Shown here piece after piece: positions 1 through 64,000 of a stretch of DNA of 64,000 bases (position 1 is the first letter of the stretch; every line of letters starts with the position of its first letter). The stretch is taken from positions 33,863 to 97,862 of the forward strand of contig NZ_CP135972.1 of NCBI RefSeq assembly GCF_032463525.1. The letters run 5' to 3'. This stretch comes from Pseudomonas sp. DTU_2021_1001937_2_SI_NGA_ILE_001 (GTDB taxonomy: Bacteria; Pseudomonadota; Gammaproteobacteria; Pseudomonadales; Pseudomonadaceae). Made by a program: the position numbers and the translations under genes. The notes beneath the pieces were generated by a model, which saw only the letters and a list, made by a program, of their open reading frames with translations, had not been told where the DNA came from and did not search any database.

Positions 1-1099
1 CGGTGATCACCGGGGTGTGTACGCGTTGCAGCGAACCGAAACGCAAATCGACCACCAGCCCGGGCTTGAGCCGGTCGGCCATCATCGGCGGGAACTGCGC
101 CTTGACCACCCAACTGGAGCCCAGCGGCACGATGTCCATCAGGCGCTGGCCCGCCGGGGCGATACCGCCGACCGTGTGCACCATCAGGCCCATCACCTGG
201 CCCGACACCGGGGCCAGGATCGAAGCGCTCTTGACCTCGAATTCCAGGCCCTTGATCTGGTCGGCCAGGCTCGAACTCTGCGAAGCGACCTGGGTCAGCT
301 GCGCCTCGGCTTCGCTGCGAAACTGCTGGCTCTGCTGCAAGGCCTTGAGCCGGCCTTCGTTGATGGCCTGGCGGGTACGGCCAATGTCGGCGATGGTCGA
401 GGCCAACTGGGCGCTCAATTGTGCGGCGGTGCTTTCTGCCTCGAACAGGCGATTGCGCGGCAGGTAGCCTTCAGCCGCCAGTTCGCGCATGCCCTTGAGG
501 CTCTGCTGCTGGAACTGCAACTGGGCGGTGTGGTTGCGCTTGATCTCTTCGTAACCGGCCAGTTGCTGGGTGAGCGAGTCGATCTCGTGCTGGTTGATCT
601 GCAGGCGGCTGGCCAGCTCGGCGCGGCGGGTAACGAACAGCTGGCCCTGCAGGTCCATGGCGGCCTTGGCCCGCGGGTCGTCGGCCCGGGCCAGCAGTTC
701 CGGCGACCACTGGATGCTTTTCTGGTCCAGGCGCTCGGCCATCAGCCGTTCTTCCACGGCTCGGGCGCTGAGCCACTGGCCGATGGCGACGTCCAGCTGC
801 GACTTGGCCTGCACGGTGTTGAGCTGCACCAGCACCTGCCCCTGCTGCACCTGGTCGCCCTCGCGCACCAGGATGCGGTCGATGGTGCCGCCGCTGCGCG
901 ACTGCACGGTCTTGCGCTCGCCGGCCACCACCACGGTGCCGCTGCCCACCACGCCACGGTCCAGCGGCGCAAAACCGGCCCAGAGGAAAAAGCCGCCCAG
1001 GCCGAGAAGCAGGCACCAGATGCCGATACGGGCCATTTTCCGAGCTTCGGCTTCAGGCCTGCTCAGCGGGGTCGACAGGTCGTTCGAAGTGGCTTGCAT
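1..1099 (-). CDS. Type I secretion periplasmic adaptor, HlyD/AprE family (partial, C-terminus cut by window edge)
   Basis: No stop codon is reached before the window start, so the 3' end is missing. The start is ATG at 1097-1099, with a GAGG-containing leader and only 7 nt after the stop of the ABC gene. The protein begins MQATSNDLSTPLS and has one membrane segment (about residues 25-42, rich in L, G and I). A lipoyl/barrel-sandwich half (VVAGERKTVQSRSGGTIDRI) follows, then a long coiled coil rich in Q, A and E, then the second half (ILAPVSGQVMGLMVHTVGG). That is the order of HlyD-type membrane fusion proteins, which bridge the inner-membrane ABC exporter and a TolC-like outer-membrane channel. 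The channel gene, if present, lies off the left edge. The likely clients are the RTX and Calx-beta proteins at 50-59 kb, by inference only. Confidence 0.9.
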   Translation of the reverse strand, partial: MQATSNDLSTPLSRPEAEARKMARIGIWCLLLGLGGFFLWAGFAPLDRGVVGSGTVVVAGERKTVQSRSGGTIDRILVREGDQVQQGQVLVQLNTVQAKSQLDVAIGQWLSARAVEERLMAERLDQKSIQWSPELLARADDPRAKAAMDLQGQLFVTRRAELASRLQINQHEIDSLTQQLAGYEEIKRNHTAQLQFQQQSLKGMRELAAEGYLPRNRLFEAESTAAQLSAQLASTIADIGRTRQAINEGRLKALQQSQQFRSEAEAQLTQVASQSSSLADQIKGLEFEVKSASILAPVSGQVMGLMVHTVGGIAPAGQRLMDIVPLGSSWVVKAQFPPMMADRLKPGLVVDLRFGSLQRVHTPVIT

Positions 1100-1106
1100 G
1101 ACGGCC

Positions 1107-2840
1107 TCAGGCGCTCGGATTGCTGGCTTCGGAAGGCGCGACGGCCGGTTTCTGCGCGGCCGGCGGGACCAGGGTCTTCATGACCTGGTCGCGGGGGCCG
1201 AACAGTTGCTGCACGCCATCCTTGAGGAACAGCAACTTGTCGACCACACCCAGCACGTTGGGCCGATGGGTCACCAGCACTACGGTGCTGCCTTCTTCCT
1301 TGAGCTTGCGTACGCCTTGCACCAGCGCGGCTTCGCCGGCTTCGTCGAGGTTGGAGTTGGGTTCGTCGAGCACGATCAGCGCCGGCTTGCCATACAGCGC
1401 GCGAGCCAGGCCGACACGCTGCTTCTGGCCACCGGACAGGCCCAGGCCGCCACTGCCCAGCAGGGTGTCGTAGCCCTTGGGGAAGTGCAGGATCATTTCG
1501 TGGATGCCGGCCAGTTGAGCCGCCTCGATGACCTTGGCCGAGTCCACTTCGCCGAAGCGTGCGATGTTCTGCGCGATGCTGCCGTCGAACAGTTCGATGT
1601 CCTGCGGCAGGTAGCCCAGGTGCGGGCCCAGGGCCTCACGCGACCATTGGCCGATTTCAGCGCCGTCCAGGCGCACCGAACCGTGGCCGGCCGGCCAGAT
1701 GCCGACCATGGCGCGGATCAGCGACGACTTGCCCGAGGCGCTGGGGCCGATGATCGCCAGGACCTCGCCTTTTTCCAGCTTGAAGGTCGCGCCGTTGACG
1801 GCCGGACGCTGCAGGCCCGGTGGCGTGACCACCAGGCGCTCGATGCTCAAGGCGCCGCTGGGTGCCGGCAAGGGCATGCGCACAGGTTCTTCCGGAAATT
1901 CATTGAGCAGTTTGTTCAGGCGCTCATAGCTGCTCTGGGCGTTGCCCATCTGCTTCCAGGAGCCAATCAGCGCTTCGGCCGGCGCCATGGCGCGGCCCAG
2001 CAGCACGGACACGGCGATCATCACGCCGGCGGAGATCTGGTTCTCAATCACCAGGATGGCGCCCAGGCCCAGGGCCATGGATTGCCAGGTCATGCGCACG
2101 AAGCGCGACAGCGCGGCGATCTGCGAGCTGCGGTCGCTGGCCTCGCCCTGCTCGGTGATGACCCCTTGCTGAACCTTGAACCAGCGCTTGCGCAGCGGAC
2201 TGAGCATGCCCATGGCCTGGATGACTTCGGCGTTCTGCAGGGTGCCGTTCACATAACTGGACGAAGCCACCGACAAGCGGTTGGCTTCGCTCATGCTCTT
2301 GCGCGTGGCCAGCTCGTTCCAGATCGCCAGGCCGGCGAGGATCAACGAACCGACCACGGTGAACACACCCAGCCAGGGGTGGAACAGGAAAGTGGCGATC
2401 AGGTAGATCGGCAGCCAGGGCGCATCGAACAGTGCCACCAGCCCCGGGCCGGTGACGAACTGGCGGATGCTGTTCAGGTCGCTCAGGACCTGGGCAGGGT
2501 TGGCACTGTGTTCCTTGAGGCTGCGCTGGAATGCGGCATTGAAGACCCGCTCGCCCAGATGGGTGTCGAGGCCTGCGCTCATCTTGATCATCACCTGCCC
2601 GCGCACCCACTCCAGGGCGCAACTGAGCGCGAAGAAGATCAGCAAGATCAGGCTGAGCATCAGCAGCGTGGTTTCGTTGCGACTGGTCAGGACCCGATCG
2701 AAGACCTGCATCATATAAACGGAAGGCACGAGCATCAGCAGGTTGATGACCCCACTGAACAACGCCAGTACCCCGAACAGACGACGATAGCGCAGCAGGG
2801 CTGCATCGATATCTCGCTTGGGATCAAGAAAAAGTCGCAT
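1107..2840 (-). CDS. Type I secretion ABC transporter, permease/ATPase (AprD/PrtD family)
   Basis: This is a 577-residue fusion of an exporter membrane domain and an ATPase. The membrane domain has hydrophobic segments near residues 21-43, 58-76, 140-175 and 250-285. The ATPase shows Walker A GPSASGKSS at 365-373, signature LSGGQKQR at 468-475 and Walker B LIVLDE at 488-493. It has no N-terminal C39-like domain, which places it with AprD/PrtD/HasD, exporters of RTX proteases, haemophores and S-layer-type proteins, rather than with HlyB or LapB. It is the first gene of an operon with the adaptor 7 nt downstream. No ribosome binding site is strong at the ATG, but no better in-frame start is visible. 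The substrate is not encoded next to it; five signal-peptide-less candidates lie at 50-59 kb. Confidence 0.92.
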   Translation of the reverse strand: MRLFLDPKRDIDAALLRYRRLFGVLALFSGVINLLMLVPSVYMMQVFDRVLTSRNETTLLMLSLILLIFFALSCALEWVRGQVMIKMSAGLDTHLGERVFNAAFQRSLKEHSANPAQVLSDLNSIRQFVTGPGLVALFDAPWLPIYLIATFLFHPWLGVFTVVGSLILAGLAIWNELATRKSMSEANRLSVASSSYVNGTLQNAEVIQAMGMLSPLRKRWFKVQQGVITEQGEASDRSSQIAALSRFVRMTWQSMALGLGAILVIENQISAGVMIAVSVLLGRAMAPAEALIGSWKQMGNAQSSYERLNKLLNEFPEEPVRMPLPAPSGALSIERLVVTPPGLQRPAVNGATFKLEKGEVLAIIGPSASGKSSLIRAMVGIWPAGHGSVRLDGAEIGQWSREALGPHLGYLPQDIELFDGSIAQNIARFGEVDSAKVIEAAQLAGIHEMILHFPKGYDTLLGSGGLGLSGGQKQRVGLARALYGKPALIVLDEPNSNLDEAGEAALVQGVRKLKEEGSTVVLVTHRPNVLGVVDKLLFLKDGVQQLFGPRDQVMKTLVPPAAQKPAVAPSEASNPSA

Positions 2841-3055
2841 GGCATCCAGGGAAAGAGTGGCGAGAGGTAAAGGACAGTGACGCTGTGTCCAGGGAATGAA
2901 AGCAGCCGAAAAGCGGCGGCGATGCTAGCACTCTGCCTGTTGCTAATGAACAGCACGAACTCCCGTCCACACGCCTATTTCATCGGCTTACCCAGCCTGT
3001 TCTTGAACCTGTTTTCATGAAGGATCCAGCCATGTCGAGTCGCGGCCTGCCCTGT

Positions 3056-3077
3056 ATCGACTACAAATTCCGGCTAT
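3056..3077 (-). repeat. Outlying iteron copy, inverted relative to the main array
   Basis: ATCGACTACAAATTCCGGCTAT here is the exact reverse complement of the main iteron consensus at 4199-4787. It sits between the secretion operon and the rep gene. With two other inverted copies it is a possible handcuffing or replication-control site. The rest of 2841-3340 holds no gene. Confidence 0.8.
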
Positions 3078-3083
3078 CGCAGA

Positions 3084-3122
3084 AGCTAGCTAAATATATA
3101 GCTATCTAGCTAGCAAGCTAAT
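3084..3122. repeat. TAGCTA-rich palindromic cluster A
   Basis: A 39-bp AT-rich stretch built of overlapping AGCTAGCTA, ATATATAGCTAT and CTAGCTAGC palindromes. Related clusters lie at 3309-3335, 5359-5386, 6395-6425, 6497-6528 and 46635-46667. They flank the rep-par-tus genes, so I suspect binding sites for the small ParG-like protein. No function is shown directly. Confidence 0.6.
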
Positions 3123-3270
3123 AGGGCAATTTTTCCCGGAGAATCCACTCAGGCCCCGTAAATCAGGGGCTCCAGGCGAACGGGTAGAAAGACCGCTGCA
3201 GGGTCATGGGCAGGTATGAAAGGCATCTGGAAGGCGCGGGCCTGGTTATCGGACAGGCTCGACGGAATCT

Positions 3271-3292
3271 AATGACTACAAATTCCGGCTAT
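3271..3292 (-). repeat. Outlying iteron copy, inverted
   Basis: GACTACAAATTCCGGCTAT matches the reverse complement of the iteron core. It lies 49 bp past the rep stop codon, on the side opposite the main array. Confidence 0.75.
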
Positions 3293-3308
3293 GGGTGACC
3301 GAATAAAA

Positions 3309-3335
3309 GATAGCTATATAGCTATCTATATAGAT
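3309..3335. repeat. TAGCTA-rich palindromic cluster B
   Basis: GATAGCTATATAGCTATCTA contains a 16-bp palindrome (ATAGCTATATAGCTAT) and ends 5 bp from the rep stop. It is the same sequence family as the other TAGCTA clusters. Confidence 0.6.
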
Positions 3336-3340
3336 TGTTA

Positions 3341-4093
3341 TCACTCGTCCTTGAGGATTTCCAAAGGATTCTCGGGCAGTGGCTCCAGGCTGTCGCCCAG
3401 CGACAGACGCATCTGCGCCGCCTCGTGGAAGCGGAAGATCAGGCTTTTCACGGTCTTGCCTTCGGTGACGGTCTCATAGGTGATGGAGATGCCCGACTTG
3501 GCCATGATCTCGTTGATCGACGGCGTGATGACCCGCTGCCGCAGGTTGTTGAAGCGTTTGTAGCTGTCGCCCAGGTCCAGCAGGATACGCAGCTTCTCGA
3601 CCTCGATGACCAGCACGCCGGTGCTCTTGAACTGCATCAGCAGTTCGAACAGCCGGAAGCTGTGCATGGAGTTGAGATTGGCCACCCGGCGCAAGTCGTA
3701 GGAGGTGAGCTTGCTGTTGAGCATCGACAGGTAGGGGATCACATCCACGGTGAAGTTGAGCGTCACCCGACCCTCACCCTCGGCGTAGGCCGCCTTGTAC
3801 ACCCAGCGGATACGCGTGCGGTTCTTGCCGTCGAAGGTCTGGATGTCGCGCTCGTAGAGGGAGTCGGCGGCTTCCTTGAGGTTGGTGTAGGCGAAACGGA
3901 TGGGCACACCATAAATCTCCGCGAAACTCGCCGCCGTGACGGTGATCTTCGAAGGCATGGGCTTGCGCGGGTCGACCTGGGCGATGGCTGCCAGCAGCAG
4001 GCGCTGCTCCTGCAGGTTCAGCCGGTAGGAGGCGCTGATGAGGTCGTTGGCCTTGGTGATCAGCAGGGACGAAGGTTCTTTGGCGGCGGTCAT
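3341..4093 (-). CDS. Plasmid replication initiator, Rep_3 (RepB) superfamily, replicon 1
   Basis: A 250-residue protein with the two-winged-helix plan of Rep_3 initiators. The N-terminal domain opens with the typical SSLLITKANDLISASYRLN and LNLQEQRLLLAAIAQVD and ends near residue 130. The C-terminal winged helix includes FRLFELLMQF and LRQRVITPSINEI, the usual iteron-contact region. Such proteins bind iterons as monomers, melt the adjacent AT-rich DNA and load the host helicase. An AGGAAT ribosome binding site precedes the ATG. Thirteen iterons start about 105 bp upstream of the start codon, the normal arrangement for a theta-replicating low-copy plasmid. No frameshift or internal stop is visible, so the gene looks intact. 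It is clearly different from the second initiator at 22246. Confidence 0.93.
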   Translation of the reverse strand: MTAAKEPSSLLITKANDLISASYRLNLQEQRLLLAAIAQVDPRKPMPSKITVTAASFAEIYGVPIRFAYTNLKEAADSLYERDIQTFDGKNRTRIRWVYKAAYAEGEGRVTLNFTVDVIPYLSMLNSKLTSYDLRRVANLNSMHSFRLFELLMQFKSTGVLVIEVEKLRILLDLGDSYKRFNNLRQRVITPSINEIMAKSGISITYETVTEGKTVKSLIFRFHEAAQMRLSLGDSLEPLPENPLEILKDE

Positions 4094-4198
4094 CGACTAT
4101 TCCTGACGCAGTAATGAGTCGATAGTAACAAGCTTGAACGACGATTATCGCCCCCGTTTTCGCAAGAAGATGCTTCGTATGGCTTCATACCGAAACAG

Positions 4199-4787
4199 AT
4201 AGCTGAAATTTGTAGTCGATACGCGTAGGGGACATACCCGGAATTTGTAGTCGATAGCGATCAAAGGAATAGCCAGAATTTGTAGTCGATAGGCGACCTA
4301 GCTGTACGACCCCGCGTAAGCACTGATAACTCGGATAGCCGGAATTTGTAGTCGATAGACCAATGGCGCATAGCCAGAATTTGTAGTCGTTGGAAAAGAA
4401 AAAGCGGGAGGAGAGTTCAGGCGCAGCGAGTAGCACTTGGCCATAGCCGGAATTTGTAGTCGTATCGGGTCTGTATGCCTGCTGTAGGACGCGCCTGTAG
4501 GACAGAATGAGGGTGGCTAAACGCCTTACGCTATGCGGCTTTGCGCCATAGCCGGAATTTGTAATCGATAGAACGCGGCTCTATAGCCAGAATTTGTAGT
4601 CGATGGAGCGGGGTCGTGGGACCGGGGTGGGGAGGGCACGCAAAGGGGTGTTCAGCAGGCCTGTCGCGCCTGTGGATAACAGCTGAAATCTGTAGTCGTC
4701 ATAGCTGGAATTTGTAGTCGATACAGCTGGAATTTGTAGTCGTCATAGCTGAAATTTGTAGTCGTATAGCCGGAATCTGTAGTCGAT
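4199..4787 (+). repeat. Iteron array of replicon 1 (13 x 22 bp)
   Basis: Thirteen direct repeats of ATAGCCGGAATTTGTAGTCGAT or one- to four-base variants begin at 4199, 4234, 4269, 4335, 4370, 4443, 4548, 4583, 4679, 4701, 4723, 4745 and 4766. Spacing is often near 35 bp in the left part, and the last five are nearly contiguous at 22 bp. Variation concentrates at positions 5-7 (GCC, GCT, CCC) and in the last two bases. Direct orientation and proximity to a Rep_3 gene identify an iteron-type vegetative origin. The length and regularity differ from CRISPR, as there are no constant-length spacers. Confidence 0.93.
4671..4679 (+). promoter_or_regulatory. DnaA box inside the origin
   Basis: TGTGGATAA is the reverse complement of the perfect DnaA box TTATCCACA. 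It sits between iterons 8 and 9, as in many iteron plasmids where DnaA helps open the origin. Confidence 0.75.
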
Positions 4788-5262
4788 ACCCCGCTGCAGG
4801 CCACGTAAATCAAGGGCTCCAGAGGTGCTAAAAACAAGCTTTAAAAACAAGCTTTTAAAAACAAGAAAAAACGCTTTTAAAAACCGCGCGTAAGTACGCG
4901 CAAGAAGCTCATTTTTTTTGTTTTTTGCAAAGCTAAAGGCAAAAGCAAAGGCGAATGCCCGTGAGAGGCCCTGAGGGCCCGCACAAGCTCCAAAAACCAA
5001 CTCAAGCAAGCTGGTGCGCGGAGAAATGCTTTTTCGCGCTCAAAATCGATCACAGGGCCTTACAGGACGATTTGCCAGCGAAGCAAATTCAAATTTCCGC
5101 TTGTCTGGCAAACGCCCAGGGAAATCGATCTGCCGGACCAGGTCATCAGGGGCAAAGCCGCCGTGTAGGCAGGGCATGCTCGATCATCGCTATCTGCTGG
5201 TGACGTAGTCCCCGGACTTTCTCTGACGGCAAACTATGCAAATCCGCATCGGCCATAGAGCT

Positions 5263-5284
5263 ATCGACTACAAAATCCAGGTAT
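5263..5284 (-). repeat. Outlying iteron-like copy, inverted
   Basis: ATCGACTACAAAATCCAGGTAT is the reverse complement of the iteron with a few changes. It is separated from the main array by about 475 bp. Confidence 0.6.
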
Positions 5285-5358
5285 TTATCCTACATGCCAT
5301 GCTGATTTGGCCTGCTGACCGAGTATGGCACAGGGCTACGGCGAATGGCCATGAAAAA

Positions 5359-5386
5359 TAGCTAGCTATATAGATAGATAGCTATA
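5359..5386. repeat. TAGCTA cluster C, candidate centromere/operator of the par operon
   Basis: TAGCTAGCTATATAGATAG followed by ATAGCTATA lies 60 bp upstream of the parA start. In type Ib partition systems the centromere and operator sit just upstream of parF/parA and consist of short repeats bound by a ribbon-helix-helix ParG protein. This position and the 6-bp palindromic unit fit that model. Confidence 0.55.
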
Positions 5387-5402
5387 ATGCCAATCCCTGT
5401 GA

Positions 5403-5423
5403 CCTGCCTATATATAAGGCAGG
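5403..5423. promoter_or_regulatory. Palindrome at the parA promoter (probable operator)
   Basis: CCTGCCT-ATATATA-AGGCAGG is a perfect 7-bp inverted repeat around an AT core that could serve as the -10 region. It ends 10 bp before the AAGGAGA ribosome binding site of parA. It is probably an autoregulatory operator; the binding protein is not known. Confidence 0.5.
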
Positions 5424-5445
5424 CGCGTTCCACAAGGAGAGCACA

Positions 5446-6078
5446 GTGACCATTTTTGCATGCGTCAACACCAAAGGCGGTGTTGGTAAGACCACGACAG
5501 CAGTCCACCTGGCCACCATGCTGGCAACCCGCGGCAAAACGCTGTTGATCGATGGTGACCCCCAGGCCAGCGCTGCCAGCTGGGCTGCCTGGCGTCGCGA
5601 CAACCCGGAATACAGCCCAAGCCCAACGACCGTGTGCCTGCAGGGCAAGGCCATCAACTCTGAAGGCCGACAGTTGGCCAGCTCCTATGAACATGTGGTG
5701 GTCGATGCCGGTGGCCGTGACTCCGTCGGCCTGCGTTCTGCGTTGCTGTTGGCTGAAGTGGTGATCGTTCCGGTAGGTGCCAGTTCGTTCGATGCTGCCG
5801 CCATGACCGATCTGCTGACCGTCGTCGACCTGGCCCGCGACTACAACCCTGCTCTGGACGTGAAGATGCTGCTGTCACGGGTCGACACCCGTACCAAGGA
5901 CACCGGCGAAATGCTCACCTTCCTGGAAGAACAGTCCTTCAGCGTGTTCAAGACCAAGATCTGCGAGCGTGTGGCTTTTCGCCGTTGCATCAGTGAAGGC
6001 GCCATCGTGCATGAACTCAAGCGCGATCATGCGGCCATCCAGGAGATGAACGCCTTCTTCGCCGAGGTGCTGCCGTGA
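5446..6078 (+). CDS. parA: ParA-family partition ATPase (type Ib, ParF-like)
   Basis: A 210-residue ParA/MinD-type ATPase without an N-terminal helix-turn-helix, the short form found in type Ib partition systems. The deviant Walker A is KGGVGKTT near residues 10-17. LIDGDPQASA follows as the A' motif, and YEHVVVDAGGRDS as Walker B. It positions plasmid copies on the nucleoid together with the RHH protein encoded next. Translation starts at GTG 5446 behind a strong AAGGAGA site. The stop overlaps the GTG of the next gene (GTGA), so the two are translationally coupled. It belongs to the same replicon as the iterons and Tus. Confidence 0.93.
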   Translation: MTIFACVNTKGGVGKTTTAVHLATMLATRGKTLLIDGDPQASAASWAAWRRDNPEYSPSPTTVCLQGKAINSEGRQLASSYEHVVVDAGGRDSVGLRSALLLAEVVIVPVGASSFDAAAMTDLLTVVDLARDYNPALDVKMLLSRVDTRTKDTGEMLTFLEEQSFSVFKTKICERVAFRRCISEGAIVHELKRDHAAIQEMNAFFAEVLP

Positions 6079-6380
6079 TCAAATCCAAGCCCGACATAAA
6101 GAGCTTCAAGAAGGACCCCAACGAATTCCTCGAAGGGGGAGAGGCAGACAAGGCACTGAGCAAACCGGCTGCCCACGAACCCGCCCGTAGCAAGGCAGCC
6201 GAAGCGCCGGTCGAAGCACTCAAGCCTGAGCCCACCGTGCAGAAACTCTTTCGTCTGCGTTGGGACATTGCCAACGCCTTGAAGATCGGCGCGGCCCAGG
6301 AATCTGCGAAAACCGGCAAGCGCGTCACCGAGACGGACATTGTTCAGCAGTTGCTGAAGCAGCATTACAACCTCGACTGA
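6075..6380 (+). CDS. ParG-like ribbon-helix-helix centromere-binding protein
   Basis: A 101-residue protein overlapping parA by 4 nt. The first 60 residues are charged and low in complexity (K, E, A, P), like the mobile N-terminal tail of ParG that stimulates the partner ATPase. The last 45 residues (VQKLFRLRWDIANALKIGAA, then TGKRVTETDIVQQLL) fit a ribbon-helix-helix fold with a short strand and two helices. The predicted role is binding the centromere and repressing the par promoter. The TAGCTA clusters upstream and downstream are the likely targets, by inference. Sequence similarity to named ParG proteins cannot be tested here, so the family assignment rests on size, fold pattern and gene order. 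Confidence 0.75.
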   Translation: MIKSKPDIKSFKKDPNEFLEGGEADKALSKPAAHEPARSKAAEAPVEALKPEPTVQKLFRLRWDIANALKIGAAQESAKTGKRVTETDIVQQLLKQHYNLD

Positions 6381-6394
6381 GGCTCTGTATTTGC

Positions 6395-6425
6395 AGCTAT
6401 ATAGATATGTATATAGCTAGCTATC
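6395..6425. repeat. TAGCTA cluster D
   Basis: AGCTATATAGATATGTATATAGCTAGCTATC starts 15 bp after the parG-like stop codon. It is near-palindromic (AGCTATATA and TATATAGCT arms) and related to clusters A-C, E and F. Confidence 0.6.
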
Positions 6426-6452
6426 AGGCCGAGATTTAAAATGCCTGACCAT

Positions 6453-6488
6453 CTATTCCAAGCCTGGAATCGGCAAGGCTTGGAATAG
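6453..6488. repeat. 12-bp inverted repeat between par and tus
   Basis: CTATTCCAAGCC and GGCTTGGAATAG form perfect 12-bp arms around a 12-nt loop. No T-run follows on either side, so this is a weak terminator at best. It could close the par operon or be a protein site. Confidence 0.5.
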
Positions 6489-6496
6489 AAGTCCTG

Positions 6497-6528
6497 GCTG
6501 TGATAGCTAGCATTATAGCTATCACAGC
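6497..6528. repeat. TAGCTA cluster E, perfect 12-bp-arm palindrome
   Basis: GCTGTGATAGCT and AGCTATCACAGC are perfect arms around an 8-nt centre that also contains TAG and CAT steps. Position, AT content and the TAGCTA core tie it to the other clusters. Confidence 0.6.
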
Positions 6529-6537
6529 AAACAGGGA

Positions 6538-6668
6538 TTAATACCACCCCTACAGCTTATAACTAAGCTGCTGTTAACCTCTTGTGCGCGTGCTCGCTCC
6601 ATGCGTAGAGCGGATAAGGGAGGAAAGAGGTGATCTCAAATGATCTGCTATATTAGGGGTGGTATTAA
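6538..6668. promoter_or_regulatory. Inverted 15-bp repeats bracketing the tus promoter
   Basis: TTAATACCACCCCTA (6538-6552) and TAGGGGTGGTATTAA (6654-6668) are exact reverse complements 101 bp apart. The right copy lies between a TATATT -10-like box (6649-6654) and the AGAGG ribosome binding site of the Tus homologue. In E. coli Tus represses its own gene by binding a Ter site at its promoter. These repeats are therefore candidates for the local operator or Ter sites. Confidence 0.6.
6554..6567 (+). promoter_or_regulatory. Ter-like sequence next to tus
   Basis: AGCTTATAACTAAG matches the E. coli Ter core ATGTTGTAACTAAA at 10 of 14 positions, including TAACTAA with the cytosine that flips in the Tus lock. 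It touches the left 15-bp repeat. The similarity may be chance; experiments or more sites are needed to call it Ter. Confidence 0.35.
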
Positions 6669-6682
6669 AAAGAGGCTTCGCC

Positions 6683-7708
6683 ATGATCCATGAGATCGTC
6701 CATGTCCATGAGCGCCTTCAGCAAAAGCTGGGCGCTTTCTCTCGTCTCTGGCCGTCGCTGGTGGTCACCGGTAGCGTCTGGCGACTGCCCTTGTTGGCCG
6801 AACAGAAAGCCCCCGACCGTATCGATGTCGAGCGCCTTGAGGGCGCAGCGGCCATTGAAGCCACCCGTCAGGCCATGGCTGCTTTCGAGCGTTTGCCCGG
6901 TCAGGCCCCCGGTACGGTCATGCGTTTGCCGGGCTATTTCGCCCTGCGCGACAGCGTGCTGCCCCAGGTTCGTGAGATCAACGAACTCAAGGACGAGCTG
7001 ATGGCCATGATCGAGAAGACCCGCATCGAGCTTAATCTGGCCACCACTGCGCGGTCGAAGATCCTGCGCCAGGCGTTGGGGCATCAATTCAGCATGAAGC
7101 AGTTGGCCCGCCATACTCAGGTGTTCGACAGCACGCCACGCTTGATCGTCTTTACCTGGGCCGGGCACACCACCGGCGGTGAGCGCATCGAGGTCGGCAA
7201 GGTGCGTGAGCTGCTGACCAAGACGGCCGAGCAGCAGTCCGAACGCGACAATGTTGCGCCAGGCGAAACCCTGGCGGGTGCCGAGCTGCGACGTATCGTC
7301 AACCTGGCCGACCAGGCCACCCTCATCAAGTACAAGAAAGTGGCACCGCACCCGCGGGCCATGCTGTATTTCTCGGCCAGCTCACGCTACGACGCGATGA
7401 TCCACAGCAATCTGCCGCTGTTCGTGCTCGCCGGCCAGGAGCCGATCGAGGTACATGAGCTGCGCGACTTCGATCGGCATGCGCGTCAGGCCGAGCGGCC
7501 TGACAAGAAGCCGCGTATCGAAGTGATCCCACGCATGAACCTGTTCCTCAACCCCGACGACCTGGTGGGCATGCGCAAGGCCCAACCCACCGAAGGGCGC
7601 AGCACCCTGGTGGCGTCGACCTATTCGGAACGCCGCAGTACACCGGCCGCTGCGCCCAGCCAGGATGACGACCAGCTGGACCTCAATCTGCAAGATCCTC
7701 AGGACTGA
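6683..7708 (+). CDS. tus: Tus homologue: replication-terminator (Ter)-binding protein
   Basis: A 341-residue protein alignable by eye with E. coli Tus along much of its length. Matching blocks are RLPG at 81-84, REINELKDEL at 97-106 (Tus IQHINKLK), TTAR at 121-124 (Tus TAAR), the STPRLIVFTWAGHTTG block at 150-165 (Tus ATLRFGWANKH) and the end IPRMNLFLN at 282-290 (Tus IPRLHLYVAD). Tus binds Ter sites asymmetrically and stops replication forks coming from one side. Homologues are known on plasmids, including Pseudomonas plasmids. ATG 6683 is chosen because AGAGG lies 7 nt upstream; the in-frame GTG at 6659 would fall inside the 15-bp repeat. The residues after about 295 are a low-complexity tail absent from E. 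coli Tus. The gene ends 26 nt inside the end of the convergent integrase gene. Confidence 0.85.
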   Translation: MIHEIVHVHERLQQKLGAFSRLWPSLVVTGSVWRLPLLAEQKAPDRIDVERLEGAAAIEATRQAMAAFERLPGQAPGTVMRLPGYFALRDSVLPQVREINELKDELMAMIEKTRIELNLATTARSKILRQALGHQFSMKQLARHTQVFDSTPRLIVFTWAGHTTGGERIEVGKVRELLTKTAEQQSERDNVAPGETLAGAELRRIVNLADQATLIKYKKVAPHPRAMLYFSASSRYDAMIHSNLPLFVLAGQEPIEVHELRDFDRHARQAERPDKKPRIEVIPRMNLFLNPDDLVGMRKAQPTEGRSTLVASTYSERRSTPAAAPSQDDDQLDLNLQDPQD

Positions 7709-8885
7709 ATGGCAGTCTGGCGCCGTCCTCGATGAATGTGCTCCAGGCCTGCATCAACTGCCGGCGTTTTTCCAGCAGATCGCCGCGGTGGTAGGCCGCT
7801 TCGACTTTGTCGCCCAGGCTGTGGGCCAGGGCCATTTCGCAGACATCCCTGGGAAAGTCGGTGCTTTCCGCCGCCCAGGTGCGGAAGGTCGAGCGAAAAC
7901 CATGGGGCACGTAGGCGCTGGCCTGCAGTGAGGCCATCACACGCCGCAAGGCATTGCCGGGTAGCGCGCCGCTGCGCCTGGCATTGGGAAATACATGGGA
8001 AGGATGCTGGCCACGCTGTTGCTCCAGCACCTGCAGCGCGGCGTCGGTCAGCGGCACACGATGCGCCTTGCCGCCTTTCATCCGCGTGGCGTCGAGGGTC
8101 CATACGCGGCTGGCCAGGTCGAATTCGCTCCAGCGTGCCTCGCAGACTTCCGAACTGCGGCAGGCGGTATGGATAAGCAGTTCGCAGGCCCGGGCGGCGG
8201 TGCTGTCCAGGCTGTCGAGACGGCGCACGAAAGCCCCTAGCTGCTCGGCAGGCATGGCGGCAAAGGGGGCCTGGCTGCGGTTCTGGCGGGGCAGCAGTTT
8301 GTCCAGATGGCCGCGCCAGCGTGCCGGGTTCTCTCCACTGCGCAGTTGCCGCGCCTTGGCGGCGTCGAGCACCAGCTCGATGCGGTTGCGCAGGCGAAAG
8401 GCGGTTTCCGGAATCTGTCGCCAGATCGGCGCCAGCACCTGCAGCACTAGGTCGGTATCGACGGCCTCGACCGGTACATCGCCGAGCAGCGGATACACAT
8501 GGTCACGCAGCGAGTGCGACCACAGCTGGGCGTGCCGCGGGTTCTTCCAGCTTGGCCGGTGGGTGGCGATATAGCGCTCGGCCTCTACACGGAAAGTCAC
8601 CGGCCCGGCCTGCCTGGCCTCGCGACGTTCAGCCTCACGCTGGGCCAAGGGGTCAATGCCCTGGGACAGCCCGAGTCGCAGGGTGTCAGCGGCCAGGCGC
8701 GCGCTCTTCAGCGACACCGCCGGGTAAGCACCCAGGCCCAGGTCATGCCGGCGCTTGTCGACCTGGTAGCGAAGGATCCAGCTCTTGCCACCGCCGGCTC
8801 CCACACGCAGGAACAGGCCCCGGCCGTCCGCATAGCGGCCGGGTGCAACCACCGATTTGACGAAAGATTGGTTCAACTTGCTCAT
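7683..8885 (-). CDS. Tyrosine recombinase (P4-type integrase with DUF4102 arm-binding domain)
   Basis: About 400 residues. The N-terminal arm-binding domain contains YADGRGLFLRVGAGGGKSW and LGAYPAVSLKSAR, standard for P4-like island integrases. A SAM-like core-binding domain follows near residues 100-200. The C-terminal catalytic domain has the Arg in TACRSSEVCEARW, the HxxR box HGFRSTF, the late His in ALAHSLGDK and the nucleophile Tyr in AAYHRGD. All are present, so the enzyme looks active. It is convergent with and overlaps tus by 26 nt. The start is uncertain: ATG 8885 is used, but TTG 8906 is also in frame and neither has a clear ribosome site. No tRNA or obvious att repeat lies beside it. 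Confidence 0.9.
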   Translation of the reverse strand: MSKLNQSFVKSVVAPGRYADGRGLFLRVGAGGGKSWILRYQVDKRRHDLGLGAYPAVSLKSARLAADTLRLGLSQGIDPLAQREAERREARQAGPVTFRVEAERYIATHRPSWKNPRHAQLWSHSLRDHVYPLLGDVPVEAVDTDLVLQVLAPIWRQIPETAFRLRNRIELVLDAAKARQLRSGENPARWRGHLDKLLPRQNRSQAPFAAMPAEQLGAFVRRLDSLDSTAARACELLIHTACRSSEVCEARWSEFDLASRVWTLDATRMKGGKAHRVPLTDAALQVLEQQRGQHPSHVFPNARRSGALPGNALRRVMASLQASAYVPHGFRSTFRTWAAESTDFPRDVCEMALAHSLGDKVEAAYHRGDLLEKRRQLMQAWSTFIEDGARLPFSPEDLAD

Positions 8886-8933
8886 TTGCGGCTCGCAAGG
8901 GGCCAAGGCAGGAAAGGTGAAACTTTACAGCAC

Positions 8934-8964
8934 AATGTACGCAGAGGCACCCTCTGCGTACATT
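8934..8964. repeat. Perfect 14-bp inverted repeat upstream of the integrase
   Basis: AATGTACGCAGAGG and CCTCTGCGTACATT are perfect arms around CAC. It begins 49 bp upstream of the integrase start and has no T-tract. It could be an operator for the integrase, an att-core remnant or a replicon-end hairpin. Confidence 0.6.
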
Positions 8965-9053
8965 TGCGGTTATGGCCAATAAATGCGGACGTTTATTTCA
9001 GTTAGGCGAAAGTGTTCCCACAGTTGGACCCACAGCGTGGCCACTTGAAGAAG

Positions 9054-9096
9054 CCAGCTTGCTCGCGAACGGCGCATGGCCTGTTCGCGAGCATGG
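9054..9096. repeat. REP palindrome (degenerate pair)
   Basis: CCAGCTTGCTCGCGAACGGC and TGTTCGCGAGCATGGGAG are two facing copies of the Pseudomonas REP core. It separates the integrase region from the chemoreceptor gene. Confidence 0.7.
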
Positions 9097-9116
9097 GAGA
9101 AGCGACAGACAGCGGT

Positions 9117-11000
9117 TCAGATCTTGAAGCTGTCGACCAGTTGCTTCAGGCGGCCGGCCTGTTGCGACAGTGCGGCGCAATCCTTCAGCGTGTCATTGAG
9201 GTTGGCCACGCCCTGCTGGTTGAGGGTGTTGATCTGGTTGATATCGATGTTCAGGGTTTCCACCACGGCGGTCTGTTCTTCGGTGGCGGCGGCGACCGAC
9301 TGGTTCATGGCATCGATTTCGCCGATGCGCCGCGTCACGTCGTGCAGGCGGCCGCCGGCCTGGTTGGCCACCTCGACGCTGCCTTGGCTGGAGGCCTGGC
9401 TTTCGTTCATGTTCAGCACCGCATCCTGCGAACCGGTCTGCAGTTCGCCGATCATCTTGTGGATCTCGTCGGCGGACTCCTGGGTACGGTGCGCCAGGTT
9501 ACGCACCTCATCGGCTACCACGGCAAAGCCGCGGCCCGCCTCGCCAGCCCGTGCTGCCTCGATGGCAGCGTTGAGCGCCAGCAAGTTGGTCTGCTGGGAA
9601 ATGCCCTTGATCACGTCGAGAATGTGGCCGATGTTGTCGGTACTGGCGTTGAGCTTCTCGATCTGCGTGCACGACCCGCTGATCTTCTGCGACAGCTCAC
9701 TCATGGCCTTGATGGTCTTTTCCACCACCTGGCGACCTTCTTCGGCTTCGTGCCGTGCCTCGCTGGCCTGGTTCGAGGCATCGGAGGCGTTGCGGGCGAT
9801 TTCCTGGGTGGCGGCACCCAGCTCGTTGATCGCCGCCGCCACGCTGTTGGTCCGCGCGCTTTGTTCATCGAAACCGATGATCGACGAGTTCGACGACTCC
9901 ACCACACGCCGCGACAGATCATGCACTTGCTGGGTCGCCGATGACACCTCGGCGATCGAGGCATGCACGCGCTCGACGAAGCGGTTGAACGAGCTGCCCA
10001 GTTCGGCAAATTCGTCACGGCCCTGGATGCTCAGGCGCCGGGTCAGATCGCCTTCACCTTCGGCAATGTCCCGCATGGCACGGCCCATGTCGGTCAGCGG
10101 GCGCATCAGGGCACGGATCAGCAACGACAGCAGCAGGGCGATCACCGCCACGGCCACCAGCATGGCGATCAGCGCCGAGTTGCGGAACTGGCTCAGCGGT
10201 GCGTAGGCCTTGTCCCGGTCGATGGACAGACCGACGTACCAGTCGGCACCCGGCAGGCCGGGGATCGGCGTGAACGACAGCAGGCGTTCCTGGCCGTTGA
10301 GCGTCACTTCACGCAGGTGCTTGTCGAGCTGGATGTTCTGCCCAGGGTAGAGATCCTTGAGGTTCTTCATCACCTGGTCCTTGTCGGGGCTGACGATCAT
10401 CTGCCCGTCGCCGCTGACCAGCACTGCATGGCCAATACCACCGAAGTCCACCGAGTTGATGATCTTCACCAGCGTGTCCAGGCTCAGGTCGCCACCGGCC
10501 ACGCCAATGACCTGGCCCTTGCTGCGGATCGGACTGGCCACGGTGACCACCAGCCCACCCACCGAAGCCTGGTAAGGCGCGCTGATGACCGTCTTGCCGG
10601 CCGCGGCGGTCCCGGTATACCAGGGCCGCTTGCGCGGGTCGTAGCCGGCGGGCATTGCCACGTCAGGACGCTGGGTGAACACCCCATCGCTGTCACCCAC
10701 ATAGGTGAACTGGAAGGTGGAGGTCAGCGACGGCGCACCGACCATACCGCCCAGATCGGGGTTCTTGATGCCCAGGCGCTCGACATCCTGGGTCAGGTTG
10801 TCCAACACCAGAATGCGTCCGCCCAGCCAATTCTGCACGCTGCTGGCGGTCAGCTCGCCAGCCTGGCCCACCGAAGCCTCGAGGTTCTGACGAATCGTCG
10901 TGCGCTGCAGGTAGTCGTTATAGAGGGTGAACAATGCAAAGGCCAATACCACCACGCCGGCAGCGGCCAACAGGATCTTGTGACGAAACTTCAGATTCAT
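9117..11000 (-). CDS. Methyl-accepting chemotaxis protein, PctA/B/C-like with dCache_1 ligand domain
   Basis: About 627 residues from ATG 11000 ([15 protein letters not shown]), preferred over an upstream start because the first transmembrane helix then begins at residue 7 as in PctA. The order is TM1, periplasmic dCache (about 30-280), TM2 (about 280-300), HAMP and the signalling domain with the conserved hairpin tip ([21 protein letters not shown]). [13 protein letters not shown] followed later by [10 protein letters not shown] carries the Y/R/W-Y/D residues of the amino-acid-binding dCache motif, so amino acids are the likely attractants, by family inference. No C-terminal CheR-docking pentapeptide is visible. 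It is transcribed divergently from the next receptor and is not part of an operon. Confidence 0.92.
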
Positions 11001-11387
11001 CGGACATAACTCGAAAACATGGGTAGAAAAGAATAAGCACACTGATGCAGTGGATTTTCATTCTCGAGAACGTGAAAAACACCTGAAGTTTTCATTGAAC
11101 GTTCGAATAAAAGCAGCGGCAGTTTCTGGCAGTGTATTCATCATGGGCTGGCCCGGCTGTGTATTTTTTTTGAGAGGGTCCGGCTGCCTTTATAGCCGCG
11201 TCCTAGAGCGATTGAAAGCGTCGTGACCGGTAAGTCGCCTTTTTTACACTTTTCGACGACTGGTACTTACAGCTCTGCGTTTTCCGGCCGATAGCGTGCT
11301 GAATAAATGTCTTTCGTGGTCCACAACAATAATCTTCCCAATGGCCATTCCCCCTATTAAAAATCAGACTTTCCCGGAGAACGTCGA
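11001..11387. other. Divergent promoter region between two chemoreceptor genes
   Basis: A 387-bp region without a gene. GCCGATAG at 11287-11294 with TTACA 15-20 bp upstream resembles a FliA (sigma-28) promoter reading into the McpS-like gene, which would place it under motility control. Agreement is partial (TACA instead of TAAA). The leftward promoter could not be placed. Confidence 0.35.
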
Positions 11388-13298
11388 ATGAATAGCTGGT
11401 TTGCCAATATCAGCGTCAATATGAAACTGGCCCTTGGATTCGGGCTGGTGCTTGTCTTTACTGCCATTCTGGCTCTGGTCGGCTGGACCGGTGTCAACGG
11501 TCTTATCCAGCGCAGCAACTGGATGAGCGATATCACCGCGCTGGGTCAGGAGTTGACCAAGCTGCGCGTGACCCGTCTGCAATACATGATCGCCAACGGT
11601 GACGAAAAGGTCGCCGACACCGTGCAGGCGTCCTTCGATGGCTTCAAGGGCAAGCTCGATGAGCTGATCGGCACCTTCAAGAGCCCCGACAACGTCCGGA
11701 TGCTCAAACAGCTGAGCGACGTGAACGCTGCCTACCAGAAGTCCTTCAACGACATGCGTGGCGGTTATCGTGCTCTTAACGAGGCACGCACCAAGATGGC
11801 CGCCCAGGGCGGCAAGGCGACCGAGCTGGTCGAACAGACCCTGAACGAGGTCAAGGGCAACCCCGAACGCATGGAACAGTTCGAGGCGGTCAGCCAGATG
11901 CGTGTCGACCTGCTGAAGCTGCGCTTTGAAGTACGCGGCTATGCCAGTGCCCCCACGGATGATGGCGAGCAGAAATCCTTCAAGCAGCTCGATGAAACCA
12001 GCAAGACCCTCGCGCGCATGGATGCCGTGTTCTCGGGTTCTCTGGTTGACCGCGTGCAGCAGCTGGACAGCACCCTGGCCGGTTACCGCAGCGGCCTGAC
12101 GGACTTCAAGAACGGCAACGCCCAGGTCGTGCAGGCACGCAAGGAAATGACCACCCAGGGCCAGGACATCGTCAAGATCAACGAGCAGCTCTACCAGCTG
12201 CAACTGGACCGCCGTGACGCCGAAGGCGCCCAGGCTCGCCAGCTGCAGATTGCCTTCACCCTGGCTGCCCTGCTGTTGGGCGTACTGGCCGCCGTGCTCA
12301 TCACCCGGCAGATCAACCGCCCGATCCAGCAGACCCTGCAGGTGGTCGAGCGCATCGCCTCGGGCGACCTGACCCATCAGGATGTCATCACCCGCCGCGA
12401 CGAGCTGGGCGTGCTGCAACAGGGCATCCAGCGCATGGGCAACACCCTGCGCGAGCTGATCACCGGCATTCGCGATGGCGTGACCCAGATCGCCAGCGCC
12501 GCCGAAGAGCTCTCGGCCGTCACCGAGCAGACCAGCGCCGGCGTCAACAACCAGAAGACCGAGACCGACCAGGTGGCCACCGCCATGCACGAAATGTCGG
12601 CCACCGTCCAGGAAGTCGCGCGCAACGCCGAACAGGCCTCGCAGGCCGCCTCCGCCGCTGACCGTGAAGCTCGCGACGGCGACCGGGTAGTGGGTGAAGC
12701 GATCGCGCAGATCGAGCGCCTGGCCACCGAGGTGGGGCGCTCCGCCGATGCCATGAACCAGCTGGAGCAGGAAAGCGACAAGATCGGCAAGGTCATGGAC
12801 GTGATCAAGGCAGTGGCCGAACAGACCAACCTGCTGGCCCTCAACGCGGCCATCGAGGCGGCACGGGCCGGCGAAGCCGGGCGCGGTTTCGCCGTGGTGG
12901 CCGATGAGGTGCGTGGCCTGGCCCAACGTACCCAGCAGTCCACCGAAGAAATCGAAAGCCTGATCGCCGCCCTGCAGAACGGCACCCGCCAGGTCTCGAC
13001 CATCATGCTCGGCAGCCGCGACCTGACCCTCAGCAGCGTGGAGCTCAGCCGCAAGGCCGGTCACTCGCTGGGCACCATCACCGAGACCGTGGCCGGCATC
13101 CAGGCGATGAACCAGCAGATCGCCGCCGCTGCCGAACAGCAGAGCGCCGTGGCCGAAGAAATCAGCCGCAGCGTGATCAACGTGCGCGACATCTCTGAGC
13201 AGACGGCCTCGGCCAGTGAAGAGACTGCGGCCTCCAGCGTCGAGCTGGCGCGTCTGGGCGGCCAACTGCAAACGATGGTCAGCCACTTCAAGGTGTAA
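11388..13298 (+). CDS. Methyl-accepting chemotaxis protein with HBM ligand domain (McpS/McpQ-like)
   Basis: A 636-residue receptor starting [20 protein letters not shown], nearly the start of P. putida McpS as I recall it. TM1 is at about 12-32. A long all-helical periplasmic region follows (about 35-285, the helical bimodular HBM domain), then TM2 (about 290-305, [14 protein letters not shown]), HAMP and the methyl-accepting/signalling domain with [21 protein letters not shown]. Characterised HBM receptors bind TCA-cycle intermediates or citrate in two stacked four-helix bundles; the ligand here is inferred from the family only. A PGDI-like HAMP start is replaced by ASGDL. A 12-bp hairpin follows the stop. 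Confidence 0.93.
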
Positions 13299-13326
13299 GG
13301 GATCTATTGGGCAGGACGCCCTTCGG

Positions 13327-13354
13327 CCGCAAGCTGAAGCATTTCAGCTTGCGG
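13327..13354 (+). terminator. Hairpin after the McpS-like gene
   Basis: CCGCAAGCTGAA-GCAT-TTCAGCTTGCGG is a perfect 12-bp stem with a 4-nt loop 28 nt after the stop codon. The T-run is missing (TATACGC follows), so it may slow or protect the 3' end rather than terminate strongly. Confidence 0.5.
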
Positions 13355-13427
13355 TATACGCACACGTTTGCCTCAACTTCTGCCGCGAAGCTGCATATTC
13401 ACAGTAGAGGCGGCGTTTTCCTGACCT

Positions 13428-13448
13428 CTTCGCGAGCAAGCTCGCTCC
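13428..13448. repeat. REP element (single)
   Basis: CTTCGCGAGCAAGCTCGCTC matches the REP consensus seen at many other places in the window. Confidence 0.8.
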
Positions 13449-13491
13449 CCGAGATCAAAAGCCGCCACCTGCTTTAGCAGCGCAGCAGTGC

Positions 13492-14415
13492 TTACTTGAT
13501 CGCCGTGTTCAGATAAGTATCGACCAGGATGCGCTCGGCCTTGCGCTTGCCGGCGCGCAGGAAGGCCTGGAAGCGCTCGCTGGCCATCAGCTTGCCGGCC
13601 TGGGTGTCGAGGCGTCGGCGCACGCTGTCGGTCACGCTCTCGGGGCCATGCTGCTGGGCATGCGAACAGGCCAGGGTCTCGACCAACTTGGCGCGGAATT
13701 TTTCCAGGCCACGTCCGCTTTCCACCCGCTTCCAGGTCGAGACGAAGAAAGTTTCGCCACGCCCGGGTCCGTCGCAGGCGACATAGGACACTGCGCACAG
13801 GCCCACACCGCTGCGCTTGCGCCAGTGCACCGCACTGCGCTCATCCAGCGTCAGCACGTCATCTTCCAGCCAGGCGTAGCCGCTGTGGGTCAGATGGATG
13901 ATCGCCGCTTCCAGCGCCCCCAGGGTGCTGCCGAAGGCCTGGTCAGCGAAACGCGCCTGCAGCACCACCTGCTTGTCGCGCACCACCCGCACCGACCAGC
14001 CGGCCCCACGTGCGTCGCGGCTGATACCGCGCGGTACGCGGTAGATCAGGCCGTCAACCGCCCGGTCGTAGCAACGCAGGCCCGATACATCCACATCGGA
14101 ATGCACCCGTGCTTCGGGCTCCTGCTCCAGCGGTTGGTTGATCGGCTGGCCACTGCGGTGCAGAAAACGCAGGATCTGCACCGACTCGGGGGTGACATGG
14201 AAGGTGGTCAGGAACGGCCAGCGCTTGAGCGCCAGCTCCCCGATCCCGGAGGACTCGGCAGACGGCTTGGCGGCGGCCGGCTTGTGCTCGAGGATGCGGC
14301 TTTCGGCCACCACATCATGCACGATGGCCTGCGCCTGCTCGGCGCCGAGGCGTTCCTTGTAGTGCTCGTAGATATCGTCCAGGTCCGCACTGGCCTTGCG
14401 TGTCAGCTTCAACAT
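13492..14415 (-). CDS. ParE-family toxin fused to a C-terminal AP2-like region
   Basis: About 307 residues. Residues 1-90 look like ParE/RelE: KLTRKASADLDDIYEHYKER, a conserved L-K-R-WPF segment and a terminal VQILRFLHR strand. ParE toxins normally stop here at about 100 residues. This one continues for 200 more with a block (SGLRCYDRAVDGLIYRVPRG, W-S-V-R-V and F-G-S-T-L-G-A-L-E-A-A motifs, then a similar W-R-K-R-SGVGL segment). That block aligns with the whole of the protein at 15048-15680 and resembles tandem AP2/integrase-N-like DNA-binding domains. ATG 14415 is taken as the start, with a GTG 18 nt earlier also possible. It overlaps the antitoxin gene by 7 nt. The toxin function is inferred. 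Confidence 0.7.
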   Translation of the reverse strand: MLKLTRKASADLDDIYEHYKERLGAEQAQAIVHDVVAESRILEHKPAAAKPSAESSGIGELALKRWPFLTTFHVTPESVQILRFLHRSGQPINQPLEQEPEARVHSDVDVSGLRCYDRAVDGLIYRVPRGISRDARGAGWSVRVVRDKQVVLQARFADQAFGSTLGALEAAIIHLTHSGYAWLEDDVLTLDERSAVHWRKRSGVGLCAVSYVACDGPGRGETFFVSTWKRVESGRGLEKFRAKLVETLACSHAQQHGPESVTDSVRRRLDTQAGKLMASERFQAFLRAGKRKAERILVDTYLNTAIK

Positions 14416-14642
14416 GTCGGGGTCTGTCTCCACTTGGCTTCGATATCGCTGAGGTCCAGCAGGCGGCCGGCACGGACATCGGCCAGGCCTTCCTCGACCG
14501 GATCGGGCGCGGTCTGCTGTTCGAGGTAGCGGTTCAGCGCCTGGCGCAGGTGCCAGGCCTGGTCACGACGGGTCATCTGCGCCAGATGCTGCAGGCGCTT
14601 GAATTGCTCGGGTTCCAGAGGGAGAGAAACAACGGCTGTCAT
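14409..14642 (-). CDS. ParD/CopG-like ribbon-helix-helix antitoxin
   Basis: A 77-residue protein upstream of and overlapping the ParE fusion, the usual antitoxin-first order. The N-terminus VVSLPLEPEQFKRLQHLAQM fits a ribbon-helix-helix strand and first helix, and the second helix includes HLRQALNRYLEQQ. The C-terminal tail (PVEEGLADVRAGRLLDLSDI) is acidic and carries the GLADVRAGR stretch often seen in the toxin-wrapping part of ParD antitoxins. It should neutralise the toxin and repress the operon. The promoter would lie in the AT-rich region 14700-14900. Confidence 0.75.
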   Translation of the reverse strand: MTAVVSLPLEPEQFKRLQHLAQMTRRDQAWHLRQALNRYLEQQTAPDPVEEGLADVRAGRLLDLSDIEAKWRQTPTC

Positions 14643-15047
14643 GGGAAGATCCTGCGAAGGCCTGGCCAGTACCAGGGACGATTCGCAATGCCATGATCGA
14701 CTGGCGCTCCGGTTGCCAGATGGATCAATTGAACAAAAATAAAACCAATATCAAATAGCCATGACCTTTCCACTGTCCGGCTAATTATCATTGATGCGAT
14801 GAAACAATGACCAGACGGTCACGAATTAGTTCCCTTTTATATCAAGGCATTCCATTAACACGGCAGGTTCAAGGCGGACTTATTGTTCCTCAGCGCGCAT
14901 GTACGAACAAGGCCGTAAGCAAATAACAAAGTGCCACTACTGTATCGAAACAGAAATAATTTCCGCTCACGTCGATCAATTATTTCCGTCCCTGTGCATT
15001 GGCACGCCGTGCGCCGCGCCCTGTATCGGACCGCTTACAAAAGCGAC
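14643..15047. other. AT-rich intergenic region upstream of the toxin-antitoxin operon
   Basis: About 400 bp with no convincing gene. It is clearly richer in A/T than the flanks (AAAAATAAAACCAATATCAAAT). It contains TGACC-AGAC-GGTCA at 14808-14821, a short operator-like inverted repeat. Confidence 0.4.
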
Positions 15048-15680
15048 TTACCGCTCGTCGGAATGCTCCAGCGAACGCAGGTAATCGGCCACCGCAATCC
15101 GGTCGACCTTGCGCTGGCCTGCCCACAGGAAGTGTCGCCAGGTGTCGCTGTCGAGCAGCCGGTCGACCTCCTGGCGGATGCGCTTCTGTTCCGCATAGGG
15201 TACTTGCGCCGGCGGGTTATCCATCCGCCAGGCGGCTTCCAGCACTTCGACCAGCTTGCCGCGCAGCTTCTCCAGGCCCCGGCCGCTGGCTACCCGGCGC
15301 CAGGTCGAGAGAAAGAACGTCTCGCCGCGCCCGGGCCCGCTGCGGGTCACGTAGGCCACCGCACACAGGCCCACACCACTGCGCTTGCGCCAATGTACGG
15401 CGGCGCGCTCGCTCAATTGCAGAACATCCTCGCGACGCCAGGCGTGGCCACTGTGGATCAGGTGGATGATCGCCGCCTCCAGGGCGCGCCGAGTGCCGCC
15501 GAAACGCAGATCGGTAAAGCGCGCCGAAACCTGCACCTGGCGGTTTTTCAAGACCCGCACGATCCATACGCGACCACGGGTTTCCCGGGTAATGCCGCGC
15601 GGAACGCTGTAGGTGACACCATCGACAACTCTGTCGTAACACCTCAGGCCTGAAATATCGATTTCAGACGCTGTGCTCAT
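15048..15680 (-). CDS. AP2-like domain protein, paralogue of the ParE-fusion C-terminus
   Basis: A 210-residue protein whose whole length aligns with residues about 105-307 of the neighbouring toxin fusion. Shared blocks are SGLRCYDR-VDG-Y-VPRGI, ALEAAIIHL-HSG-AW, AVHWRKRSGVGLCAV-YV, GPGRGETFF-STW-RV-SGRGLEK and a final F-L-AG-RK-R-Y-L pattern. The first block followed by W-V-R-V and R-F-D-FG-T-AL resembles the three-strand AP2 fold used by plant factors and by the arm-binding part of some integrases, so DNA binding is plausible but unproven. It has no toxin domain of its own. It may be an ancestral partner, an immunity factor or a regulator of the fused toxin. Confidence 0.6.
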   Translation of the reverse strand: MSTASEIDISGLRCYDRVVDGVTYSVPRGITRETRGRVWIVRVLKNRQVQVSARFTDLRFGGTRRALEAAIIHLIHSGHAWRREDVLQLSERAAVHWRKRSGVGLCAVAYVTRSGPGRGETFFLSTWRRVASGRGLEKLRGKLVEVLEAAWRMDNPPAQVPYAEQKRIRQEVDRLLDSDTWRHFLWAGQRKVDRIAVADYLRSLEHSDER

Positions 15681-15874
15681 GCCGACTATCCGCAGGGTTG
15701 AAAGAGAAGCCTGCCGGCCCTGCGACTTATTACCCTGGGCCCACTGCGCAGAACGGTTCGGTTTTCCTCAGCAACTTTCACACTGAACACGTTGCCGTCT
15801 TAGTTACTGAGGCGTCCATCTTTTGCTGCGGTACGCAATATCAATTCAACATCAGCTACACCTGTGTTTTATCG

Positions 15875-16939
15875 CTATAGAACACCGACCACAGCGGCCA
15901 GCCACAACCCCAGCCCTCCTACCAGAGTCTGCCGATAGAGCCTGGCGCGCCAAAGCCCCGTCAGGCGCCTGCCCAGGGGGGCGCCGCGTAATTGCCGAAA
16001 CTGTCTCAGCAACTGCCGGTTTTCTTCGGTCAGATGGCCTTGCACGGCCTCCAGGGCGCAGAGATGCGTGCTGTTCCAGTCGCGCAGGCGCCCCTGCAGA
16101 AGCAGCCGCAAGCGCAGCCAGCGGGCTTTCCAGCCGGTGTTGGCGCCTACCAGGTTGGCGTCGTGCTGACGATAGTTCACATAGGGCCTGGGGTCGTAGA
16201 GGACCTGGCCGCCGACACCGGTCACCACCAGATACGCCCACCAGTCATGCGACACCACCTCCAGCGACGAGCGCTCCAGCTGCGTGCCGAACTCACTGAG
16301 CAGGCACCGCGCAGCATGGTTGAACACCATGGTGTTGCCACCACCGATGTTCTGCACCAGCGCGTTGGCAAACCCGGGCCGCCGACGAAACCTCGGTGAC
16401 AGGCCGATCGGCCGGCCTTGCGCGTCGATGAGCCGGGTCCGCCCCATGTACAGCGCCGGCCGTTGAGCCGGGATGCTTTGCAGCCAGCACACCGCCTGGG
16501 TGAGCTTGTCTTCATGCCAGACATCGTCCTGATCGCACCAGGCATAGAATTCGGCGCTCAGCGCGGGGTTGCGTACACAGGACAGGAAATTCTGCGCAAA
16601 GCCGCGCTGCGGCCCTTGCCAGAGGCTGAGCCGCTGTCCTCCCCAGAGGTCTCGATAATGCCGGGCGATCTCCAGGGTACGATCGGTTGAGCCATCATCG
16701 GACAACGCCACGAACCAGGCAGGCCAGTGTTGTCGGGCGATTGATTCCAGCTGTTCGACCAGGTGAGCCTGGCCATTGCGGGTGCACAACAGAATAGCTA
16801 CCGAAGCGGTGGGCTGGCGTGACCAGCGCACGGCGATCGTCGCGTCGCGAACGGCGCATTCGGCGGGCTCGGGGCGGTCAACTGCATGCAAACGGCCATG
16901 ATCCAGGCACGAGTCCTTGTTCTGATGATCGTAGGCCAT
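15875..16939 (-). CDS. Family 2 glycosyltransferase (rhamnosyltransferase-like)
   Basis: The GT-A core opens with SVAILLCTRNGQAHLVEQLE and carries the acceptor/nucleotide motif LSDDGSTDRT and the metal-binding YAWCDQDDVW. These define a GT2 enzyme of the type that adds sugars to O-antigen or cell-wall polysaccharide. ATG 16939 is one possible start. The reading frame continues upstream to 17044 and no ribosome site is clear, so the first 40 residues are uncertain. A C-terminal hydrophobic stretch (GGLGLWLAAVVGVL) could hold it at the membrane. It is divergent from the binding-protein gene and lies 1 kb from the Wzm/Wzt genes, so it probably serves the same glycan. Confidence 0.85.
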   Translation of the reverse strand: MAYDHQNKDSCLDHGRLHAVDRPEPAECAVRDATIAVRWSRQPTASVAILLCTRNGQAHLVEQLESIARQHWPAWFVALSDDGSTDRTLEIARHYRDLWGGQRLSLWQGPQRGFAQNFLSCVRNPALSAEFYAWCDQDDVWHEDKLTQAVCWLQSIPAQRPALYMGRTRLIDAQGRPIGLSPRFRRRPGFANALVQNIGGGNTMVFNHAARCLLSEFGTQLERSSLEVVSHDWWAYLVVTGVGGQVLYDPRPYVNYRQHDANLVGANTGWKARWLRLRLLLQGRLRDWNSTHLCALEAVQGHLTEENRQLLRQFRQLRGAPLGRRLTGLWRARLYRQTLVGGLGLWLAAVVGVL

Positions 16940-17110
16940 GCAGGCTGCCGGACATTGAGAGACAGGACAGTACGACGGGAAGTCTGGCAGCCGATCGGCT
17001 CGCGGGTTCAGCCAGGCGATGGACGGCGCCCGAACAGGCAGCACGCTGCGCCTGGCTTGCGTTTTGGCTCATAATGGCCGGCCAGGTTTTGTTGCAAGGT
17101 TCTTTTTCAG

Positions 17111-17899
17111 ATGAAAAAACTGCTTCCCTGGCTGCTCGGTGGCGCTCTTTCCTTCCTGCCACTGTCTTTACTTCACGCAGCCACGACCAAGCCCGTACAA
17201 CTCACCGTACTGGCTTCCAGCGCCACCATGGGCGCCTTCCAAGCCCTGAGCGCCGACTACGAGAAACGCACCGGCGTCCGCCTGGTGGCCGAGGTAGCGC
17301 CCTCCACCGGCAACTTGCCCCAGGCGATTCCCGAACGCCTGGCCCGCCAGGAAATGGCCGACGTGGTGCTGCTCACCCGCCAGGGCCTGGACCGGCTGAT
17401 CAAGGAAGGGCATGCCGATGCCGACAGCCGCGTCGAGCTGGCCAAGGCCTTCATCGCCATGGCCGTTCCTCAGGGCGTTCCAAAGCCGGACATCAGTACC
17501 CTGGAAAGCTTCCGCCAGACCCTGCTCGATGCCTCGTCCATCGCCTACCCGGACAGCTCCAGCGGCCTGTATGTATCGCGCGTGCTGTTCAACCAGATGC
17601 ACCTGACCGAACGGCTGCAAGACAAGAGCCGCATGATCAGCAATGAACCGGTCGGCGCGGTACTGGCGCGGGGCGAAGCGCAACTGGGCTTCCAGCAATT
17701 GAGCGAACTGAAACAGGCCGAAGGCATCCAGATCGTCGGTCTGATCCCCGATCAGGTCCAGCAGATGACCCTGTACTGCGGCGCCGTGACCACATACAGC
17801 GCTCATCCGGCCGATGCCAAGGCCTTGCTCGACTACCTGGCCTCGGGCGAGGCCGCCGCCGCCCTGCGCAAGAGCGGGCTGGAACCGGTGGTGCGCTGA
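17111..17899 (+). CDS. Periplasmic substrate-binding protein, molybdate-binding (ModA)-like
   Basis: A 262-residue protein with a clear Sec signal peptide (MKKLLPWLLGGALSFLPLSL, cleavage after LLHA-A). The mature part has ModA/PBP-II features: VQLTVLASSATMGAFQALSA at the start, ADVVLLTRQGLDRL, and the ligand-site loop AYPDSSSGLYVSRVLF. No ABC permease or ATPase for it is nearby; the following wzm/wzt genes are of the polysaccharide type. An orphan ModA-like protein of this sort may bind an oxyanion or another small anion, and the substrate is unknown. Confidence 0.75.
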   Translation: MKKLLPWLLGGALSFLPLSLLHAATTKPVQLTVLASSATMGAFQALSADYEKRTGVRLVAEVAPSTGNLPQAIPERLARQEMADVVLLTRQGLDRLIKEGHADADSRVELAKAFIAMAVPQGVPKPDISTLESFRQTLLDASSIAYPDSSSGLYVSRVLFNQMHLTERLQDKSRMISNEPVGAVLARGEAQLGFQQLSELKQAEGIQIVGLIPDQVQQMTLYCGAVTTYSAHPADAKALLDYLASGEAAAALRKSGLEPVVR

Positions 17900-17940
17900 C
17901 ACCACCCCGTGCTGCCGTTCATCCCGTCGGTATCGATACC

Positions 17941-17951
17941 GGCGGTAGGTC
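17941..17951 (+). promoter_or_regulatory. ops-like element upstream of the Wzm/Wzt operon
   Basis: GGCGGTAGGTC matches the first eight bases of the RfaH-recruiting ops element (GGCGGTAGCGT) and lies 88 bp before wzm, in the untranslated leader. In enterobacteria ops/RfaH lets long surface-polysaccharide operons escape polarity. The match is partial. Confidence 0.35.
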
Positions 17952-18038
17952 CTGGTATTTCGGCTAGCCTGTCCTGATCGGCAGTCATGTTCATGAAGTC
18001 GTCGCCGTTTTCTCCGGTTTCTTTACGGATACTGCACC

Positions 18039-18818
18039 ATGAAAACGGGCATCGACGACCTGCGCCAGTCCCTGGCCAGGCCTGACATCTGGCTGCATTT
18101 CTCGCTCAGCGACACCCGCGCGCGGTACATCCGCAGCACGCTGGGTCCTTGGTGGATCACCCTGGGCACGGCGCTGGGCGTCATCGGCCTGGCACAGGTC
18201 TGGAGCCTGGTGATGCACACCGACCTGGCCAGCCTGATGCCCAGCCTCGCCGTCGGGCTGGTGCTCTGGTACATGATCGCCGGCATCCTCACCGAGTCGG
18301 CCAACGGCTTCACCCATCAGGCCGCGATCATCCGCAACTACCCTCTGCCGCTGCTGCTGCACGTACTGCGCCTGGTCACCCGGCACCTGATCAACTTCGC
18401 CCACAACCTGCTGATCATCGTCCTGGTATTCCTGATCTACGGCTTTCCGGCGCCGCTCAACCTGCTCTGGGCCCTGGCTGGGCTGCTGATCCTGGTGCTC
18501 AACCTGGGCTGGCTGGCGCTGCTGATCGCCACCCTGGGCGCACGCTTCCGTGACCTGGGGCCCTCCATCGAGGCCTTGATGCCCGTACTGTTCTTTCTCA
18601 CCCCGATCCTCTACAAGTCCTCGGACCTCGCGGCGGCCGCCGCCTGGTTCGACTACAACCCGCTTACCCGGCTGTTCGTGCTGGTCAAGAACCCGCTGCT
18701 GGAACTGCCTTTCACCTTGAACGATTACCTGCTGATGCTCGCCCTGGCGGCCGTTGGCTGGACCCTGGCGTTGCAGCTGTTCAGCCGCTCTCGCCAGCAC
18801 ATCGTGATGTGGCTCTGA
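18039..18818 (+). CDS. wzm: ABC-2 polysaccharide export permease
   Basis: A 259-residue inner-membrane protein with about six hydrophobic segments (about 35-55, 65-85, 110-140, 145-175, 180-195 and 230-250). It has the ABC-2 family pattern RYIRSTLGPWWITLG at the start of the first helix and FFLTPILYKSSDL near the fifth. Wzm/KpsM proteins export finished undecaprenol-linked polysaccharide with a paired ATPase. That ATPase is encoded 1 nt downstream. This is the only Wzm-type permease gene in the window. Confidence 0.88.
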   Translation: MKTGIDDLRQSLARPDIWLHFSLSDTRARYIRSTLGPWWITLGTALGVIGLAQVWSLVMHTDLASLMPSLAVGLVLWYMIAGILTESANGFTHQAAIIRNYPLPLLLHVLRLVTRHLINFAHNLLIIVLVFLIYGFPAPLNLLWALAGLLILVLNLGWLALLIATLGARFRDLGPSIEALMPVLFFLTPILYKSSDLAAAAAWFDYNPLTRLFVLVKNPLLELPFTLNDYLLMLALAAVGWTLALQLFSRSRQHIVMWL

Positions 18819-18819
18819 A

Positions 18820-19587
18820 ATGCCCGGCATCGAGTTGCGCAACGTCTCGCTGACCTTTCCGGTGATCAGCGAATCCGGTGCCTCGCTGCGCCGGCGTCTG
18901 GTGCGCATGAGCACCGGTGGCGCGCTGTCCAGCGACCATGAGCACACGGTCTATGTGCAGGCGCTCAAGGACATCAACCTGAGCATCCGCGACGGCGACC
19001 GTATCGGCCTGGTCGGTCATAACGGCTCGGGCAAGAGCACGCTGTTGCGCCTGCTGGCGGGTATCCACACGCCGACGCAAGGCAGCCTGCGCATTGACGG
19101 CAGTACCCGCGCCCTGCTGGAGCTGGGCGTGGGGATCGACCATGAACTGTCGGGCCGCGCCAACATCGGCCGCCTGGCACGCCTCTATGGCTACCCGCTC
19201 CAGCAGCTGCCAGACGCCATCAGCGACATCGAAGACTTCTCCGGGCTGGGCGGTTACCTGGACCTGCCGGTGCGCTCGTATTCGTCCGGCATGCAACTGC
19301 GCCTGATGTTCGCCGTCTCGACCCTCTACCCCACCGACATCCTGCTGATCGACGAAGTGCTGGGGGTGGGCGACGCGGCCTTCCAGGACAAGGCCCGGCA
19401 ACGCATGGAGCAGCTCATGAAGCAGTCCAAGATCGTCGTGCTGGCCTCGCATTCCCCCTCGCTCATTCAGCGCTTCTGCACCACCACGCTGCGTCTGGAG
19501 GCCGGCAGCATCGTCGACATCACATCCCAGGGAGGCCCTGATGATCAAGTCAGCCATGCTGAGGATCATAAAAACTATAGCCTTTGA
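18820..19587 (+). CDS. wzt: Polysaccharide export ABC ATPase (Wzt without carbohydrate-binding domain)
   Basis: A 255-residue ATPase starting 1 nt after the wzm stop. Walker A is GHNGSGKSTLLR, the Wzt/KpsT signature variant is YSSGMQLRLMFA, and Walker B is ILLIDEVLGVGD. An extra N-terminal loop (about residues 15-45) precedes the first strand in this subfamily. The protein ends soon after the ATPase fold, so it lacks the C-terminal jelly roll that reads O-antigen end caps in E. coli O8/O9a Wzt. It therefore probably exports glycan without cap recognition, unlike the Wzt at 59124. Confidence 0.9.
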   Translation: MPGIELRNVSLTFPVISESGASLRRRLVRMSTGGALSSDHEHTVYVQALKDINLSIRDGDRIGLVGHNGSGKSTLLRLLAGIHTPTQGSLRIDGSTRALLELGVGIDHELSGRANIGRLARLYGYPLQQLPDAISDIEDFSGLGGYLDLPVRSYSSGMQLRLMFAVSTLYPTDILLIDEVLGVGDAAFQDKARQRMEQLMKQSKIVVLASHSPSLIQRFCTTTLRLEAGSIVDITSQGGPDDQVSHAEDHKNYSL

Positions 19588-20962
19588 GGTGTTTGGCCCT
19601 TATGCCTGCCGCCTGGCGCTGGCCACCCACCATGAGGCCGCCTCACCGGCCCGCCTGCCAGCGCGGGCGCGCATGGCCTACTACGCGCTACAAGGCATGA
19701 GCCTGGTGATTCCGCTGCCGCGCCTGATGCGCGACCAGGAAAAGGCCGAAATCGAGCGGCCGCAGATCTACGACGAGCACCTGCTCAACCTGATGGTCAA
19801 CCGTATCTACAACCTGCCCGAAGTGCAGGTCGACCCCGCAGCGCCGCGGCGCATCAACGTGCTGGTGCCGGCGTTCACCATCAGCACCATTTCCGCCGGT
19901 TTCTTCGGGGTCTTCAATGTCGCGCTGTTCATCGCCGAACAGGGCTATCGGGTGCGCCTGGTGCTGTTCGACAACTTCAACTACGACGCCCGACAGTTCC
20001 GCGAAGCCCTGGCGCGCTTCCCGACCATGGAGAAGCTGTTCGAGCGCCTGGACATCGAGTACATCGGCGCCCGCACCCAGCCGCTGCGCGTTTCAACACA
20101 TGACAACTGCGTGGCCACGGTGTGGTACAGCGCCTACTTCGCCGAGAAGATCGCCGGCCTGACCGGTCAGCGGCCCTTCCTGTACCTGATCCAGGACTTC
20201 GAGGCGGCGTTCCACCCGTTCAACAGCCTGTATTGCATGGCGCGCCGTTCCTACGCGCTGCGCTACCACACCCTCGCCTCGTCCAGTGCCCTGCTCGCCT
20301 ACCTCAGACAGCAGGCGATCATCAGCGACGACCCGCAGCTGCGTGCGAGCAGCTTCAATAACGCCTGCTCGTCATCCATCTACCCGGCCGAACAGTTTCG
20401 CCAGGCCAAGGCTCAGTCCGGCAAGCGCCTGGTCTTCTACAGCCGCCCGGCGGTCAACCGCAACATGTTCGAGATGGCCGCCCTGGCGCTGATCGAGGCC
20501 TTCAAGCAGGGCGCCTTCGCCGCCGAAACCTGGGAGTTCTACGGCATGGGCATCGGCAACACCACCGTCCAACTCGGCCCCGGCGTCGTCGTGCGCCAGC
20601 TGCCGCGCATGTCGCTGCAGGAGTATCAGGACGTCACCAAGACCTTCGACCTGTGCCTGACCCTGATGTCTTCGCCCCACCCCAGCCTGATACCGATCGA
20701 CCTCGCCGCAGCGGGCGCCATCGTGGTCACCAACACCTTCGAGACCAAGACGGCCGACTACCTCACCGGCATTTCCGCCAATATCATCCCCGCGCCCCCG
20801 GAACTGCCTGCCCTGACCCAGGCCCTGGTCGAAGGCGCACGCCGCACCGCCGACGTCGAAGCGCGCCTGCGCCACGCCGAGGTGAACTGGCCTCGCAGCT
20901 GGGACGAAACCTGGACGGATGCGCACCGTGCCATGATCCGCGAGGTGTTTGCCGATGTCTGA
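19541..20962 (+). CDS. Glycosyltransferase, WsaF-like (GT4-type)
   Basis: A 473-residue protein overlapping the wzt end by 47 nt. GGAGG at 19531-19535 gives good spacing to ATG 19541. The N-terminal domain contains INVLVPAFTISTISAGFFGV and the ATVWYSAYFAEKIAGLTGQR and FLYLIQDFEAAFHPF segments. The C-terminal Rossmann half contains YSRPAVNRNMFEMAALAL and LIPIDLAAAGAIVVTNTFET. This layout is found in WsaF-type rhamnosyltransferases of S-layer and O-antigen glycan clusters. The acceptor and sugar are not determined by sequence. The tight overlaps with wzt and the next gene make it part of the same operon. Confidence 0.75.
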   Translation: MIKSAMLRIIKTIAFEVFGPYACRLALATHHEAASPARLPARARMAYYALQGMSLVIPLPRLMRDQEKAEIERPQIYDEHLLNLMVNRIYNLPEVQVDPAAPRRINVLVPAFTISTISAGFFGVFNVALFIAEQGYRVRLVLFDNFNYDARQFREALARFPTMEKLFERLDIEYIGARTQPLRVSTHDNCVATVWYSAYFAEKIAGLTGQRPFLYLIQDFEAAFHPFNSLYCMARRSYALRYHTLASSSALLAYLRQQAIISDDPQLRASSFNNACSSSIYPAEQFRQAKAQSGKRLVFYSRPAVNRNMFEMAALALIEAFKQGAFAAETWEFYGMGIGNTTVQLGPGVVVRQLPRMSLQEYQDVTKTFDLCLTLMSSPHPSLIPIDLAAAGAIVVTNTFETKTADYLTGISANIIPAPPELPALTQALVEGARRTADVEARLRHAEVNWPRSWDETWTDAHRAMIREVFADV

Positions 20963-21812
20963 ACAACACGCCCTGCAACAGGCCCTGCAGCAGGCCGGCG
21001 AGCGCCTTGGCTGCGACAAGGTCATCCCGCACGGCTACCACGTCCACTATGCGCGACACCTGCTGCACTGGTGGCACCAACCGCTGCGCCTGCTGGAAAT
21101 CGGCATCGGCGGCGAAGACCGCGAACTCGGCGGCGCCTCGTTGAACATGTGGCACCAGGTGTTCGAACAGGCCGAGCTGTATGGCCTGGATATCTACCCC
21201 AAGCAGGCCCTGGACCGGCCACGCCTGCAGACCTTCGTGATCGACCAGGGCGACCCGGCTGCGCTGCGCGAGTTCGCCCGCCAGCACGGTCCCTTCGACG
21301 TGATCATCGACGACGGCAGCCATCGCCGTTCCGACCAGCTGGCCAGCCTGTTCAACCTGATCGAGCACGTGCGCCCCGGCGGCTACTACATCCTCGAGGA
21401 CTACTTCACCGCCTACTGGCCGGTGTACGACGGCTCGACCCTGGCCCGCGACTTCCTCGACACGCCGGTACGCTGGCTCAAGCAGACCATCGACATCATC
21501 AACATCAACAACCTGCTGTCCGAACAGGTGCGCCGCCAGGTACCGAACTGGAAGATCGACGCCTTGCACGTCTACCCCGGCATTGCCTTCATCGGCAAAA
21601 GTCACCACAGCCCACCCAGCGAGATTCCCAACGAGCACTTCCTGCTCAACCAGATCGAACTCGACGAGCTGCGCTACGGCATCTACAAGCAGCTGTTCTT
21701 CACCCACAGCCGCGACCCGATGCAACACCTCGAGGCCCTGCTGGAAATCAAGAAATGGGTCGATGCGAGCATCCAGACCGCCGATGAGGCGCTGAAGCCG
21801 AAGAGCTCTTAA
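20955..21812 (+). CDS. Class I SAM methyltransferase, TylF/macrocin O-methyltransferase-like
   Basis: About 285 residues from ATG 20955, which overlaps the preceding stop (ATGTCTGA) and has GAGG 9 nt upstream. LLEIGIGGED is the SAM-binding motif I, LYGLDIYPK marks the acidic ribose-binding residue, and DVIIDDGSHRRSDQ is the metal-dependent catalytic motif shared by TylF, MycE and the rhamnosyl O-methyltransferases. YYILEDYFTAYW follows. It probably methylates a sugar of the polysaccharide exported by the adjacent Wzm/Wzt, for example as decoration or end-capping. It is the last gene of the operon; the second iteron array begins 47 bp later. Confidence 0.8.
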   Translation: MSEQHALQQALQQAGERLGCDKVIPHGYHVHYARHLLHWWHQPLRLLEIGIGGEDRELGGASLNMWHQVFEQAELYGLDIYPKQALDRPRLQTFVIDQGDPAALREFARQHGPFDVIIDDGSHRRSDQLASLFNLIEHVRPGGYYILEDYFTAYWPVYDGSTLARDFLDTPVRWLKQTIDIININNLLSEQVRRQVPNWKIDALHVYPGIAFIGKSHHSPPSEIPNEHFLLNQIELDELRYGIYKQLFFTHSRDPMQHLEALLEIKKWVDASIQTADEALKPKSS

Positions 21813-21858
21813 CTGACCTGTAGTGCGCCTGACCCTGTGCTGAGAATGTTCCTACACG

Positions 21859-22207
21859 TAATGTGGAAGGATTCAGGGTCATGCGCAGATCCATCCTGCG
21901 CCCTGCCCAATCACCCGGGCCAGATAGCCCCTGGGGTGACCGTCGCATCAAGAAACGATTCGTCATGTGGTGTGATTCAGGGTGGCTGCTGCCTCTCGGC
22001 TCAGGCCTGGGGCCTGCCCTGAGGGGCTGGTTTCCAGCGCCGTGCGCTTTTTCTCTTTTTAATCTTTTAAAGCTTTTAGGACCGCTACAGGCCTTGATAT
22101 ACGCGGCCTCCAGCTTCGAAATGTGGAGGGATTCAGGGTGTAATGTGGTGTGATTCAGGGTGAGATATGGAGGGATTCAGGGTGGTAATGTGGTGCGATT
22201 CAGGGTG
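21859..22207 (+). repeat. Iteron array of replicon 2 (6 x 22 bp)
   Basis: Six direct repeats of TAATGTGGTGTGATTCAGGGTG or close variants start at 21859, 21963, 22119, 22141, 22163 and 22186. The last four are almost contiguous. ATTCAGGGT is invariant. The repeats have no similarity to the iterons of replicon 1. They lie directly upstream of a Rep_3 gene, so this is a second vegetative origin. Confidence 0.9.
22046..22079. other. AT-rich segment of origin 2
   Basis: TTTTTCTCTTTTTAATCTTTTAAAGC is embedded between iterons 2 and 3 and is the only AT-rich patch here. It is a candidate unwinding element. Confidence 0.45.
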
Positions 22208-22245
22208 ACCATGGAAACCGTCGAAGCCCTTTCCACATTACCCGC

Positions 22246-23073
22246 ATGGCCCAAGAAAAAATCTATAAATCCAACGCGCTCATCGAAGCGTCCTACACGC
22301 TGTCAGTGGCTGAACAAAGGATCATTCTGGCGTGCATCGCCCAGGTCGATCGCGGTTCGCCGATTACCGATGAGGTGCTGTACAGCATCCCGGTCGCCAG
22401 CATCGTCAAGGCCACCGGGTCTGACAGTAAGTCCATCTACAAGGAACTGCTCGAGGCGTCGCGCAAGCTGCGCCAGCGTGGTGTGAGCATTGAGCTGGAG
22501 CCCAATGGCGGTGGCCGCAAGGCCAAGACCCTGGAAGCCAGTTGGGTGCAGAGCATCGTCTACAACGAGCGTGAAGGTGCCATCAGCCTGCGCTTCAACA
22601 AAGACATGCTGCCGTTCCTGACCGAACTCAAAGAGCAGTTCACGCGCTATGACCTGTCCGATGTGGCCAGGATGACCAGCCTCTACGGCATCCGGCTGTT
22701 CGAGATGCTGGTTCAGTACGCCAGCATCGGTTGCCGGGAAATCGCCCTGGCCGATCTGCGCAAATGGCTGCGCCTGGACGACAAGTACCCCCTGATGGCC
22801 GACCTGCGCCGCTACGTCATCGCACCCGCCGTAAGCCAGCTGAACGAGCACAGCCCGTTACGGGTGCGCTACGAACTCAAGCGCCATTGCCGCAAGATCA
22901 CCCACCTGAATTTCATCATCGCTCACAAGCGGCTGCCTGCGGCCGAGGCCGAGCCTGCTGCAGAAAAGCCGCCCCAGCGTATAGCGCTGTCGAACTATGA
23001 ACTCAGCCGCCTGGCGCATAAGGGAGAGAGCCTGAGTGATGCCCTGACGCGCCTGAATGCCTACATCAAATGA
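22246..23073 (+). CDS. Plasmid replication initiator, Rep_3 superfamily, replicon 2
   Basis: A 275-residue initiator beginning MAQEKIYKSNALIEASYTLS, the classic Rep_3 start (YKSN-LIEA-Y-L). LSVAEQRIILACIAQVDRGS follows, as do TSLYGIRLFEMLVQY and LRRYVIAPAVSQLNEHS of the second winged helix. It should bind the six iterons directly upstream, the last ending 39 bp before the ATG. No ribosome binding site is evident. The protein differs strongly from the initiator at 3341, so this is not a duplication. No par, mob or copy-control gene is adjacent, which suggests a replicon remnant, although the gene itself is intact. Confidence 0.93.
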   Translation: MAQEKIYKSNALIEASYTLSVAEQRIILACIAQVDRGSPITDEVLYSIPVASIVKATGSDSKSIYKELLEASRKLRQRGVSIELEPNGGGRKAKTLEASWVQSIVYNEREGAISLRFNKDMLPFLTELKEQFTRYDLSDVARMTSLYGIRLFEMLVQYASIGCREIALADLRKWLRLDDKYPLMADLRRYVIAPAVSQLNEHSPLRVRYELKRHCRKITHLNFIIAHKRLPAAEAEPAAEKPPQRIALSNYELSRLAHKGESLSDALTRLNAYIK

Positions 23074-23401
23074 ACGCAGGTGCGTGATTGCAAGACGCCT
23101 CTCTTTCTCTTGAAGGACATTTCCGAGAAAATCCCGGCCGCTTGTGCCCATGCATTCAGGCTTCTACCCTCCTGCCGTCGCTGCCAATTCAGCGACCAGG
23201 TTTGGTAGGCCTGGGTAAATGGGGCGCAAGGCGCCATCTTCTGTGAGGCGCCGTTGCGGTCAGCTTTATGGCGGCCGTGCGCTTGGCGTTCTCGGACGCG
23301 CCGGTTTTGCCCATTTACCGGTCTACCAACTTGCGCATGGCCGCCACCCTTCGTTTGGTAGCGAACGGTGACGGCTCCTGAAATCAAATGGGAGTCACCG
23401 C
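23074..23401. other. Intergenic region after replicon 2
   Basis: 328 bp without a convincing gene. Just before the next start codon, CGGTGA and CTCC (23367-23378) can pair with GGAG and TCACCG (23391-23401). The hairpin includes the GGGAG ribosome binding site. Confidence 0.4.
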
Positions 23402-23659
23402 ATGAAAAAGATCGTCCCCGACCCACCTTCCCTTCAATCATCCCTCGTCCTGCTCGAATGCCGCGTGGCCCACGCCGTCGAGCTGCTCAACTGCGCCACC
23501 GCCACGGCCTATGAAAGCGCCGAGGGCCTGCAAGGCCCGCCGCGTCACCTGGCCATGGCCAGCCTGCATCTGATCACCCAGGCGCAACTGGCGCTTAACC
23601 AGGCCCTGGACCAATGGCCGGTGCTCGCTGCCGAGCCTGAGGAGGGAATGACGGCCTGA
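23402..23659 (+). CDS. Small Pseudomonas-type protein (DUF3077/DUF6124-like), unknown function
   Basis: An 85-residue protein starting MKKIVPDPP, an opening I associate with a family of small Pseudomonas proteins found in many copies per genome. The rest is helical and rich in A, L and Q (LECRVAHAVELLNCATATAY, HLAMASLHLITQAQLALNQA). It has no signal peptide or transmembrane helix. GGGAG 6 nt before the ATG is a good ribosome site but lies within a possible hairpin. The family assignment is from memory of the start motif and size, and the function is unknown. Confidence 0.55.
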   Translation: MKKIVPDPPSLQSSLVLLECRVAHAVELLNCATATAYESAEGLQGPPRHLAMASLHLITQAQLALNQALDQWPVLAAEPEEGMTA

Positions 23660-23676
23660 TGGCTCAGCCCACTGTT

Positions 23677-23743
23677 GAGCGAGCTTGCTCGCGAAGGGCC
23701 GCGCCACCGTGCCAGACCTTTTCGCGAGCAAGCTCGCTCCAAC
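23677..23743. repeat. REP doublet (facing pair)
   Basis: GAGCGAGCTTGCTCGCGAA and TTCGCGAGCAAGCTCGCTCC face each other 26 bp apart, the usual REPIN arrangement. Confidence 0.85.
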
Positions 23744-23794
23744 GGGTTCGGTGTCAGGACCGGGAACCGATGTAACGTCGCGCCAACGCAGTGT

Positions 23795-25057
23795 CTAGTC
23801 CACGCGAATCAGTTGTACACCCAGGGACTCCAAAGCGTTCCAGTAGCCGGGGTAGGTCTTGCCCACGCACAGCGGGTCCTGGATACGAATGCCGGCGATC
23901 TTCAGGCCGGCCAGGGCGAAGCACATGGCGATGCGGTGGTCGGCGTGGGTGTCGATCAGCGCGTCCACCTGGCGCCCGGCCAGGCTCGGCTCGGCATGCA
24001 CCAGCAGGTCGTCGCCCTCCTCCACCGCCAGGCCCGGAGCAATGGCATTGAGGCCGTCGGCCAGGGCACGGGTGCGGTCGCACTCCTTGACTCGCAGGTT
24101 GGCGATGCCGACGAAGCGCACCGGTGTTGCATTGAAGGCCGCCAGCACCGCCAGGGTCGGCACCGCATCCTGCATCTGCGAACCGTCGATCACCGCCGGC
24201 ATGTGCGGGAAGCGGGCAATTACCTGGCTGGCCAGGGCGTCGGGCTGGGTGAAGGCATCGTTGGCCACGCCCAGGTCGATGTCACCACCGGTCAGCGCCT
24301 GGGCCGCCCACAGGTAGGTGGCCGCCGAAGCATCGGGCTCGATGTGGAAATCCGTGGCGCGGTAGCCGGTGGCCGAGACCTTCCAGGCGGCGTCGCCGAT
24401 GGCCTCGACCTCGGCGCCGAAGGCGCGCATCGCAGCCAGGGTCAGGTCCACGTAGCCACGCGCGCCGATCTCGCTGCCGGTCAGCGCCACTTCGAGGGGA
24501 CCCTGGCCGCAGGCGCCGGCCATCAGCAGCGCCGAGACATATTGGCTGGACAGGTTGCCATCAATCTCGATACGCCCCGCAGCCAGGCCGCCACGGCCCT
24601 TGATGGCCACCGGCGGGCAGCCACTGGGAGCACTGACGTCCACGCCCATGCGCTGCAGGGCATCGACCAGCGGACCGATGGGGCGCTTGCGCATGTATTC
24701 GTCGCCATCGACCACGAACTCATCCTCGAAGTTGGCCAGCGCGGCGGTCAGAAAGCGTGTCGCGGTACCGGCGTTGCCGAGCATCAGCGGCTGGCCCGGC
24801 GCCTGCCAGTGGCCGTTGCTGGTGACCACGAAGGTGCTGTCGTCCGGCTCGTCGACCTGCACGCCCATCAGCCGCAGCGCCTCGGACATCACCCGCGTGT
24901 CATCGCTCTTCAGCGCGCCGGTCAGGCGGCTGGTGCCCTTGGCCAGGCCGGCCAGCAGCAGGGCGCGGTTGGTGATGGATTTGGAACCCGGCGGGCTGAC
25001 CTTGCCGGTGAGCGGGCGATTGACAGGCACAACGGTGATCGTGGATTGAGGTCGCAT
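23795..25057 (-). CDS. aroA: 3-phosphoshikimate 1-carboxyvinyltransferase (EPSP synthase), stand-alone
   Basis: A 420-residue EPSP synthase, the sixth step of the shikimate pathway, transferring enolpyruvate from PEP to shikimate-3-phosphate. PGSKSITNRALLLAGLA binds phosphate. GNAGTATRFL at 94-103 is the PEP/glyphosate loop. The catalytic Asp is in GSQMQDAVPTLAVL, and VKECDRTRALADGL carries the catalytic Glu. Residue 102 is Phe where E. coli has Pro101. In many Pseudomonas the housekeeping EPSP synthase is fused to prephenate dehydrogenase, so this unfused enzyme is probably a second copy. Its start codon is followed by MRPQSTITVVPVNRPL. It is monocistronic and flanked by REPs. Confidence 0.93.
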   Translation of the reverse strand: MRPQSTITVVPVNRPLTGKVSPPGSKSITNRALLLAGLAKGTSRLTGALKSDDTRVMSEALRLMGVQVDEPDDSTFVVTSNGHWQAPGQPLMLGNAGTATRFLTAALANFEDEFVVDGDEYMRKRPIGPLVDALQRMGVDVSAPSGCPPVAIKGRGGLAAGRIEIDGNLSSQYVSALLMAGACGQGPLEVALTGSEIGARGYVDLTLAAMRAFGAEVEAIGDAAWKVSATGYRATDFHIEPDASAATYLWAAQALTGGDIDLGVANDAFTQPDALASQVIARFPHMPAVIDGSQMQDAVPTLAVLAAFNATPVRFVGIANLRVKECDRTRALADGLNAIAPGLAVEEGDDLLVHAEPSLAGRQVDALIDTHADHRIAMCFALAGLKIAGIRIQDPLCVGKTYPGYWNALESLGVQLIRVD

Positions 25058-25297
25058 GATGCCTCTGGAGGATGTCGGCGGAAAAATCGCGATCCTAGCA
25101 TGCGCAGGCCCGCTTACGGGGGGCCATGAGACCGCGACTGTTCAGGCGCCGTTCCGCGCACCGTAGCGGCGGCTTAACAATGAGAAATAACAGGGGGTTA
25201 ACGGGCAGATTTTTCAAACTTCCTGAACAGCTCGCGAGTCTTTCGTTGTGTGCACCCGTAGCGGGTGTTCCTGCCATTGACCCCGAGGATGACCACC

Positions 25298-26326
25298 ATG
25301 ATTCGCGACGATCGCACTCCACCGGCAGGCTATGCCGACCCCGGTCATACCGCCACACAACCCATGACGCCCTTGCTCAAACGCATTTCCTGGAGCGCCA
25401 TCCTCGCCGGCGTGGTGCTGGCCATGATCGTTTCGCTACTGCTCAGCCTGCTGGGCACCGCCATCGGCAGCGCCAGCATCGACCCGTTGCAGGAAGCCAA
25501 CCCGGTCGCCGGGCTGGGCACCGGCGCCGGCATCTGGGTGGTGGTCAGCTCGGTAATCTCGCTGTTCGTCGGCGGCTGGGCGGCTGGCCGCCTGGCCCAG
25601 CGTGAAGGCGCCTTTCACGGCCTGCTGGTGTGGGCTTCGGTGTCGCTGATCACCGTTTACCTGGTGTCCAGCGCGGTCACCGGTGTGGTGCGCAGCGGCC
25701 TGAACCTGGCCGACAGCGGTCTGTCGGCGGTGGGCAGCGGCATCGCCCAGGTGGCCCCGGCACTGGGCGACAAGATCCAGGAGCAGATGAAACAGCAAGG
25801 CATCGATTTCAACCTCAACGACATCCAGAACGAAATCGAAACGGCCATGCGCCAGACCGGAAAACCGCAACTCAACCCCGACAACGTGCGCCAGGAGGCC
25901 GATGCTGCAGCGCAGGACGCACAGAACACCGCCGAGCGCAGCGCCAGTAATCCGCAACAGGCCGATGAACAGCTCGGTGGCCTGCTCGACCGTATCAAGG
26001 CCAAGGGCAACGAAGCCTGGGATGCCGCCGACCGCCAGGCACTGGTCAACCTGATCAAGGCTCGCGGCAACAAGACCGATGCCGAAGCCAACCAGATCGT
26101 CGACCAGGCCCAGGCCAGCTACCGCCAGGCCTACGCCAAGTACCAGGAACTCAAGGCGCAGGCCGAGCAGAAGGCCCGTGAAGCCGCCGAGGTGACCGCC
26201 AAGCGTGTCTCCCAGGCCTCCTGGGTGCTGCTGGTGACTTTGGTGATTTCCGGCCTGGTGGCGGCGGCCGCCGGCGTACTGGGTCGGCGTACCCAGCCGA
26301 GCGAACGCTGGGTGGGTAACTACTGA
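25298..26326 (+). CDS. Membrane protein with glycine-zipper helices and long coiled region (PhnA-like/CAP-Gly-annotated family)
   Basis: About 342 residues from ATG 25298, which has GAGG 9 nt upstream. An earlier in-frame ATG (25289) is too close to that site. Predicted helices are LLKRISWSAILAGVVLAMIV, GIWVVVSSVISLFVGGWAAG and VWASVSLITVYLVSSAVTGV near the N-terminus, plus WVLLVTLVISGLVAAAAGVL at the C-terminus. In between lies a soluble helical part of about 150 residues rich in Q, A, D and N. Proteins of this layout are common in Pseudomonas and are of unknown function; I do not recognise a catalytic motif. It is monocistronic. Confidence 0.65.
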   Translation: MIRDDRTPPAGYADPGHTATQPMTPLLKRISWSAILAGVVLAMIVSLLLSLLGTAIGSASIDPLQEANPVAGLGTGAGIWVVVSSVISLFVGGWAAGRLAQREGAFHGLLVWASVSLITVYLVSSAVTGVVRSGLNLADSGLSAVGSGIAQVAPALGDKIQEQMKQQGIDFNLNDIQNEIETAMRQTGKPQLNPDNVRQEADAAAQDAQNTAERSASNPQQADEQLGGLLDRIKAKGNEAWDAADRQALVNLIKARGNKTDAEANQIVDQAQASYRQAYAKYQELKAQAEQKAREAAEVTAKRVSQASWVLLVTLVISGLVAAAAGVLGRRTQPSERWVGNY

Positions 26327-26360
26327 GCCGGCGCGAAGACACAGGCCTGGAACCTGTTGC

Positions 26361-26421
26361 AGCGAGCTTGCTCGCGAAGGGCTTCACACCGATTAAAGCC
26401 TATTCGCGAGCAAGCTCGCTC
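26361..26421. repeat. REP doublet (facing pair)
   Basis: AGCGAGCTTGCTCGCGAAGG and ATTCGCGAGCAAGCTCGCTC face each other between two convergent genes. Confidence 0.85.
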
Positions 26422-26460
26422 AACAAGAGCAGAGCGCGCCGCCCGCCTAGCCGGTCAGGC

Positions 26461-26940
26461 TCACGGCTTGGCGCCCGTCAGCTGCTGCAGCTGCTGGTTG
26501 GCGCTGATCAACTGGTGGCGGTTGGCGGCCACGTCGGTCACGTCGTAGATCACCAGGCAGGTGTGGGTGATCTCACCGGTGGTGCCGCGCAGCGGAAACA
26601 GGCTGGTGTTCTGGTACATGAACGCTTCCTGGCCGGTGATCGGCTGGTAGTTCTTGAAACGCACCAGGTAGGGCCGCTGTTCCCAGATGGTGAACGCCGG
26701 CATGCCAAGGGTCACCACATTGTCGACCTTCTTGCGGAACCAGGCGGGGTTGACCTCCGGGAACAGCTCGAAGAACGACTTGCCGATGGCGTCGAAGGGG
26801 ATCACCCCGGAGCGGTTTTCCATGAAGGTGTTCCACACCTGCACCTGCAGGTCGCGGTCCATCACCACGATGCCCACGTCGATGTTCTGGGTAACGGCCA
26901 GCAGCCAGTGAAGCTCTTTGATATCGATAGGGTTGCTCAT
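26461..26940 (-). CDS. Single PAS-domain protein
   Basis: A 159-residue protein made of one PAS domain: IDVGIVVMDRDLQVQVWNTF as the first strands, FELFPEVN in the middle and GEITHTCLVIYDVTDVAANR as the last strands and exit helix. There is no output domain. Its gene starts 4 nt after the stop of the REC-CheC gene, so the two form an operon. A PAS sensor probably reports a redox or small-molecule signal to the response regulator or to an unlinked histidine kinase. The cofactor is not evident. Confidence 0.85.
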   Translation of the reverse strand: MSNPIDIKELHWLLAVTQNIDVGIVVMDRDLQVQVWNTFMENRSGVIPFDAIGKSFFELFPEVNPAWFRKKVDNVVTLGMPAFTIWEQRPYLVRFKNYQPITGQEAFMYQNTSLFPLRGTTGEITHTCLVIYDVTDVAANRHQLISANQQLQQLTGAKP

Positions 26941-26944
26941 CGGA

Positions 26945-27976
26945 TCAGCTCATCATGTAGGCGAGTTTGCGCGAGAGGCGCTCGACCGAATCTTCGGTGA
27001 ACAACATCAGCAGGTCGAAGTGGATGTTGTGGCCTTCCACGCTGTAGCTGACTTCCACGGCCAGGGTCTTCTTCCAGCGCTTCTGGTTGACGTCGATCAG
27101 GTCGCTGATGCCGCTCTGCTGGCCGAGGATCTGCGGGTGGCCCAGGGAGAATGGCACGTCGATCTGCTCGCCGATGCCGCTCAGGCAGGCACCGATGGCC
27201 AGGGTCGAGAGGTCCAGGAGCATTTCCATGTCGCTGTAGTCAGGCGAGTCGCCCTTCATCAGCCGGGCGATGTCGGCGGTTTCCGAGTCGTGCAGCAGCA
27301 ACAGCGCCTCGCCGGCGATGCCGCCACCGATGTACCCCTGGCACACGGCGGTCAGGCGCTGGCCACGGTCGGCATCGGCCAGGGCCATGTGCAGCTCGCC
27401 GACCTCCAGCATGTTGACGTTGGGCACCGGCAGCTGCACGAACACCCCCAGCACCTTGGCCAGCAGCGCCGCGGCGCGGCCCATGGCGACGTTGACGGTC
27501 TCGCGCATGGCGTCATTGAAACTGATGTTGCCCTCGGCACCCGCCGGCACCTGGCGCGCCACCGGGGCCGCTGGCGCTTGGGTCGGCGCGGGCTGGGGCC
27601 TGGCCTCGGCGATCAGCCCGAGACGCTGCAGGGTGGCCTGCAGCTCGACCGGCTCGGCCGGCTTCTTCAGGAACGCCAGGGCGCCCAGTTCCATCACTCG
27701 GCGTACGGCTTCGTCCTGGACGTCGCCAGACACCACGATAACCTTGGGCTCCAACCCTTCGGCGCGCATCGCCGCCAGGGTCTGGTAGCCGTCCATCACC
27801 GGCATGGTCAGGTCCAGCAGCATGACCTCGGCCAAGCCGTTGCGCACTGCCTGCAAACCTTCCAGGCCATTGTTGGCCATGGTCACCGACACCTCCCATT
27901 CGGGTGGCAGGGCCCGGAGCAATTGCTTGCGCGCCATGTTCGAGTCATCACAGATCACTAGCGCAGTCGTGGGCAT
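26945..27976 (-). CDS. Response regulator with REC and CheC/CheX-like phosphatase domains
   Basis: About 343 residues from ATG 27976 (MPTTALVICDDSNMARKQLL). The residues encoded upstream of this ATG lack domain character. REC spans 1-120, with the acidic pair in ICDDS, the phospho-acceptor Asp in VMLLDLTMPVMDG, the Thr/Ser in VVSGD and the Lys in FLKKP. A Pro/Ala linker joins it to a C-terminal CheC-like domain (about 170-343) containing FNDAMRETVNVAMGRAAALL and the second helix pair MLLDLSTLAIGACLSGIGEQ. CheC-type domains dephosphorylate CheY-P, so this may be a phosphorylation-controlled phosphatase in chemotaxis or biofilm control. It is followed 4 nt later by the PAS gene. Confidence 0.87.
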   Translation of the reverse strand: MPTTALVICDDSNMARKQLLRALPPEWEVSVTMANNGLEGLQAVRNGLAEVMLLDLTMPVMDGYQTLAAMRAEGLEPKVIVVSGDVQDEAVRRVMELGALAFLKKPAEPVELQATLQRLGLIAEARPQPAPTQAPAAPVARQVPAGAEGNISFNDAMRETVNVAMGRAAALLAKVLGVFVQLPVPNVNMLEVGELHMALADADRGQRLTAVCQGYIGGGIAGEALLLLHDSETADIARLMKGDSPDYSDMEMLLDLSTLAIGACLSGIGEQIDVPFSLGHPQILGQQSGISDLIDVNQKRWKKTLAVEVSYSVEGHNIHFDLLMLFTEDSVERLSRKLAYMMS

Positions 27977-28319
27977 CGCGTGGTTTCTCACTACAGGTAA
28001 AGTTTCAGCCGAAAGCGGGGCGCATGATCGACGGCTCGGGTGAAGCGCATTGCACGGCAGCCTATAACACTCCCTCCTGACTGCGAAGGGGACGGCGAAT
28101 GGAAATTTCAGTGTTAATACCACTGTAGCGAAAAATACCCGACCCGCTATCGCAGGGCGTCAGTGCAACACGCACCGGCGCCGCCCCTCTAATCGGTGGT
28201 TATTAGCCACACCTCATTGCCCTTCACTAATCCGTTACCCCGATCACGCGCTATTCATCAACCGTGCAATACCCCGGTATCTAATCGGTGCCTCTTACGG
28301 CGGTCATGAATTCATATTT

Positions 28320-28329
28320 TTGGCGCCAA
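28320..28329. promoter_or_regulatory. Palindrome TTGGCGCCAA, also found upstream of the curli operon
   Basis: TTTTTGGCGCCAAGAT is embedded in A/T-rich DNA. TTTGGCGCCAGC (41841-41852) and TTTGACGCCAAA (41956-41967) lie upstream of csgE. It may be a site for a common regulator. Confidence 0.4.
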
Positions 28330-28523
28330 GATAAAGTCTCCAATCCCTCATCAATGCCCCCTCCCTCCGCCAAAAAACTTCCAATACCTTCAAAAAATAT
28401 ATTTAAATTCAAATAGATACCGATTGTTAGGAAGCATCGAAAAAGCGCCTGTATTTCAAACAGGAATCTTTCCGCACTTCAAACAGCTGTTTTCAAAAAG
28501 TTTTTAAACGCCCCATTATCGTT

Positions 28524-28552
28524 TTGCATTGACGCCCATAAAGGTGAATAAT
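28524..28552 (+). promoter_or_regulatory. Candidate sigma-70 promoter of the NGR-type operon
   Basis: TTGCAT, 17 bp, AATAAT. It is preceded by A/T-rich DNA. If it is used, transcription starts near 28559, about 165 nt before the first gene. Confidence 0.4.
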
Positions 28553-28723
28553 CCGCGCGCTATGGGGCTCTTCAAACGTCCTGTTTTTAATCGAGCGTGC
28601 CTTCCCGCTTTAACACGTTCGCCGAATGCCTATTCATTTATCACCGGTGGCCCGCCTCCTTGGCGAAGCGGCGCCGTGCTTGTCAGTGCAACATCTGTTG
28701 CCGGGGAGGCCATCATCAACCGT

Positions 28724-29911
28724 TTGCGTATTCTTTCGATCTTCGGCACCCGCCCCGAGGCCATCAAGATGGCGCCGCTGGTCAAGGCACTGGCGGCCGA
28801 GCCGAGCCTGGAGTCACGCGTCTGCATCACCGGCCAGCACCAGCAGATGCTCGACCAGGTCATGGACCTGTTCGGCCTCAAGGCGCACTGCCGGCTGGAC
28901 GTGATGCGCCCGAACCAGAGCCTCAACAGCCTGACCGCCGCGCTGTTCGACGCCATCGACCCGCTGCTCGAAGCCGAACGACCTGACCGCGTGCTGGTGC
29001 ACGGCGACACCACCACGGCCCTGGTCGCCGCCATGGCGGCCTTCCACCGGCGCATTCCGGTCGGGCATGTCGAAGCCGGGCTGCGCACCGGCGACCTCCG
29101 CCAGCCCTGGCCGGAAGAAATGAACCGGCGCAGCATCGACCTGATCGCCGACCAACTGTTCGCGCCTACCGCCGAGTCCCGCTGCAACCTGCTCGACGAA
29201 CGCCTCGCCGGGCAGATCTGGGTCACCGGCAATACCGTCATCGATGCCCTGCAGAAAACCGCCCGACGCATCGACGACGATGATCACCTGCGCCAGCGCC
29301 TGGACAACCGCTTCGGCTTCCTGCAGCCCGGGCGCAGGCTGCTGCTGGTCACCGGCCATCGGCGGGAGAATTTCGGCGAGGGCCTGCGCCACATCTGCCA
29401 GGCCCTGCGCCGCCTGGCACAACGCGCCGACCTGCAGATCGTCTACCCGCTGCACCTGAACCCCAACGTCAAGGGCCCGGTCACCGAGCAGCTCGGCGGG
29501 CTGCACAACGTGCACCTGATCGAGCCGCAGGACTACCTGTCCTTCGTGCGTTTGATGCAGCGCGCCCACGTGGTGCTCACCGACTCCGGCGGCGTACAGG
29601 AAGAGGCGCCGACGCTGGGCAAGCCGGTGCTGGTGATGCGCGATGTCACCGAGCGCCCCGAAGCCGTGGCCGCCGGCACCGCGCGCCTGGTCGGCACCTC
29701 GACGCAGTCCATCGAACAGGGGGTCAGCGCACTGCTCGACGACGAGGCGCTGTGGCGCCAGAGCGCCCAGGCCTGCAACCCCTATGGCGACGGCCAGGCC
29801 AGTGCGCGGATCGTCGATGCCCTGCTGGGCCGCCCGGTCAGCGAGTTCGCCGTGCGTATGCCACAGGCGGCGCAGCCGCTGGCTGTGCCAGGCCAGACCG
29901 TGCCCGGTTGA
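28724..29911 (+). CDS. wecB: UDP-N-acetylglucosamine 2-epimerase (non-hydrolysing)
   Basis: About 395 residues converting UDP-GlcNAc to UDP-ManNAc. ILSIFGTRPEAIKMAPLVKA is the diagnostic start. HGDTTTALVAAMAAFH, VGHVEAGLRTGDL-PWPEE, LVTGHRRENFGEG and SGGVQEEAPTLGKPVLVMR are all present. The frame is open far upstream, but homology begins at LRILSIFGT. TTG 28724 is therefore taken as the start, with GGGGAGG 14 nt upstream; the spacing is long and GTG 28677 is an alternative. It heads an operon with a BcsB-like protein, NfrB, NfrA and a YbcH-like protein, so it probably supplies UDP-ManNAc to that polysaccharide. In E. coli the N4 glycan receptor also needs WecB, but there wecB is unlinked. Confidence 0.88.
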   Translation: MRILSIFGTRPEAIKMAPLVKALAAEPSLESRVCITGQHQQMLDQVMDLFGLKAHCRLDVMRPNQSLNSLTAALFDAIDPLLEAERPDRVLVHGDTTTALVAAMAAFHRRIPVGHVEAGLRTGDLRQPWPEEMNRRSIDLIADQLFAPTAESRCNLLDERLAGQIWVTGNTVIDALQKTARRIDDDDHLRQRLDNRFGFLQPGRRLLLVTGHRRENFGEGLRHICQALRRLAQRADLQIVYPLHLNPNVKGPVTEQLGGLHNVHLIEPQDYLSFVRLMQRAHVVLTDSGGVQEEAPTLGKPVLVMRDVTERPEAVAAGTARLVGTSTQSIEQGVSALLDDEALWRQSAQACNPYGDGQASARIVDALLGRPVSEFAVRMPQAAQPLAVPGQTVPG

Positions 29912-29970
29912 GCGCCTGCACAGCCCCCCGTTTCAGAAGATCCGCTTTCCACTTGTTCGAGACTCTTGCG

Positions 29971-32175
29971 ATGACATTCATTCCCCAGGGCGTGGCCCGT
30001 GTCCTGGCCAGCGCGGCCGGCCTGTTGATGCTGGCGCCCGGCGCCGTGCTGGCTGCCGACAGCCCGCTCAGCCAAGCCCTGGCACAGCTCGATGCCAACC
30101 TGCGCCAGGAACGTGAGATCAGCCTCAAAGACCTGGGCATCCGCGACGCCATCGTGCTCAGTACCGAGGCCGCCAAGCGCGAGCTGTATCTGCCGGTGCC
30201 GGCCGGTATCCCGCTCAGCGATGCCACGCTGAACTTCAACGCCAGCTACCTGAACAGCGAACGTGGGCGCAACACCCTGCTGCTGTCGCTGGACGGCTAC
30301 CCGGTCAACGCCCAGGGCCTGAACGACCCGCAGGGCGATGCCAGCGTGACCCTGGGCGTCGACAAGAGCGCCCGGCCGAGCGGCTCGGTGCGTCTGGGCA
30401 TGGCCTGGTCGGCGAGCACCTCGCAGGCGCTGTGCGAGGACGAACGCGCCATCGGTAACGTGTTGCGCGTCGAGCCCGACACACGCCTGCGCTACAGCTA
30501 CGATGCCAGCCAGCTGCACGACATCGGCGTGGCCTGGAATGCCCTGCCCGGCCAACCCGGCCTGCTGGTCGCCCCTGGCCCGCTGTCGACCGCCAGTTTC
30601 GACGCCGCCTGGCGTCTGGGCGTGGCCCTGGAACGCGTCGGCAAGCAGGCGCGGATCCTGCCGCTGCCGGCGGTGGGCGACACCTTGCTGCTGGACGGGC
30701 TGAAGGTGCCCGAGGCGCTGCGCAGCGTGCCGGCCTTCGCCAGCCTCAACGGCCAGGGCCGCTACACCCTGCAGAACGTCGCCGAGGTCGGTGCCCTGCT
30801 GGTGCTCGGCCAGACCGCGAACGTGCAGGCCGACCTGGCGGTCGCCGACGCGCAGCTGAGCCAGGCCCTCGACGCGGCCCTGGAGGCCTTGCAGGCCCAG
30901 GTGCAGGCGGTCGATGCCCAGGCCGCGCGCGCACTGGGCAAATGGCGCGAGCGGCACCTGCAGGCCAGCGTGCAGGCGCTGGGCCAGGACGACATCCGCC
31001 TGGCGATGCTCGGCAGCCGTCCAGTGCTGTCGATCGCCCCCGGGGCCACCGGCAAAGCCATCAGCCTGCTCGATGCGGCCTGGAATCGCCTGGCGCGCAG
31101 CAGCCAGCTGAGCATCGCCCAGGCGCAACGACCGCCGAGCCAGGACGGGCGCATCGCCCTGGCCAGCCTGGGCACCCAACCGGCCACCCTGCAAGTGCTG
31201 TCGAGCGGCGACTGGACCACCACCTTCCCGCTCGGCTACGTGGCCGGTGACGGTCGCCTGCCGGTCCGTGCGGTGATCGACGTGACCGCCGCACCAGGAG
31301 CCTCGGACACCGCGCCGGTGCTGTCGCTGTTTCTCAACGACTACCTGATCGGCGCCGCGCAACTGGTCACCGATGGCCAGCAACAGCGCCTGGAGGCGCG
31401 TATCCCGGCCTATGCCCTGGGCTCGCGCAACGTGCTGCGAGTGTTCTTCCAGCGCCAGCCGGTCAGCAACCGCTGCCGGGAAACCCCGCAGGCCTTCCCC
31501 GTCACCGTACTGCCGACCAGTCACCTGGTACTGGAGCCGGCCACGCCGAGCGCCAACTTCGCCGGCATGGCCGCGCGCTTCGCCGGCGACAGCCAGGTCC
31601 TGGTGCCGCAGGCCTGGCTGGAACAGGCCGCCAGCCGCCTGCCGACGCTCATCAAGGTGGCCGACGCCACAGGCGTTTCGCCCTTACACGCGCAACTGCA
31701 GGTGCAGGCTGCCGGTCCCGCGCAGCTGACCCCGGAGCGCCCGTTCCTGGCCTTCGACCTGCCCCCCAAGGACACCGAGCTGGCCGTCCAGGCCGACGCC
31801 CAGGGCCGCTTGCTGATCAAGCACAAGGCCGAACCCTGGCTGCAGATCCAGCCCCTGGACCAACTGGCCGCCCTGCAGGTGATCGATGCCGGCCAGCAGC
31901 ATGGGGTGCTCTACACCAGCCTGGGCGCACACCCGGCCGCCCCTGAGAAAGCCCTGCTGCTGGGCCGTGGCGATGCCTCGATCATCGGCGCCGAAGGCTC
32001 ACTGGCGACCTTCAGCACCCAGGACCCGAACGGCAACCTGCTGGTGCAGGCCAACGAGCCGGTAGGCCTGGACGCCTGGCGCCAGCCTTCGCGGCTGTGG
32101 CTGATTCCCGGTGCGCTGCTGGCCCTGCTGGTCATCGTGCTGGCCGGCCGCCGTGCGCGGCGCAAGCGTCAGTAG
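29971..32175 (+). CDS. BcsB-like periplasmic polysaccharide-synthase subunit, membrane anchored
   Basis: About 734 residues with an N-terminal signal peptide (MTFIPQGVARVLASAAGLLM, cleaved near VLAA-D) and a single C-terminal transmembrane helix (LWLIPGALLALLVIVLAG) before a basic tail. The body has the BcsB plan of alternating carbohydrate-binding-like and flavodoxin-like domains. Jelly-roll-type strands such as ATLNFNASYLNSERGRNTLL and LSLFLNDYLIGAAQLV appear, and FPVTVLPTSHLVL resembles the BcsB segment before the last domain. BcsB guides cellulose through the periplasm and activates BcsA by its membrane anchor. Here it sits between WecB and an NfrB synthase, 11 nt before the latter, and should play the same part for another polymer. 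The family assignment is by pattern, not alignment. Confidence 0.7.
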   Translation: MTFIPQGVARVLASAAGLLMLAPGAVLAADSPLSQALAQLDANLRQEREISLKDLGIRDAIVLSTEAAKRELYLPVPAGIPLSDATLNFNASYLNSERGRNTLLLSLDGYPVNAQGLNDPQGDASVTLGVDKSARPSGSVRLGMAWSASTSQALCEDERAIGNVLRVEPDTRLRYSYDASQLHDIGVAWNALPGQPGLLVAPGPLSTASFDAAWRLGVALERVGKQARILPLPAVGDTLLLDGLKVPEALRSVPAFASLNGQGRYTLQNVAEVGALLVLGQTANVQADLAVADAQLSQALDAALEALQAQVQAVDAQAARALGKWRERHLQASVQALGQDDIRLAMLGSRPVLSIAPGATGKAISLLDAAWNRLARSSQLSIAQAQRPPSQDGRIALASLGTQPATLQVLSSGDWTTTFPLGYVAGDGRLPVRAVIDVTAAPGASDTAPVLSLFLNDYLIGAAQLVTDGQQQRLEARIPAYALGSRNVLRVFFQRQPVSNRCRETPQAFPVTVLPTSHLVLEPATPSANFAGMAARFAGDSQVLVPQAWLEQAASRLPTLIKVADATGVSPLHAQLQVQAAGPAQLTPERPFLAFDLPPKDTELAVQADAQGRLLIKHKAEPWLQIQPLDQLAALQVIDAGQQHGVLYTSLGAHPAAPEKALLLGRGDASIIGAEGSLATFSTQDPNGNLLVQANEPVGLDAWRQPSRLWLIPGALLALLVIVLAGRRARRKRQ

Positions 32176-32186
32176 ATGCAGCGGTC

Positions 32187-34295
32187 ATGACCTCGCTCTA
32201 CTGGCCCTACTGGCTGGCCCATTACTACAGCTTCCTGGAGGCCGCGACCCTGGTGGTCGCGGTGCTGATCCTGATTTCTGCCCTGGACGACCTGTTCGTC
32301 GACCTGTGGTACTGGGCCCGGCGCCTGTATCGCAAGTTCACCGCCGAGCGCCAGTTCCGCCCGCTGAGCGAGGCGCAGCTGCTGGCCAAGGAAGAGCAGC
32401 CGCTGGCGATCATGGTCCCGGCCTGGCTGGAATACGACGTCATCGCACCGATGATCGAGAACATGGTCTCGACACTGGACTACCGCAACTACGTGGTCTT
32501 CGTCGGCACCTACGTCAACGATCAGCGCACCATCGACGAGGTCGAACGCATGCGCCGGCGCTACCGGCTATTGCATCGCGTCGAGGTGCCGCACGCCGGC
32601 CCCACCTGCAAGGCCGACTGCCTGAACTGGGTGATCCAGGCGATCTTCCTGCACGAGAAGACCCATGGCATGACCTTCGCCGGCGTGGTGCTGCACGACA
32701 GCGAAGACGTGCTGCACCCGCTGGAGCTGCGCCTGTTCAACTACCTGCTGCCACGCAAGGACATGATCCAGCTGCCGGTGGTGTCGCTGGAGCGCAACTG
32801 GTACGAATGGGTGGCCGGCACCTACATGGACGAGTTCGCCGAATGGCACGGCAAGGACCTGGTGGTGCGCGAGAGCCTCACCGACACCGTGCCGTCGGCC
32901 GGCGTGGGCACCTGTTTCTCGCACCGCGCCCTGCAGGTGTTGGCGGCGGAAAACCAGAACCAGCCGTTCAACACCGACAGCCTCACCGAAGACTACGACG
33001 TGGGTGCACGCCTGGCCCGGCACGGCATGAACGCGATCTTCGTGCGCTTCCCGGTGCAGTACCGCATCCTGCGTAAGTCGTGGTTCCGAGCGCCCTACGA
33101 AACCACCCTGACCATGCCGCTGTGCGTGCGCGAGTTCTTCCCCGACACCTTCCGCACGGCGTTTCGCCAGAAGGCCCGCTGGACTCTGGGCATCGGCCTG
33201 CAGGGCTGGGAGCAGATGGGCTGGAGCGGTTCGCTGGCCAACCGCTACCTGTTGTTCCGCGACCGCAAGGGGCTGGTCACCTCGTTCGTCAGCATCATCA
33301 CCTACGTGATCCTCCTGCAGGTGCTGGTGCTGCTGGTGCTGAGTTACACCCGCCTGTGGACGGTGAGCTTCCCGACCCTGTTCGACAGCAGCCGCCTGGT
33401 CGAGCTGTTGCTGGTCGCCAACCTGTTCTCGTTGGCCTGGCGCATGGCCCACCGTGTCTACTTCACCACCGTGCTGTACGGCTGGCAGCACGGCCTGCTG
33501 TCGATACCGCGGATGATCATCGGCAACTTCGTCAACTTCATGGCAGCCGCACGGGCCTGGCGCATGTTCCTGATCGGCAAGCTGCTGGGCCGCAAGCTGG
33601 CCTGGGACAAGACCATGCACGACTTTCCGTCCACCGACCTGGTGGCCATCGCGCCGCGCAAGCTGGGCAACCTGCTGGTGTCGTGGCAGGCGATCAGCGA
33701 CGAAACCCTGCAGGCCGCACTGGCCGAACAGAAAGACCGCCCCTTGCCGCTGGGACGCATCCTGCTGGGCCGCGGCTGGCTGGACGACGAGACCCTGGCC
33801 GAGGCCATCGCCTTCCAGAGCGACCTGCCGCGTGTCTACGACCTGGCGAATCATCGGCATGAAGACCGCGCCAACGATGAGCACCTGCGGCGCTGGCGCG
33901 CCGTGGCGCTGAGCCCCGACGCCCAGGGCCGGCCGCGCATCGCGGTGACCAGCCCGCTGCCCGCCGAAGGCCTGCAGCAGCTGACCACGCAACTGGGCGC
34001 CGAGCCCGCGCAGCTGATTGCCCGGGAAAGCGAGATCACCGCCTGCCTGCGTGAACTGGGCAGCACCCCGGACGGCGCGCCGCCGGCCGCCAGCGCGCCG
34101 CTGCTCGGCGACCTGTTGATCGAATCCGGGCAGATCGACCGCCGTGTGTTCGACGACGCGATGCTCCACTACCGGCCGGACGAACATGGCCGTATCGGTG
34201 ATTACCTGGTGGGCATCGGCGTGCTGTCGCGTGAGGTCATCGACCAGGCGGTGGCGCGCCAGTACCGTTTCGCCCCGCAGGAGCCTGTCTCATGA
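32187..34295 (+). CDS. nfrB: NfrB-type inner-membrane glycosyltransferase with c-di-GMP-binding MshEN domain
   Basis: About 702 residues. A first membrane helix (about 15-33) precedes a GT2 domain with LAIMVPAWLEYDVIAPMIEN, the metal-binding HDSEDVLHPLELRL, the TEDYDVGARLARHG acceptor motif and the QKARWTLG (QxxRW) gate typical of processive synthases. Three membrane helices follow (about 370-470). The last 190 residues carry two good MshEN motifs, PLGRILLGRGWLDDETLAEA and RIGDYLVGIGVLSREVIDQA, plus a weaker LLGDLLIESGQIDRRVF copy. These are the RLGxxL...G...L...Q signatures of c-di-GMP binding. E. coli NfrB makes the N4 glycan receptor under c-di-GMP control. It overlaps nfrA by ATGA. Confidence 0.88.
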   Translation: MTSLYWPYWLAHYYSFLEAATLVVAVLILISALDDLFVDLWYWARRLYRKFTAERQFRPLSEAQLLAKEEQPLAIMVPAWLEYDVIAPMIENMVSTLDYRNYVVFVGTYVNDQRTIDEVERMRRRYRLLHRVEVPHAGPTCKADCLNWVIQAIFLHEKTHGMTFAGVVLHDSEDVLHPLELRLFNYLLPRKDMIQLPVVSLERNWYEWVAGTYMDEFAEWHGKDLVVRESLTDTVPSAGVGTCFSHRALQVLAAENQNQPFNTDSLTEDYDVGARLARHGMNAIFVRFPVQYRILRKSWFRAPYETTLTMPLCVREFFPDTFRTAFRQKARWTLGIGLQGWEQMGWSGSLANRYLLFRDRKGLVTSFVSIITYVILLQVLVLLVLSYTRLWTVSFPTLFDSSRLVELLLVANLFSLAWRMAHRVYFTTVLYGWQHGLLSIPRMIIGNFVNFMAAARAWRMFLIGKLLGRKLAWDKTMHDFPSTDLVAIAPRKLGNLLVSWQAISDETLQAALAEQKDRPLPLGRILLGRGWLDDETLAEAIAFQSDLPRVYDLANHRHEDRANDEHLRRWRAVALSPDAQGRPRIAVTSPLPAEGLQQLTTQLGAEPAQLIARESEITACLRELGSTPDGAPPAASAPLLGDLLIESGQIDRRVFDDAMLHYRPDEHGRIGDYLVGIGVLSREVIDQAVARQYRFAPQEPVS

Positions 34296-36244
34296 AGCCT
34301 GCCCTGCTCCCCTGCCTGGCCGGCCTGCTCCTGCTGCCCGTCAGTACCCTCGCCGACACCCTGCCGCTGCCGCTCAGCGGGCCGGCCTATCGGCTGGCCG
34401 AAGAGGCCAGCCAGGCCTATGCCCGCCAGGACTACGACACGGCCCTGGCCAAGGCCCGCGAGGCGCAGCGCCAACGCCCCGATGCCGTGCAACTGCAAAG
34501 GCTGATCGACCAGATCTTGCATGATCGGCAGCACGGTACAGCGGCCTCACGGCCTCACGCTGCCGCCGTCGCCGACAGCGCCAGCAGGGGCTATCAGGCC
34601 GCCAGCCAGGCGCTGCGCGACTATCAGCGCGGCGCTTACCCTGCCGCCACACAGGCCGCGCGCCGTGCCGTCGAACAAGCCCCGGACAATTACGCCTACC
34701 GCCTGATGCTGATCGAAACCCTGCAGCGTCAACAGCAACTGGAGCCGGCGCATGTCGCCACCCTGGACGCCCTGGCGCGCTTCGGTCCGCGCCCGGAACT
34801 GCTGCAGCGTCGCCAGTCGATCGAGGCCCAGCAGGCCGTGGACGTTGCCGACCTCGGCTATGCCGCCCTGGCCCGTGGCGATTCGGCACAGGCGGTGCGC
34901 CTGGCCCGCGAGGTGGTGCAGCTGGACGCACAGAAACTGGCCTACCGACGCCTGCTGGTCGACGCACTGGTCGCCGACGGGCAGTACCCGGCGGCCCGCG
35001 ATGCCGCCAGCGACGCCCTGCGCCTGAACGCCCATGACAGCGTCCTGCTGGTGCACCGTGGGCAGATGCGCCGGCGCCTCGGCGACCTGCCGGGCGCACA
35101 CCAGGACTTCAACCAGGCGCTGTTGCAGAACGACCTGCCCGAGCGCGAGCGCGCCGCGCTGCATGTCGCCCTCAACCAGCCAGAACCGGCCCTGCGCGAG
35201 CTGCTGACGGCGCAGCGCCAGGGCCAGCTACAAGGCGCTGACCAGGTGCAACTGGCCTACCTGCTGAGCCAGGCCGGCGAACCTGCACAGGCACTGGCGA
35301 CCTTCCGTGCGGCGGATCGCGACACCGGCCTGCAGGCCGAGGCCCTGCGCGATGCGGCCTACAGCGCACAGCGTAACGGCGACGATGCCCAGGCCATCGC
35401 CTGGTTCGAACGGGTGCTGGACCAGCAGCGCGCTGGCCAACTGACGATGAACGACCAGCAGGTGTTCGACACCCGGCGCGCCGTGGCCGACCTGGCGCGA
35501 CGCTGGAGCCTGGTCAACACCACCAGCTATCGCGGCGCGACGACCGCCAGCGGCCTGGCCGGCACGCCAGGCGCGCGCCTGGACAGCCTGCAGAACATCA
35601 CCGAGCTGGCCTGGCGGCCGCTGGGCTACAACAACGCACGCTTCGTCGAGCTTTACGGCCGCGTCACCGACACCCTGTGGAGCCGGCAAGGCGGCGGCGG
35701 CCTCGATGCGCTGTCCGGCGCCGTGGGGGTGCGTGCCAAGCCACTGGCCGCGCACAACGTCATGCTCGCCGTGGAACGCACCTTCCCCCTCGGCTCGAAC
35801 GGCCCCGATGGCGACTGGCTGCTGCGCCTGGGCTACGGCCTGAGCAACGGCACCGACCTGCGCGTCGATGAACCCAGCTGGTGGACCTCGCAGTTGTACC
35901 TGGAAGCCGGGCGCTACCTGCAGGCCGCGCGCAACTACGCCGTCAGCGAGTGGCAGATCGGCCGCAGCCTGCGCCTGGACGCCATCAGCCCGACGCTGGT
36001 GGTCTTTCCTCATGCGGTGCTGGCCACCGACTACGACGCGCGGATGCGCAGCGAGACCGACGGCCAGGGCCGTCCCGGCACGGCCGGGGGCGCGGGGGTG
36101 GGCGTCGGCCTGCGCTACTGGATGCGTGAAACCCAGTACCGGGCACCGCAGTCCTACCTGGACCTGACTGTGCAATACCGCGATCGGATCTTCGGCGACG
36201 ACCGCGCCGAGGGCCTGGTGGCGCGCCTGACCTATGCCTGGTAA
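34292..36244 (+). CDS. nfrA: NfrA-like outer-membrane secretin with TPR repeats
   Basis: A 650-residue protein with a signal peptide (MKPALLPCLAGLLLLPVSTL, then ADT). TPR-like helical repeats rich in A, L and Q follow (for example AYRLAEEASQAYARQDYDTA, GDLPGAHQDFNQALLQ, QAEALRDAAYSAQRNGDDAQ). The C-terminal 230 residues alternate aromatic and hydrophobic strands and end in ARLTYAW, a terminal aromatic as in outer-membrane barrels. E. coli NfrA, the N4 phage receptor, has the same TPR-barrel design but is longer (about 990 residues). The predicted role is secretion of the polymer made by NfrB through the outer membrane. It starts within the nfrB stop, so the two are coupled. Confidence 0.8.
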   Translation: MKPALLPCLAGLLLLPVSTLADTLPLPLSGPAYRLAEEASQAYARQDYDTALAKAREAQRQRPDAVQLQRLIDQILHDRQHGTAASRPHAAAVADSASRGYQAASQALRDYQRGAYPAATQAARRAVEQAPDNYAYRLMLIETLQRQQQLEPAHVATLDALARFGPRPELLQRRQSIEAQQAVDVADLGYAALARGDSAQAVRLAREVVQLDAQKLAYRRLLVDALVADGQYPAARDAASDALRLNAHDSVLLVHRGQMRRRLGDLPGAHQDFNQALLQNDLPERERAALHVALNQPEPALRELLTAQRQGQLQGADQVQLAYLLSQAGEPAQALATFRAADRDTGLQAEALRDAAYSAQRNGDDAQAIAWFERVLDQQRAGQLTMNDQQVFDTRRAVADLARRWSLVNTTSYRGATTASGLAGTPGARLDSLQNITELAWRPLGYNNARFVELYGRVTDTLWSRQGGGGLDALSGAVGVRAKPLAAHNVMLAVERTFPLGSNGPDGDWLLRLGYGLSNGTDLRVDEPSWWTSQLYLEAGRYLQAARNYAVSEWQIGRSLRLDAISPTLVVFPHAVLATDYDARMRSETDGQGRPGTAGGAGVGVGLRYWMRETQYRAPQSYLDLTVQYRDRIFGDDRAEGLVARLTYAW

Positions 36245-36294
36245 ACCGCCCCAGACGACCGGGTCAACCGCCGTTTTTCAAGGACGCCGAATGC

Positions 36295-37179
36295 ATGCCC
36301 TTAGCCGCTTTCCTGCCCCGCCTCTCGACCCGCGCCCGCCTCGTGGCGGCGGCACTGCTGGGCCTCATCGTGCTCGGCACCGGCACGCTCCAGGTGCTTG
36401 ACCGGCGAACGGCGCAGCCGTTGATTGCCGGTATCGTCTGGCAGCCCGACAACGCCACCGTGGGCATCCAGGGCGACTGGCAGCGCCTCGGCGCCCGGGA
36501 ATTGCTGGTGCAGTGGACGGTGGTCGACGACCAGGCGTTCATACCCGGCACCGGCCTGCCGCAGGTCCCGGTACTGCCCGACTGGTCACGCATCGCCGCC
36601 CAGCCCTGGGCCCAGGAGGTGATCCTCGGCCTGGCCGGCTACTTCAGTGAAGGCCGCTCGCGGGACAACATCGAGCATCTGGCAGCGCTGTCCGAGCGGC
36701 TGGCGCGGCTGACGACGCCGCTGCAGGTCAGCGGCTGGTACTTCCCTGCCGAGGTCGACCCCAGCTGGACCCGCGCCCGGGAGCTGCCGGCACTGCTGGC
36801 CAAGCTGCCGCGGCCGCTGTGGATCAGCGTCTACGACGGCGCCAACATCGGCCCGGCGGCCACTGCCGAGTGGCTGCAGGGCTGGCTGCCGGCGGATGTC
36901 GGGGTGTTCTTCCAAGACGGTGTCGGGGTGTACGCCCGCAGCGCCCCGGTGGCGCGCCAGTACGCCGACGCGCTCAGCCAGCGCCTGGGCAAAGCGCGGG
37001 TACGGCTGATCGCCGAAGCCTTCCGCCCCCAGCTCGGCGGCGGCTTTCGCCCTGCCACGCTGGACGAGCTGCGTCCGCAACTGGCCGCCTACGCCGGCTA
37101 CCCGCTGTACCTGTTCGACGGCCCGCACTACGTCACCCCGGCGCTGGTCGAGGGGTTGGCCACGGACTCGTCGCCGTGA
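36295..37179 (+). CDS. YbcH-like periplasmic protein, possible glycoside hydrolase (DUF4434-like)
   Basis: A 294-residue protein with an N-terminal membrane/signal helix (LVAAALLGLIVLGTGTLQVL). The body looks like a TIM-barrel hydrolase: LIAGIVWQPDNATV, LLVQWTVVDDQAF, VSGWYFPAEVDPSWTRA with an acidic residue pair, WISVYDGANIGPA, VGVFFQDGVGVY and VRLIAEAFRP. E. coli ybcH, next to nfrA/nfrB, has about the same length and setting. Substrate and activity are unknown; trimming the NfrB polymer is a reasonable guess. It is the last gene of the operon, 50 nt after nfrA, with an AAGGA site. Both the YbcH identity and the barrel fold are pattern-based. Confidence 0.6.
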   Translation: MPLAAFLPRLSTRARLVAAALLGLIVLGTGTLQVLDRRTAQPLIAGIVWQPDNATVGIQGDWQRLGARELLVQWTVVDDQAFIPGTGLPQVPVLPDWSRIAAQPWAQEVILGLAGYFSEGRSRDNIEHLAALSERLARLTTPLQVSGWYFPAEVDPSWTRARELPALLAKLPRPLWISVYDGANIGPAATAEWLQGWLPADVGVFFQDGVGVYARSAPVARQYADALSQRLGKARVRLIAEAFRPQLGGGFRPATLDELRPQLAAYAGYPLYLFDGPHYVTPALVEGLATDSSP

Positions 37180-37191
37180 GCGTGCCGCGCC

Positions 37192-38109
37192 TCAGCCCCG
37201 ATGCTGCTTTCGGTACTCGCTGGGTGACAGACCGAAGCGTGCCTTGAAGGCGGTGGAGAAGTAGCAGTAGCTGGAAAAGCCCCAGGCGTAGCCGAGGGTC
37301 GAGAGGTTCTGGGTCTGCTGGCCACAGCGCAGCGATTCGGCGCACAGGTCCAGGCGGCGGTTACGGATGTACTGGGCAACGACCAGGTTCTTGCGGGCAA
37401 ACAGGCGGTACAGGCCCCGCACCGAGACGCCGACGTCACGGGCCAGGCTTTCGGGCCCCAGGGCTTCATCGGTGATTTGCGTGTCGATCAGCGCCAGGGC
37501 CTTGCGCAGCAGGCGCTCATGCGCGTCGGTCTCGCTCAGCGTGGCGCTGATCGCCGGACGCAGCAGGTCCAGGGTGGCGCCCAGGATGGCTTCGCTCTCG
37601 GCCAGGCTCAGGCAGCTCTGGCGGCTGGCATCGACGATCAGCCGGCTGGCCAGGCGGGCGATCGGCGAGTGTCCGGGCACCCGCTGGGCGCAGCGCACCT
37701 CGGCGAACTGCAGGCTTTTCTCGACCAGCGGGCGGGGCAGGATCAACGACAGTTGCCGGGAGCTTTCGCTGTACAGGAAGTTGCTCGGCACGGCAGCGTC
37801 GATCAGCGTGATGTCGCCGGCCTGCAAGGCGGCGCTGTCCGTCCCCTGTTCCATGCGTGCCTGCCCCTGCAGCTGGAAGACCGCGTAGTAGTGGTTGTCG
37901 TCGCCCTGGCTCAGTTCACGGGGCCCGCGATACAACTGCGCACCACAGACATCGACGATGCTCAGCTTCAGCGCACCGCTGCGAAACTCTTCCAGGGCCG
38001 CGTTGCAGGTCTGCCCCAGAGGCCGTGCGGCGAAAGCGCCACAGGCCTGGTTGACCTGTTGCAGCCAGGCGTTGAATCGATCGGCCTGTGCGGCCTGTGC
38101 CATGCCCAT
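37192..38109 (-). CDS. feaR: AraC-family regulator, FeaR-like
   Basis: A 305-residue protein with an AraC ligand-binding-type N-terminus (residues about 1-180, including DNHYYAVFQLQGQARMEQGT) and two helix-turn-helix units at the C-terminus. The first is LARDVGVSVRGLYRLFARKN, and YAWGFSSYCYFSTAFKARFG is the classic second HTH plus signature. The FeaR subfamily activates genes for aromatic amine oxidation (tynA, feaB). A copper amine oxidase gene lies 1.4 kb away on the other strand, which supports that role. It is convergent with the YbcH-like gene, 12 nt from it. Confidence 0.8.
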   Translation of the reverse strand: MGMAQAAQADRFNAWLQQVNQACGAFAARPLGQTCNAALEEFRSGALKLSIVDVCGAQLYRGPRELSQGDDNHYYAVFQLQGQARMEQGTDSAALQAGDITLIDAAVPSNFLYSESSRQLSLILPRPLVEKSLQFAEVRCAQRVPGHSPIARLASRLIVDASRQSCLSLAESEAILGATLDLLRPAISATLSETDAHERLLRKALALIDTQITDEALGPESLARDVGVSVRGLYRLFARKNLVVAQYIRNRRLDLCAESLRCGQQTQNLSTLGYAWGFSSYCYFSTAFKARFGLSPSEYRKQHRG

Positions 38110-38187
38110 GTCTTACAGCCCCGCTGCGTTGTTGTTGTCGGTTGGCGATGTGCCGTTGTACCTCGATCGCCGGCGTGCTTCAAACGC

Positions 38188-39165
38188 TCAGAGGTTGCGA
38201 CGCAGCCCTGACGGCCGTTCGCCGAACAGCTTCTGGTATTCGAGGCTGAAGTAGCTGGGGTGCTCGAAGCCCCAGCGCGCGGCGACTTCGGCGATGCACT
38301 GCTGCGGGTCCTGGCGCAGGCTGCGCCGTGCACCGTTGAGACGCACCGAGCGCAGATACTGCACCGGGCTGACCGCGGCCACGCTCTGAAAGCTGTATTG
38401 CAAGGTACGCCGCGAAATCTTCAGGCGCTGGCACAGTTCCAGAAGGCTCGGTGGCTGCTCGGTCCGCTCCAGCAGCCACTGATGGCAGCGCTCGACGATG
38501 TAACGCCGCGTACCGGCAGCGGGCAGGACCGGCGCCTCACCGGCCAGGCTGTCGAGCCAGTCGGCGACGGTCAGCACCAGCCAGGCCTTGGACTGCGCAC
38601 ACGAGACGCCAAGGGTGGACGTCGCGTCGAGCATGGCCAGCAGGCGTGGAACGTCGGCGGCCAGACGTGCAGCGGGCATCGGCAGGGGCTGCACGACCGG
38701 GTTGTACTGCAACCTGAACAGGCGTTCTTCGTCGAGCAGCCCGGCCAGCGCCGCCAGCGGGATGGACAGGCAGAGCACGTCCATGCCCGCCGGGCTGACC
38801 ACCCGCAGTGGCTCCTGGGCCGGCAGCAGGCTCGGCTGACGGGCGCAAATGAGGCTGTGTTCATCGGCCTGTGGCCAGGCCAACGGGACCAGGATGTTCA
38901 GCGCCGCCGCAGGCAGGCGAATCGACTGCAGCACCGACCGGTTCAAGCGCTCGCGGAACACCTGCACGTCGTCGGCCTGGGCGGTGCTCAGCCAGCCATC
39001 CAGCGGGCCGGGGCTGAGCTGGTCATAACACTGCTGCCAACCCGGCAGCGCATTGGCATGTTCGAAGATGTCGGTGGTGTGCACCCATTGCCGCACGCAT
39101 GTGTTCAAGTTGCGCCCTCGTCGCAGAACTTCCCGAACGTTGTGCAATGTTTCTGCAACGGCCAT
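38188..39165 (-). CDS. AraC-family regulator, EutR-like
   Basis: About 325 residues from ATG 39165, with GAGGAAG 6 nt upstream. The N-terminal domain contains QCYDQLSPGPLDGWLSTAQA and NRSVLQSIRLPAAALNILVP, the pattern of EutR-type AraC regulators. The HTH is LLELCQRLKISRRTLQYSFQ, and the signature is RWGFEHPSYFSLEYQKLFGE. It may sense an amine or aldehyde and control the divergent amine oxidase gene, whose start lies 320 bp away. Two AraC regulators next to one enzyme suggest layered control by substrate and product. Confidence 0.8.
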   Translation of the reverse strand: MAVAETLHNVREVLRRGRNLNTCVRQWVHTTDIFEHANALPGWQQCYDQLSPGPLDGWLSTAQADDVQVFRERLNRSVLQSIRLPAAALNILVPLAWPQADEHSLICARQPSLLPAQEPLRVVSPAGMDVLCLSIPLAALAGLLDEERLFRLQYNPVVQPLPMPAARLAADVPRLLAMLDATSTLGVSCAQSKAWLVLTVADWLDSLAGEAPVLPAAGTRRYIVERCHQWLLERTEQPPSLLELCQRLKISRRTLQYSFQSVAAVSPVQYLRSVRLNGARRSLRQDPQQCIAEVAARWGFEHPSYFSLEYQKLFGERPSGLRRNL

Positions 39166-39485
39166 GCCGTACTTCCTCGTGCCGGCGGTATGAAACCTGG
39201 AAATCACTCGAAGTGCCCCGCGATCTTCTGCCTTTGAACCTCGCAAACCCATCTGGCACGGGACTTTCAGCGCGATGCTGCCGATCAGTTGCCAATTTGT
39301 GTTAATGCCCTGAAGAACGCCTGAATTAGAGTCGCGGCAACATTGATCGCCCACTTGAAAGTGTCCGTCACCGGCGCTGTCAGGGATAAACAAGTGCCTG
39401 GCAGGCAGACAAAAAAGAGGGGGCGTTGCTGTTACCAAAAGAACCATAAGCCGTTTGCAAAACGGTCATGCCGAGGACCCGACTC
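39166..39485. other. Divergent regulatory region of the amine oxidase
   Basis: 320 bp without a gene between the EutR-like regulator and tynA. It holds a TGCAA-rich stretch just before tynA (TTTGCAAAACGG, 39454-39465). No promoter elements are clear. Confidence 0.4.
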
Positions 39486-41738
39486 ATGCTCAACACCACA
39501 ACGACTTTCAGAACACTGGCCCTGGCCGCCGCACTCTGTACCTTGTCGGGTATGGCCCTGGCCCATGGCGGGGCGGCCGAGATGGTGCCTTTGCAAACCA
39601 CGCTGGAAGCCTTCGGCGCCCAGGTGAAATGGGACGATTACGCCGGCCTGTTCGTCATCACCAAAGGCGGCGCCTACGTGAAGGTCAAACCCGACAGCCA
39701 CGTGGCACAGCTCAACGGCAAACGCCTGGAGCTGAGCGTGCCGGTGGTGTTCAAGGGCAAGACCGCCTACATGGCCAAGGACTTCATCAATCAGGTGTTC
39801 CAGTCGGGCCTGGACAAGACCTTCGTAGTCGAGTCCACACCACACCCGCTCAACCCGCTCAGTGCCCAGGAGATCGAGCGCGCCGTGGCGGTGATCAAGG
39901 CCTCGGACAAGCACCTGCCAGACCTGCGCTTCAGCCAGATCAGCCTGGTCGAGCCGGACAAGGCCCAGGTCTGGGCCTTCGCCCTCACCGGCAAGGCCGT
40001 AAGCCAGCCACGCCAGGCCAGCGTGACGCTGCTGCATGGCGCCCATGTGATCGAAGCGCGGGTCGACCTGGCCAGCCAGAAACTGCTGTCCTGGACGCCC
40101 ATCGAAGGCGCGCATGGCATGGTGCTGCTGGATGACTTCGCCACCGTGCAGTCGGTGATCGAGAACAGCCCCGAATACGCCCAGGCGGTGGCCAAGCGCG
40201 GCATCACCGACCTGAAGAAAGTCATCGGCACGCCCCTGACTGTCGGTTACTTCGACAACAAGGACGGCCTACAGCAGGACAAGCGCCTCCTCAAGGTGGT
40301 GTCCTACCAGGACGTGGGCGACGGCAACTACTGGGCGCATCCCATCGAGAACCTGGTGGCGGTAGTCGACCTAGAGCAGAAGAAGATCATCAAGATCGAG
40401 GACCAGGGCGTGATTCCCGTGCCCCTGGCGCCGCGCCCGTACAACGGCAGCGACCGGGTGCAGACAGCGCTCAAGCCGCTGCAGATCATCGAACCGGAGG
40501 GCAAGAACTACACCATCAAGGGCAACAGCATTCACTGGCAGAACTGGGACCTGCACCTGCACCTGGACTCGCGGGTGGGGCCGGTGCTCTCCACGGTCAG
40601 CTACAACGACCGTGGCACCCGACGCAAGGTCATGTACGAGGGCAACCTCGGCGGCATGGTGGTGCCCTACGGCGATCCGGACACCGGCTGGTACTTCAAG
40701 GCCTATCTGGACTCGGGCGAGTACGGCATGGGCACCCTCACCTCGTCGATCCAGCCCGGCAAGGACGCGCCGGAAAACGCCGTGCTGCTGGACGCGACCA
40801 TCGCCGACTACACCGGCGCACCAATGACCATCCCGCGCGCCATGGCGATCTTCGAGCGCTATGCCGGCCCCGAATACAAGCACCAGGAAATGGGCCAGCC
40901 CAACGTCAGCACCGAGCGTCGTGAGCTGGTGGTGCGCTGGATCAGCACCGTGGGCAACTACGACTACATCTTCGACTGGGTCTTCCAGCCCAACGGCACC
41001 CTGGGCATCAACGCCGGAGCTACCGGCATCGAGGCGGTCAAGGGCGTGAAGAGCCGCACCATGCACGACCAGACCGCCGCCCATGACACCCAGTACGGCA
41101 CGCTGATCGACCACAACATCGTCGGCACCACACACCAGCACATCTACAACTTCCGCCTCGACCTGGACGTGGATGGCGAGAACAACTCGCTGGTGGAAAT
41201 GAACCCGGTGGTGCTGCCCAACGACCGGGGCGGGCCGCGCACCAGCACCATGCAGGTCAAGCAGCGCACGGTGCCGGACGAACAGCAGGCGGCGCAGAAA
41301 TTCGACCCCTCGACCATCCGCCTGCTGAGCAACCCGAACAAGGAAAACAAGCTCGGCAACCCGGTGTCGTACCAGTTGATTCCCTATGCCGGCGGCACCC
41401 ATCCGGTGGCCCAGGGTGCCAACTTCGGCCAGGACGAGTGGATCTACAACCGCCTGAACTTCATGAGCAAGCAGATCTGGGTGACCCGCTACGACCCCAA
41501 CGAGCGCTATCCGGAGGGCCTGTACCCCAACCGCTCGGCGAAGGACACCGGACTGGCGCAGTTCACCGCCAACAACCAGCCGATCGACAACACCGACAAC
41601 GTGGTCTGGCTGACCACTGGCACCACCCACGTGGCGCGCGCCGAGGAATGGCCGATCATGCCGACCGAATGGGTCAACGTGCTGCTCAAGCCGTGGAACT
41701 TCTTCGATGAGACCCCGACCCTGGGCCTGAAGAAGTAA
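39486..41738 (+). CDS. tynA: Primary-amine (copper) oxidase, tyramine oxidase-like
   Basis: About 750 residues with a signal peptide (FRTLALAAALCTLSGMALAH), so periplasmic. It oxidises amines such as tyramine or phenethylamine to aldehyde, NH3 and H2O2. The TPQ precursor is Tyr492 in GNYDYIFDW. The copper ligands are His550, His552 (THQHIYNF) and His715 (TTHVARAEEW), and the catalytic base is Asp409 (YLDSGEYG). The distances Asp-Tyr 83, Tyr-His 58 and Tyr-His 223 equal those in E. coli amine oxidase (383, 466, 524, 689). The N-terminal D1 stalk domain is also present. ATG 39486 is chosen with GAGG 9 nt upstream. The two AraC genes adjacent are its likely regulators. Confidence 0.95.
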   Translation: MLNTTTTFRTLALAAALCTLSGMALAHGGAAEMVPLQTTLEAFGAQVKWDDYAGLFVITKGGAYVKVKPDSHVAQLNGKRLELSVPVVFKGKTAYMAKDFINQVFQSGLDKTFVVESTPHPLNPLSAQEIERAVAVIKASDKHLPDLRFSQISLVEPDKAQVWAFALTGKAVSQPRQASVTLLHGAHVIEARVDLASQKLLSWTPIEGAHGMVLLDDFATVQSVIENSPEYAQAVAKRGITDLKKVIGTPLTVGYFDNKDGLQQDKRLLKVVSYQDVGDGNYWAHPIENLVAVVDLEQKKIIKIEDQGVIPVPLAPRPYNGSDRVQTALKPLQIIEPEGKNYTIKGNSIHWQNWDLHLHLDSRVGPVLSTVSYNDRGTRRKVMYEGNLGGMVVPYGDPDTGWYFKAYLDSGEYGMGTLTSSIQPGKDAPENAVLLDATIADYTGAPMTIPRAMAIFERYAGPEYKHQEMGQPNVSTERRELVVRWISTVGNYDYIFDWVFQPNGTLGINAGATGIEAVKGVKSRTMHDQTAAHDTQYGTLIDHNIVGTTHQHIYNFRLDLDVDGENNSLVEMNPVVLPNDRGGPRTSTMQVKQRTVPDEQQAAQKFDPSTIRLLSNPNKENKLGNPVSYQLIPYAGGTHPVAQGANFGQDEWIYNRLNFMSKQIWVTRYDPNERYPEGLYPNRSAKDTGLAQFTANNQPIDNTDNVVWLTTGTTHVARAEEWPIMPTEWVNVLLKPWNFFDETPTLGLKK

Positions 41739-41748
41739 CGAACCTGTC

Positions 41749-41774
41749 GGGTGGGAAGCCGCGTGCTCCCACCC
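41749..41774 (+). terminator. Probable terminator of tynA
   Basis: GGGTGGGA and TCCCACCC pair around a 10-nt loop 10 nt after the tynA stop codon. A pyrimidine-rich tail (ATCCCCTCTCTCCC) follows instead of a pure T-run. Confidence 0.5.
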
Positions 41775-42062
41775 ATCCCCTCTCTCCCGCCGATCTCTTT
41801 CCGCTCGCCCAAAAGAACGCCGAGCGCGCGTCGGAAATTATTTGGCGCCAGCTTATTGGTTTGGGCTATTTCGCAATTATTTGCGTGATGAAAAATTTTT
41901 TTGACGTCAGAAAAAACGACTAAAGGAAGTCATTAAAACCGCCTTTAAATCCCTCTTTGACGCCAAAAAAATAAATTTAAATTTTTTCTAAAAAACAGTA
42001 GCACTTTGTAATTAGGTGGATATAAATACGCTCCCTATAGACCCGTTATTCAGCCCGATGCC
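41775..42062. promoter_or_regulatory. A/T-rich control region of the curli operon
   Basis: About 290 bp, markedly A/T-rich (AAATTTAAATTTTTTCTAAA). It has several partly palindromic boxes: TTTGGCGCCAGC (41841), TTGACGTCAG (41901) and TTTGACGCCAAA (41956). The promoter itself could not be placed with confidence. TATAAATA near 42020 is a possible -10 region. Confidence 0.45.
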
Positions 42063-42503
42063 ATGAACGACTTGCGAATTGTGAGTGCGTGCGTCCTGCA
42101 GTTGTGCCTGATGTCTCCCGGTTTTGCCGAGTCGAGTGTCAGCAGCAGCGCAGCCCTGAGCCCCTCACGCACCCTGTCCCAGGAAGTCGGCGGGCTGGTC
42201 GTCGGGCAGACCATGACCCTGGCAGGTCGCACGTTCTACGACAGTTTCGCCAGTGCATGGAACGACAAGGACAGCGATGGTCGCTTCAGTGTCTCGATCA
42301 CTGAGCGGCCCACGGCGCGGCTGGGCAGCCAGGTATTCGTCGATTACGGCAACCGCCGTCTGTTCCAGATGTTTCTGCCGCCCAACCGCAGTCTCATCCC
42401 GGAGATCGGCGCGAATGCAGCGGCCCAGGTGTATGACGCGATCCTGCACTACCAGGTCGCACAGTTTTTTGGCGACCCGGACATCGGGCGAGATGAATTT
42501 TGA
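42063..42503 (+). CDS. csgE: Curli assembly protein CsgE
   Basis: A 146-residue periplasmic protein with a signal peptide (VSACVLQLCLMSPGFAES). LSQEVGGLVVGQTMTLAGRT and DSFASAWND are the conserved CsgE blocks, and RRLFQMFLPPNRSLIPEIG follows. CsgE caps the CsgG channel and delivers subunits to it. It is the first gene of a csgE-csgF-csgA-csgG-csgB-csgH operon. The stop lies 12 nt before the csgF start. Confidence 0.9.
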   Translation: MNDLRIVSACVLQLCLMSPGFAESSVSSSAALSPSRTLSQEVGGLVVGQTMTLAGRTFYDSFASAWNDKDSDGRFSVSITERPTARLGSQVFVDYGNRRLFQMFLPPNRSLIPEIGANAAAQVYDAILHYQVAQFFGDPDIGRDEF

Positions 42504-42514
42504 AAGGTGAACTC

Positions 42515-42919
42515 ATGTTGCGTATCGCTCTGGGCATGCTTCTGACCCTGTGCGGCAGCGTACAGGCCGGCGAACTGGTGTACACACCGCAGAACCCGTC
42601 GTTCGGCGGTAACCCGCTCAATGGCGCGGTGCTGCTCAACCAGGCCAATGCGCAGAACAAGTTCACCGAATCGACCGCTTCCAGCCAGCAGTCTTCGCTG
42701 GAGCAGTTCAACAGCATGTTGCAAAGCGCGATTCTCAGCCGTGTGTCATCGGCGGTCACTTCAAGCATCGTCGGCACGGACGGCAAACTGTCGCCCGGGG
42801 TGGTGGAAACCACCGACTTCAGTATCGCCATCACCAATCTTCAAGGTGGCCTGCTGCAGATCGTGACGACCGATAAACGAACGGGACAGACCACCCAGTT
42901 TCAAGTGAACCAACCGTAA
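42515..42919 (+). CDS. csgF: Curli nucleation/assembly protein CsgF
   Basis: About 134 residues from ATG 42515 with AAAGGTGA upstream. The signal peptide (MLRIALGMLLTLCGSVQA) is followed by GELVYTPQNPSFGGNPLNG, the hallmark N-terminal segment of CsgF that inserts in the CsgG pore. An N-rich and S-rich region and a C-terminal FQV-type strand follow. CsgF is surface exposed and places the nucleator CsgB. An upstream TTG at 42500 is less likely. Confidence 0.92.
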   Translation: MLRIALGMLLTLCGSVQAGELVYTPQNPSFGGNPLNGAVLLNQANAQNKFTESTASSQQSSLEQFNSMLQSAILSRVSSAVTSSIVGTDGKLSPGVVETTDFSIAITNLQGGLLQIVTTDKRTGQTTQFQVNQP

Positions 42920-43012
42920 TACCGCTCGAACTTGCAATGCTGTAATGCGCGTTTCCAGCTGTACCCGAACTTGCCTTACAACGATAACTTCCCAATTAAA
43001 GGATGTACTTCC

Positions 43013-44131
43013 ATGCACGCTCAAAAAGCCTTGTTGTCCGTTGCCGTACTGTTCGCCATCAGCGGTTCCGCGCTGGCCGATAACAGCACTGTGAATACCA
43101 ACCAGAACGGTTCGGGCAACCGCCTCGTTTCGACCCAGGTCAGCGCCGATCGCTCCTCGGTCACCATCAACCAGACCGGCGCCAACAACGGTGCCGACGT
43201 TCAGCAGACCGCCAATCGCAGCCAGGTGGGCGTGAACCAGACCGGCAGCCAGAACAGCGCCGTGGCCCGCCAGGACGGTGACCGCAACAACAGCAGCATC
43301 ACCCAGGTCGGTAACGGCGCACAGAACGCCACCATCGCCCAGGACGGCTACCGCAACGTCGCCAGCATCGGCCAGAACTACAGCGTCAACACCGGCGCCA
43401 CCATCAACCAGGGTGGCTGGAGCAACAACGCCTCGGCCGTGCAGAACGGCAACCTGAACAGCGCGGCCAACCTGACCCAGAGCGGCATCAGCAACCAGGC
43501 GTCGAGCAACCAGCAGGGCAACGTCTCCAGCCAGGCCACCCTGAACCAGAACGGCGGCTTCAACAACAACGGTTCGGTCACCCAGACCGGCAACACCAGC
43601 GCCGGCGCCAGCCTGACCCAGACCTGGGGCAGCAACAACCAGGCCTCGATCAGCCAGCAGTACACCGTCGCCAACAACACCGCCAGCATCGAGCAGAACT
43701 ACGGCGCAACCAACCAGGCTTCGGTCAGCCAGGCCGGCGGCTGGAACAACTCGGCGTCGGTCAAGCAGAACGGCGGCATGTTCAACAACGCCAACGTCAA
43801 CCAGCTCTCCGTGGCTGAAAGCTCGGCGAACATCCGCCAGAACGGCGTCAACAACAGCGCCAACGCCAACCAGTCGTACGGCTACGCGCTGAAGTCGGAC
43901 ATCGCCCAAGACGGTTCCAACCTGACCGCCAACACCGTGCAGACCGGCAGCTACAACGAAGCCTCGCTGCTGCAGACCGGCTACAACAACAGCGCCAACG
44001 TCAACCAGAGCGGTATCGGCCTGGCCGGCCAGAGCAACGTCGTGGCGCTGACCCAGGCCAACAGCAACCAGACCGCCAACGTGGTGCAGACCGGCGGCGC
44101 CGGCAACACCGCCATCGTTACCCAGCGCTGA
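43013..44131 (+). CDS. csgA: Very long curlin major subunit (CsgA-like)
   Basis: About 372 residues from ATG 43013 (MHAQKALLSVAVLFAISGSA, signal peptide). After the signal nearly the whole protein is built of curlin half-repeats of the form Q-x-G-x-x-N-x-A. I count about 29 by eye (NQNGSGN, NQTGANN, VQNGNLN, TQSGISN, RQNGVNN, LQTGYNN and so on). E. coli CsgA (151 residues) has five repeats, i.e. ten such strands, so this subunit would stack roughly three times as many rungs. Repeats lack gatekeeper consistency, as Asp and Tyr replace Gly in several. The gene lies between csgF and csgG, not in a separate csgBA operon. It could be called csgB by position, but the size suggests the major fibre. 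Confidence 0.85.
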   Translation: MHAQKALLSVAVLFAISGSALADNSTVNTNQNGSGNRLVSTQVSADRSSVTINQTGANNGADVQQTANRSQVGVNQTGSQNSAVARQDGDRNNSSITQVGNGAQNATIAQDGYRNVASIGQNYSVNTGATINQGGWSNNASAVQNGNLNSAANLTQSGISNQASSNQQGNVSSQATLNQNGGFNNNGSVTQTGNTSAGASLTQTWGSNNQASISQQYTVANNTASIEQNYGATNQASVSQAGGWNNSASVKQNGGMFNNANVNQLSVAESSANIRQNGVNNSANANQSYGYALKSDIAQDGSNLTANTVQTGSYNEASLLQTGYNNSANVNQSGIGLAGQSNVVALTQANSNQTANVVQTGGAGNTAIVTQR

Positions 44132-44143
44132 TCGTTGCTGCAG

Positions 44144-44164
44144 CCCCGCCGCCGGTCGGCGGGG
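44144..44164 (+). terminator. Hairpin between csgA and csgG (partial terminator)
   Basis: CCCCGCCG-CCGGT-CGGCGGGG followed by CCTTTCGG has a strong 8-bp GC stem but a short T-run. It could raise csgA transcript levels over csgG. Confidence 0.5.
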
Positions 44165-44178
44165 CCTTTCGGAGAGTC

Positions 44179-45048
44179 ATGAAGATGTACACCCGCTCAT
44201 TGCCATTGTTCCTTTGTGCAGTAATGCTGATCAGCGGCTGTACCACTTCACGCCCGGCGGCCACCTTCAACCCGGCCGCCCTGGCACCCCCTACCCAGAT
44301 TTCCCGCGATCTGCTCAGCCTGCCTGCTCCCGCCGGCCCGATTTCCGTGGCGGTGTATGGCCTGCGTGACCAGACCGGACAATACAAGCCTTCCCCGGAC
44401 AGTTCGTTCTCCACCGCTGTGACCCAGGGCGCCGCGTCGCTGCTGGTGACCGCGCTGCGTGATTCGAAGTGGTTCAAGCCGGTGGAGCGTGAAAACCTCC
44501 AGGACCTGCTCACCGAGCGCAAGATCATCCGCGCCCTGGAGCAGCCTCAGGACCAGGCCCTGGTGCAGTTGCCACCACTGCGGCCGGCCAACCTGATCGT
44601 CGAAGGCGCCATCGTCGCCTACGAAAGCAACGTGCGCACCGGCGGCCTGGGCGTGCGCTACCTGGGCATCGGCCCCTCGGAGCTGTATCGCCAGGACCAG
44701 GTGACGGTCAACTTGCGCGCCGTGGACATCCGCAGCGGCGAGATCATCCAGAGCATCACCACCACCAAAACGGTGTTTTCCGTGCAGGTCGACTTCGGCG
44801 TGTTCAAGTACGTCTCGCTCAAGCACCTTCTGGAAGTGGAAACCGGCATCAGCCGCAACGAGCCGGTGCAGCAATGCGTGCGCGAGGCCATCGAGACCGC
44901 CCTGGTGCACATGGTCGCCCAGGGTGTGCGCGACGGCAGCTGGCGCCTGAAGAACCCCGAAGACATCCAGTCGCCGTTGCTGCAGGCCTACCTGAAGAGC
45001 TACGACGAACAGACCCTGGCCATGCCCCTGACCGGCACCGACCGCTAA
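44179..45048 (+). CDS. csgG: Curli secretion channel lipoprotein CsgG
   Basis: A 289-residue lipoprotein with lipobox LISGC at Cys21. PISVAVYGLRDQTGQYKP, VTQGAASLLVTALRDSKWFK, PVERENLQDLLTERKIIR and GGLGVRYLGIGPSELYRQDQ are the conserved CsgG blocks. The last forms the periplasmic side of the pore. Nine copies build the outer-membrane export channel for curlin subunits. It is followed 18 nt later by a CsgB-like gene. Confidence 0.95.
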   Translation: MKMYTRSLPLFLCAVMLISGCTTSRPAATFNPAALAPPTQISRDLLSLPAPAGPISVAVYGLRDQTGQYKPSPDSSFSTAVTQGAASLLVTALRDSKWFKPVERENLQDLLTERKIIRALEQPQDQALVQLPPLRPANLIVEGAIVAYESNVRTGGLGVRYLGIGPSELYRQDQVTVNLRAVDIRSGEIIQSITTTKTVFSVQVDFGVFKYVSLKHLLEVETGISRNEPVQQCVREAIETALVHMVAQGVRDGSWRLKNPEDIQSPLLQAYLKSYDEQTLAMPLTGTDR

Positions 45049-45066
45049 CCGAGGACGGCACTGAAA

Positions 45067-45570
45067 ATGGCATCGCACTTCAACACTCGCTGGCTGGCTG
45101 CCACCCTGCTGATGCTCAGCGGCCTGTGCCAGGCCGGCGACCTGAGCCCCGAGCCGCGTTACGCCGGGATCGTCAACGGCACCGTGGCGAACATCGAGCA
45201 GGCTGGCGGCTGGAACGCCACCCGCGTCGAACAGAGCGGCACCAGCCAGCAGCTGCAACAGCAGCAGAACGGCCTGCGCAACCAGGCGCAGATCACCCAG
45301 GGCGGAGCCTGGAACCAGGCCAGCGCGCAGCAGCTCGGCCGTGACAACGAGCTGACCATCACCCAGACCGGCCAGCACAACCAGGCCGATGTGTTGCAGA
45401 ACGGCATCGGCAACGTCGCCAGCGTGCAGCAGGCCGGCAACTGGAACCAGGCCTCGGTGACCCAGTACGGCAACGGCAACCAGGCCAGCGTGCAGCAGAG
45501 CAGCTATTCCGGCAGCGCCTCGGTGACCCAGTACGGCAACAACTCCACCGCCAGCGTGCGCCAGTGGTGA
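45067..45570 (+). CDS. csgB: Minor curlin (CsgB-like nucleator)
   Basis: A 167-residue protein with a signal peptide (RWLAATLLMLSGLCQAGD). About ten curlin half-repeats follow, such as EQSGTSQ, QQNGLRN, TQTGQHN, LQNGIGN and TQYGNGN. The size fits CsgB, which anchors and nucleates CsgA. It ends TASVRQW without the usual C-terminal strand of E. coli CsgB. The next gene starts 4 nt after the stop. Confidence 0.8.
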   Translation: MASHFNTRWLAATLLMLSGLCQAGDLSPEPRYAGIVNGTVANIEQAGGWNATRVEQSGTSQQLQQQQNGLRNQAQITQGGAWNQASAQQLGRDNELTITQTGQHNQADVLQNGIGNVASVQQAGNWNQASVTQYGNGNQASVQQSSYSGSASVTQYGNNSTASVRQW

Positions 45571-45574
45571 GGCG

Positions 45575-45871
45575 ATGATCGATCTGGCGCAGCTGGTCGT
45601 AAGCCTCGACACCCAGCGGGTCGGCGACATGCTGCAGATCCGCCCGCACCTGGAAAGCCCACCGGCACTGACCCTGCAATACCGCCTCACGGTGCGCCAG
45701 AACGGCCCCGCCGGCACTTCCAGCCTCAGCCAGAGTGGCGAGCTGCACAGTGGCGAGACCTCCTCGGCCTTGGTGCAGCTGAGCCTGCCACCCGGCGCGA
45801 CCTGCCTGGCGCACCTCGACCTGCTGCAGGACGGCCAGTTGCTCAAGCAACTCGACGGCCCCTGCGAATAA
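45575..45871 (+). CDS. csgH: Curli-inhibiting chaperone, CsgH/CsgC-like
   Basis: A 98-residue protein. The pattern of beta-strands (LVVSLDTQRVGDMLQIRPHL, LTLQYRLTVRQNG, SSALVQLSLPPGATCLAHLD) fits the small immunoglobulin-like fold of CsgH and CsgC. These keep curlins from polymerising in the periplasm. A clear signal peptide is absent in the chosen frame, which is odd for a periplasmic chaperone; no earlier in-frame start is visible. Position at the end of the csg operon supports the call. Confidence 0.65.
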   Translation: MIDLAQLVVSLDTQRVGDMLQIRPHLESPPALTLQYRLTVRQNGPAGTSSLSQSGELHSGETSSALVQLSLPPGATCLAHLDLLQDGQLLKQLDGPCE

Positions 45872-45931
45872 CCCACGGCAGGCGCTGAACCGGTATCCTG
45901 TGTCGCCGACCACCGACCGACAGAGGGACCT

Positions 45932-46330
45932 ATGTCACTGCCCCGCGCACTGCTGCTCGCCACCCTGGCCCTGCCCGCCCTGCTGAACACCGCTCAGGCC
46001 AAAGAACCGCAATACAGCGTCACCTACGAGCGCTGCATGGACACCTCGGGGGGCGTGACTGCCGAGATGGTCAGTTGCATCGGTGCCGAGCTAAAGCGCC
46101 ACGACGCACGCCTCAACGCCCAGTACAAGGCCGCCCTGGCCAGCCTCGAGGAAAACCAGCAGGCCCTGCTGCGCGAGGCGCAGCGCCAGTGGATCAAATA
46201 CCGCGACGCCAACTGCGGCCTGTACGCACAGCTTACCGGCGGCACCATCGACCGCCTCAACAGCGCCACCTGCGTACTCGACGCCACCGCGCGGCGCGCT
46301 GACGAACTGGAAGACATCGCCGGGATGTAG
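45932..46330 (+). CDS. Secreted DUF1311 protein (LprI-like)
   Basis: A 132-residue protein with a signal peptide (ALLLATLALPALLNTAQAKE). The mature domain contains YERCMDTSGGVTAEMVSCIG, RLNAQYKAALASLEENQQAL and REAQRQWIKYRDANCGLYA, the signature of DUF1311/LprI. Cysteines in C-x-D, S-C-I-G, N-C-G and T-C-V could form two disulphides. Members inhibit lysozyme in some bacteria; otherwise the function is unknown. It is not overlapping the curli genes, and its own ribosome site is AGAGGGA. Confidence 0.75.
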   Translation: MSLPRALLLATLALPALLNTAQAKEPQYSVTYERCMDTSGGVTAEMVSCIGAELKRHDARLNAQYKAALASLEENQQALLREAQRQWIKYRDANCGLYAQLTGGTIDRLNSATCVLDATARRADELEDIAGM

Positions 46331-46437
46331 GCCAACCGTGGCCTGACCGGGCGATGTGCAGGCATCTCACATTGCCATGGCAAAAGGCTTACAAGTGATA
46401 GCGGAAAATTGCCATTTTCCGGCTGCAGGCACAGGCC

Positions 46438-46443
46438 TAATAT
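46438..46443 (+). promoter_or_regulatory. -10 box of the Rsm-type sRNA
   Basis: TAATAT at 46438-46443 with a weak TTTTCC -35 region 17 bp upstream. CTTACA at 46388-46393 equals the right half of the GacA upstream activating sequence (TGTAAG-N6-CTTACA) at a typical distance; the left half is not matched. Confidence 0.4.
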
Positions 46444-46449
46444 CGGATC

Positions 46450-46566
46450 CAACCACTGGTGAACAGGAAGCTCACCAGGATCAGGGACGATCGACCATGA
46501 AGGGACTCTGCTGACAGGGAGTTGGAATGGTCTTGGACAAAGAACCCGCTTCGGCGGGTTTTTTAT
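46450..46566 (+). ncRNA. Csr/Rsm-type regulatory sRNA (RsmX/Y/Z-like)
   Basis: An intergenic transcript of about 117 nt (estimated start) ending in a UUCG-loop terminator, AACCCGC-TTCG-GCGGGTT-TTTT (46543-46564). Several GGA motifs occur. Two sit in hairpin loops as CsrA/RsmA prefers: TGGTGA-ACAGGAAGC-TCACCA (46457-46477) and GATC-AGGGAC-GATC (46479-46492). More GGA copies follow (AAGGGAC, ACAGGGAG, TTGGAA, TTGGAC). No coding frame of note runs through. This is the pattern of GacA-activated RNAs that titrate RsmA/RsmE in Pseudomonas, regulating biofilm, secretion and chemotaxis. Which Rsm RNA it is I cannot say. Confidence 0.75.
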
Positions 46567-46634
46567 TGCCTGCACGAAAGTGCGCCAGGGGCCGTGTTGC
46601 ACGGAGCCTCACGGCGCCAGGTCGCAGCGCCATC

Positions 46635-46667
46635 CATATAGATATCAAGCTATATAGATAGCTATAA
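46635..46667. repeat. TAGCTA cluster F, remote copy
   Basis: CATATAGATATCAAGCTATA followed by TAGATAGCTATA is in the same family as clusters A-E but about 40 kb away from them. It sits between the sRNA and a REP doublet. Confidence 0.55.
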
Positions 46668-46707
46668 AAGCCTTCCTATGGCTCAGATAGCGCACTCCAG
46701 CTTTCTG

Positions 46708-46815
46708 GCGGAGCAAGCTTGCGAAGGCCGCCACACCGCACCAGGCCCTTTCGCGAGCAAGCTCGCTCCCACGGGCGGGACCTGAAGGCAGTGTCAGGCC
46801 CTGCGATTTTGTTGG
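46708..46815. repeat. REP doublet and long REP-linked repeat (inverted copy of 63882-63960)
   Basis: A degenerate REP (GCGGAGCAAGCTTGCGAAGG) faces TTTCGCGAGCAAGCTCGCTC. The following 40 bp (CCCACGGGCGGGACCTGAAGG to TTTTGTTGG) are almost identical, in reverse complement, to the unique spacer of the REPs at 63882-63960. The copies differ at only a few bases over about 75 bp. Confidence 0.75.
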
Positions 46816-46826
46816 CGCGATGCCGG

Positions 46827-47993
46827 TCACGGTGACGGCAACGGCTGGCCCTTGGGCCACAGCAGCCAGATATTGCCCTTCTGCTTCATGTTGCCTGCCA
46901 GGTCCCCGGCTGCATCGCCGGTGCCCCAGAACAGGTCGGCGCGGACTTCGCCGGCGATCGCTCCGCCGGTGTCCTGCGCTGCCACCGGGCGTACCAGCGG
47001 CGCGCCGTCATCCGGCCGAGTGGTCGACAGCCACAGCAGGCTGCCCAGGGGAATCACCTTGCGGTCGATGGCCACGCTGTAGCCGGAGGTCAGCGGCACG
47101 TTCAACGAGCCGCGCGGGCCTTCCTGGCTGTCCGGGTTGCGGTTGAAGAACACGTAGCTGGGGTTGCTGGCCAGCAGCTCCGGCACCCGTTGCGGGTTGG
47201 CCTTGGCCCAGGCGGCGATGCTGCCCATGCTCACCTTCTCTTTAGGCAACTGCCCCTGCTCGACCAGCCAGCGACCGATGGGCCGGTACGGGTGGCCGTT
47301 CTGATCGGCATAGGCCAGGCGCGCCTGGCTGCCATCCGGCAGGCTGACCCGCCCGGAGCCCTGGATCTGCAGGAACTGCAGGTCCATCGGGTCGCTGAGC
47401 CAAGCGACCACTGGCGCCTTGAGGCCCTTGGCGCGGATCGTCGCGGCGTCGTCATAGGGCTTGAGCACACGGCCTTCGAGACGGCCGCGCAGGCGCTTGC
47501 CCTTGAGTTCGGGGTAGAGGCTGTCGAGGTTGACCACCACCAGGTCGTCGGGGATGCCATACACCGGCACCTTGGCCTGTTCGGTGCGGGTCAGGCTGCC
47601 GTGGTAGACCGGCTCGTAGTAGCCGGTGATCAGCCCGTCGGGGCTGCCGCCGTCGGCGCGCAGGCTGTAGACCTGCAACTGGCCCTGCAGAAAGCTGCGG
47701 ATTTCGGTCGCCGAGGGCGCTGCTGGCAGGCTCGCCGCCGCTGCGCAGGGTGCGCTCCACACAGGGTCGCTCTTCAGGCGGGGATTGCAGGCGCCGCGCC
47801 AGGCGGCGAAACCGGCTTGCAGGTCGGCATCGCTCACCGCCGGCAGCTCGTCCCAGGATGCCTGACGATAGGTGGTGTGCGGCGGTTCGGCGGGCTTCTG
47901 GGGTTCAGCGGGCTTGTCGGTGTTGTCACAGGCGGCCAGCAACACGGCCAGGGCGGCCACCAGTGTCTGGCGCCAGGAGGGAAAGACAGACAT
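46827..47993 (-). CDS. mltA: Membrane-bound lytic murein transglycosylase A
   Basis: A 388-residue lipoprotein (lipobox LLAAC at Cys22). The MltA domain starts near TEIRSFLQGQLQVYSL, passes the active-site region DGLITGYYEPVYHGSLTRTE and FLQIQGSGRVSLPDGSQARL, and ends in the 3D domain with VAAQDTGGAIAGEVRADLFW (catalytic Asp). It cleaves peptidoglycan glycan strands, forming 1,6-anhydromuramic ends, from the inner face of the outer membrane. The C-terminus NIWLLWPKG is standard. It is monocistronic and flanked by a REP region and a PAS chemoreceptor. Confidence 0.93.
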   Translation of the reverse strand: MSVFPSWRQTLVAALAVLLAACDNTDKPAEPQKPAEPPHTTYRQASWDELPAVSDADLQAGFAAWRGACNPRLKSDPVWSAPCAAAASLPAAPSATEIRSFLQGQLQVYSLRADGGSPDGLITGYYEPVYHGSLTRTEQAKVPVYGIPDDLVVVNLDSLYPELKGKRLRGRLEGRVLKPYDDAATIRAKGLKAPVVAWLSDPMDLQFLQIQGSGRVSLPDGSQARLAYADQNGHPYRPIGRWLVEQGQLPKEKVSMGSIAAWAKANPQRVPELLASNPSYVFFNRNPDSQEGPRGSLNVPLTSGYSVAIDRKVIPLGSLLWLSTTRPDDGAPLVRPVAAQDTGGAIAGEVRADLFWGTGDAAGDLAGNMKQKGNIWLLWPKGQPLPSP

Positions 47994-48124
47994 CAGAAAC
48001 GTCTCGAACGGCTAAAAAGCCGCCATTGTCGCTGAATCGGACGTCGTCGGCACCCGCCATCTGCGCAGTGGCTTCAGCCGCGAAAGGCATTTCACCCCTG
48101 CGCGCTGAAGCCGCTTACCCGGTG

Positions 48125-49435
48125 CTACAACTGGCTGGCGAAGCGCCCCACCGCGTTGACCACCTGCTGCGCACCGTCCTGGATCTCGACGATCACCGAT
48201 CCGGCCTCGTTGGCCAGGGCCAGGCCCTGCTCGGCTTGGCCACGGCTGTTGGCCATACCGCGCACGGCCTCGTCGGCCAGCGACTGGTTCTGCTGCACCA
48301 CGCTGACGATCTCCTCGGTCGCCGCACTGGTGCGCCCGGCCAGCTGCCGCACTTCGTCGGCCACCACCGCAAAGCCACGCCCCTGCTCACCGGCCCGCGC
48401 CGCCTCGATGGCCGCGTTGAGGGCCAGCAGGTTGGTCTGCTGGGCGATACCGCCGATGGTCTGCACGATCGAGCTGATCAGCAGCGACTGCTTGCCCAGC
48501 GCTTCGATGCCGGTGGATGCGCTCTGCATCTCTTCGGAGATGCGCCGCATGGTCTGTACGGTGTTCTGCACCACCTCGGCGCCGCGCCGGGCGGTCACGT
48601 CGGTGCGCTGGGAGATGTCATAGGCGATACTCGCCGCCTGGCTGACTTCTTCTTCACGCTCCACCTGCTCGGTGATCACCGTGGCGAACTTGACCACCTT
48701 GTAGAGCTTGCCCTGGGCGTCGTGCACCGGGTTGTAGGTGGCTTCCAGCCACACCGGGCGGCCGTGGGCATCGACACGCTTGAAGCGGTTGGCGACGAAC
48801 TCGCCACGGTTGAGAGTGCCCCAGAAGTCTCTGTAGGCCTGCGACGCCACTTCCTGCGGATCACAGAACATGCTGTGGTGCTTGCCCTTGATCTGCGCCA
48901 GGCTGTAGCCCATGCCACGCAGGAACTGGTCGTTGGCCTTGAGCACGTTGCCGCTCAGGTCGAACTCGATCACTGCGGTGGAGCGCAACAGCGCCTGGAT
49001 GAACGCGGCGTTCTCGGCGGCCGTGTCGACCGCCTCGGTGATGTTCGAGCCCACGCAATGAATGGCCATCAGCTGGCCCTTGTCATCCCTCAACGGTTGC
49101 CACACGGCGCGGATCCACGCCAGGCTGCCGTCGGCATGAGTGAAGCGATAGGTGTCGGTGACCGGTTCGCCCTTCTGCACAGCTGCACGCATGTTGCGGT
49201 AGCAGTCCAGCTGTTTGACGTAACTGGGAATGAAATCGTCCAGCGACTTGCCCAACATCTGCTCCGACCGGTAGCCCAGCATGCGCAAACCGTTGTCATT
49301 GATTTCGAGAATCCGGTACTGCGCATCGAGGGTGAAGTGCACCAGACAGGCATCGATGCCTTTCTGCAACTGTTCGTACATGGACAGTTCGGACTTCAGC
49401 GCCTGTAATTCCGTTTTCAAGCGGGTATTGAACAT
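48125..49435 (-). CDS. Soluble PAS-PAS chemoreceptor (BdlA/Aer-like)
   Basis: About 436 residues from ATG 49435 ([20 protein letters not shown]). Two PAS domains come first: [20 protein letters not shown] with GSNITEAVD at its end, then [20 protein letters not shown] with [14 protein letters not shown]. The MCP signalling domain contains [20 protein letters not shown] and [12 protein letters not shown]. No transmembrane segment or HAMP is present, so it is cytoplasmic, like P. aeruginosa BdlA, which responds to nutrient shifts and helps biofilm dispersal. The ligand or cofactor is not evident (no haem or FAD motif spotted). The C-terminus is short, with no CheR-docking pentapeptide. Confidence 0.85.
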
Positions 49436-49523
49436 AACGACACCGATCGGGTTGGGGTGGGACTCTCCATTGCTATCGGCAAGCGTAGACGGGGTTTGAG
49501 GCATGCAGGCGAGCCTGAATGCA

Positions 49524-49547
49524 AAAAAACCCCGAAATTCGGGGTTA
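49524..49547 (-). terminator. Terminator for the small exported protein gene
   Basis: Read leftward: AACCCCGAATTTCGGGGTT followed by TTTTT. It has a 7-bp stem and a good T-run, and lies 38 nt after the stop codon of the gene at 49585. Confidence 0.8.
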
Positions 49548-49584
49548 TTGGCTCAACGTCAGGTATAGGGAAGCGATAAGCGGC

Positions 49585-49932
49585 TTACTGCTCGCTGGCG
49601 GCCTGGCAGTTCATCAGGTCTTCGTCATCGATCACCAGGGTCTGCGACGCGCTGATCTGCTGGCCCTCGACCACGCACTCGTCGTCGTCCTCATCCACCA
49701 GGCGCACATCCCACACCCCTGGCTCCACATCATTGAGGCTGAGGGTCTTGCCGGCCTTGAGCACCTGCTTGCCGAGGTGATCGTCGCCCCAGTCACGCTG
49801 GCGGAAGGGCGCGAAGTACACCTCCTGGATGTCCCAGGACGAAGCGTTCTCGATCTTGATCGTGGCGGCAACGGCCGGCAGGGCTTGCATGAACGAAACG
49901 GCCAGAGCGAGTGCAGCGAAGGCTTTCTTCAT
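49585..49932 (-). CDS. Small exported acidic protein, unknown function
   Basis: About 115 residues from ATG 49932 (MKKAFAALALAVSFMQALPA, a clear signal peptide). The mature part is a strand-rich acidic domain: TIKIENASSWDIQEVYFAPF, WGDDHLGKQVLKAG, VWDVRLVDEDDDECVVEGQQ and two cysteines (ECVV, NCQA) that could pair. The IENAS-DI and W-VRLVDEDDDECV motifs recall small periplasmic proteins of unknown role in Pseudomonas. I do not assign a function. It is monocistronic with its own terminator, and convergent with nothing. Confidence 0.75.
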   Translation of the reverse strand: MKKAFAALALAVSFMQALPAVAATIKIENASSWDIQEVYFAPFRQRDWGDDHLGKQVLKAGKTLSLNDVEPGVWDVRLVDEDDDECVVEGQQISASQTLVIDDEDLMNCQAASEQ

Positions 49933-50032
49933 GAGATTGCGGGCCAGATCGACGAGGTAGGAGCGCCACATTGCGGGCCTGCGCGCCCCTCGTCAATGTC
50001 TGGCCCGACGTAAGCGCCAATTCAGTCACAAA

Positions 50033-51241
50033 TCAGGCCGACCACAGATCGTCGTTGACGATGGTGCGCATGCCGGTCAGCACCAGCGCCCCATTGTCCA
50101 GTGCCGCACCGGACGGGTTGGTGAAGTCCATGTAGAAGGTTTCGTTGGCCTCTGGCTTGTTGTCGCCGACGATCTCCACCGCCACCACCGCCTTGGTCTG
50201 ATTGGGATAGAACACCAGGGTGCCCTTGTTGGCCAGGTAGTCCTCACCGGCCTTGGCGGTGCCGTCACGGGTGGTGAAATTCAGACTGAACGTCTTGCCC
50301 GGGTCCTTGCGCGGCGAGGTCAGTTCGACCAGGAAGTAGGCGTTGGTGATACTCCCGGACTGCCCCTCGACGACCGTCTGCTTGACCTCCGACATCCGCG
50401 TCGGCGCGTCGCTGTAGCTGGCCCGGATCGCCTGGTCGATGAACTGCTGTTGGGCACTGACACGCTGCCAGGCGGCGATTTCACCGAAGCTGCTATTGAG
50501 GCTGTTGTCGATGTCCGGGTGCGCACTGCCCATGCTCAGGGTGCTGATGTAACTGGCGATACCGGCCACCTTGCCACCGATGAACGCCGGGCCACCGCTG
50601 TCACCGCTGCTGAGTATGCCCTCGCTCTGCCCCAGTCCGGTGTGCTTGAGGTTGAGGAAACGCCCCAGGGCGTCCTGGGCACTGCTGCCATTGTCGAAGT
50701 CGGCGATCAACTGGGTACCGGGTTTGGGTGCCCAGGGCATGATCGCACCCGCCTTGGCCTTGAGAGCCGAGGCGTCGGCATCGAACGTGTTGCTGGCCTT
50801 CTGACGGATCGGCGCCCCCGAGTAGCTGCTGGACATTCCCGCCGCACCGGTGCCCGGCTTGCCATAACCGACGAAGGTCATGGCTTGGCCAATCTCGTCG
50901 CTGGCCCGGTAGATGTCGTAGCGCTGGGCGGTGACCGGCGCATGGCCATTGAGCCAGACGATGGCCAGGTCGTTGTTCAGGCTGCTGGCGTCATAGCCCG
51001 GCAGGATCGTGGCCTTGCTCGATGTGAGGGTCTTGACCCCGGCGCTGGTCTCGAAGGTCACGGTGCTCGGCGCGCTGCCGTTCTTGAACAGATGCGCCGC
51101 AGTCAGGATCGCCTGGCCGCCGTAGAGCAACACGCCCGTTCCGTAGACACCTCCTGTGGAAACCTTTACGACGCCGTCATATCCCTGACCTGGCGCAGCC
51201 TTGTTGCGTGAATCGGCATAGGAGGTGACCGTGGAAACCAT
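50033..51241 (-). CDS. Trypsin-like serine protease with C-terminal Calx-beta domain (paralogue 1)
   Basis: About 402 residues. The trypsin triad is intact: His50 (LTAAHLF), Asp91 (NNDLAIVWL) and Ser215 (GDSGGPAF). The last 130 residues form a Calx-beta unit (FTTRDGTAKAGEDYLANKGT, LVFYPNQTKAVVAVEIVGDN, ETFYMDFTNPSG), a calcium-binding domain often found in type I secreted or adhesive proteins. There is no signal peptide and the C-terminus ends DDLWSA, as if read by a type I exporter. It is a clear paralogue of 57707-58903. The start is ATG 51241, chosen to match the paralogue, with an ATG at 51247 equally possible. No ribosome site is strong. Confidence 0.85.
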   Translation of the reverse strand: MVSTVTSYADSRNKAAPGQGYDGVVKVSTGGVYGTGVLLYGGQAILTAAHLFKNGSAPSTVTFETSAGVKTLTSSKATILPGYDASSLNNDLAIVWLNGHAPVTAQRYDIYRASDEIGQAMTFVGYGKPGTGAAGMSSSYSGAPIRQKASNTFDADASALKAKAGAIMPWAPKPGTQLIADFDNGSSAQDALGRFLNLKHTGLGQSEGILSSGDSGGPAFIGGKVAGIASYISTLSMGSAHPDIDNSLNSSFGEIAAWQRVSAQQQFIDQAIRASYSDAPTRMSEVKQTVVEGQSGSITNAYFLVELTSPRKDPGKTFSLNFTTRDGTAKAGEDYLANKGTLVFYPNQTKAVVAVEIVGDNKPEANETFYMDFTNPSGAALDNGALVLTGMRTIVNDDLWSA

Positions 51242-51536
51242 GAGCATGTACCGGGTGATGGCTTACCTGCATTGTGTCGGCGGCGCGACAACACGATTAA
51301 GGGTCGTCCGTCGGATTTGGAATCAATACGCCATTATTTATTTGGCCTGCCACCGAACGCCAGGGCATGTGCCGGGTCAGATCCCGACGCCTTGCGCCAT
51401 GCCATGATCCCCCTGTCGTGTTAGGCTCCGCGCCCTTGTTGCGCACACCTGCCGGCAGGAATCTGAACGGCCTGGATGCCCGCCGGCGCTTCATGCCTGA
51501 AGCCCGGCCCTTTATTGAACCGAGATAGATCACAGA

Positions 51537-52676
51537 ATGAAGATTGGCTTGAGTTGTACGGTCTGGGCAGGCGGCGAACGCGCCGGCCACCTGGATGGCA
51601 TCGGTACCTATTCGCGCGCCCTGTGGGGTGGCCTGAACGACCTCACCCAGCAGACCGGCGACCAGCTCATCCCCTACGCCTTCGGCCGTGACCTGCCGCA
51701 CATGGCCTGCGGTACGCCGCGCCAGCTGGCCGAACGCTTCCCGGTGCATGCCCTGCTCAGCGGCATTCTCAAGCTGCCCCTGGCCAACTCCCGGGCCATC
51801 GCTGGCGAAGTCGAGCTGTTCCATGCCACGGACCACCATATTCCGCGCATCGCCGGCGTACCGACCGTGGCCACGGTGATGGACGTGATCCCGATGCTGC
51901 ACCCGGAATGGATCAAGAACGACCTGCGCAGCCTCAAGAGCTGGCTGTTCAAGACCGCGATCCGCAAGGCCGACCACATCATCACCATCTCCGAATACAG
52001 CAAGCAGGACATGGTCGAGCACCTGGGCATCGCCCCGTCGCGCATCAGCGTCACGCCGCTGGGCGTAGAGCCGGTGTACTTCAAGCGTATCGACGCGGCG
52101 CACAAGCAGGCGGTGCTCGACAAGCATGGCCTGAAGCCCGGCTTCTTCCTGTTCGTCGGCACCCTGCAGCCACGCAAGAACCTGCCGCGCATCCTCCAGG
52201 CCTTCAAGCAACTGCCCGCCACCGTGCGCCAGGAGCACCCGCTGGTGATCGTCGGCCGCGACGGCTGGAACAACGAAGAGCTGCTGCCGCAGTTGGCCGC
52301 CCTGCAACAGCAGGGCGAAGGCCGCTGGCTCAGCTACCTGCCGCAAGACGAAGTGATGGCCCTGCTGCAGAGCGCCGCCGCCCTGACCTTCCCGTCGCTG
52401 TACGAAGGCTTCGGCCTGCCGGTGATCGAAGCCTTCGCCGCGCAGTGCCCGGTGCTGGCGTCCAACAGCACCTCGGTACCGGAAGTCGCCGGCGAGGCCA
52501 GCTGGGCCGTGGACCCCTACGACGTGGACAGCATCAGCAGTGCCATGCAGGCGTTACTGGAGCAGGATGCGTTGCGTGAAGAGAAGGTTCGCCTGGGCCT
52601 GGAGCGTGCGCACCAGTACACCTGGAAGGAATGCGCGCGGCAGACCCTGGAGATCTACCGCCAGGTGCGCGGCTGA
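51537..52676 (+). CDS. GT4-family glycosyltransferase (mannosyl/rhamnosyltransferase of the O-polysaccharide)
   Basis: A 379-residue GT-B enzyme. The N-terminal half has GGERAGHLDGIGTYSRALWG (acceptor side) and LFHATDHHIPRIAGVPTVAT. The C-terminal half has FFLFVGTLQPRKNLPRILQA, PLVIVGRDGWNNEEL and PSLYEGFGLPVIEAFAAQCP, the E-x7-E nucleotide-sugar motif of GT4. Enzymes with this start (WbpY, WbdC types) use GDP-mannose or GDP-D-rhamnose to build polymannan or rhamnan. ManC is encoded next to it on the other strand and Rmd further right, which fits a GDP-D-rhamnose substrate. The specific linkage cannot be read. Confidence 0.85.
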   Translation: MKIGLSCTVWAGGERAGHLDGIGTYSRALWGGLNDLTQQTGDQLIPYAFGRDLPHMACGTPRQLAERFPVHALLSGILKLPLANSRAIAGEVELFHATDHHIPRIAGVPTVATVMDVIPMLHPEWIKNDLRSLKSWLFKTAIRKADHIITISEYSKQDMVEHLGIAPSRISVTPLGVEPVYFKRIDAAHKQAVLDKHGLKPGFFLFVGTLQPRKNLPRILQAFKQLPATVRQEHPLVIVGRDGWNNEELLPQLAALQQQGEGRWLSYLPQDEVMALLQSAAALTFPSLYEGFGLPVIEAFAAQCPVLASNSTSVPEVAGEASWAVDPYDVDSISSAMQALLEQDALREEKVRLGLERAHQYTWKECARQTLEIYRQVRG

Positions 52677-52813
52677 AGCGGATGAAGCCGATACTGGCCA
52701 GTTAGGTCGCTCCAGCAAAGTCCGAGAATGCCTGACAGGCCTGTATGCGCCTAAAGCCCCTGTCGATTCCCGGCAGGCCCGGCACCTGAAGAGCTGCCGG
52801 GCCTGCCAAGGGC

Positions 52814-54232
52814 TTACTTGGCCAGACGCCCGTAACGGTCTTCGAAACGTACGATGTCGTCTTCGCCCAGGTACGAGCCGGACTGCACTTCGATCAGTTC
52901 CAGCGGCACCTTGCCGGGGTTGGACAGCGAGTGCTTGACGCCCAGTGGGATGTAGGTGGACTGGTTCTCGGAGAGGATCAGTTCCTGGTCGTCGCAGATC
53001 ACTCTGGCGGTACCGGACACCACGATCCAGTGCTCGGCGCGGTGGTAGTGCATCTGCAGCGACAGGCACTCGCCCGGGCGCACGAAGATACGCTTGACCT
53101 GGTAGCGCTCGCCCATGTCGATGGTGTCGTAGTGACCCCATGGACGGTTGACCAACGGATGGGTGACGAACTCCGGCCGCGCCTCGTTCTGCAGACGCTT
53201 GACCACTTCCTTGACCTGCTGGCTGTCGTGCTTGTTGGCGACCAGTACGGCGTCCTTGGTCTCGATGACGATCAGGTCCTCGACGCCCACGGTGGCCACC
53301 AGGCGGTGATGCGACTGCACCAGGCAGTCCTTGGTGTCGATGGCCAGCACGTCGCCTTCCAGACGGTTGGCGTTCTCGTCATGCGGGCCGACGTCCCAGA
53401 TCGCCGCCCAGCTGCCCAGGTCGTTCCAGCCGGCATCCAGCGGTACCACCAGGCCGGCATCGGTGTGCTCCATCACCGCGTAGTCCACCGACTCGTCGTC
53501 GCACAGCGCGAACTGCTCGGCCGGCACATGGGTGAAATAGCTGTCGACCTGCGCCTGCTGCAGGGCCACGCGGCAGGCACTGAGGATGTCCGGGCGGTGA
53601 CGTTGCAGCTCGGCGATGAACTTCGAGGCGCGGAACATGAACATGCCGCTGTTCCACAGGTAGGCGCCCGAGGCCAGGTATTCGGCGGCCAGCTCCGGCG
53701 AGGGCTTTTCCTTGAACGCCGCGATGGCGAAGCCGCCCTGCTCGATGGCCTGGCCACACTGGATGTAGCCAAAACCGGTTTCCGCGTGGGTCGGGGTAAT
53801 GCCGAAGGTCACCAGGCGGCCAGCCTCGGCGTGGGCCTGGGCGACCTGCACGGCGGCGCGGAAGGCCTGCTCGTCATGAATGTGGTGGTCGGCGGCCAGC
53901 ACCAGCAGCACCGGGTCGCTGCCGTCGGCAATGGCCTGCAGCGCCGCCAGGGCGATGGCCGGCGCGGTGTTGCGGGCCAGCGGCTCGAGGATGATGCGCT
54001 GGCTGGTGATCTGCGCCACGCGCAGCTGCTCGGCGACGATGAAGCGGTGGTTCTCGTTGCTCACCACCAGGGCCGGTGCGTGCTCCAGGCCGTCCAGGCG
54101 CGCCAGGGTGCGCTGGAACATGGTTCCCTGGTCCTGACCGTCCAGCGCCAGAAACTGCTTGGGAAAGCTCTGCCGCGACAGCGGCCACAGACGCGAACCG
54201 CTACCACCAGCCAGGATTACGGGGGTGAACAT
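52814..54232 (-). CDS. manC: Mannose-1-phosphate guanylyltransferase/mannose-6-phosphate isomerase
   Basis: About 472 residues from ATG 54232 (MFTPVILAGGSGSRLWPLSR, the GMP nucleotidyltransferase motif). FPKQFLALDGQDQ and GFGYIQCGQ are next. The C-terminal PMI half is a cupin with RPWGHYDTIDMGERYQVKRI and YHRAEHWIVVSGTARV, including the zinc-site residues. The bifunctional type (AlgA/WbpW/ManC) makes GDP-mannose, the precursor of GDP-D-rhamnose via Gmd and Rmd. The open frame extends 99 codons upstream but without homology. It is divergent from the RTX gene group to its right, across a REP-containing spacer. Confidence 0.93.
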   Translation of the reverse strand: MFTPVILAGGSGSRLWPLSRQSFPKQFLALDGQDQGTMFQRTLARLDGLEHAPALVVSNENHRFIVAEQLRVAQITSQRIILEPLARNTAPAIALAALQAIADGSDPVLLVLAADHHIHDEQAFRAAVQVAQAHAEAGRLVTFGITPTHAETGFGYIQCGQAIEQGGFAIAAFKEKPSPELAAEYLASGAYLWNSGMFMFRASKFIAELQRHRPDILSACRVALQQAQVDSYFTHVPAEQFALCDDESVDYAVMEHTDAGLVVPLDAGWNDLGSWAAIWDVGPHDENANRLEGDVLAIDTKDCLVQSHHRLVATVGVEDLIVIETKDAVLVANKHDSQQVKEVVKRLQNEARPEFVTHPLVNRPWGHYDTIDMGERYQVKRIFVRPGECLSLQMHYHRAEHWIVVSGTARVICDDQELILSENQSTYIPLGVKHSLSNPGKVPLELIEVQSGSYLGEDDIVRFEDRYGRLAK

Positions 54233-54606
54233 AGATACTCCATTCTGATAGCACGCGGGCATGCGAAGCGCCGCATTATCCGGGGGCTGCCAGGGGGATG
54301 CAATAACAGTCGGCAGGCTGTTCAGGGCCTGGGGGCGTGGATTTTCTGGCCTTGAGGGGGGTGCCTGCGTGGTGGCCCGGTGAAGGAGCAGGCTTGCTCG
54401 CCAAAAGACCTGCCGCGGTGTGAAAGCCATTCGCGAGCAAGCTCGCTTCGGCAAGGTGAACGAGCCGCCCTGCGCCGCTGCGCCCACCATGACGAACGGC
54501 GGGAACATTGGATCCATGCTTGAGTCCAACGTCGCGTTTTCTTACGCCATTGTGTCAATTTCGATACAAGGGCCTGGTTCACGCGTTACAGCATTAAGGA
54601 CGATCC
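54233..54606. other. Intergenic region with a REP doublet
   Basis: 374 bp without a gene. A REP doublet lies at 54388-54449 (GGAGCAGGCTTGCTCGCC facing ATTCGCGAGCAAGCTCGCTT). The right 80 bp before the RTX gene hold AATTTCGATACAAGGGCCTG and may contain its promoter, but no clear -35/-10 pair. Confidence 0.5.
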
Positions 54607-55512
54607 ATGGCCACGCTGAAACTTCATCAACCCATCAATATGACCACGCTGCAGGCCTGGGATGGCGAGTTCACCATCGCCGACAGCACGCATATCAGGG
54701 CCACCGATGGGGTAAGAACCCAGGATTATTTCGGCACCTTCCAATACAGCAATGACGACTTGAGCGGCGGCACCCTGACGTCCACGGTCGCCTACCAGAA
54801 CGGCCTGTATTACGAAGTCACCGACCTGAACATCGATGCCCTGACCATGGCCGGGTACATCAATGACTTCGACTTCAAGGGTGCCTTGAACGAAGTACTC
54901 AAGGGCAACGACACTCTGATCGGCTCGGACGGCAACGATGTTCTGACCGGAGGCGCCGGCAATGACCACTTCGACGGCGGTGCGGGCCTGGACACCGTCG
55001 CCTATAGCAACGGCCGCGCGAACGTCACCGCCACGGCGGCCGACGGCGGCTACGTGCTGCAGATGCCAGGCAAGACCGACACCCTGGTGAACATCGAGCG
55101 GGCCAGCTTCGGCGACGGCTCGACCCTGGCCCTGGACGTCGGCCAAGGCCAGAACGCCGGTGCCGCCTACCGCCTGTACCAGGCGGCCTTCGACCGCAAG
55201 CCGGACACCGGCGGGTTGAAATACTGGATCAACGACCTGGATAAGGGCGCCAGCCTCCAGCAAGTGGCCAAAGGCTTCGTCGACAGTGCCGAATTCAAGC
55301 AACTCACCCCGGCCACGGACAACAAGTCGATCATCAACAGCTTCTACCAGCACGTGCTGCATCGCGACGCCGATGCCGGTGGCTTCCAGTACTGGGAAGA
55401 CGCCATGGCCAAGGGCATGACCGCCAGTGAAGTGCTGGTGTCGTTCTCCGAAAGCGCAGAGAACCTGAACAACACCGCCGCCGACCTCAATGGCGGGCTG
55501 TGGCTGGTCTGA
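54607..55512 (+). CDS. RTX-motif/DUF4214 secreted protein, paralogue 1
   Basis: A 301-residue protein without a signal peptide. An N-terminal domain (MATLKLHQPINMTTLQAWDG) is followed at about 100-135 by haemolysin-type calcium nonapeptides (GSDGNDVLTGGAGNDHFDGG), then a DUF4214 region at about 180-290 (YRLYQAAFDRKPDTGGLKYW, FVDSAEFKQL, VLHRDADAGGFQYWEDAM). It ends NGGLWLV. RTX repeats, no signal peptide and a hydrophobic C-terminal tetrapeptide are the marks of type I secretion substrates. Two paralogues follow, the first after 49 bp, and the gene is 374 bp from ManC. Confidence 0.85.
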   Translation: MATLKLHQPINMTTLQAWDGEFTIADSTHIRATDGVRTQDYFGTFQYSNDDLSGGTLTSTVAYQNGLYYEVTDLNIDALTMAGYINDFDFKGALNEVLKGNDTLIGSDGNDVLTGGAGNDHFDGGAGLDTVAYSNGRANVTATAADGGYVLQMPGKTDTLVNIERASFGDGSTLALDVGQGQNAGAAYRLYQAAFDRKPDTGGLKYWINDLDKGASLQQVAKGFVDSAEFKQLTPATDNKSIINSFYQHVLHRDADAGGFQYWEDAMAKGMTASEVLVSFSESAENLNNTAADLNGGLWLV

Positions 55513-55561
55513 TCGCCCTCTTCACCCTTACCTTCAACTGCAATCGGGACAAGGAGTCTCC

Positions 55562-56455
55562 ATGGCAACTATTAGCTACAAAAGCCCTTTCGACGCCACC
55601 GACCTGGATCGCGCCTCCCATGCGGGCGTTAATGGGCAGGTCGTCAGCAGCAACAGCATGCGCATCGTCTACGCCGATGGCGCCTACAAAGCTGAAGTCA
55701 GCGGCTTTCTCGGCTCGGGTAATCCCCAGGTCGACAAATTCACCGGTGTCTCCTACTCGAAGAACGACGTCGTGTTTCTCAGCGTCACTGGCCTGGATAT
55801 CAAGGTGGCCGACGCATCGAGCACCACGTCGTTCTATGACGGTGACGACACCTACCGGGGCTCGGCAGGCAACGACCAGTTCATCGCTTCGCTGGGTAAC
55901 GACACCTACTTCGGCGGCGAGGGTACCGACACCGTTCACTACAGCGCGCTGAGCAGCGACTTCAAAGTCGACTCCCTGGGCAGCAACCTGACCAACATCG
56001 AAGGCCTGGGCAAGAAAGACACCCTGTTCAGCGTCGAGCGCGTGCACTTCACGCAGGACGACAAGACCGTGGCTCTGGACGTCGGCCAGTGGCAGAACGC
56101 CGGTGGCGCCTACCGCCTGTACCAGGCCGCCTTCGATCGCAAGCCGGATATGACCGGCCTGAAATACTGGATCGGCGACCTGGACAACGGCGCCACCCTG
56201 CAACAAGTGGCCCAGGGCTTCGTCGACAGCGCCGAGTTCAAGAAGCTCAACCCCGGCACTGACAACAAGTCCATCATCAACAGCTTCTACCAGCACGTGC
56301 TGCACCGCGATGCCGACGCCGACGGCTTCAAGTACTGGGAAGACTCCATGGCCCAGGGCATGAGCGCCAGCGAGGTGCTGGTGTCGTTTTCCGAAAGCCA
56401 GGAAAACATGAACAACGCCGCAGCCGACCTCAATGGCGGGTTGTGGCTGGTGTAA
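55562..56455 (+). CDS. RTX-motif/DUF4214 secreted protein, paralogue 2
   Basis: About 297 residues from ATG 55562 (MATISYKSPFDATDLDRASH), with AAGGAG 6-7 nt upstream. The layout equals that of paralogue 1: an N-terminal domain, degenerate RTX at about 95-120 (GSAGNDQFIASLGNDTYFGG) and DUF4214 (YRLYQAAFDRKPDMTGLKYW, FVDSAEFKKL, VLHRDADADGFKYWEDSM), ending NGGLWLV. In the DUF4214 half most positions match paralogue 1. The nearly tandem arrangement suggests recent duplication with divergence in the N-terminal domain. The predicted role is a secreted surface protein; no enzymatic motif is visible. Confidence 0.85.
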   Translation: MATISYKSPFDATDLDRASHAGVNGQVVSSNSMRIVYADGAYKAEVSGFLGSGNPQVDKFTGVSYSKNDVVFLSVTGLDIKVADASSTTSFYDGDDTYRGSAGNDQFIASLGNDTYFGGEGTDTVHYSALSSDFKVDSLGSNLTNIEGLGKKDTLFSVERVHFTQDDKTVALDVGQWQNAGGAYRLYQAAFDRKPDMTGLKYWIGDLDNGATLQQVAQGFVDSAEFKKLNPGTDNKSIINSFYQHVLHRDADADGFKYWEDSMAQGMSASEVLVSFSESQENMNNAAADLNGGLWLV

Positions 56456-56477
56456 CCCTGCACAGGGTTTAAAAACG

Positions 56478-56501
56478 GTGGGAGCGAGCTTGCTCGCGAA
56501 C
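56478..56501. repeat. REP element (single)
   Basis: GTGGGAGCGAGCTTGCTCGC lies between DUF4214 paralogues 2 and 3. The facing partner is degenerate or missing. Confidence 0.8.
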
Positions 56502-56686
56502 GAGCCGCTACCGGAATCCTTCAACCGGCCGCTCCCACAGCGCCAGGCGCTTGGCCAAGTGCCATCACTTGCCTGTATCATGTCTGATACAAATCCTCAC
56601 CCTACGATGCCACCGGCAGCGCGTTCATCGCGCAGAGCCTGCTGAGCTTCGATGCATCTTCATTACCTCGGAAAAGGACGCCCAGG

Positions 56687-57574
56687 ATGGCTCGTGTCAC
56701 CTTCAATAAACCTTTCACGGCCAATGACCTGCTCATCGCCACCAATGCCGGCTACTTTGGCACTCTGGTTGCCCAGAGCAGCACCCACGTGAAAGTTGTC
56801 TACGGTAACTACTCGGCAGAAATGTTTGGCTGGTCGCTTTCGAGTAGCGTGCGCTACGCGGTGGTCGATAGCCTGGTCTATTCGAAGAATGGCGAGCCTT
56901 TCGCGACCATCACCGGCATGAACCAGCACCTCAATGACAGCAACCCGGCCGCCTACTTGTATGGCGATGATGTCTATACCGGTTCATGGGGTAACGATCA
57001 TTTCTACGCCTGGCCGGGTAATGACTATTACGATGGCGGCAGCGGTATCGACACCGTTCATTACAATGCACAGGCCAGTGAACTGACCGTGGTCAATAAC
57101 GGTAACTTCTACGCCGTGGGCATCTGGAACAAAGTCGACACCCTGGTCAATATCGAACGCATCCAGTTGGGCGATGACGGCGCCGTCATGGCCCTGGATG
57201 TCGGTCAATGGCAGAACACCGGCGGCGCCTACCGTCTTTACCAGGCGGCCTTCGACCGCCAACCCGACATGGCCGGGCTCAAGTACTGGGTCGCGGACCT
57301 GGACAGAGGCGTCAGCCTGCAGCAGGTGGCCAAAGGTTTCGTCGACAGTGCCGAATTCAAGGCCCTGAACCCTGGCAACGATACCGCGTCGATCATCAAC
57401 AACCTCTACCTCAATGTTCTGCACCGCCAGGCCGATGTCGATGGCTTCAATTATTGGAAAGACTCCATGGCCAAGGGCATGACCACCAGCGAGATACTGG
57501 TGTCGTTCTCTGAAAGTGCGGAAAACATCAATAACGTCGCCGCTGATCTTAATGGTGGGCTGTGGCTGGTGTGA
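56687..57574 (+). CDS. RTX-motif/DUF4214 secreted protein, paralogue 3
   Basis: A 295-residue protein (MARVTFNKPFTANDLLIATN). The RTX part is weaker (GSWGNDHFYAWPGNDYYDGG). DUF4214 follows (YRLYQAAFDRQPDMAGLKYW, FVDSAEFKAL, NVLHRQADVDGFNYWKDSM), again with NGGLWLV at the C-terminus. The N-terminal domain is the most diverged of the three. It is less GC-rich than its neighbours in the first 400 bp (AATGGCGAGCCTTTCGCGAC type third positions are mixed), so it may have been acquired or relaxed. The protease paralogue follows 132 bp later. Confidence 0.83.
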   Translation: MARVTFNKPFTANDLLIATNAGYFGTLVAQSSTHVKVVYGNYSAEMFGWSLSSSVRYAVVDSLVYSKNGEPFATITGMNQHLNDSNPAAYLYGDDVYTGSWGNDHFYAWPGNDYYDGGSGIDTVHYNAQASELTVVNNGNFYAVGIWNKVDTLVNIERIQLGDDGAVMALDVGQWQNTGGAYRLYQAAFDRQPDMAGLKYWVADLDRGVSLQQVAKGFVDSAEFKALNPGNDTASIINNLYLNVLHRQADVDGFNYWKDSMAKGMTTSEILVSFSESAENINNVAADLNGGLWLV

Positions 57575-57706
57575 TGCCACAGGAAAGAAGGTGACATCGT
57601 GTCAGTAGCAATGGGCTGAATAGTGCGTAACTCGCAACTTCAATGAACCCCGAAAGCGATGCTATAAACAGCCATCCTCCTTCTGCTACTAGAGAGCCAT
57701 CTACCC

Positions 57707-58903
57707 ATGGTTTCGAGCGTCACCGGCTACACCGATACACGTAACCGAGCATGGACCAACGAAGGCTACGACGGTGTCGTGTTGCTCACCGTGGGCAACT
57801 ACCAGGGCAGTGGCGCCCTGCTGTACGGCGGGCGCGCGGTACTGACGGCGGCTCACCTGTTCGAGGACGGCGTCAATTCCGCCCAAGTGACCTTCCAGAC
57901 CGCTACGGGCACGCAGACCCTGGCCAGCAGCAAGGTGTGGATCCACCCGGCCTATGACGCCGTGAACACCAACAACGACCTGGCAATCGTCTGGCTCACC
58001 GACCAGGCCCCCGCAGCGGCCAACCGCTACGACCTGTACCGCAGCAGTGACGAAGTCGGCCAGACGATGACGCTGGTCGGCTATGGCCTGCCGGGCACAG
58101 GTGCCACGGGAACGTTGACGAATTACGGTGGCGCACCGATTCGCCAGAAAGCCAGCAATACCTTCGACAGCGATGTCGGCAGGCTTACTACGGTATATGG
58201 CAACGACCTGAGCTGGGCGCCGCAGGCCGGTACGCAGTTGCTGGCCGATTTCGATAACGGCAGAAGCACCAACGATGCCCTGGGCCGCCTGCTGGGTCTG
58301 AGCAATACCGGCCTGGGCAGCAACGAAGGCATCATCACACCTGGCGATAGCGGCGGCCCTGCATTCATCGCTGGCAAGGTAGCGGGGGTCGCCAGCTATA
58401 TCACTTCGCTGAGCACCTCAACCACGCACCCCGACATCGATAATCAGATCAACAGCAGCTATGGCGAGATCGCTGCCTGGCAGCGGGTCAGCGCCTACCA
58501 GCAGGTCATCGACCAGACCCTGCGCGCCAACCAGCCCGGTGCACCGACCCGTGCCGATCAGGTACAGAGCCATATCATCGAAGGCGACAGCGGCCTGAGT
58601 CTGGGCTATTTCTGGATATCGCTGCCTTTTGGCCGCCCCAATCCCAGCCAGCCGTTGAGCGTCACCTATGCCACCCGTGACGGCACGGCCAAAAGCGGTG
58701 AAGACTACTTGGCCAGCAGCGGCACTCTGGTGTTCTACCCCGGTGAAGACCATGTGGCATTGCCAGTGGAAGTCATCGGCGACACCACGCCCGAACAGGA
58801 TGAATACTTCTTCCTCGACGTGACCAGCCAGGGTAACGGCAGTATCAGCCCCATCACCCTGAGTGCCATCCGTATCATCGTCAACGACGATGTCTTGGCC
58901 TGA
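57707..58903 (+). CDS. Trypsin-like serine protease with C-terminal Calx-beta domain (paralogue 2)
   Basis: A 398-residue protein aligning over its full length with the one at 50033-51241. His50 (LTAAHLF), Asp91 (NNDLAIVWL) and the Ser of PGDSGGPAF are intact. The Calx-beta unit (YATRDGTAKSGEDYLASSGT, LVFYPGEDHVALPVEVIGDT, DEYFFLDVTSQ) is at the end, and the C-terminus is NDDVLA. There is no signal peptide, so secretion by a type I system is likely. It is placed directly after the DUF4214 genes; a regulated proteolytic role on those surface proteins is possible but not shown. Confidence 0.85.
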   Translation: MVSSVTGYTDTRNRAWTNEGYDGVVLLTVGNYQGSGALLYGGRAVLTAAHLFEDGVNSAQVTFQTATGTQTLASSKVWIHPAYDAVNTNNDLAIVWLTDQAPAAANRYDLYRSSDEVGQTMTLVGYGLPGTGATGTLTNYGGAPIRQKASNTFDSDVGRLTTVYGNDLSWAPQAGTQLLADFDNGRSTNDALGRLLGLSNTGLGSNEGIITPGDSGGPAFIAGKVAGVASYITSLSTSTTHPDIDNQINSSYGEIAAWQRVSAYQQVIDQTLRANQPGAPTRADQVQSHIIEGDSGLSLGYFWISLPFGRPNPSQPLSVTYATRDGTAKSGEDYLASSGTLVFYPGEDHVALPVEVIGDTTPEQDEYFFLDVTSQGNGSISPITLSAIRIIVNDDVLA

Positions 58904-59123
58904 GCGCCCAGGGCACATTTCCCCAGAGCTGCTGTCATACACCGCGCATTCGAATATGCCATGCAGGGCCGGGCGTCAGAGCCTGTTACAATGCCGCGCT
59001 TTACCAGGCCCGGTGCAAGCCGCCCCGCAGTGGCATTGACCTGCGCCCTACCCCATGACCAGCGCGCCCTGCGGGCGATTCGACACACGCCGGAAATGAC
59101 CTACCTGACAAAGAGTTGCATGC

Positions 59124-60362
59124 ATGCTTGAAGTGGAAAACGTCTGCAAGGAGTTCAAGCTCTATAACAGACCCTGGCACAGACTCAAGGAAATCGTCCT
59201 GCGCCGCAGCTTCCACCGCACCCACCGGGCCCTGGACGGGATTTCGTTCAAGGTCGCCAAAGGCGAGACCCTGGGCATCCTGGGGCGTAACGGCGCGGGC
59301 AAGTCGACCCTGCTGAAGATGCTCAACGGTGTGCTGCTGCCCGATGCCGGCAAGATCCACCTCAGCGGCCGGGTCACCGGCCTGCTGGAGCTGGGCACCG
59401 GTTTCGACCCCAACCTCAGCGGCCTGCAGAACATCACCGGCAACGGCCTGCTGCTGGGCATGACCCGCGAGCAGATCGAAGAGCGCCGCCAGGCCATCGT
59501 CGAGTTCTCCGAGCTGGGGCAGTTCATCCACGAGCCGATCCGCACCTACTCCTCGGGCATGAACATGCGCCTGGCGTTCTCCATCGCCATCCATGCCGAC
59601 CCGGAAACCTTTCTGATCGACGAAGCCCTGTCGGTGGGCGACGGCCACTTCCAGCAGAAGTGCATGCGCCGCATCAAGGAGTTCCGCGCCCGGGGTGGTT
59701 CGATCATCTTCGTGTCCCACGACCTCAACGCGGTGAAGATGATCTGCGACCGCGCCATCGTGCTCAGCGAGGGCAAGGTGGTCGCCGACTGCAGCCCTGA
59801 AGACGCGGTCAACGTCTACAACCAGCTGCTGGGCGCCGACGACGAAGAAGAGTACAGCGAACGTCCGGTGAACGAGGCCGGTTATGGTTCGCGCCAGGCC
59901 GTGCTCGAAGCGGTCAGCTTCATCGGCCAGGCTTCGCAGAGCAACATCCTGGCCAGCGGCGACACCGGCGTGCTGGACGTGACCATCGCCGCCCAGGCCG
60001 ACCTGCCCGACGTGGCCCTGGGCCTGATGATCCGCGACCGCTTCGGCCAGGACATCTACGGCACCAACAGCCATTACCTGGAACACCCGATCGCCCTGCA
60101 GCGCGGTGAGCGACGCCACTTGCGCTACCGCCTGCCGATGCGCCTGGCCCCAGGCAAATACACCATTACCCTGGCCCTGCACGAAGGGGCCGACCACACC
60201 ACCCATTGCTACCACTGGCGTGACAACGCCATTGGCTTCGAAGTGGCGGGCATCAACGGCCCCTTCTTTGGCGGTGTGTGCAACCTGGAACCGGAACTCC
60301 AGGAAATCGCCCTGCCCTCCTCGACCCTGAATGGAACCTCGCGTAATGCTCATACCCAATAA
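59124..60362 (+). CDS. wzt: O-polysaccharide export ATPase with C-terminal carbohydrate-binding domain (Wzt)
   Basis: A 412-residue protein. The ATPase half has Walker A GRNGAGKSTLLK, the signature YSSGMNMRLAFS and Walker B FLIDEALSVGD. After about residue 245 a beta-sandwich domain follows (VLDVTIAAQADLPDVALGLM, RHLRYRLPMRLAPGKYTITL, FFGGVCNLEPELQEI), the type that in E. coli O8/O9a binds the methylated or phosphorylated end of the chain before export. The next gene encodes a WbdD-like methyltransferase, the enzyme that would add that cap. Its partner permease is not beside it; the only Wzm-type gene in the window is at 18039. Confidence 0.92.
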   Translation: MLEVENVCKEFKLYNRPWHRLKEIVLRRSFHRTHRALDGISFKVAKGETLGILGRNGAGKSTLLKMLNGVLLPDAGKIHLSGRVTGLLELGTGFDPNLSGLQNITGNGLLLGMTREQIEERRQAIVEFSELGQFIHEPIRTYSSGMNMRLAFSIAIHADPETFLIDEALSVGDGHFQQKCMRRIKEFRARGGSIIFVSHDLNAVKMICDRAIVLSEGKVVADCSPEDAVNVYNQLLGADDEEEYSERPVNEAGYGSRQAVLEAVSFIGQASQSNILASGDTGVLDVTIAAQADLPDVALGLMIRDRFGQDIYGTNSHYLEHPIALQRGERRHLRYRLPMRLAPGKYTITLALHEGADHTTHCYHWRDNAIGFEVAGINGPFFGGVCNLEPELQEIALPSSTLNGTSRNAHTQ

Positions 60363-61800
60363 TCCGGATCTCGACTTCCAAGAGCTCAACCGTCGTATCG
60401 AGGCCGAGGTCGAGCGTTACAAACACAAAGCCGCCGATCGCCCGCTGCCGGCTTTCAACCCGCAGCCCTCGAACAACCACGACCGCCCGTACAGCTGGCT
60501 GCAGCTGGTTCAGCTCGAGGACGAGGCGCTGGTACGCGCCGCCTTCCCGACCCTGCTGGGGCGCAAGGCCGAGAGCGAGGAACTGCAGCGCTACCTCAAC
60601 CGGCTGCGCTCGGGCTGGGACAAGTTCGAGATCCTCGCCGAGCTGCGCGACTCGCCGGAAGGCGTGCGCCAGAACACCCCGGTCGAGGGCCTGCGCCGCG
60701 CGCGCATGAAGAACCGTATCCGGCGCATTCCGGTGCTGGGCAAGCTGGCCATGACCCTCTACGGCCTGCTGCAGAGCGAACAGCGCAACCGCTACTACGT
60801 GGCCCGCCTGGACCTGCTGGCACGGCAGAACCGCCTGCAGGTCAGCGAGCTGCATACCCTGCGTGACCTGAGCAACGCCCACGCCAGCCTGCTCGATGAC
60901 CACCAGACCTATGCCGAACAGCAAAGCCTGGCGCTGCAGCAGCAGGACCAGGCGCTGCACCGCCAGGCAGACGAAATCCGTCGCCTGGAAAGCGAGCTGC
61001 AGGAGGCCAGGAGCGTGCAGCAGGAACTGCGCATGCGCCTTCAGCAGCTGGAGCGCCAGCCGCGTACCGTCATGGCCGCCCCAGGCGAAGCCCAGGCTGT
61101 CGTGGCCGTACCCGAGATGCAGCACCAGAGCGGCATCCCGGATAGCTTCTACCTGGCCTTCGAGAACCGTTTCCGTGGCGCGGCCGAGACCATTCGCGAA
61201 CGGCAGGCCTACTACCTGCCGATCATCGACAGCGTCGCGCCGCTCAAAGCCGGCCTGCCGCTGGTGGACATCGGCTGCGGGCGTGGCGAATGGCTGCAGC
61301 AGCTGCCTGAACACTGCGCACGCATCGGCATCGACCTCAACTCGATGAACGTGCAGACCTGCCTGGACCAGGGCCTGACCGCCCACCAGCAGGACGCCCT
61401 GGTGTGGCTGGCCAACCAGCCGGAGAACAGTCTGGGTGCGGTGAGCGCCTTCCACGTCATCGAGCACCTGAGCTTCGAGCAGTTCAACACCCTGCTCGAC
61501 GAGTGCCTGCGCGTGCTGGCGCCCGGCGGCATGATCATCTTCGAGACCCCCAACCCGGAGAACATCGCCACCGCCGCGCACTACTTCTGGATGGACCCGA
61601 CCCACCTGTCGCCGCTGCCGCCGGCCTTCACCGAGTTCCTGGTGCAGTTCAAGGGCTTCGACCAGGTGCAGATCCACCGCCTGCAACCGATTCCCGAAGA
61701 GCACCACGTTCACGAAGACAGCGAAGCCGCACGGCGCATCAACGCACTGTTCTACGGGGCGCAGGACTATGCCGTGGTCGCGATCAAGAGCCTGACATGA
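60346..61800 (+). CDS. WbdD-like chain-terminating methyltransferase with N-terminal DUF4214 and coiled coil
   Basis: About 484 residues from ATG 60346, which overlaps the wzt end by 17 nt. An N-terminal DUF4214-like unit (about 50-95, LVRAAFPTLLGRKAESEELQ and FEILAELRDSPEG) is followed by a coiled coil (about 160-240, SLALQQQDQALHRQADEIRR). A class I SAM methyltransferase domain comes next (LVDIGCGRGEWLQQLPEHCA, SAFHVIEHLSFEQFNTLLD, GGMIIFETPNPENI). WbdD terminates O9a/O8 polymannan with a methyl cap and uses a coiled coil as a length ruler; this layout suggests the same job. DUF4214 at the N-terminus is unusual in a methyltransferase. Confidence 0.83.
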   Translation: MLIPNNPDLDFQELNRRIEAEVERYKHKAADRPLPAFNPQPSNNHDRPYSWLQLVQLEDEALVRAAFPTLLGRKAESEELQRYLNRLRSGWDKFEILAELRDSPEGVRQNTPVEGLRRARMKNRIRRIPVLGKLAMTLYGLLQSEQRNRYYVARLDLLARQNRLQVSELHTLRDLSNAHASLLDDHQTYAEQQSLALQQQDQALHRQADEIRRLESELQEARSVQQELRMRLQQLERQPRTVMAAPGEAQAVVAVPEMQHQSGIPDSFYLAFENRFRGAAETIRERQAYYLPIIDSVAPLKAGLPLVDIGCGRGEWLQQLPEHCARIGIDLNSMNVQTCLDQGLTAHQQDALVWLANQPENSLGAVSAFHVIEHLSFEQFNTLLDECLRVLAPGGMIIFETPNPENIATAAHYFWMDPTHLSPLPPAFTEFLVQFKGFDQVQIHRLQPIPEEHHVHEDSEAARRINALFYGAQDYAVVAIKSLT

Positions 61801-62903
61801 CCTCACTGCGTATCGATCAATTTGCCGCCACCGTCGCGGCCGGCGATGGTGTGACCAACGGCCTGCTGTTCACCCGCAGCCTGTTGCGCAGCCTGGGCTA
61901 CCAGTCGGACATCTACAGTTTTTCGATTCCAGCCGCACTGAAGGGCGAAGTCCTGAAGGCTCGCGGCTTTCAGGACTCGACCTGCGACCTGTTGCTGTAC
62001 CACCACTCGATGGGCCACGACCATGGGCCCTGGTTGCTCGACCAGCAGTGCCGCAAGGCCATGGTCTACCACAACATCACCCCGCCGGCGTTCTTCCCCA
62101 AGGACAGCGACCTGCGTCGTTATGCGCAACTGGGCCTGGAACAGCTCAGAGACTGGCGTGACCAGTTCATCCACGCCTTGGCGGACTCGCCGCTGAACCA
62201 GAGCGAACTGGTAGAGGCTGGCTACCCGCATACCCAGACCTTGCCGCTGCTGGTCGACTCCCTGCGCCTGGAAGGTCCCACGACCATGCCCGGCTTCATG
62301 GCCAGGCAAACCGGGCACTTCTATCTGGCGGTCGGGCGGCTGGCGGAAAACAAGCGCCAGTTCCTGTTGATCGAAGCCTTTTACCACCTGCTGCAGTTGC
62401 AGAAAGACCAGGGCCAGCAAACACCGCAGCAGCGGCTGATTCTGGTCGGCGGCACCACCAGCGAGCACTACGCCCAGGGTCTTGAGCAGTACATCTTCGA
62501 TCTTGGCCTGCAGGGCCAGGTGCTATTGGCCGGTAAGTGCTCGGAACCTGAGCTGCGCTGGCTTTACCGGCATGCCCGGCAGTACTGGTGCGCCAGTGCC
62601 CACGAGGGCTTCTGCATGCCGCTGCTGGAGGCGAACCACGCTTCGCTGCCGGTGGTCACCCAGGCACGCTCGAACATTCCCGATACCTTGGGCGAAGGCG
62701 GCCTGCTGATCGACAGCGACGACCCGGTGGTCTTCGCGGCGGCCTGCAACCTGCTGGAAACCGAACCCGGCCTGCGCGACAAGACCATCGCCGCCGGGCT
62801 GCGCAACCTGCAGCGCTACGAGCGCGAGAACCTCAAGCAGCAGCTGCAGCAATGGCTGGACCAGCTCGGACTCTCATCATCCAGTGACGGAGTGAAAACC
62901 TGA
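61797..62903 (+). CDS. GT4-family glycosyltransferase
   Basis: A 368-residue GT-B enzyme starting at the ATGA overlap with the methyltransferase. LLLYHHSMGHDHGPWLLDQQ and MVYHNITPPAFFPKDSDLRR are in the N-terminal half. HFYLAVGRLAENKRQFLLIE, SAHEGFCMPLLEANHASLPV and the E-x7-E motif are in the C-terminal half. Enzymes of this type (WbdA/WbpZ-related) add mannose or rhamnose residues to the chain. It is co-transcribed with wzt, the methyltransferase and rmd. The donor is probably GDP-D-rhamnose given the neighbouring reductase. Confidence 0.83.
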   Translation: MTSLRIDQFAATVAAGDGVTNGLLFTRSLLRSLGYQSDIYSFSIPAALKGEVLKARGFQDSTCDLLLYHHSMGHDHGPWLLDQQCRKAMVYHNITPPAFFPKDSDLRRYAQLGLEQLRDWRDQFIHALADSPLNQSELVEAGYPHTQTLPLLVDSLRLEGPTTMPGFMARQTGHFYLAVGRLAENKRQFLLIEAFYHLLQLQKDQGQQTPQQRLILVGGTTSEHYAQGLEQYIFDLGLQGQVLLAGKCSEPELRWLYRHARQYWCASAHEGFCMPLLEANHASLPVVTQARSNIPDTLGEGGLLIDSDDPVVFAAACNLLETEPGLRDKTIAAGLRNLQRYERENLKQQLQQWLDQLGLSSSSDGVKT

Positions 62904-63853
62904 TGCCACGCGTGTTACTGACGGGCGCCAACGGCTTCGTTGGCAAGATCCTCACCCAGCGTCTGCGTGACGCCGGCTACCATGTGACCGCCCTGAGCAG
63001 TAGCGAACCACAGCCCGGCCACGCCGCCGACCAGCAGTGGGTCTGCGACATCCGCGATGCCGACGGTATCCGCCAGGCAGTGGCCCAGGTGCGGCCCAGC
63101 CATGTGATCCACCTGGCGGCAGTGTCCCATGTGCCGACCAGCTTCCAGGATCCGCTGGGCACCTGGCAGACCAACGTAATGGGCAGCATGAACCTGCTCG
63201 AGGCCCTGCGCCTGGAGGCGCCGGAGGCCTTCGTGCTGTTCTCCAGCTCCTCGGAGGTGTATGGCGCGGCGTTCAAGTCCGGCGAGGAAGTCGACGAATA
63301 CACCCGCTGCCAGCCACTGAACCCCTACGCAGCGAGCAAGGTGGCCGCCGAAAGCGCCTTCAACGAATACTTCCGCCAGGGCCTCAAGGGTGTCATCGCA
63401 CGGCCGTTCAACCACATCGGTGCCCAGCAGAGCCCCAACTTCGTCACCGCCTCCTTCGCTCGCCAGATCGCCCTGATCGAGGCAGGCCAGCAGGAGCCGG
63501 TGCTCAAGGTCGGCAACCTGGAAGCCAAGCGCGATTTCCTCGACGTGCAGGACGTGTGCAGTGCCTACCTGGAACTGCTCAAGCTGGCCGACAGCACGCA
63601 GGAATACCCGCGCTGCATGAACATCGCCAGCGGCCGTTCGCTGAAGATCCGCGAAGTGCTGGACACGCTGCTGAGCCTGAGCCAGGCCAGCATCCAGGTC
63701 GCCCAGGACCCGGAACGCCTGCGCCCTTCGGACATCCCGGTGGCCATCGGCAACAGCACCGCGCTGACCCGCAGCACCGGTTGGCAACCGCAGATCCCGC
63801 TGCAGCAGACCCTGCGCGAGCTGCTCGACTACTGGCGGCAACAAACGGTCTGA
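62903..63853 (+). CDS. rmd: GDP-6-deoxy-D-mannose (GDP-D-rhamnose-forming) reductase, SDR family
   Basis: A 316-residue extended SDR, starting 1 nt inside the previous stop. VLLTGANGFVGKIL is the NAD(P)-binding GxxGxxG motif. The catalytic Ser-Tyr-Lys are in FSSSSEVYG and NPYAASK. ARPFNHIGAQQSPNFVTAS and EAKRDFLDVQDV follow, as in Rmd. It reduces GDP-4-keto-6-deoxymannose, made by Gmd, to GDP-D-rhamnose. A gmd gene is not in the window. Together with ManC, this points to a D-rhamnan or mixed rhamnose O-polysaccharide like the A-band/CPA of P. aeruginosa. Confidence 0.88.
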   Translation: MPRVLLTGANGFVGKILTQRLRDAGYHVTALSSSEPQPGHAADQQWVCDIRDADGIRQAVAQVRPSHVIHLAAVSHVPTSFQDPLGTWQTNVMGSMNLLEALRLEAPEAFVLFSSSSEVYGAAFKSGEEVDEYTRCQPLNPYAASKVAAESAFNEYFRQGLKGVIARPFNHIGAQQSPNFVTASFARQIALIEAGQQEPVLKVGNLEAKRDFLDVQDVCSAYLELLKLADSTQEYPRCMNIASGRSLKIREVLDTLLSLSQASIQVAQDPERLRPSDIPVAIGNSTALTRSTGWQPQIPLQQTLRELLDYWRQQTV

Positions 63854-63867
63854 AGCCGCCCGCTTCC

Positions 63868-63993
63868 CGAGCAAGCTCGCTCCAACAAAATCGCAGGGCC
63901 TGACACTGCCTTCAGGCCCGGCCCGTGGGAGCGAGCTTGCTCGCGAAAAGGTCTGGTGCAGCGTTGAGCCCTTCGCGAGCAAGCTCGCTCCAA
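63868..63993. repeat. REP cluster with long shared spacer
   Basis: Three REP cores (CCGAGCAAGCTCGCTCC; GGGAGCGAGCTTGCTCGCGA; CTTCGCGAGCAAGCTCGCTC) end the window. The segment 63882-63960 is nearly the reverse complement of 46741-46815, including the non-REP spacer. Confidence 0.85.
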
Positions 63994-64000
63994 CAATCCT

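Follow-up and report, generated by a model that had tools for sequence, protein, structure and literature searches.

The window, meaning the whole stretch of 64,000 nucleotides analysed here, carries an exopolysaccharide operon that belongs to one side of a deep division in the genus. Pseudomonas has two deeply split Nfr branches, one in which the NfrB-type synthase is accompanied by a BcsB-like protein, as in the window, and one that resembles the system of E. coli. This two-branch picture was obtained by computation and is new as far as the open-licence PMC literature goes, in which we found no paper on the BcsB-bearing form in Pseudomonas. Leaving aside whether its product is a phage receptor, the operon is likely a BcsB-type member of the Nfr/NGR/PGR group of c-di-GMP-gated, synthase-dependent ManNAc-glycan machines.

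Five close-packed genes on the + strand, separated by small gaps, occupy positions 28724-37179 of the window (Table 1). All five frames are open and their catalytic motifs are intact. The row of WecB, BcsB-like, NfrB, NfrA and YbcH-like genes that the preliminary description had read from the letters is thus confirmed, down to the starts and stops. At 36 of 36 other Pseudomonas loci the five genes recur in unchanged order. Those loci came from a scan of 298 genomes in which an NfrA_C match at E 3e-56 or better was the sole criterion, so the set is not a chance one.

Table 1. Features of the operon, in window coordinates.
Feature	Position	Strand	Evidence or remark
wecB, non-hydrolysing UDP-GlcNAc 2-epimerase	28724..29911	+	TTG start; TIGR00236 464.8 bits, cut-off 210.15
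BcsB-like inner-membrane/periplasmic co-subunit	29971..32175	+	PF03170 41.9 bits, cut-off 21
C-terminal helix 711-733 of the BcsB-like protein	32101..32169	+	DSSP of model; hydrophobic sequence
NfrB-type GT2 synthase with MshEN domain(s)	32187..34295	+	NF012033 1133.6 bits, cut-off 537; PF13632
HDSED, DxD-type catalytic GT motif of NfrB	32694..32708	+	present in 162/166 distinct NfrB rows
TED motif of NfrB	32985..32993	+	166/166 distinct rows
QxxRW motif of NfrB	33168..33182	+	166/166 distinct rows
First c-di-GMP half-motif of NfrB	33660..33731	+	loose form only; Gly-10 replaced by Gln, likewise in E. coli NfrB
Second c-di-GMP half-motif of NfrB	33747..33818	+	published relaxed motif fits; 5-residue spacer from first
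Further C-terminal MshEN-type half-motif of NfrB	34191..34262	+	relaxed motif fits
NfrA-type TPR/beta-barrel outer-membrane exporter, predicted	34292..36244	+	NfrA_C PF13283 206.3 bits, cut-off 25; TPR families
YbcH/DUF4434-like periplasmic TIM-barrel protein, putative glycan hydrolase	36295..37179	+	PF14488 28.4 bits, cut-off 30
Glu153, candidate catalytic residue of the YbcH-like TIM barrel	36751..36753	+	invariant in 22/22 rows; presumed catalytic
Glu241, candidate catalytic residue of the YbcH-like TIM barrel	37015..37017	+	invariant in 22/22 rows; presumed catalytic

In profile searches, WecB, BcsB, MshEN, the c-di-GMP motif and NfrA_C all passed their curated cut-offs. The earlier functional reading, an Nfr-type exopolysaccharide operon that brings its own WecB along with a BcsB-fold protein and c-di-GMP motifs, is supported by these profiles and by the predicted folds and was largely right. 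The synthase is a GT2 enzyme with DxD-type, TED and QxxRW motifs fused to MshEN, and residues H171, D172, E174 and D175 are invariant in a 9-row alignment. The motif counts in Table 1 are limited to NfrB frames between 500 and 820 aa, which make 175 rows, 166 of them distinct. The MshEN-type c-di-GMP motifs proposed for NfrB were recovered (PF05157 26.3 bits, cut-off 23.1; NF053729 77.7 bits, cut-off 38), the relaxed motif being that of PMC5013675, and c-di-GMP would presumably activate the enzyme.

Residues 42-686 of the AlphaFold model of the BcsB-like protein (pLDDT 81.9) fit solved BcsB in Foldseek and VIA comparisons, and the protein combines this BcsB fold with a PF03170 score over the cut-off; helix 711-733 is its putative membrane anchor. 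Against NF008324, the equivalog for the BcsB of cellulose synthesis, it scores 15.1 of the 972 bits required. Since matching to PDB sequences was poor for two of the proteins, with one match at E 0.94 for the BcsB-like profile and none for the YbcH-like profile, folds were compared instead. NfrA is a TPR protein with an NfrA_C beta-barrel, as expected of a broadly defined Nfr-family exporter. For the YbcH-like protein (model pLDDT 92.5), the best PDB match is 4h41, a putative glycosidase, and PgaB glycoside hydrolase domains also match (Foldseek E 1.8e-4). Its naming after YbcH holds as a distant match, below the cut-offs of both PF14488 and the E. coli YbcH equivalog NF007404 (43.9 of 344 bits). 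Similarity to the E. coli synthase and exporter is likewise present at the profile level, and stops short of the NCBI equivalogs: NfrB reached 644.6 bits against a cut-off of 1170 (NF008411), and NfrA 51.6 of 1223 bits (NF007302). As judged from sequence, the NfrB, NfrA and YbcH of the window are therefore members of a sister branch and not E. coli-type proteins.

To define the branches, we used the NfrA_C scan of the 298 Pseudomonas genomes, which gave 99 places in 95 genomes; 98 were inspected with their surroundings, a fragment in G076 being left out, and genes were labelled by phmmer with the window proteins and E. coli-type proteins as queries. NfrA_C score separated 37 window-like loci, hereafter type A, all with wecB-bcsB-nfrB-nfrA-ybcH (37/37), so that this branch is found in 37 of the 298 sampled genomes. 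AlgF- and AlgX/J-like genes lie between nfrA and ybcH at 17 of the 37, their families having been determined at one locus, and the other 20, window included, have the short form lacking them. An adjoining co-directed cyclase gene was found at none of the 37 by a test that looked for GG[DE]EF in frames longer than 200 aa and would miss cyclases with other motifs. The 54 loci of type B, the E. coli-like type, present the reverse: a BcsB-like gene at 0/54, a cyclase gene in the cluster at 46/54, wecB at 45/54, and in most cases an NfrA frame that reaches or exceeds about 1000 aa. A third set of six loci (L070, L205-L209) has wecB-bcsB-nfrB, nfrA, then AlgX/J- and AlgF-like genes; ybcH is missing from these clusters, and NfrB measures about 570 aa. 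Locus L158, with NfrA- and YbcH-like genes and no NfrB, falls outside these types.

Four genomes carry two systems, either A and B (G211, G262) or B and the short-NfrB form (G025, G259), which means that the branches are not versions of one locus. The NfrB tree (91 rows; a quick method, with long branches flagged) agrees, since 70 type-A rows, short-NfrB form included, stand together (SH-aLRT 100), and 18 Pseudomonas type-B rows group with E. coli NfrB (SH-aLRT 100). At the type-B locus L067, NfrB passes its equivalog (1245.6/1170) and NfrA (1123.8) and YbcH (331.1) fall just short of theirs. Altogether, these results indicate that the window operon is not, as the preliminary description had it, the E. 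coli NfrBA system with additions: it lies on a separate branch, has another partner gene and lacks an adjoining co-directed cyclase gene. A BcsB subunit on one side and a neighbouring cyclase on the other offer a natural comparison between two ways to run one kind of synthase. Separately, four type-A loci (L052, L056, L058, L061) have an 869-aa GGDEF gene pointing towards ybcH from about 20 bases away, and a co-directed GGDEF gene lies 5.5 kb further on at L049, also of type A.

Relatives were also collected from GTDB contigs, where the best 80 of 577 were used, which weights the named set towards near relatives; counts over related genomes, here as above, are not independent. Among these 80, all 29 Pseudomonas loci have the five genes (9 repeat loci of the genus scan), in strains labelled P. 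syringae, P. amygdali, P. avellanae, P. viridiflava, P. putida and P. fluorescens, among others. The other 51 loci, mainly from Burkholderiales and also from Stenotrophomonas and Rhizobiales-type genera, have a BcsB-like gene in 49 cases, wecB in 43, nfrA in 48 and ybcH in 35, presence being scored anywhere in up to 18 kb with several loci stopping at contig ends. Two Collimonas loci (L103 6744-10121, L121 2516-5892) encode a type-A NfrB with no BcsB-like gene between wecB and nfrB, the gaps between these frames being only 27 and 44 bases. At class level the NfrB scan gave 8 of 369 at E 1e-60 (three of these places, L210-L212, were inspected and used only in the tree). At order level, the BcsB-like profile found 1 of 293 genomes, the window's own, the NfrB profile 4 of 293 and PF03170 23 of 293, and no PGR sequence was assigned in these scans. 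No relatives of the operon were found in IMG/VR. As a side observation, nfrA is split over two open frames in L100, and the bcsB-like gene in L042, L079, L106, L208 and L210, together with wecB in L208; these are broken genes or sequencing errors.

The preliminary description did not recognise the glycan among alginate, Psl, Pel, Pea, Peb or cellulose; operons of this kind had been published earlier. Junkermeier and Hengge report that wecB adjoins nfrB in Pseudomonas soli SJ10 and that most pseudomonads have a putative cyclase gene beside nfr (PMC8669469); Sellner et al. describe nfrA, nfrB and wecB with BcsB and O-acetyltransferase homologues in Achromobacter xylosoxidans (PMC8669472); and a 2025 paper reports the PGR locus of A. 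baumannii, with BcsB, NfrB and WecB homologues, as needed for phage adsorption, that of phage StAb3 being lost in a strain without the BcsB gene pgrD (PMC12507263). As these papers describe them, the gene set and its link to phages were thus already published for other species. The window shares with the NGR system of E. coli K-12 (NfrBA-YbcH, the N4 receptor) a GT2 synthase with MshEN, a TPR/barrel exporter, a DUF4434-like protein and the involvement of WecB (PMC8669469, PMC8669472); in E. coli, however, wecB lies elsewhere, the operon as published is nfrBA-ybcH with no BcsB gene, and NfrB belongs to the other branch. The wecB-nfrB-nfrA-ybcH-DGC loci of the P. soli SJ10 type (PMC8669469) have their own wecB and come from the same genus; the 54 E. 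coli-type loci inspected here, P. soli not among them, differ from the window in having no BcsB-like gene and mostly a cyclase gene. The A. xylosoxidans cluster also unites a BcsB homologue with NfrA, NfrB and WecB, but has the O-acetyltransferase genes reported in PMC8669472; the window has none, unlike the 17 type-A loci with AlgF- and AlgX/J-like genes. A. baumannii PGR resembles the window in gene content, with BcsB (pgrD), NfrB (pgrC), WecB (pgrF), a porin and a PgaB-C-like protein, its product being a phage receptor, and differs in pgrA, which is cyclase-like but has no GGDEF (PMC12507263). The Bcs cellulose synthase (BcsA/BcsB) shares the BcsB fold, whereas the partner synthase in the window is of the NfrB type with MshEN. 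The name Pap, from P. ogarae F113, was considered for the locus and rejected: in the text available from PMC10850567, papA is a UDP-glucose/GDP-mannose dehydrogenase gene and NfrB goes unmentioned. The NGR and PGR glycans are described as uncharacterised in the literature available to us, and the window branch is common in Pseudomonas.

We propose that WecB would make UDP-ManNAc, and that NfrB, with c-di-GMP bound in its MshEN domain, would polymerise the sugar of UDP-ManNAc and carry the chain across the inner membrane. The BcsB-like protein, its C-terminal helix beside NfrB, would receive the chain and guide it in the periplasm, where the YbcH-like TIM barrel may trim or edit it, and NfrA would then take it across the outer membrane. 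The end product would be a ManNAc-containing surface glycan. No second wecB was found in the genome, which makes it plausible that the operon copy is dedicated to UDP-ManNAc supply.

Gp65 of phage N4 contacts NfrA, and gp64 of the same phage carries a barrel domain. We searched 50,697 phage records with N4 gp64 and obtained matches in 322 (GenBank and RefSeq copies both counted), labelled Escherichia (223), Pseudomonas (22, representing 14 named phages), Campylobacter (21), Achromobacter (17), Acinetobacter (15) and others, Aeromonas among them. The barrel spans Schitoviridae (N4), Autographiviridae (Achelous) and large E. coli phages. Among the matches listed, P. syringae hosts account for 17 of the 22 Pseudomonas records (11 named phages), 12 of the 17 being from pv. 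avii; another 2 come from P. taiwanensis, given as a host of Alpheus and of Lebethron, and 3 come from unnamed species, and none names P. aeruginosa. With gp65, full-length matches included inbricus, a phage of pv. avii (54% over 100%), the Delftia phage RG-2014 (47% over 98%) and Achromobacter phages; in all, gp65 matches include 13 Pseudomonas records. Gp66 matches inbricus in its first half only (39% over 47%). Phage Halfdan, on E. coli MG1655, and its variant on Pseudomonas taiwanensis both have the gp64 barrel, with 55% identity to N4 over 72%. Ten type-A genomes named P. syringae, P. viridiflava, P. amygdali, P. avellanae, P. tremae, P. caspiana and close kin, most of which we take to belong to the P. 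syringae group, have exactly one NfrA_C match each, of type A; as they were selected for carrying type A, they show only that the other branch is lacking, not how frequent type A is.

There is about an even chance, going by these matches, that the Pseudomonas phages with the gp64 barrel use the glycan of the operon as their receptor. E. coli phages with the barrel need NfrB and WecB, those of PMC8594841 having later been found hindered by nfrB loss (PMC8669472). The Acinetobacter matches include EAb13, Mystique and TCUP2199, named relatives of StAb3, and the host range of EAb13 and Mystique tracks PGR, that of TCUP2199 being not assessable there (PMC12507263). StAb3 itself is not among the matches listed, and neither "deacetylase" nor "tail sheath" occurs in the main text of that paper. 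The N4-like phages LIT1, LUZ7 and DEV of P. aeruginosa are present among the 50,697 records and absent from the 22 listed, and DEV uses O-antigen and LptD (PMC12892993). A phage-tail module that would join NGR, PGR and the P. syringae phages is, as far as our searches go, a new proposal, and a computed one. A competing reading, which falls a little short of an even chance, is that the product is a ManNAc-based biofilm or envelope polymer, that the P. syringae phages use another receptor, and that the gp64 barrel is common tail architecture. The Pfam name of the gp64 domain, tail-sheath TIM barrel, is structural; Campylobacter- and Aeromonas-labelled phages also have it; one paper presumes NGR binding by gp66 rather than gp64 (PMC12892993); and no Pseudomonas phage tested on an nfr mutant was found in the open-licence PMC literature. 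Against it stand the NfrB/WecB-needing E. coli phages, the PGR-tracking A. baumannii phages and the P. aeruginosa phages outside the listed barrel records. A wider reading, in which two anciently split machines, one with a cyclase neighbour and one with a BcsB subunit, and perhaps also Acinetobacter PGR, display the same ManNAc-based epitope, on which phage families converged or for which they exchanged the gp64-type barrel, is tentative and rather doubtful, lowered by the choice of the ten genomes for type A and by the one paper that presumes gp66 to be the glycan binder. If it were true, the barrel would predict the receptor of the 322 phage records, the P. syringae ones included.

A cellulose- or PNAG-like polymer, with the BcsB-like gene signalling a glucan or GlcNAc product and WecB serving another pathway, is unlikely. 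The BcsB fold fits such a product, as do the resemblance of the YbcH-like barrel to the PgaB glycoside hydrolase domain, one among many glycosidases it resembles, and the prediction of a poly-GlcNAc deacetylase domain in N4 gp64 (PMC8594841). Against this, wecB is in the cluster at every type-A locus and is the sole wecB found in the genome, and the best synthase family is NF012033, of the NfrB type with MshEN, with no BcsA model, PgaC model or PilZ domain listed for the window NfrB. Moreover, in the accounts of PMC8669472 and PMC8669469, E. coli needs WecB but no other ECA gene among those tested. Finally, a relic that has decayed or fallen silent is a very improbable reading of the cluster: the window copy has no co-directed cyclase gene or O-acetylation genes, and no conserved promoter motif was found upstream, but its five frames are open with intact motifs and the short form is shared by 20 of the 37 type-A loci.

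Upstream of wecB, we looked for RpoN, FliA, FleQ and AmrZ boxes using the patterns that we presume for them. The regions came from 34 of the 37 type-A loci, three being dropped because the WecB anchor motif was absent from the open frame. RpoN, FliA and FleQ boxes were each found in 0/34; a loose AmrZ pattern occurred in 9/34, was absent in the window and was not taken as a signal. On the upstream side of the operon, a PAS-domain gene and a response-regulator gene (26461-28123, - strand) run away from it; after it (37192-41738) come two AraC-family regulators on the - strand and a copper amine oxidase gene on the + strand. Elsewhere the window holds a C4 antisense RNA (23164-23351, 71.5 bits) with an a1/b1 target element (58.6 bits), and an rsmX small RNA (46451-46564, 96.9 bits).
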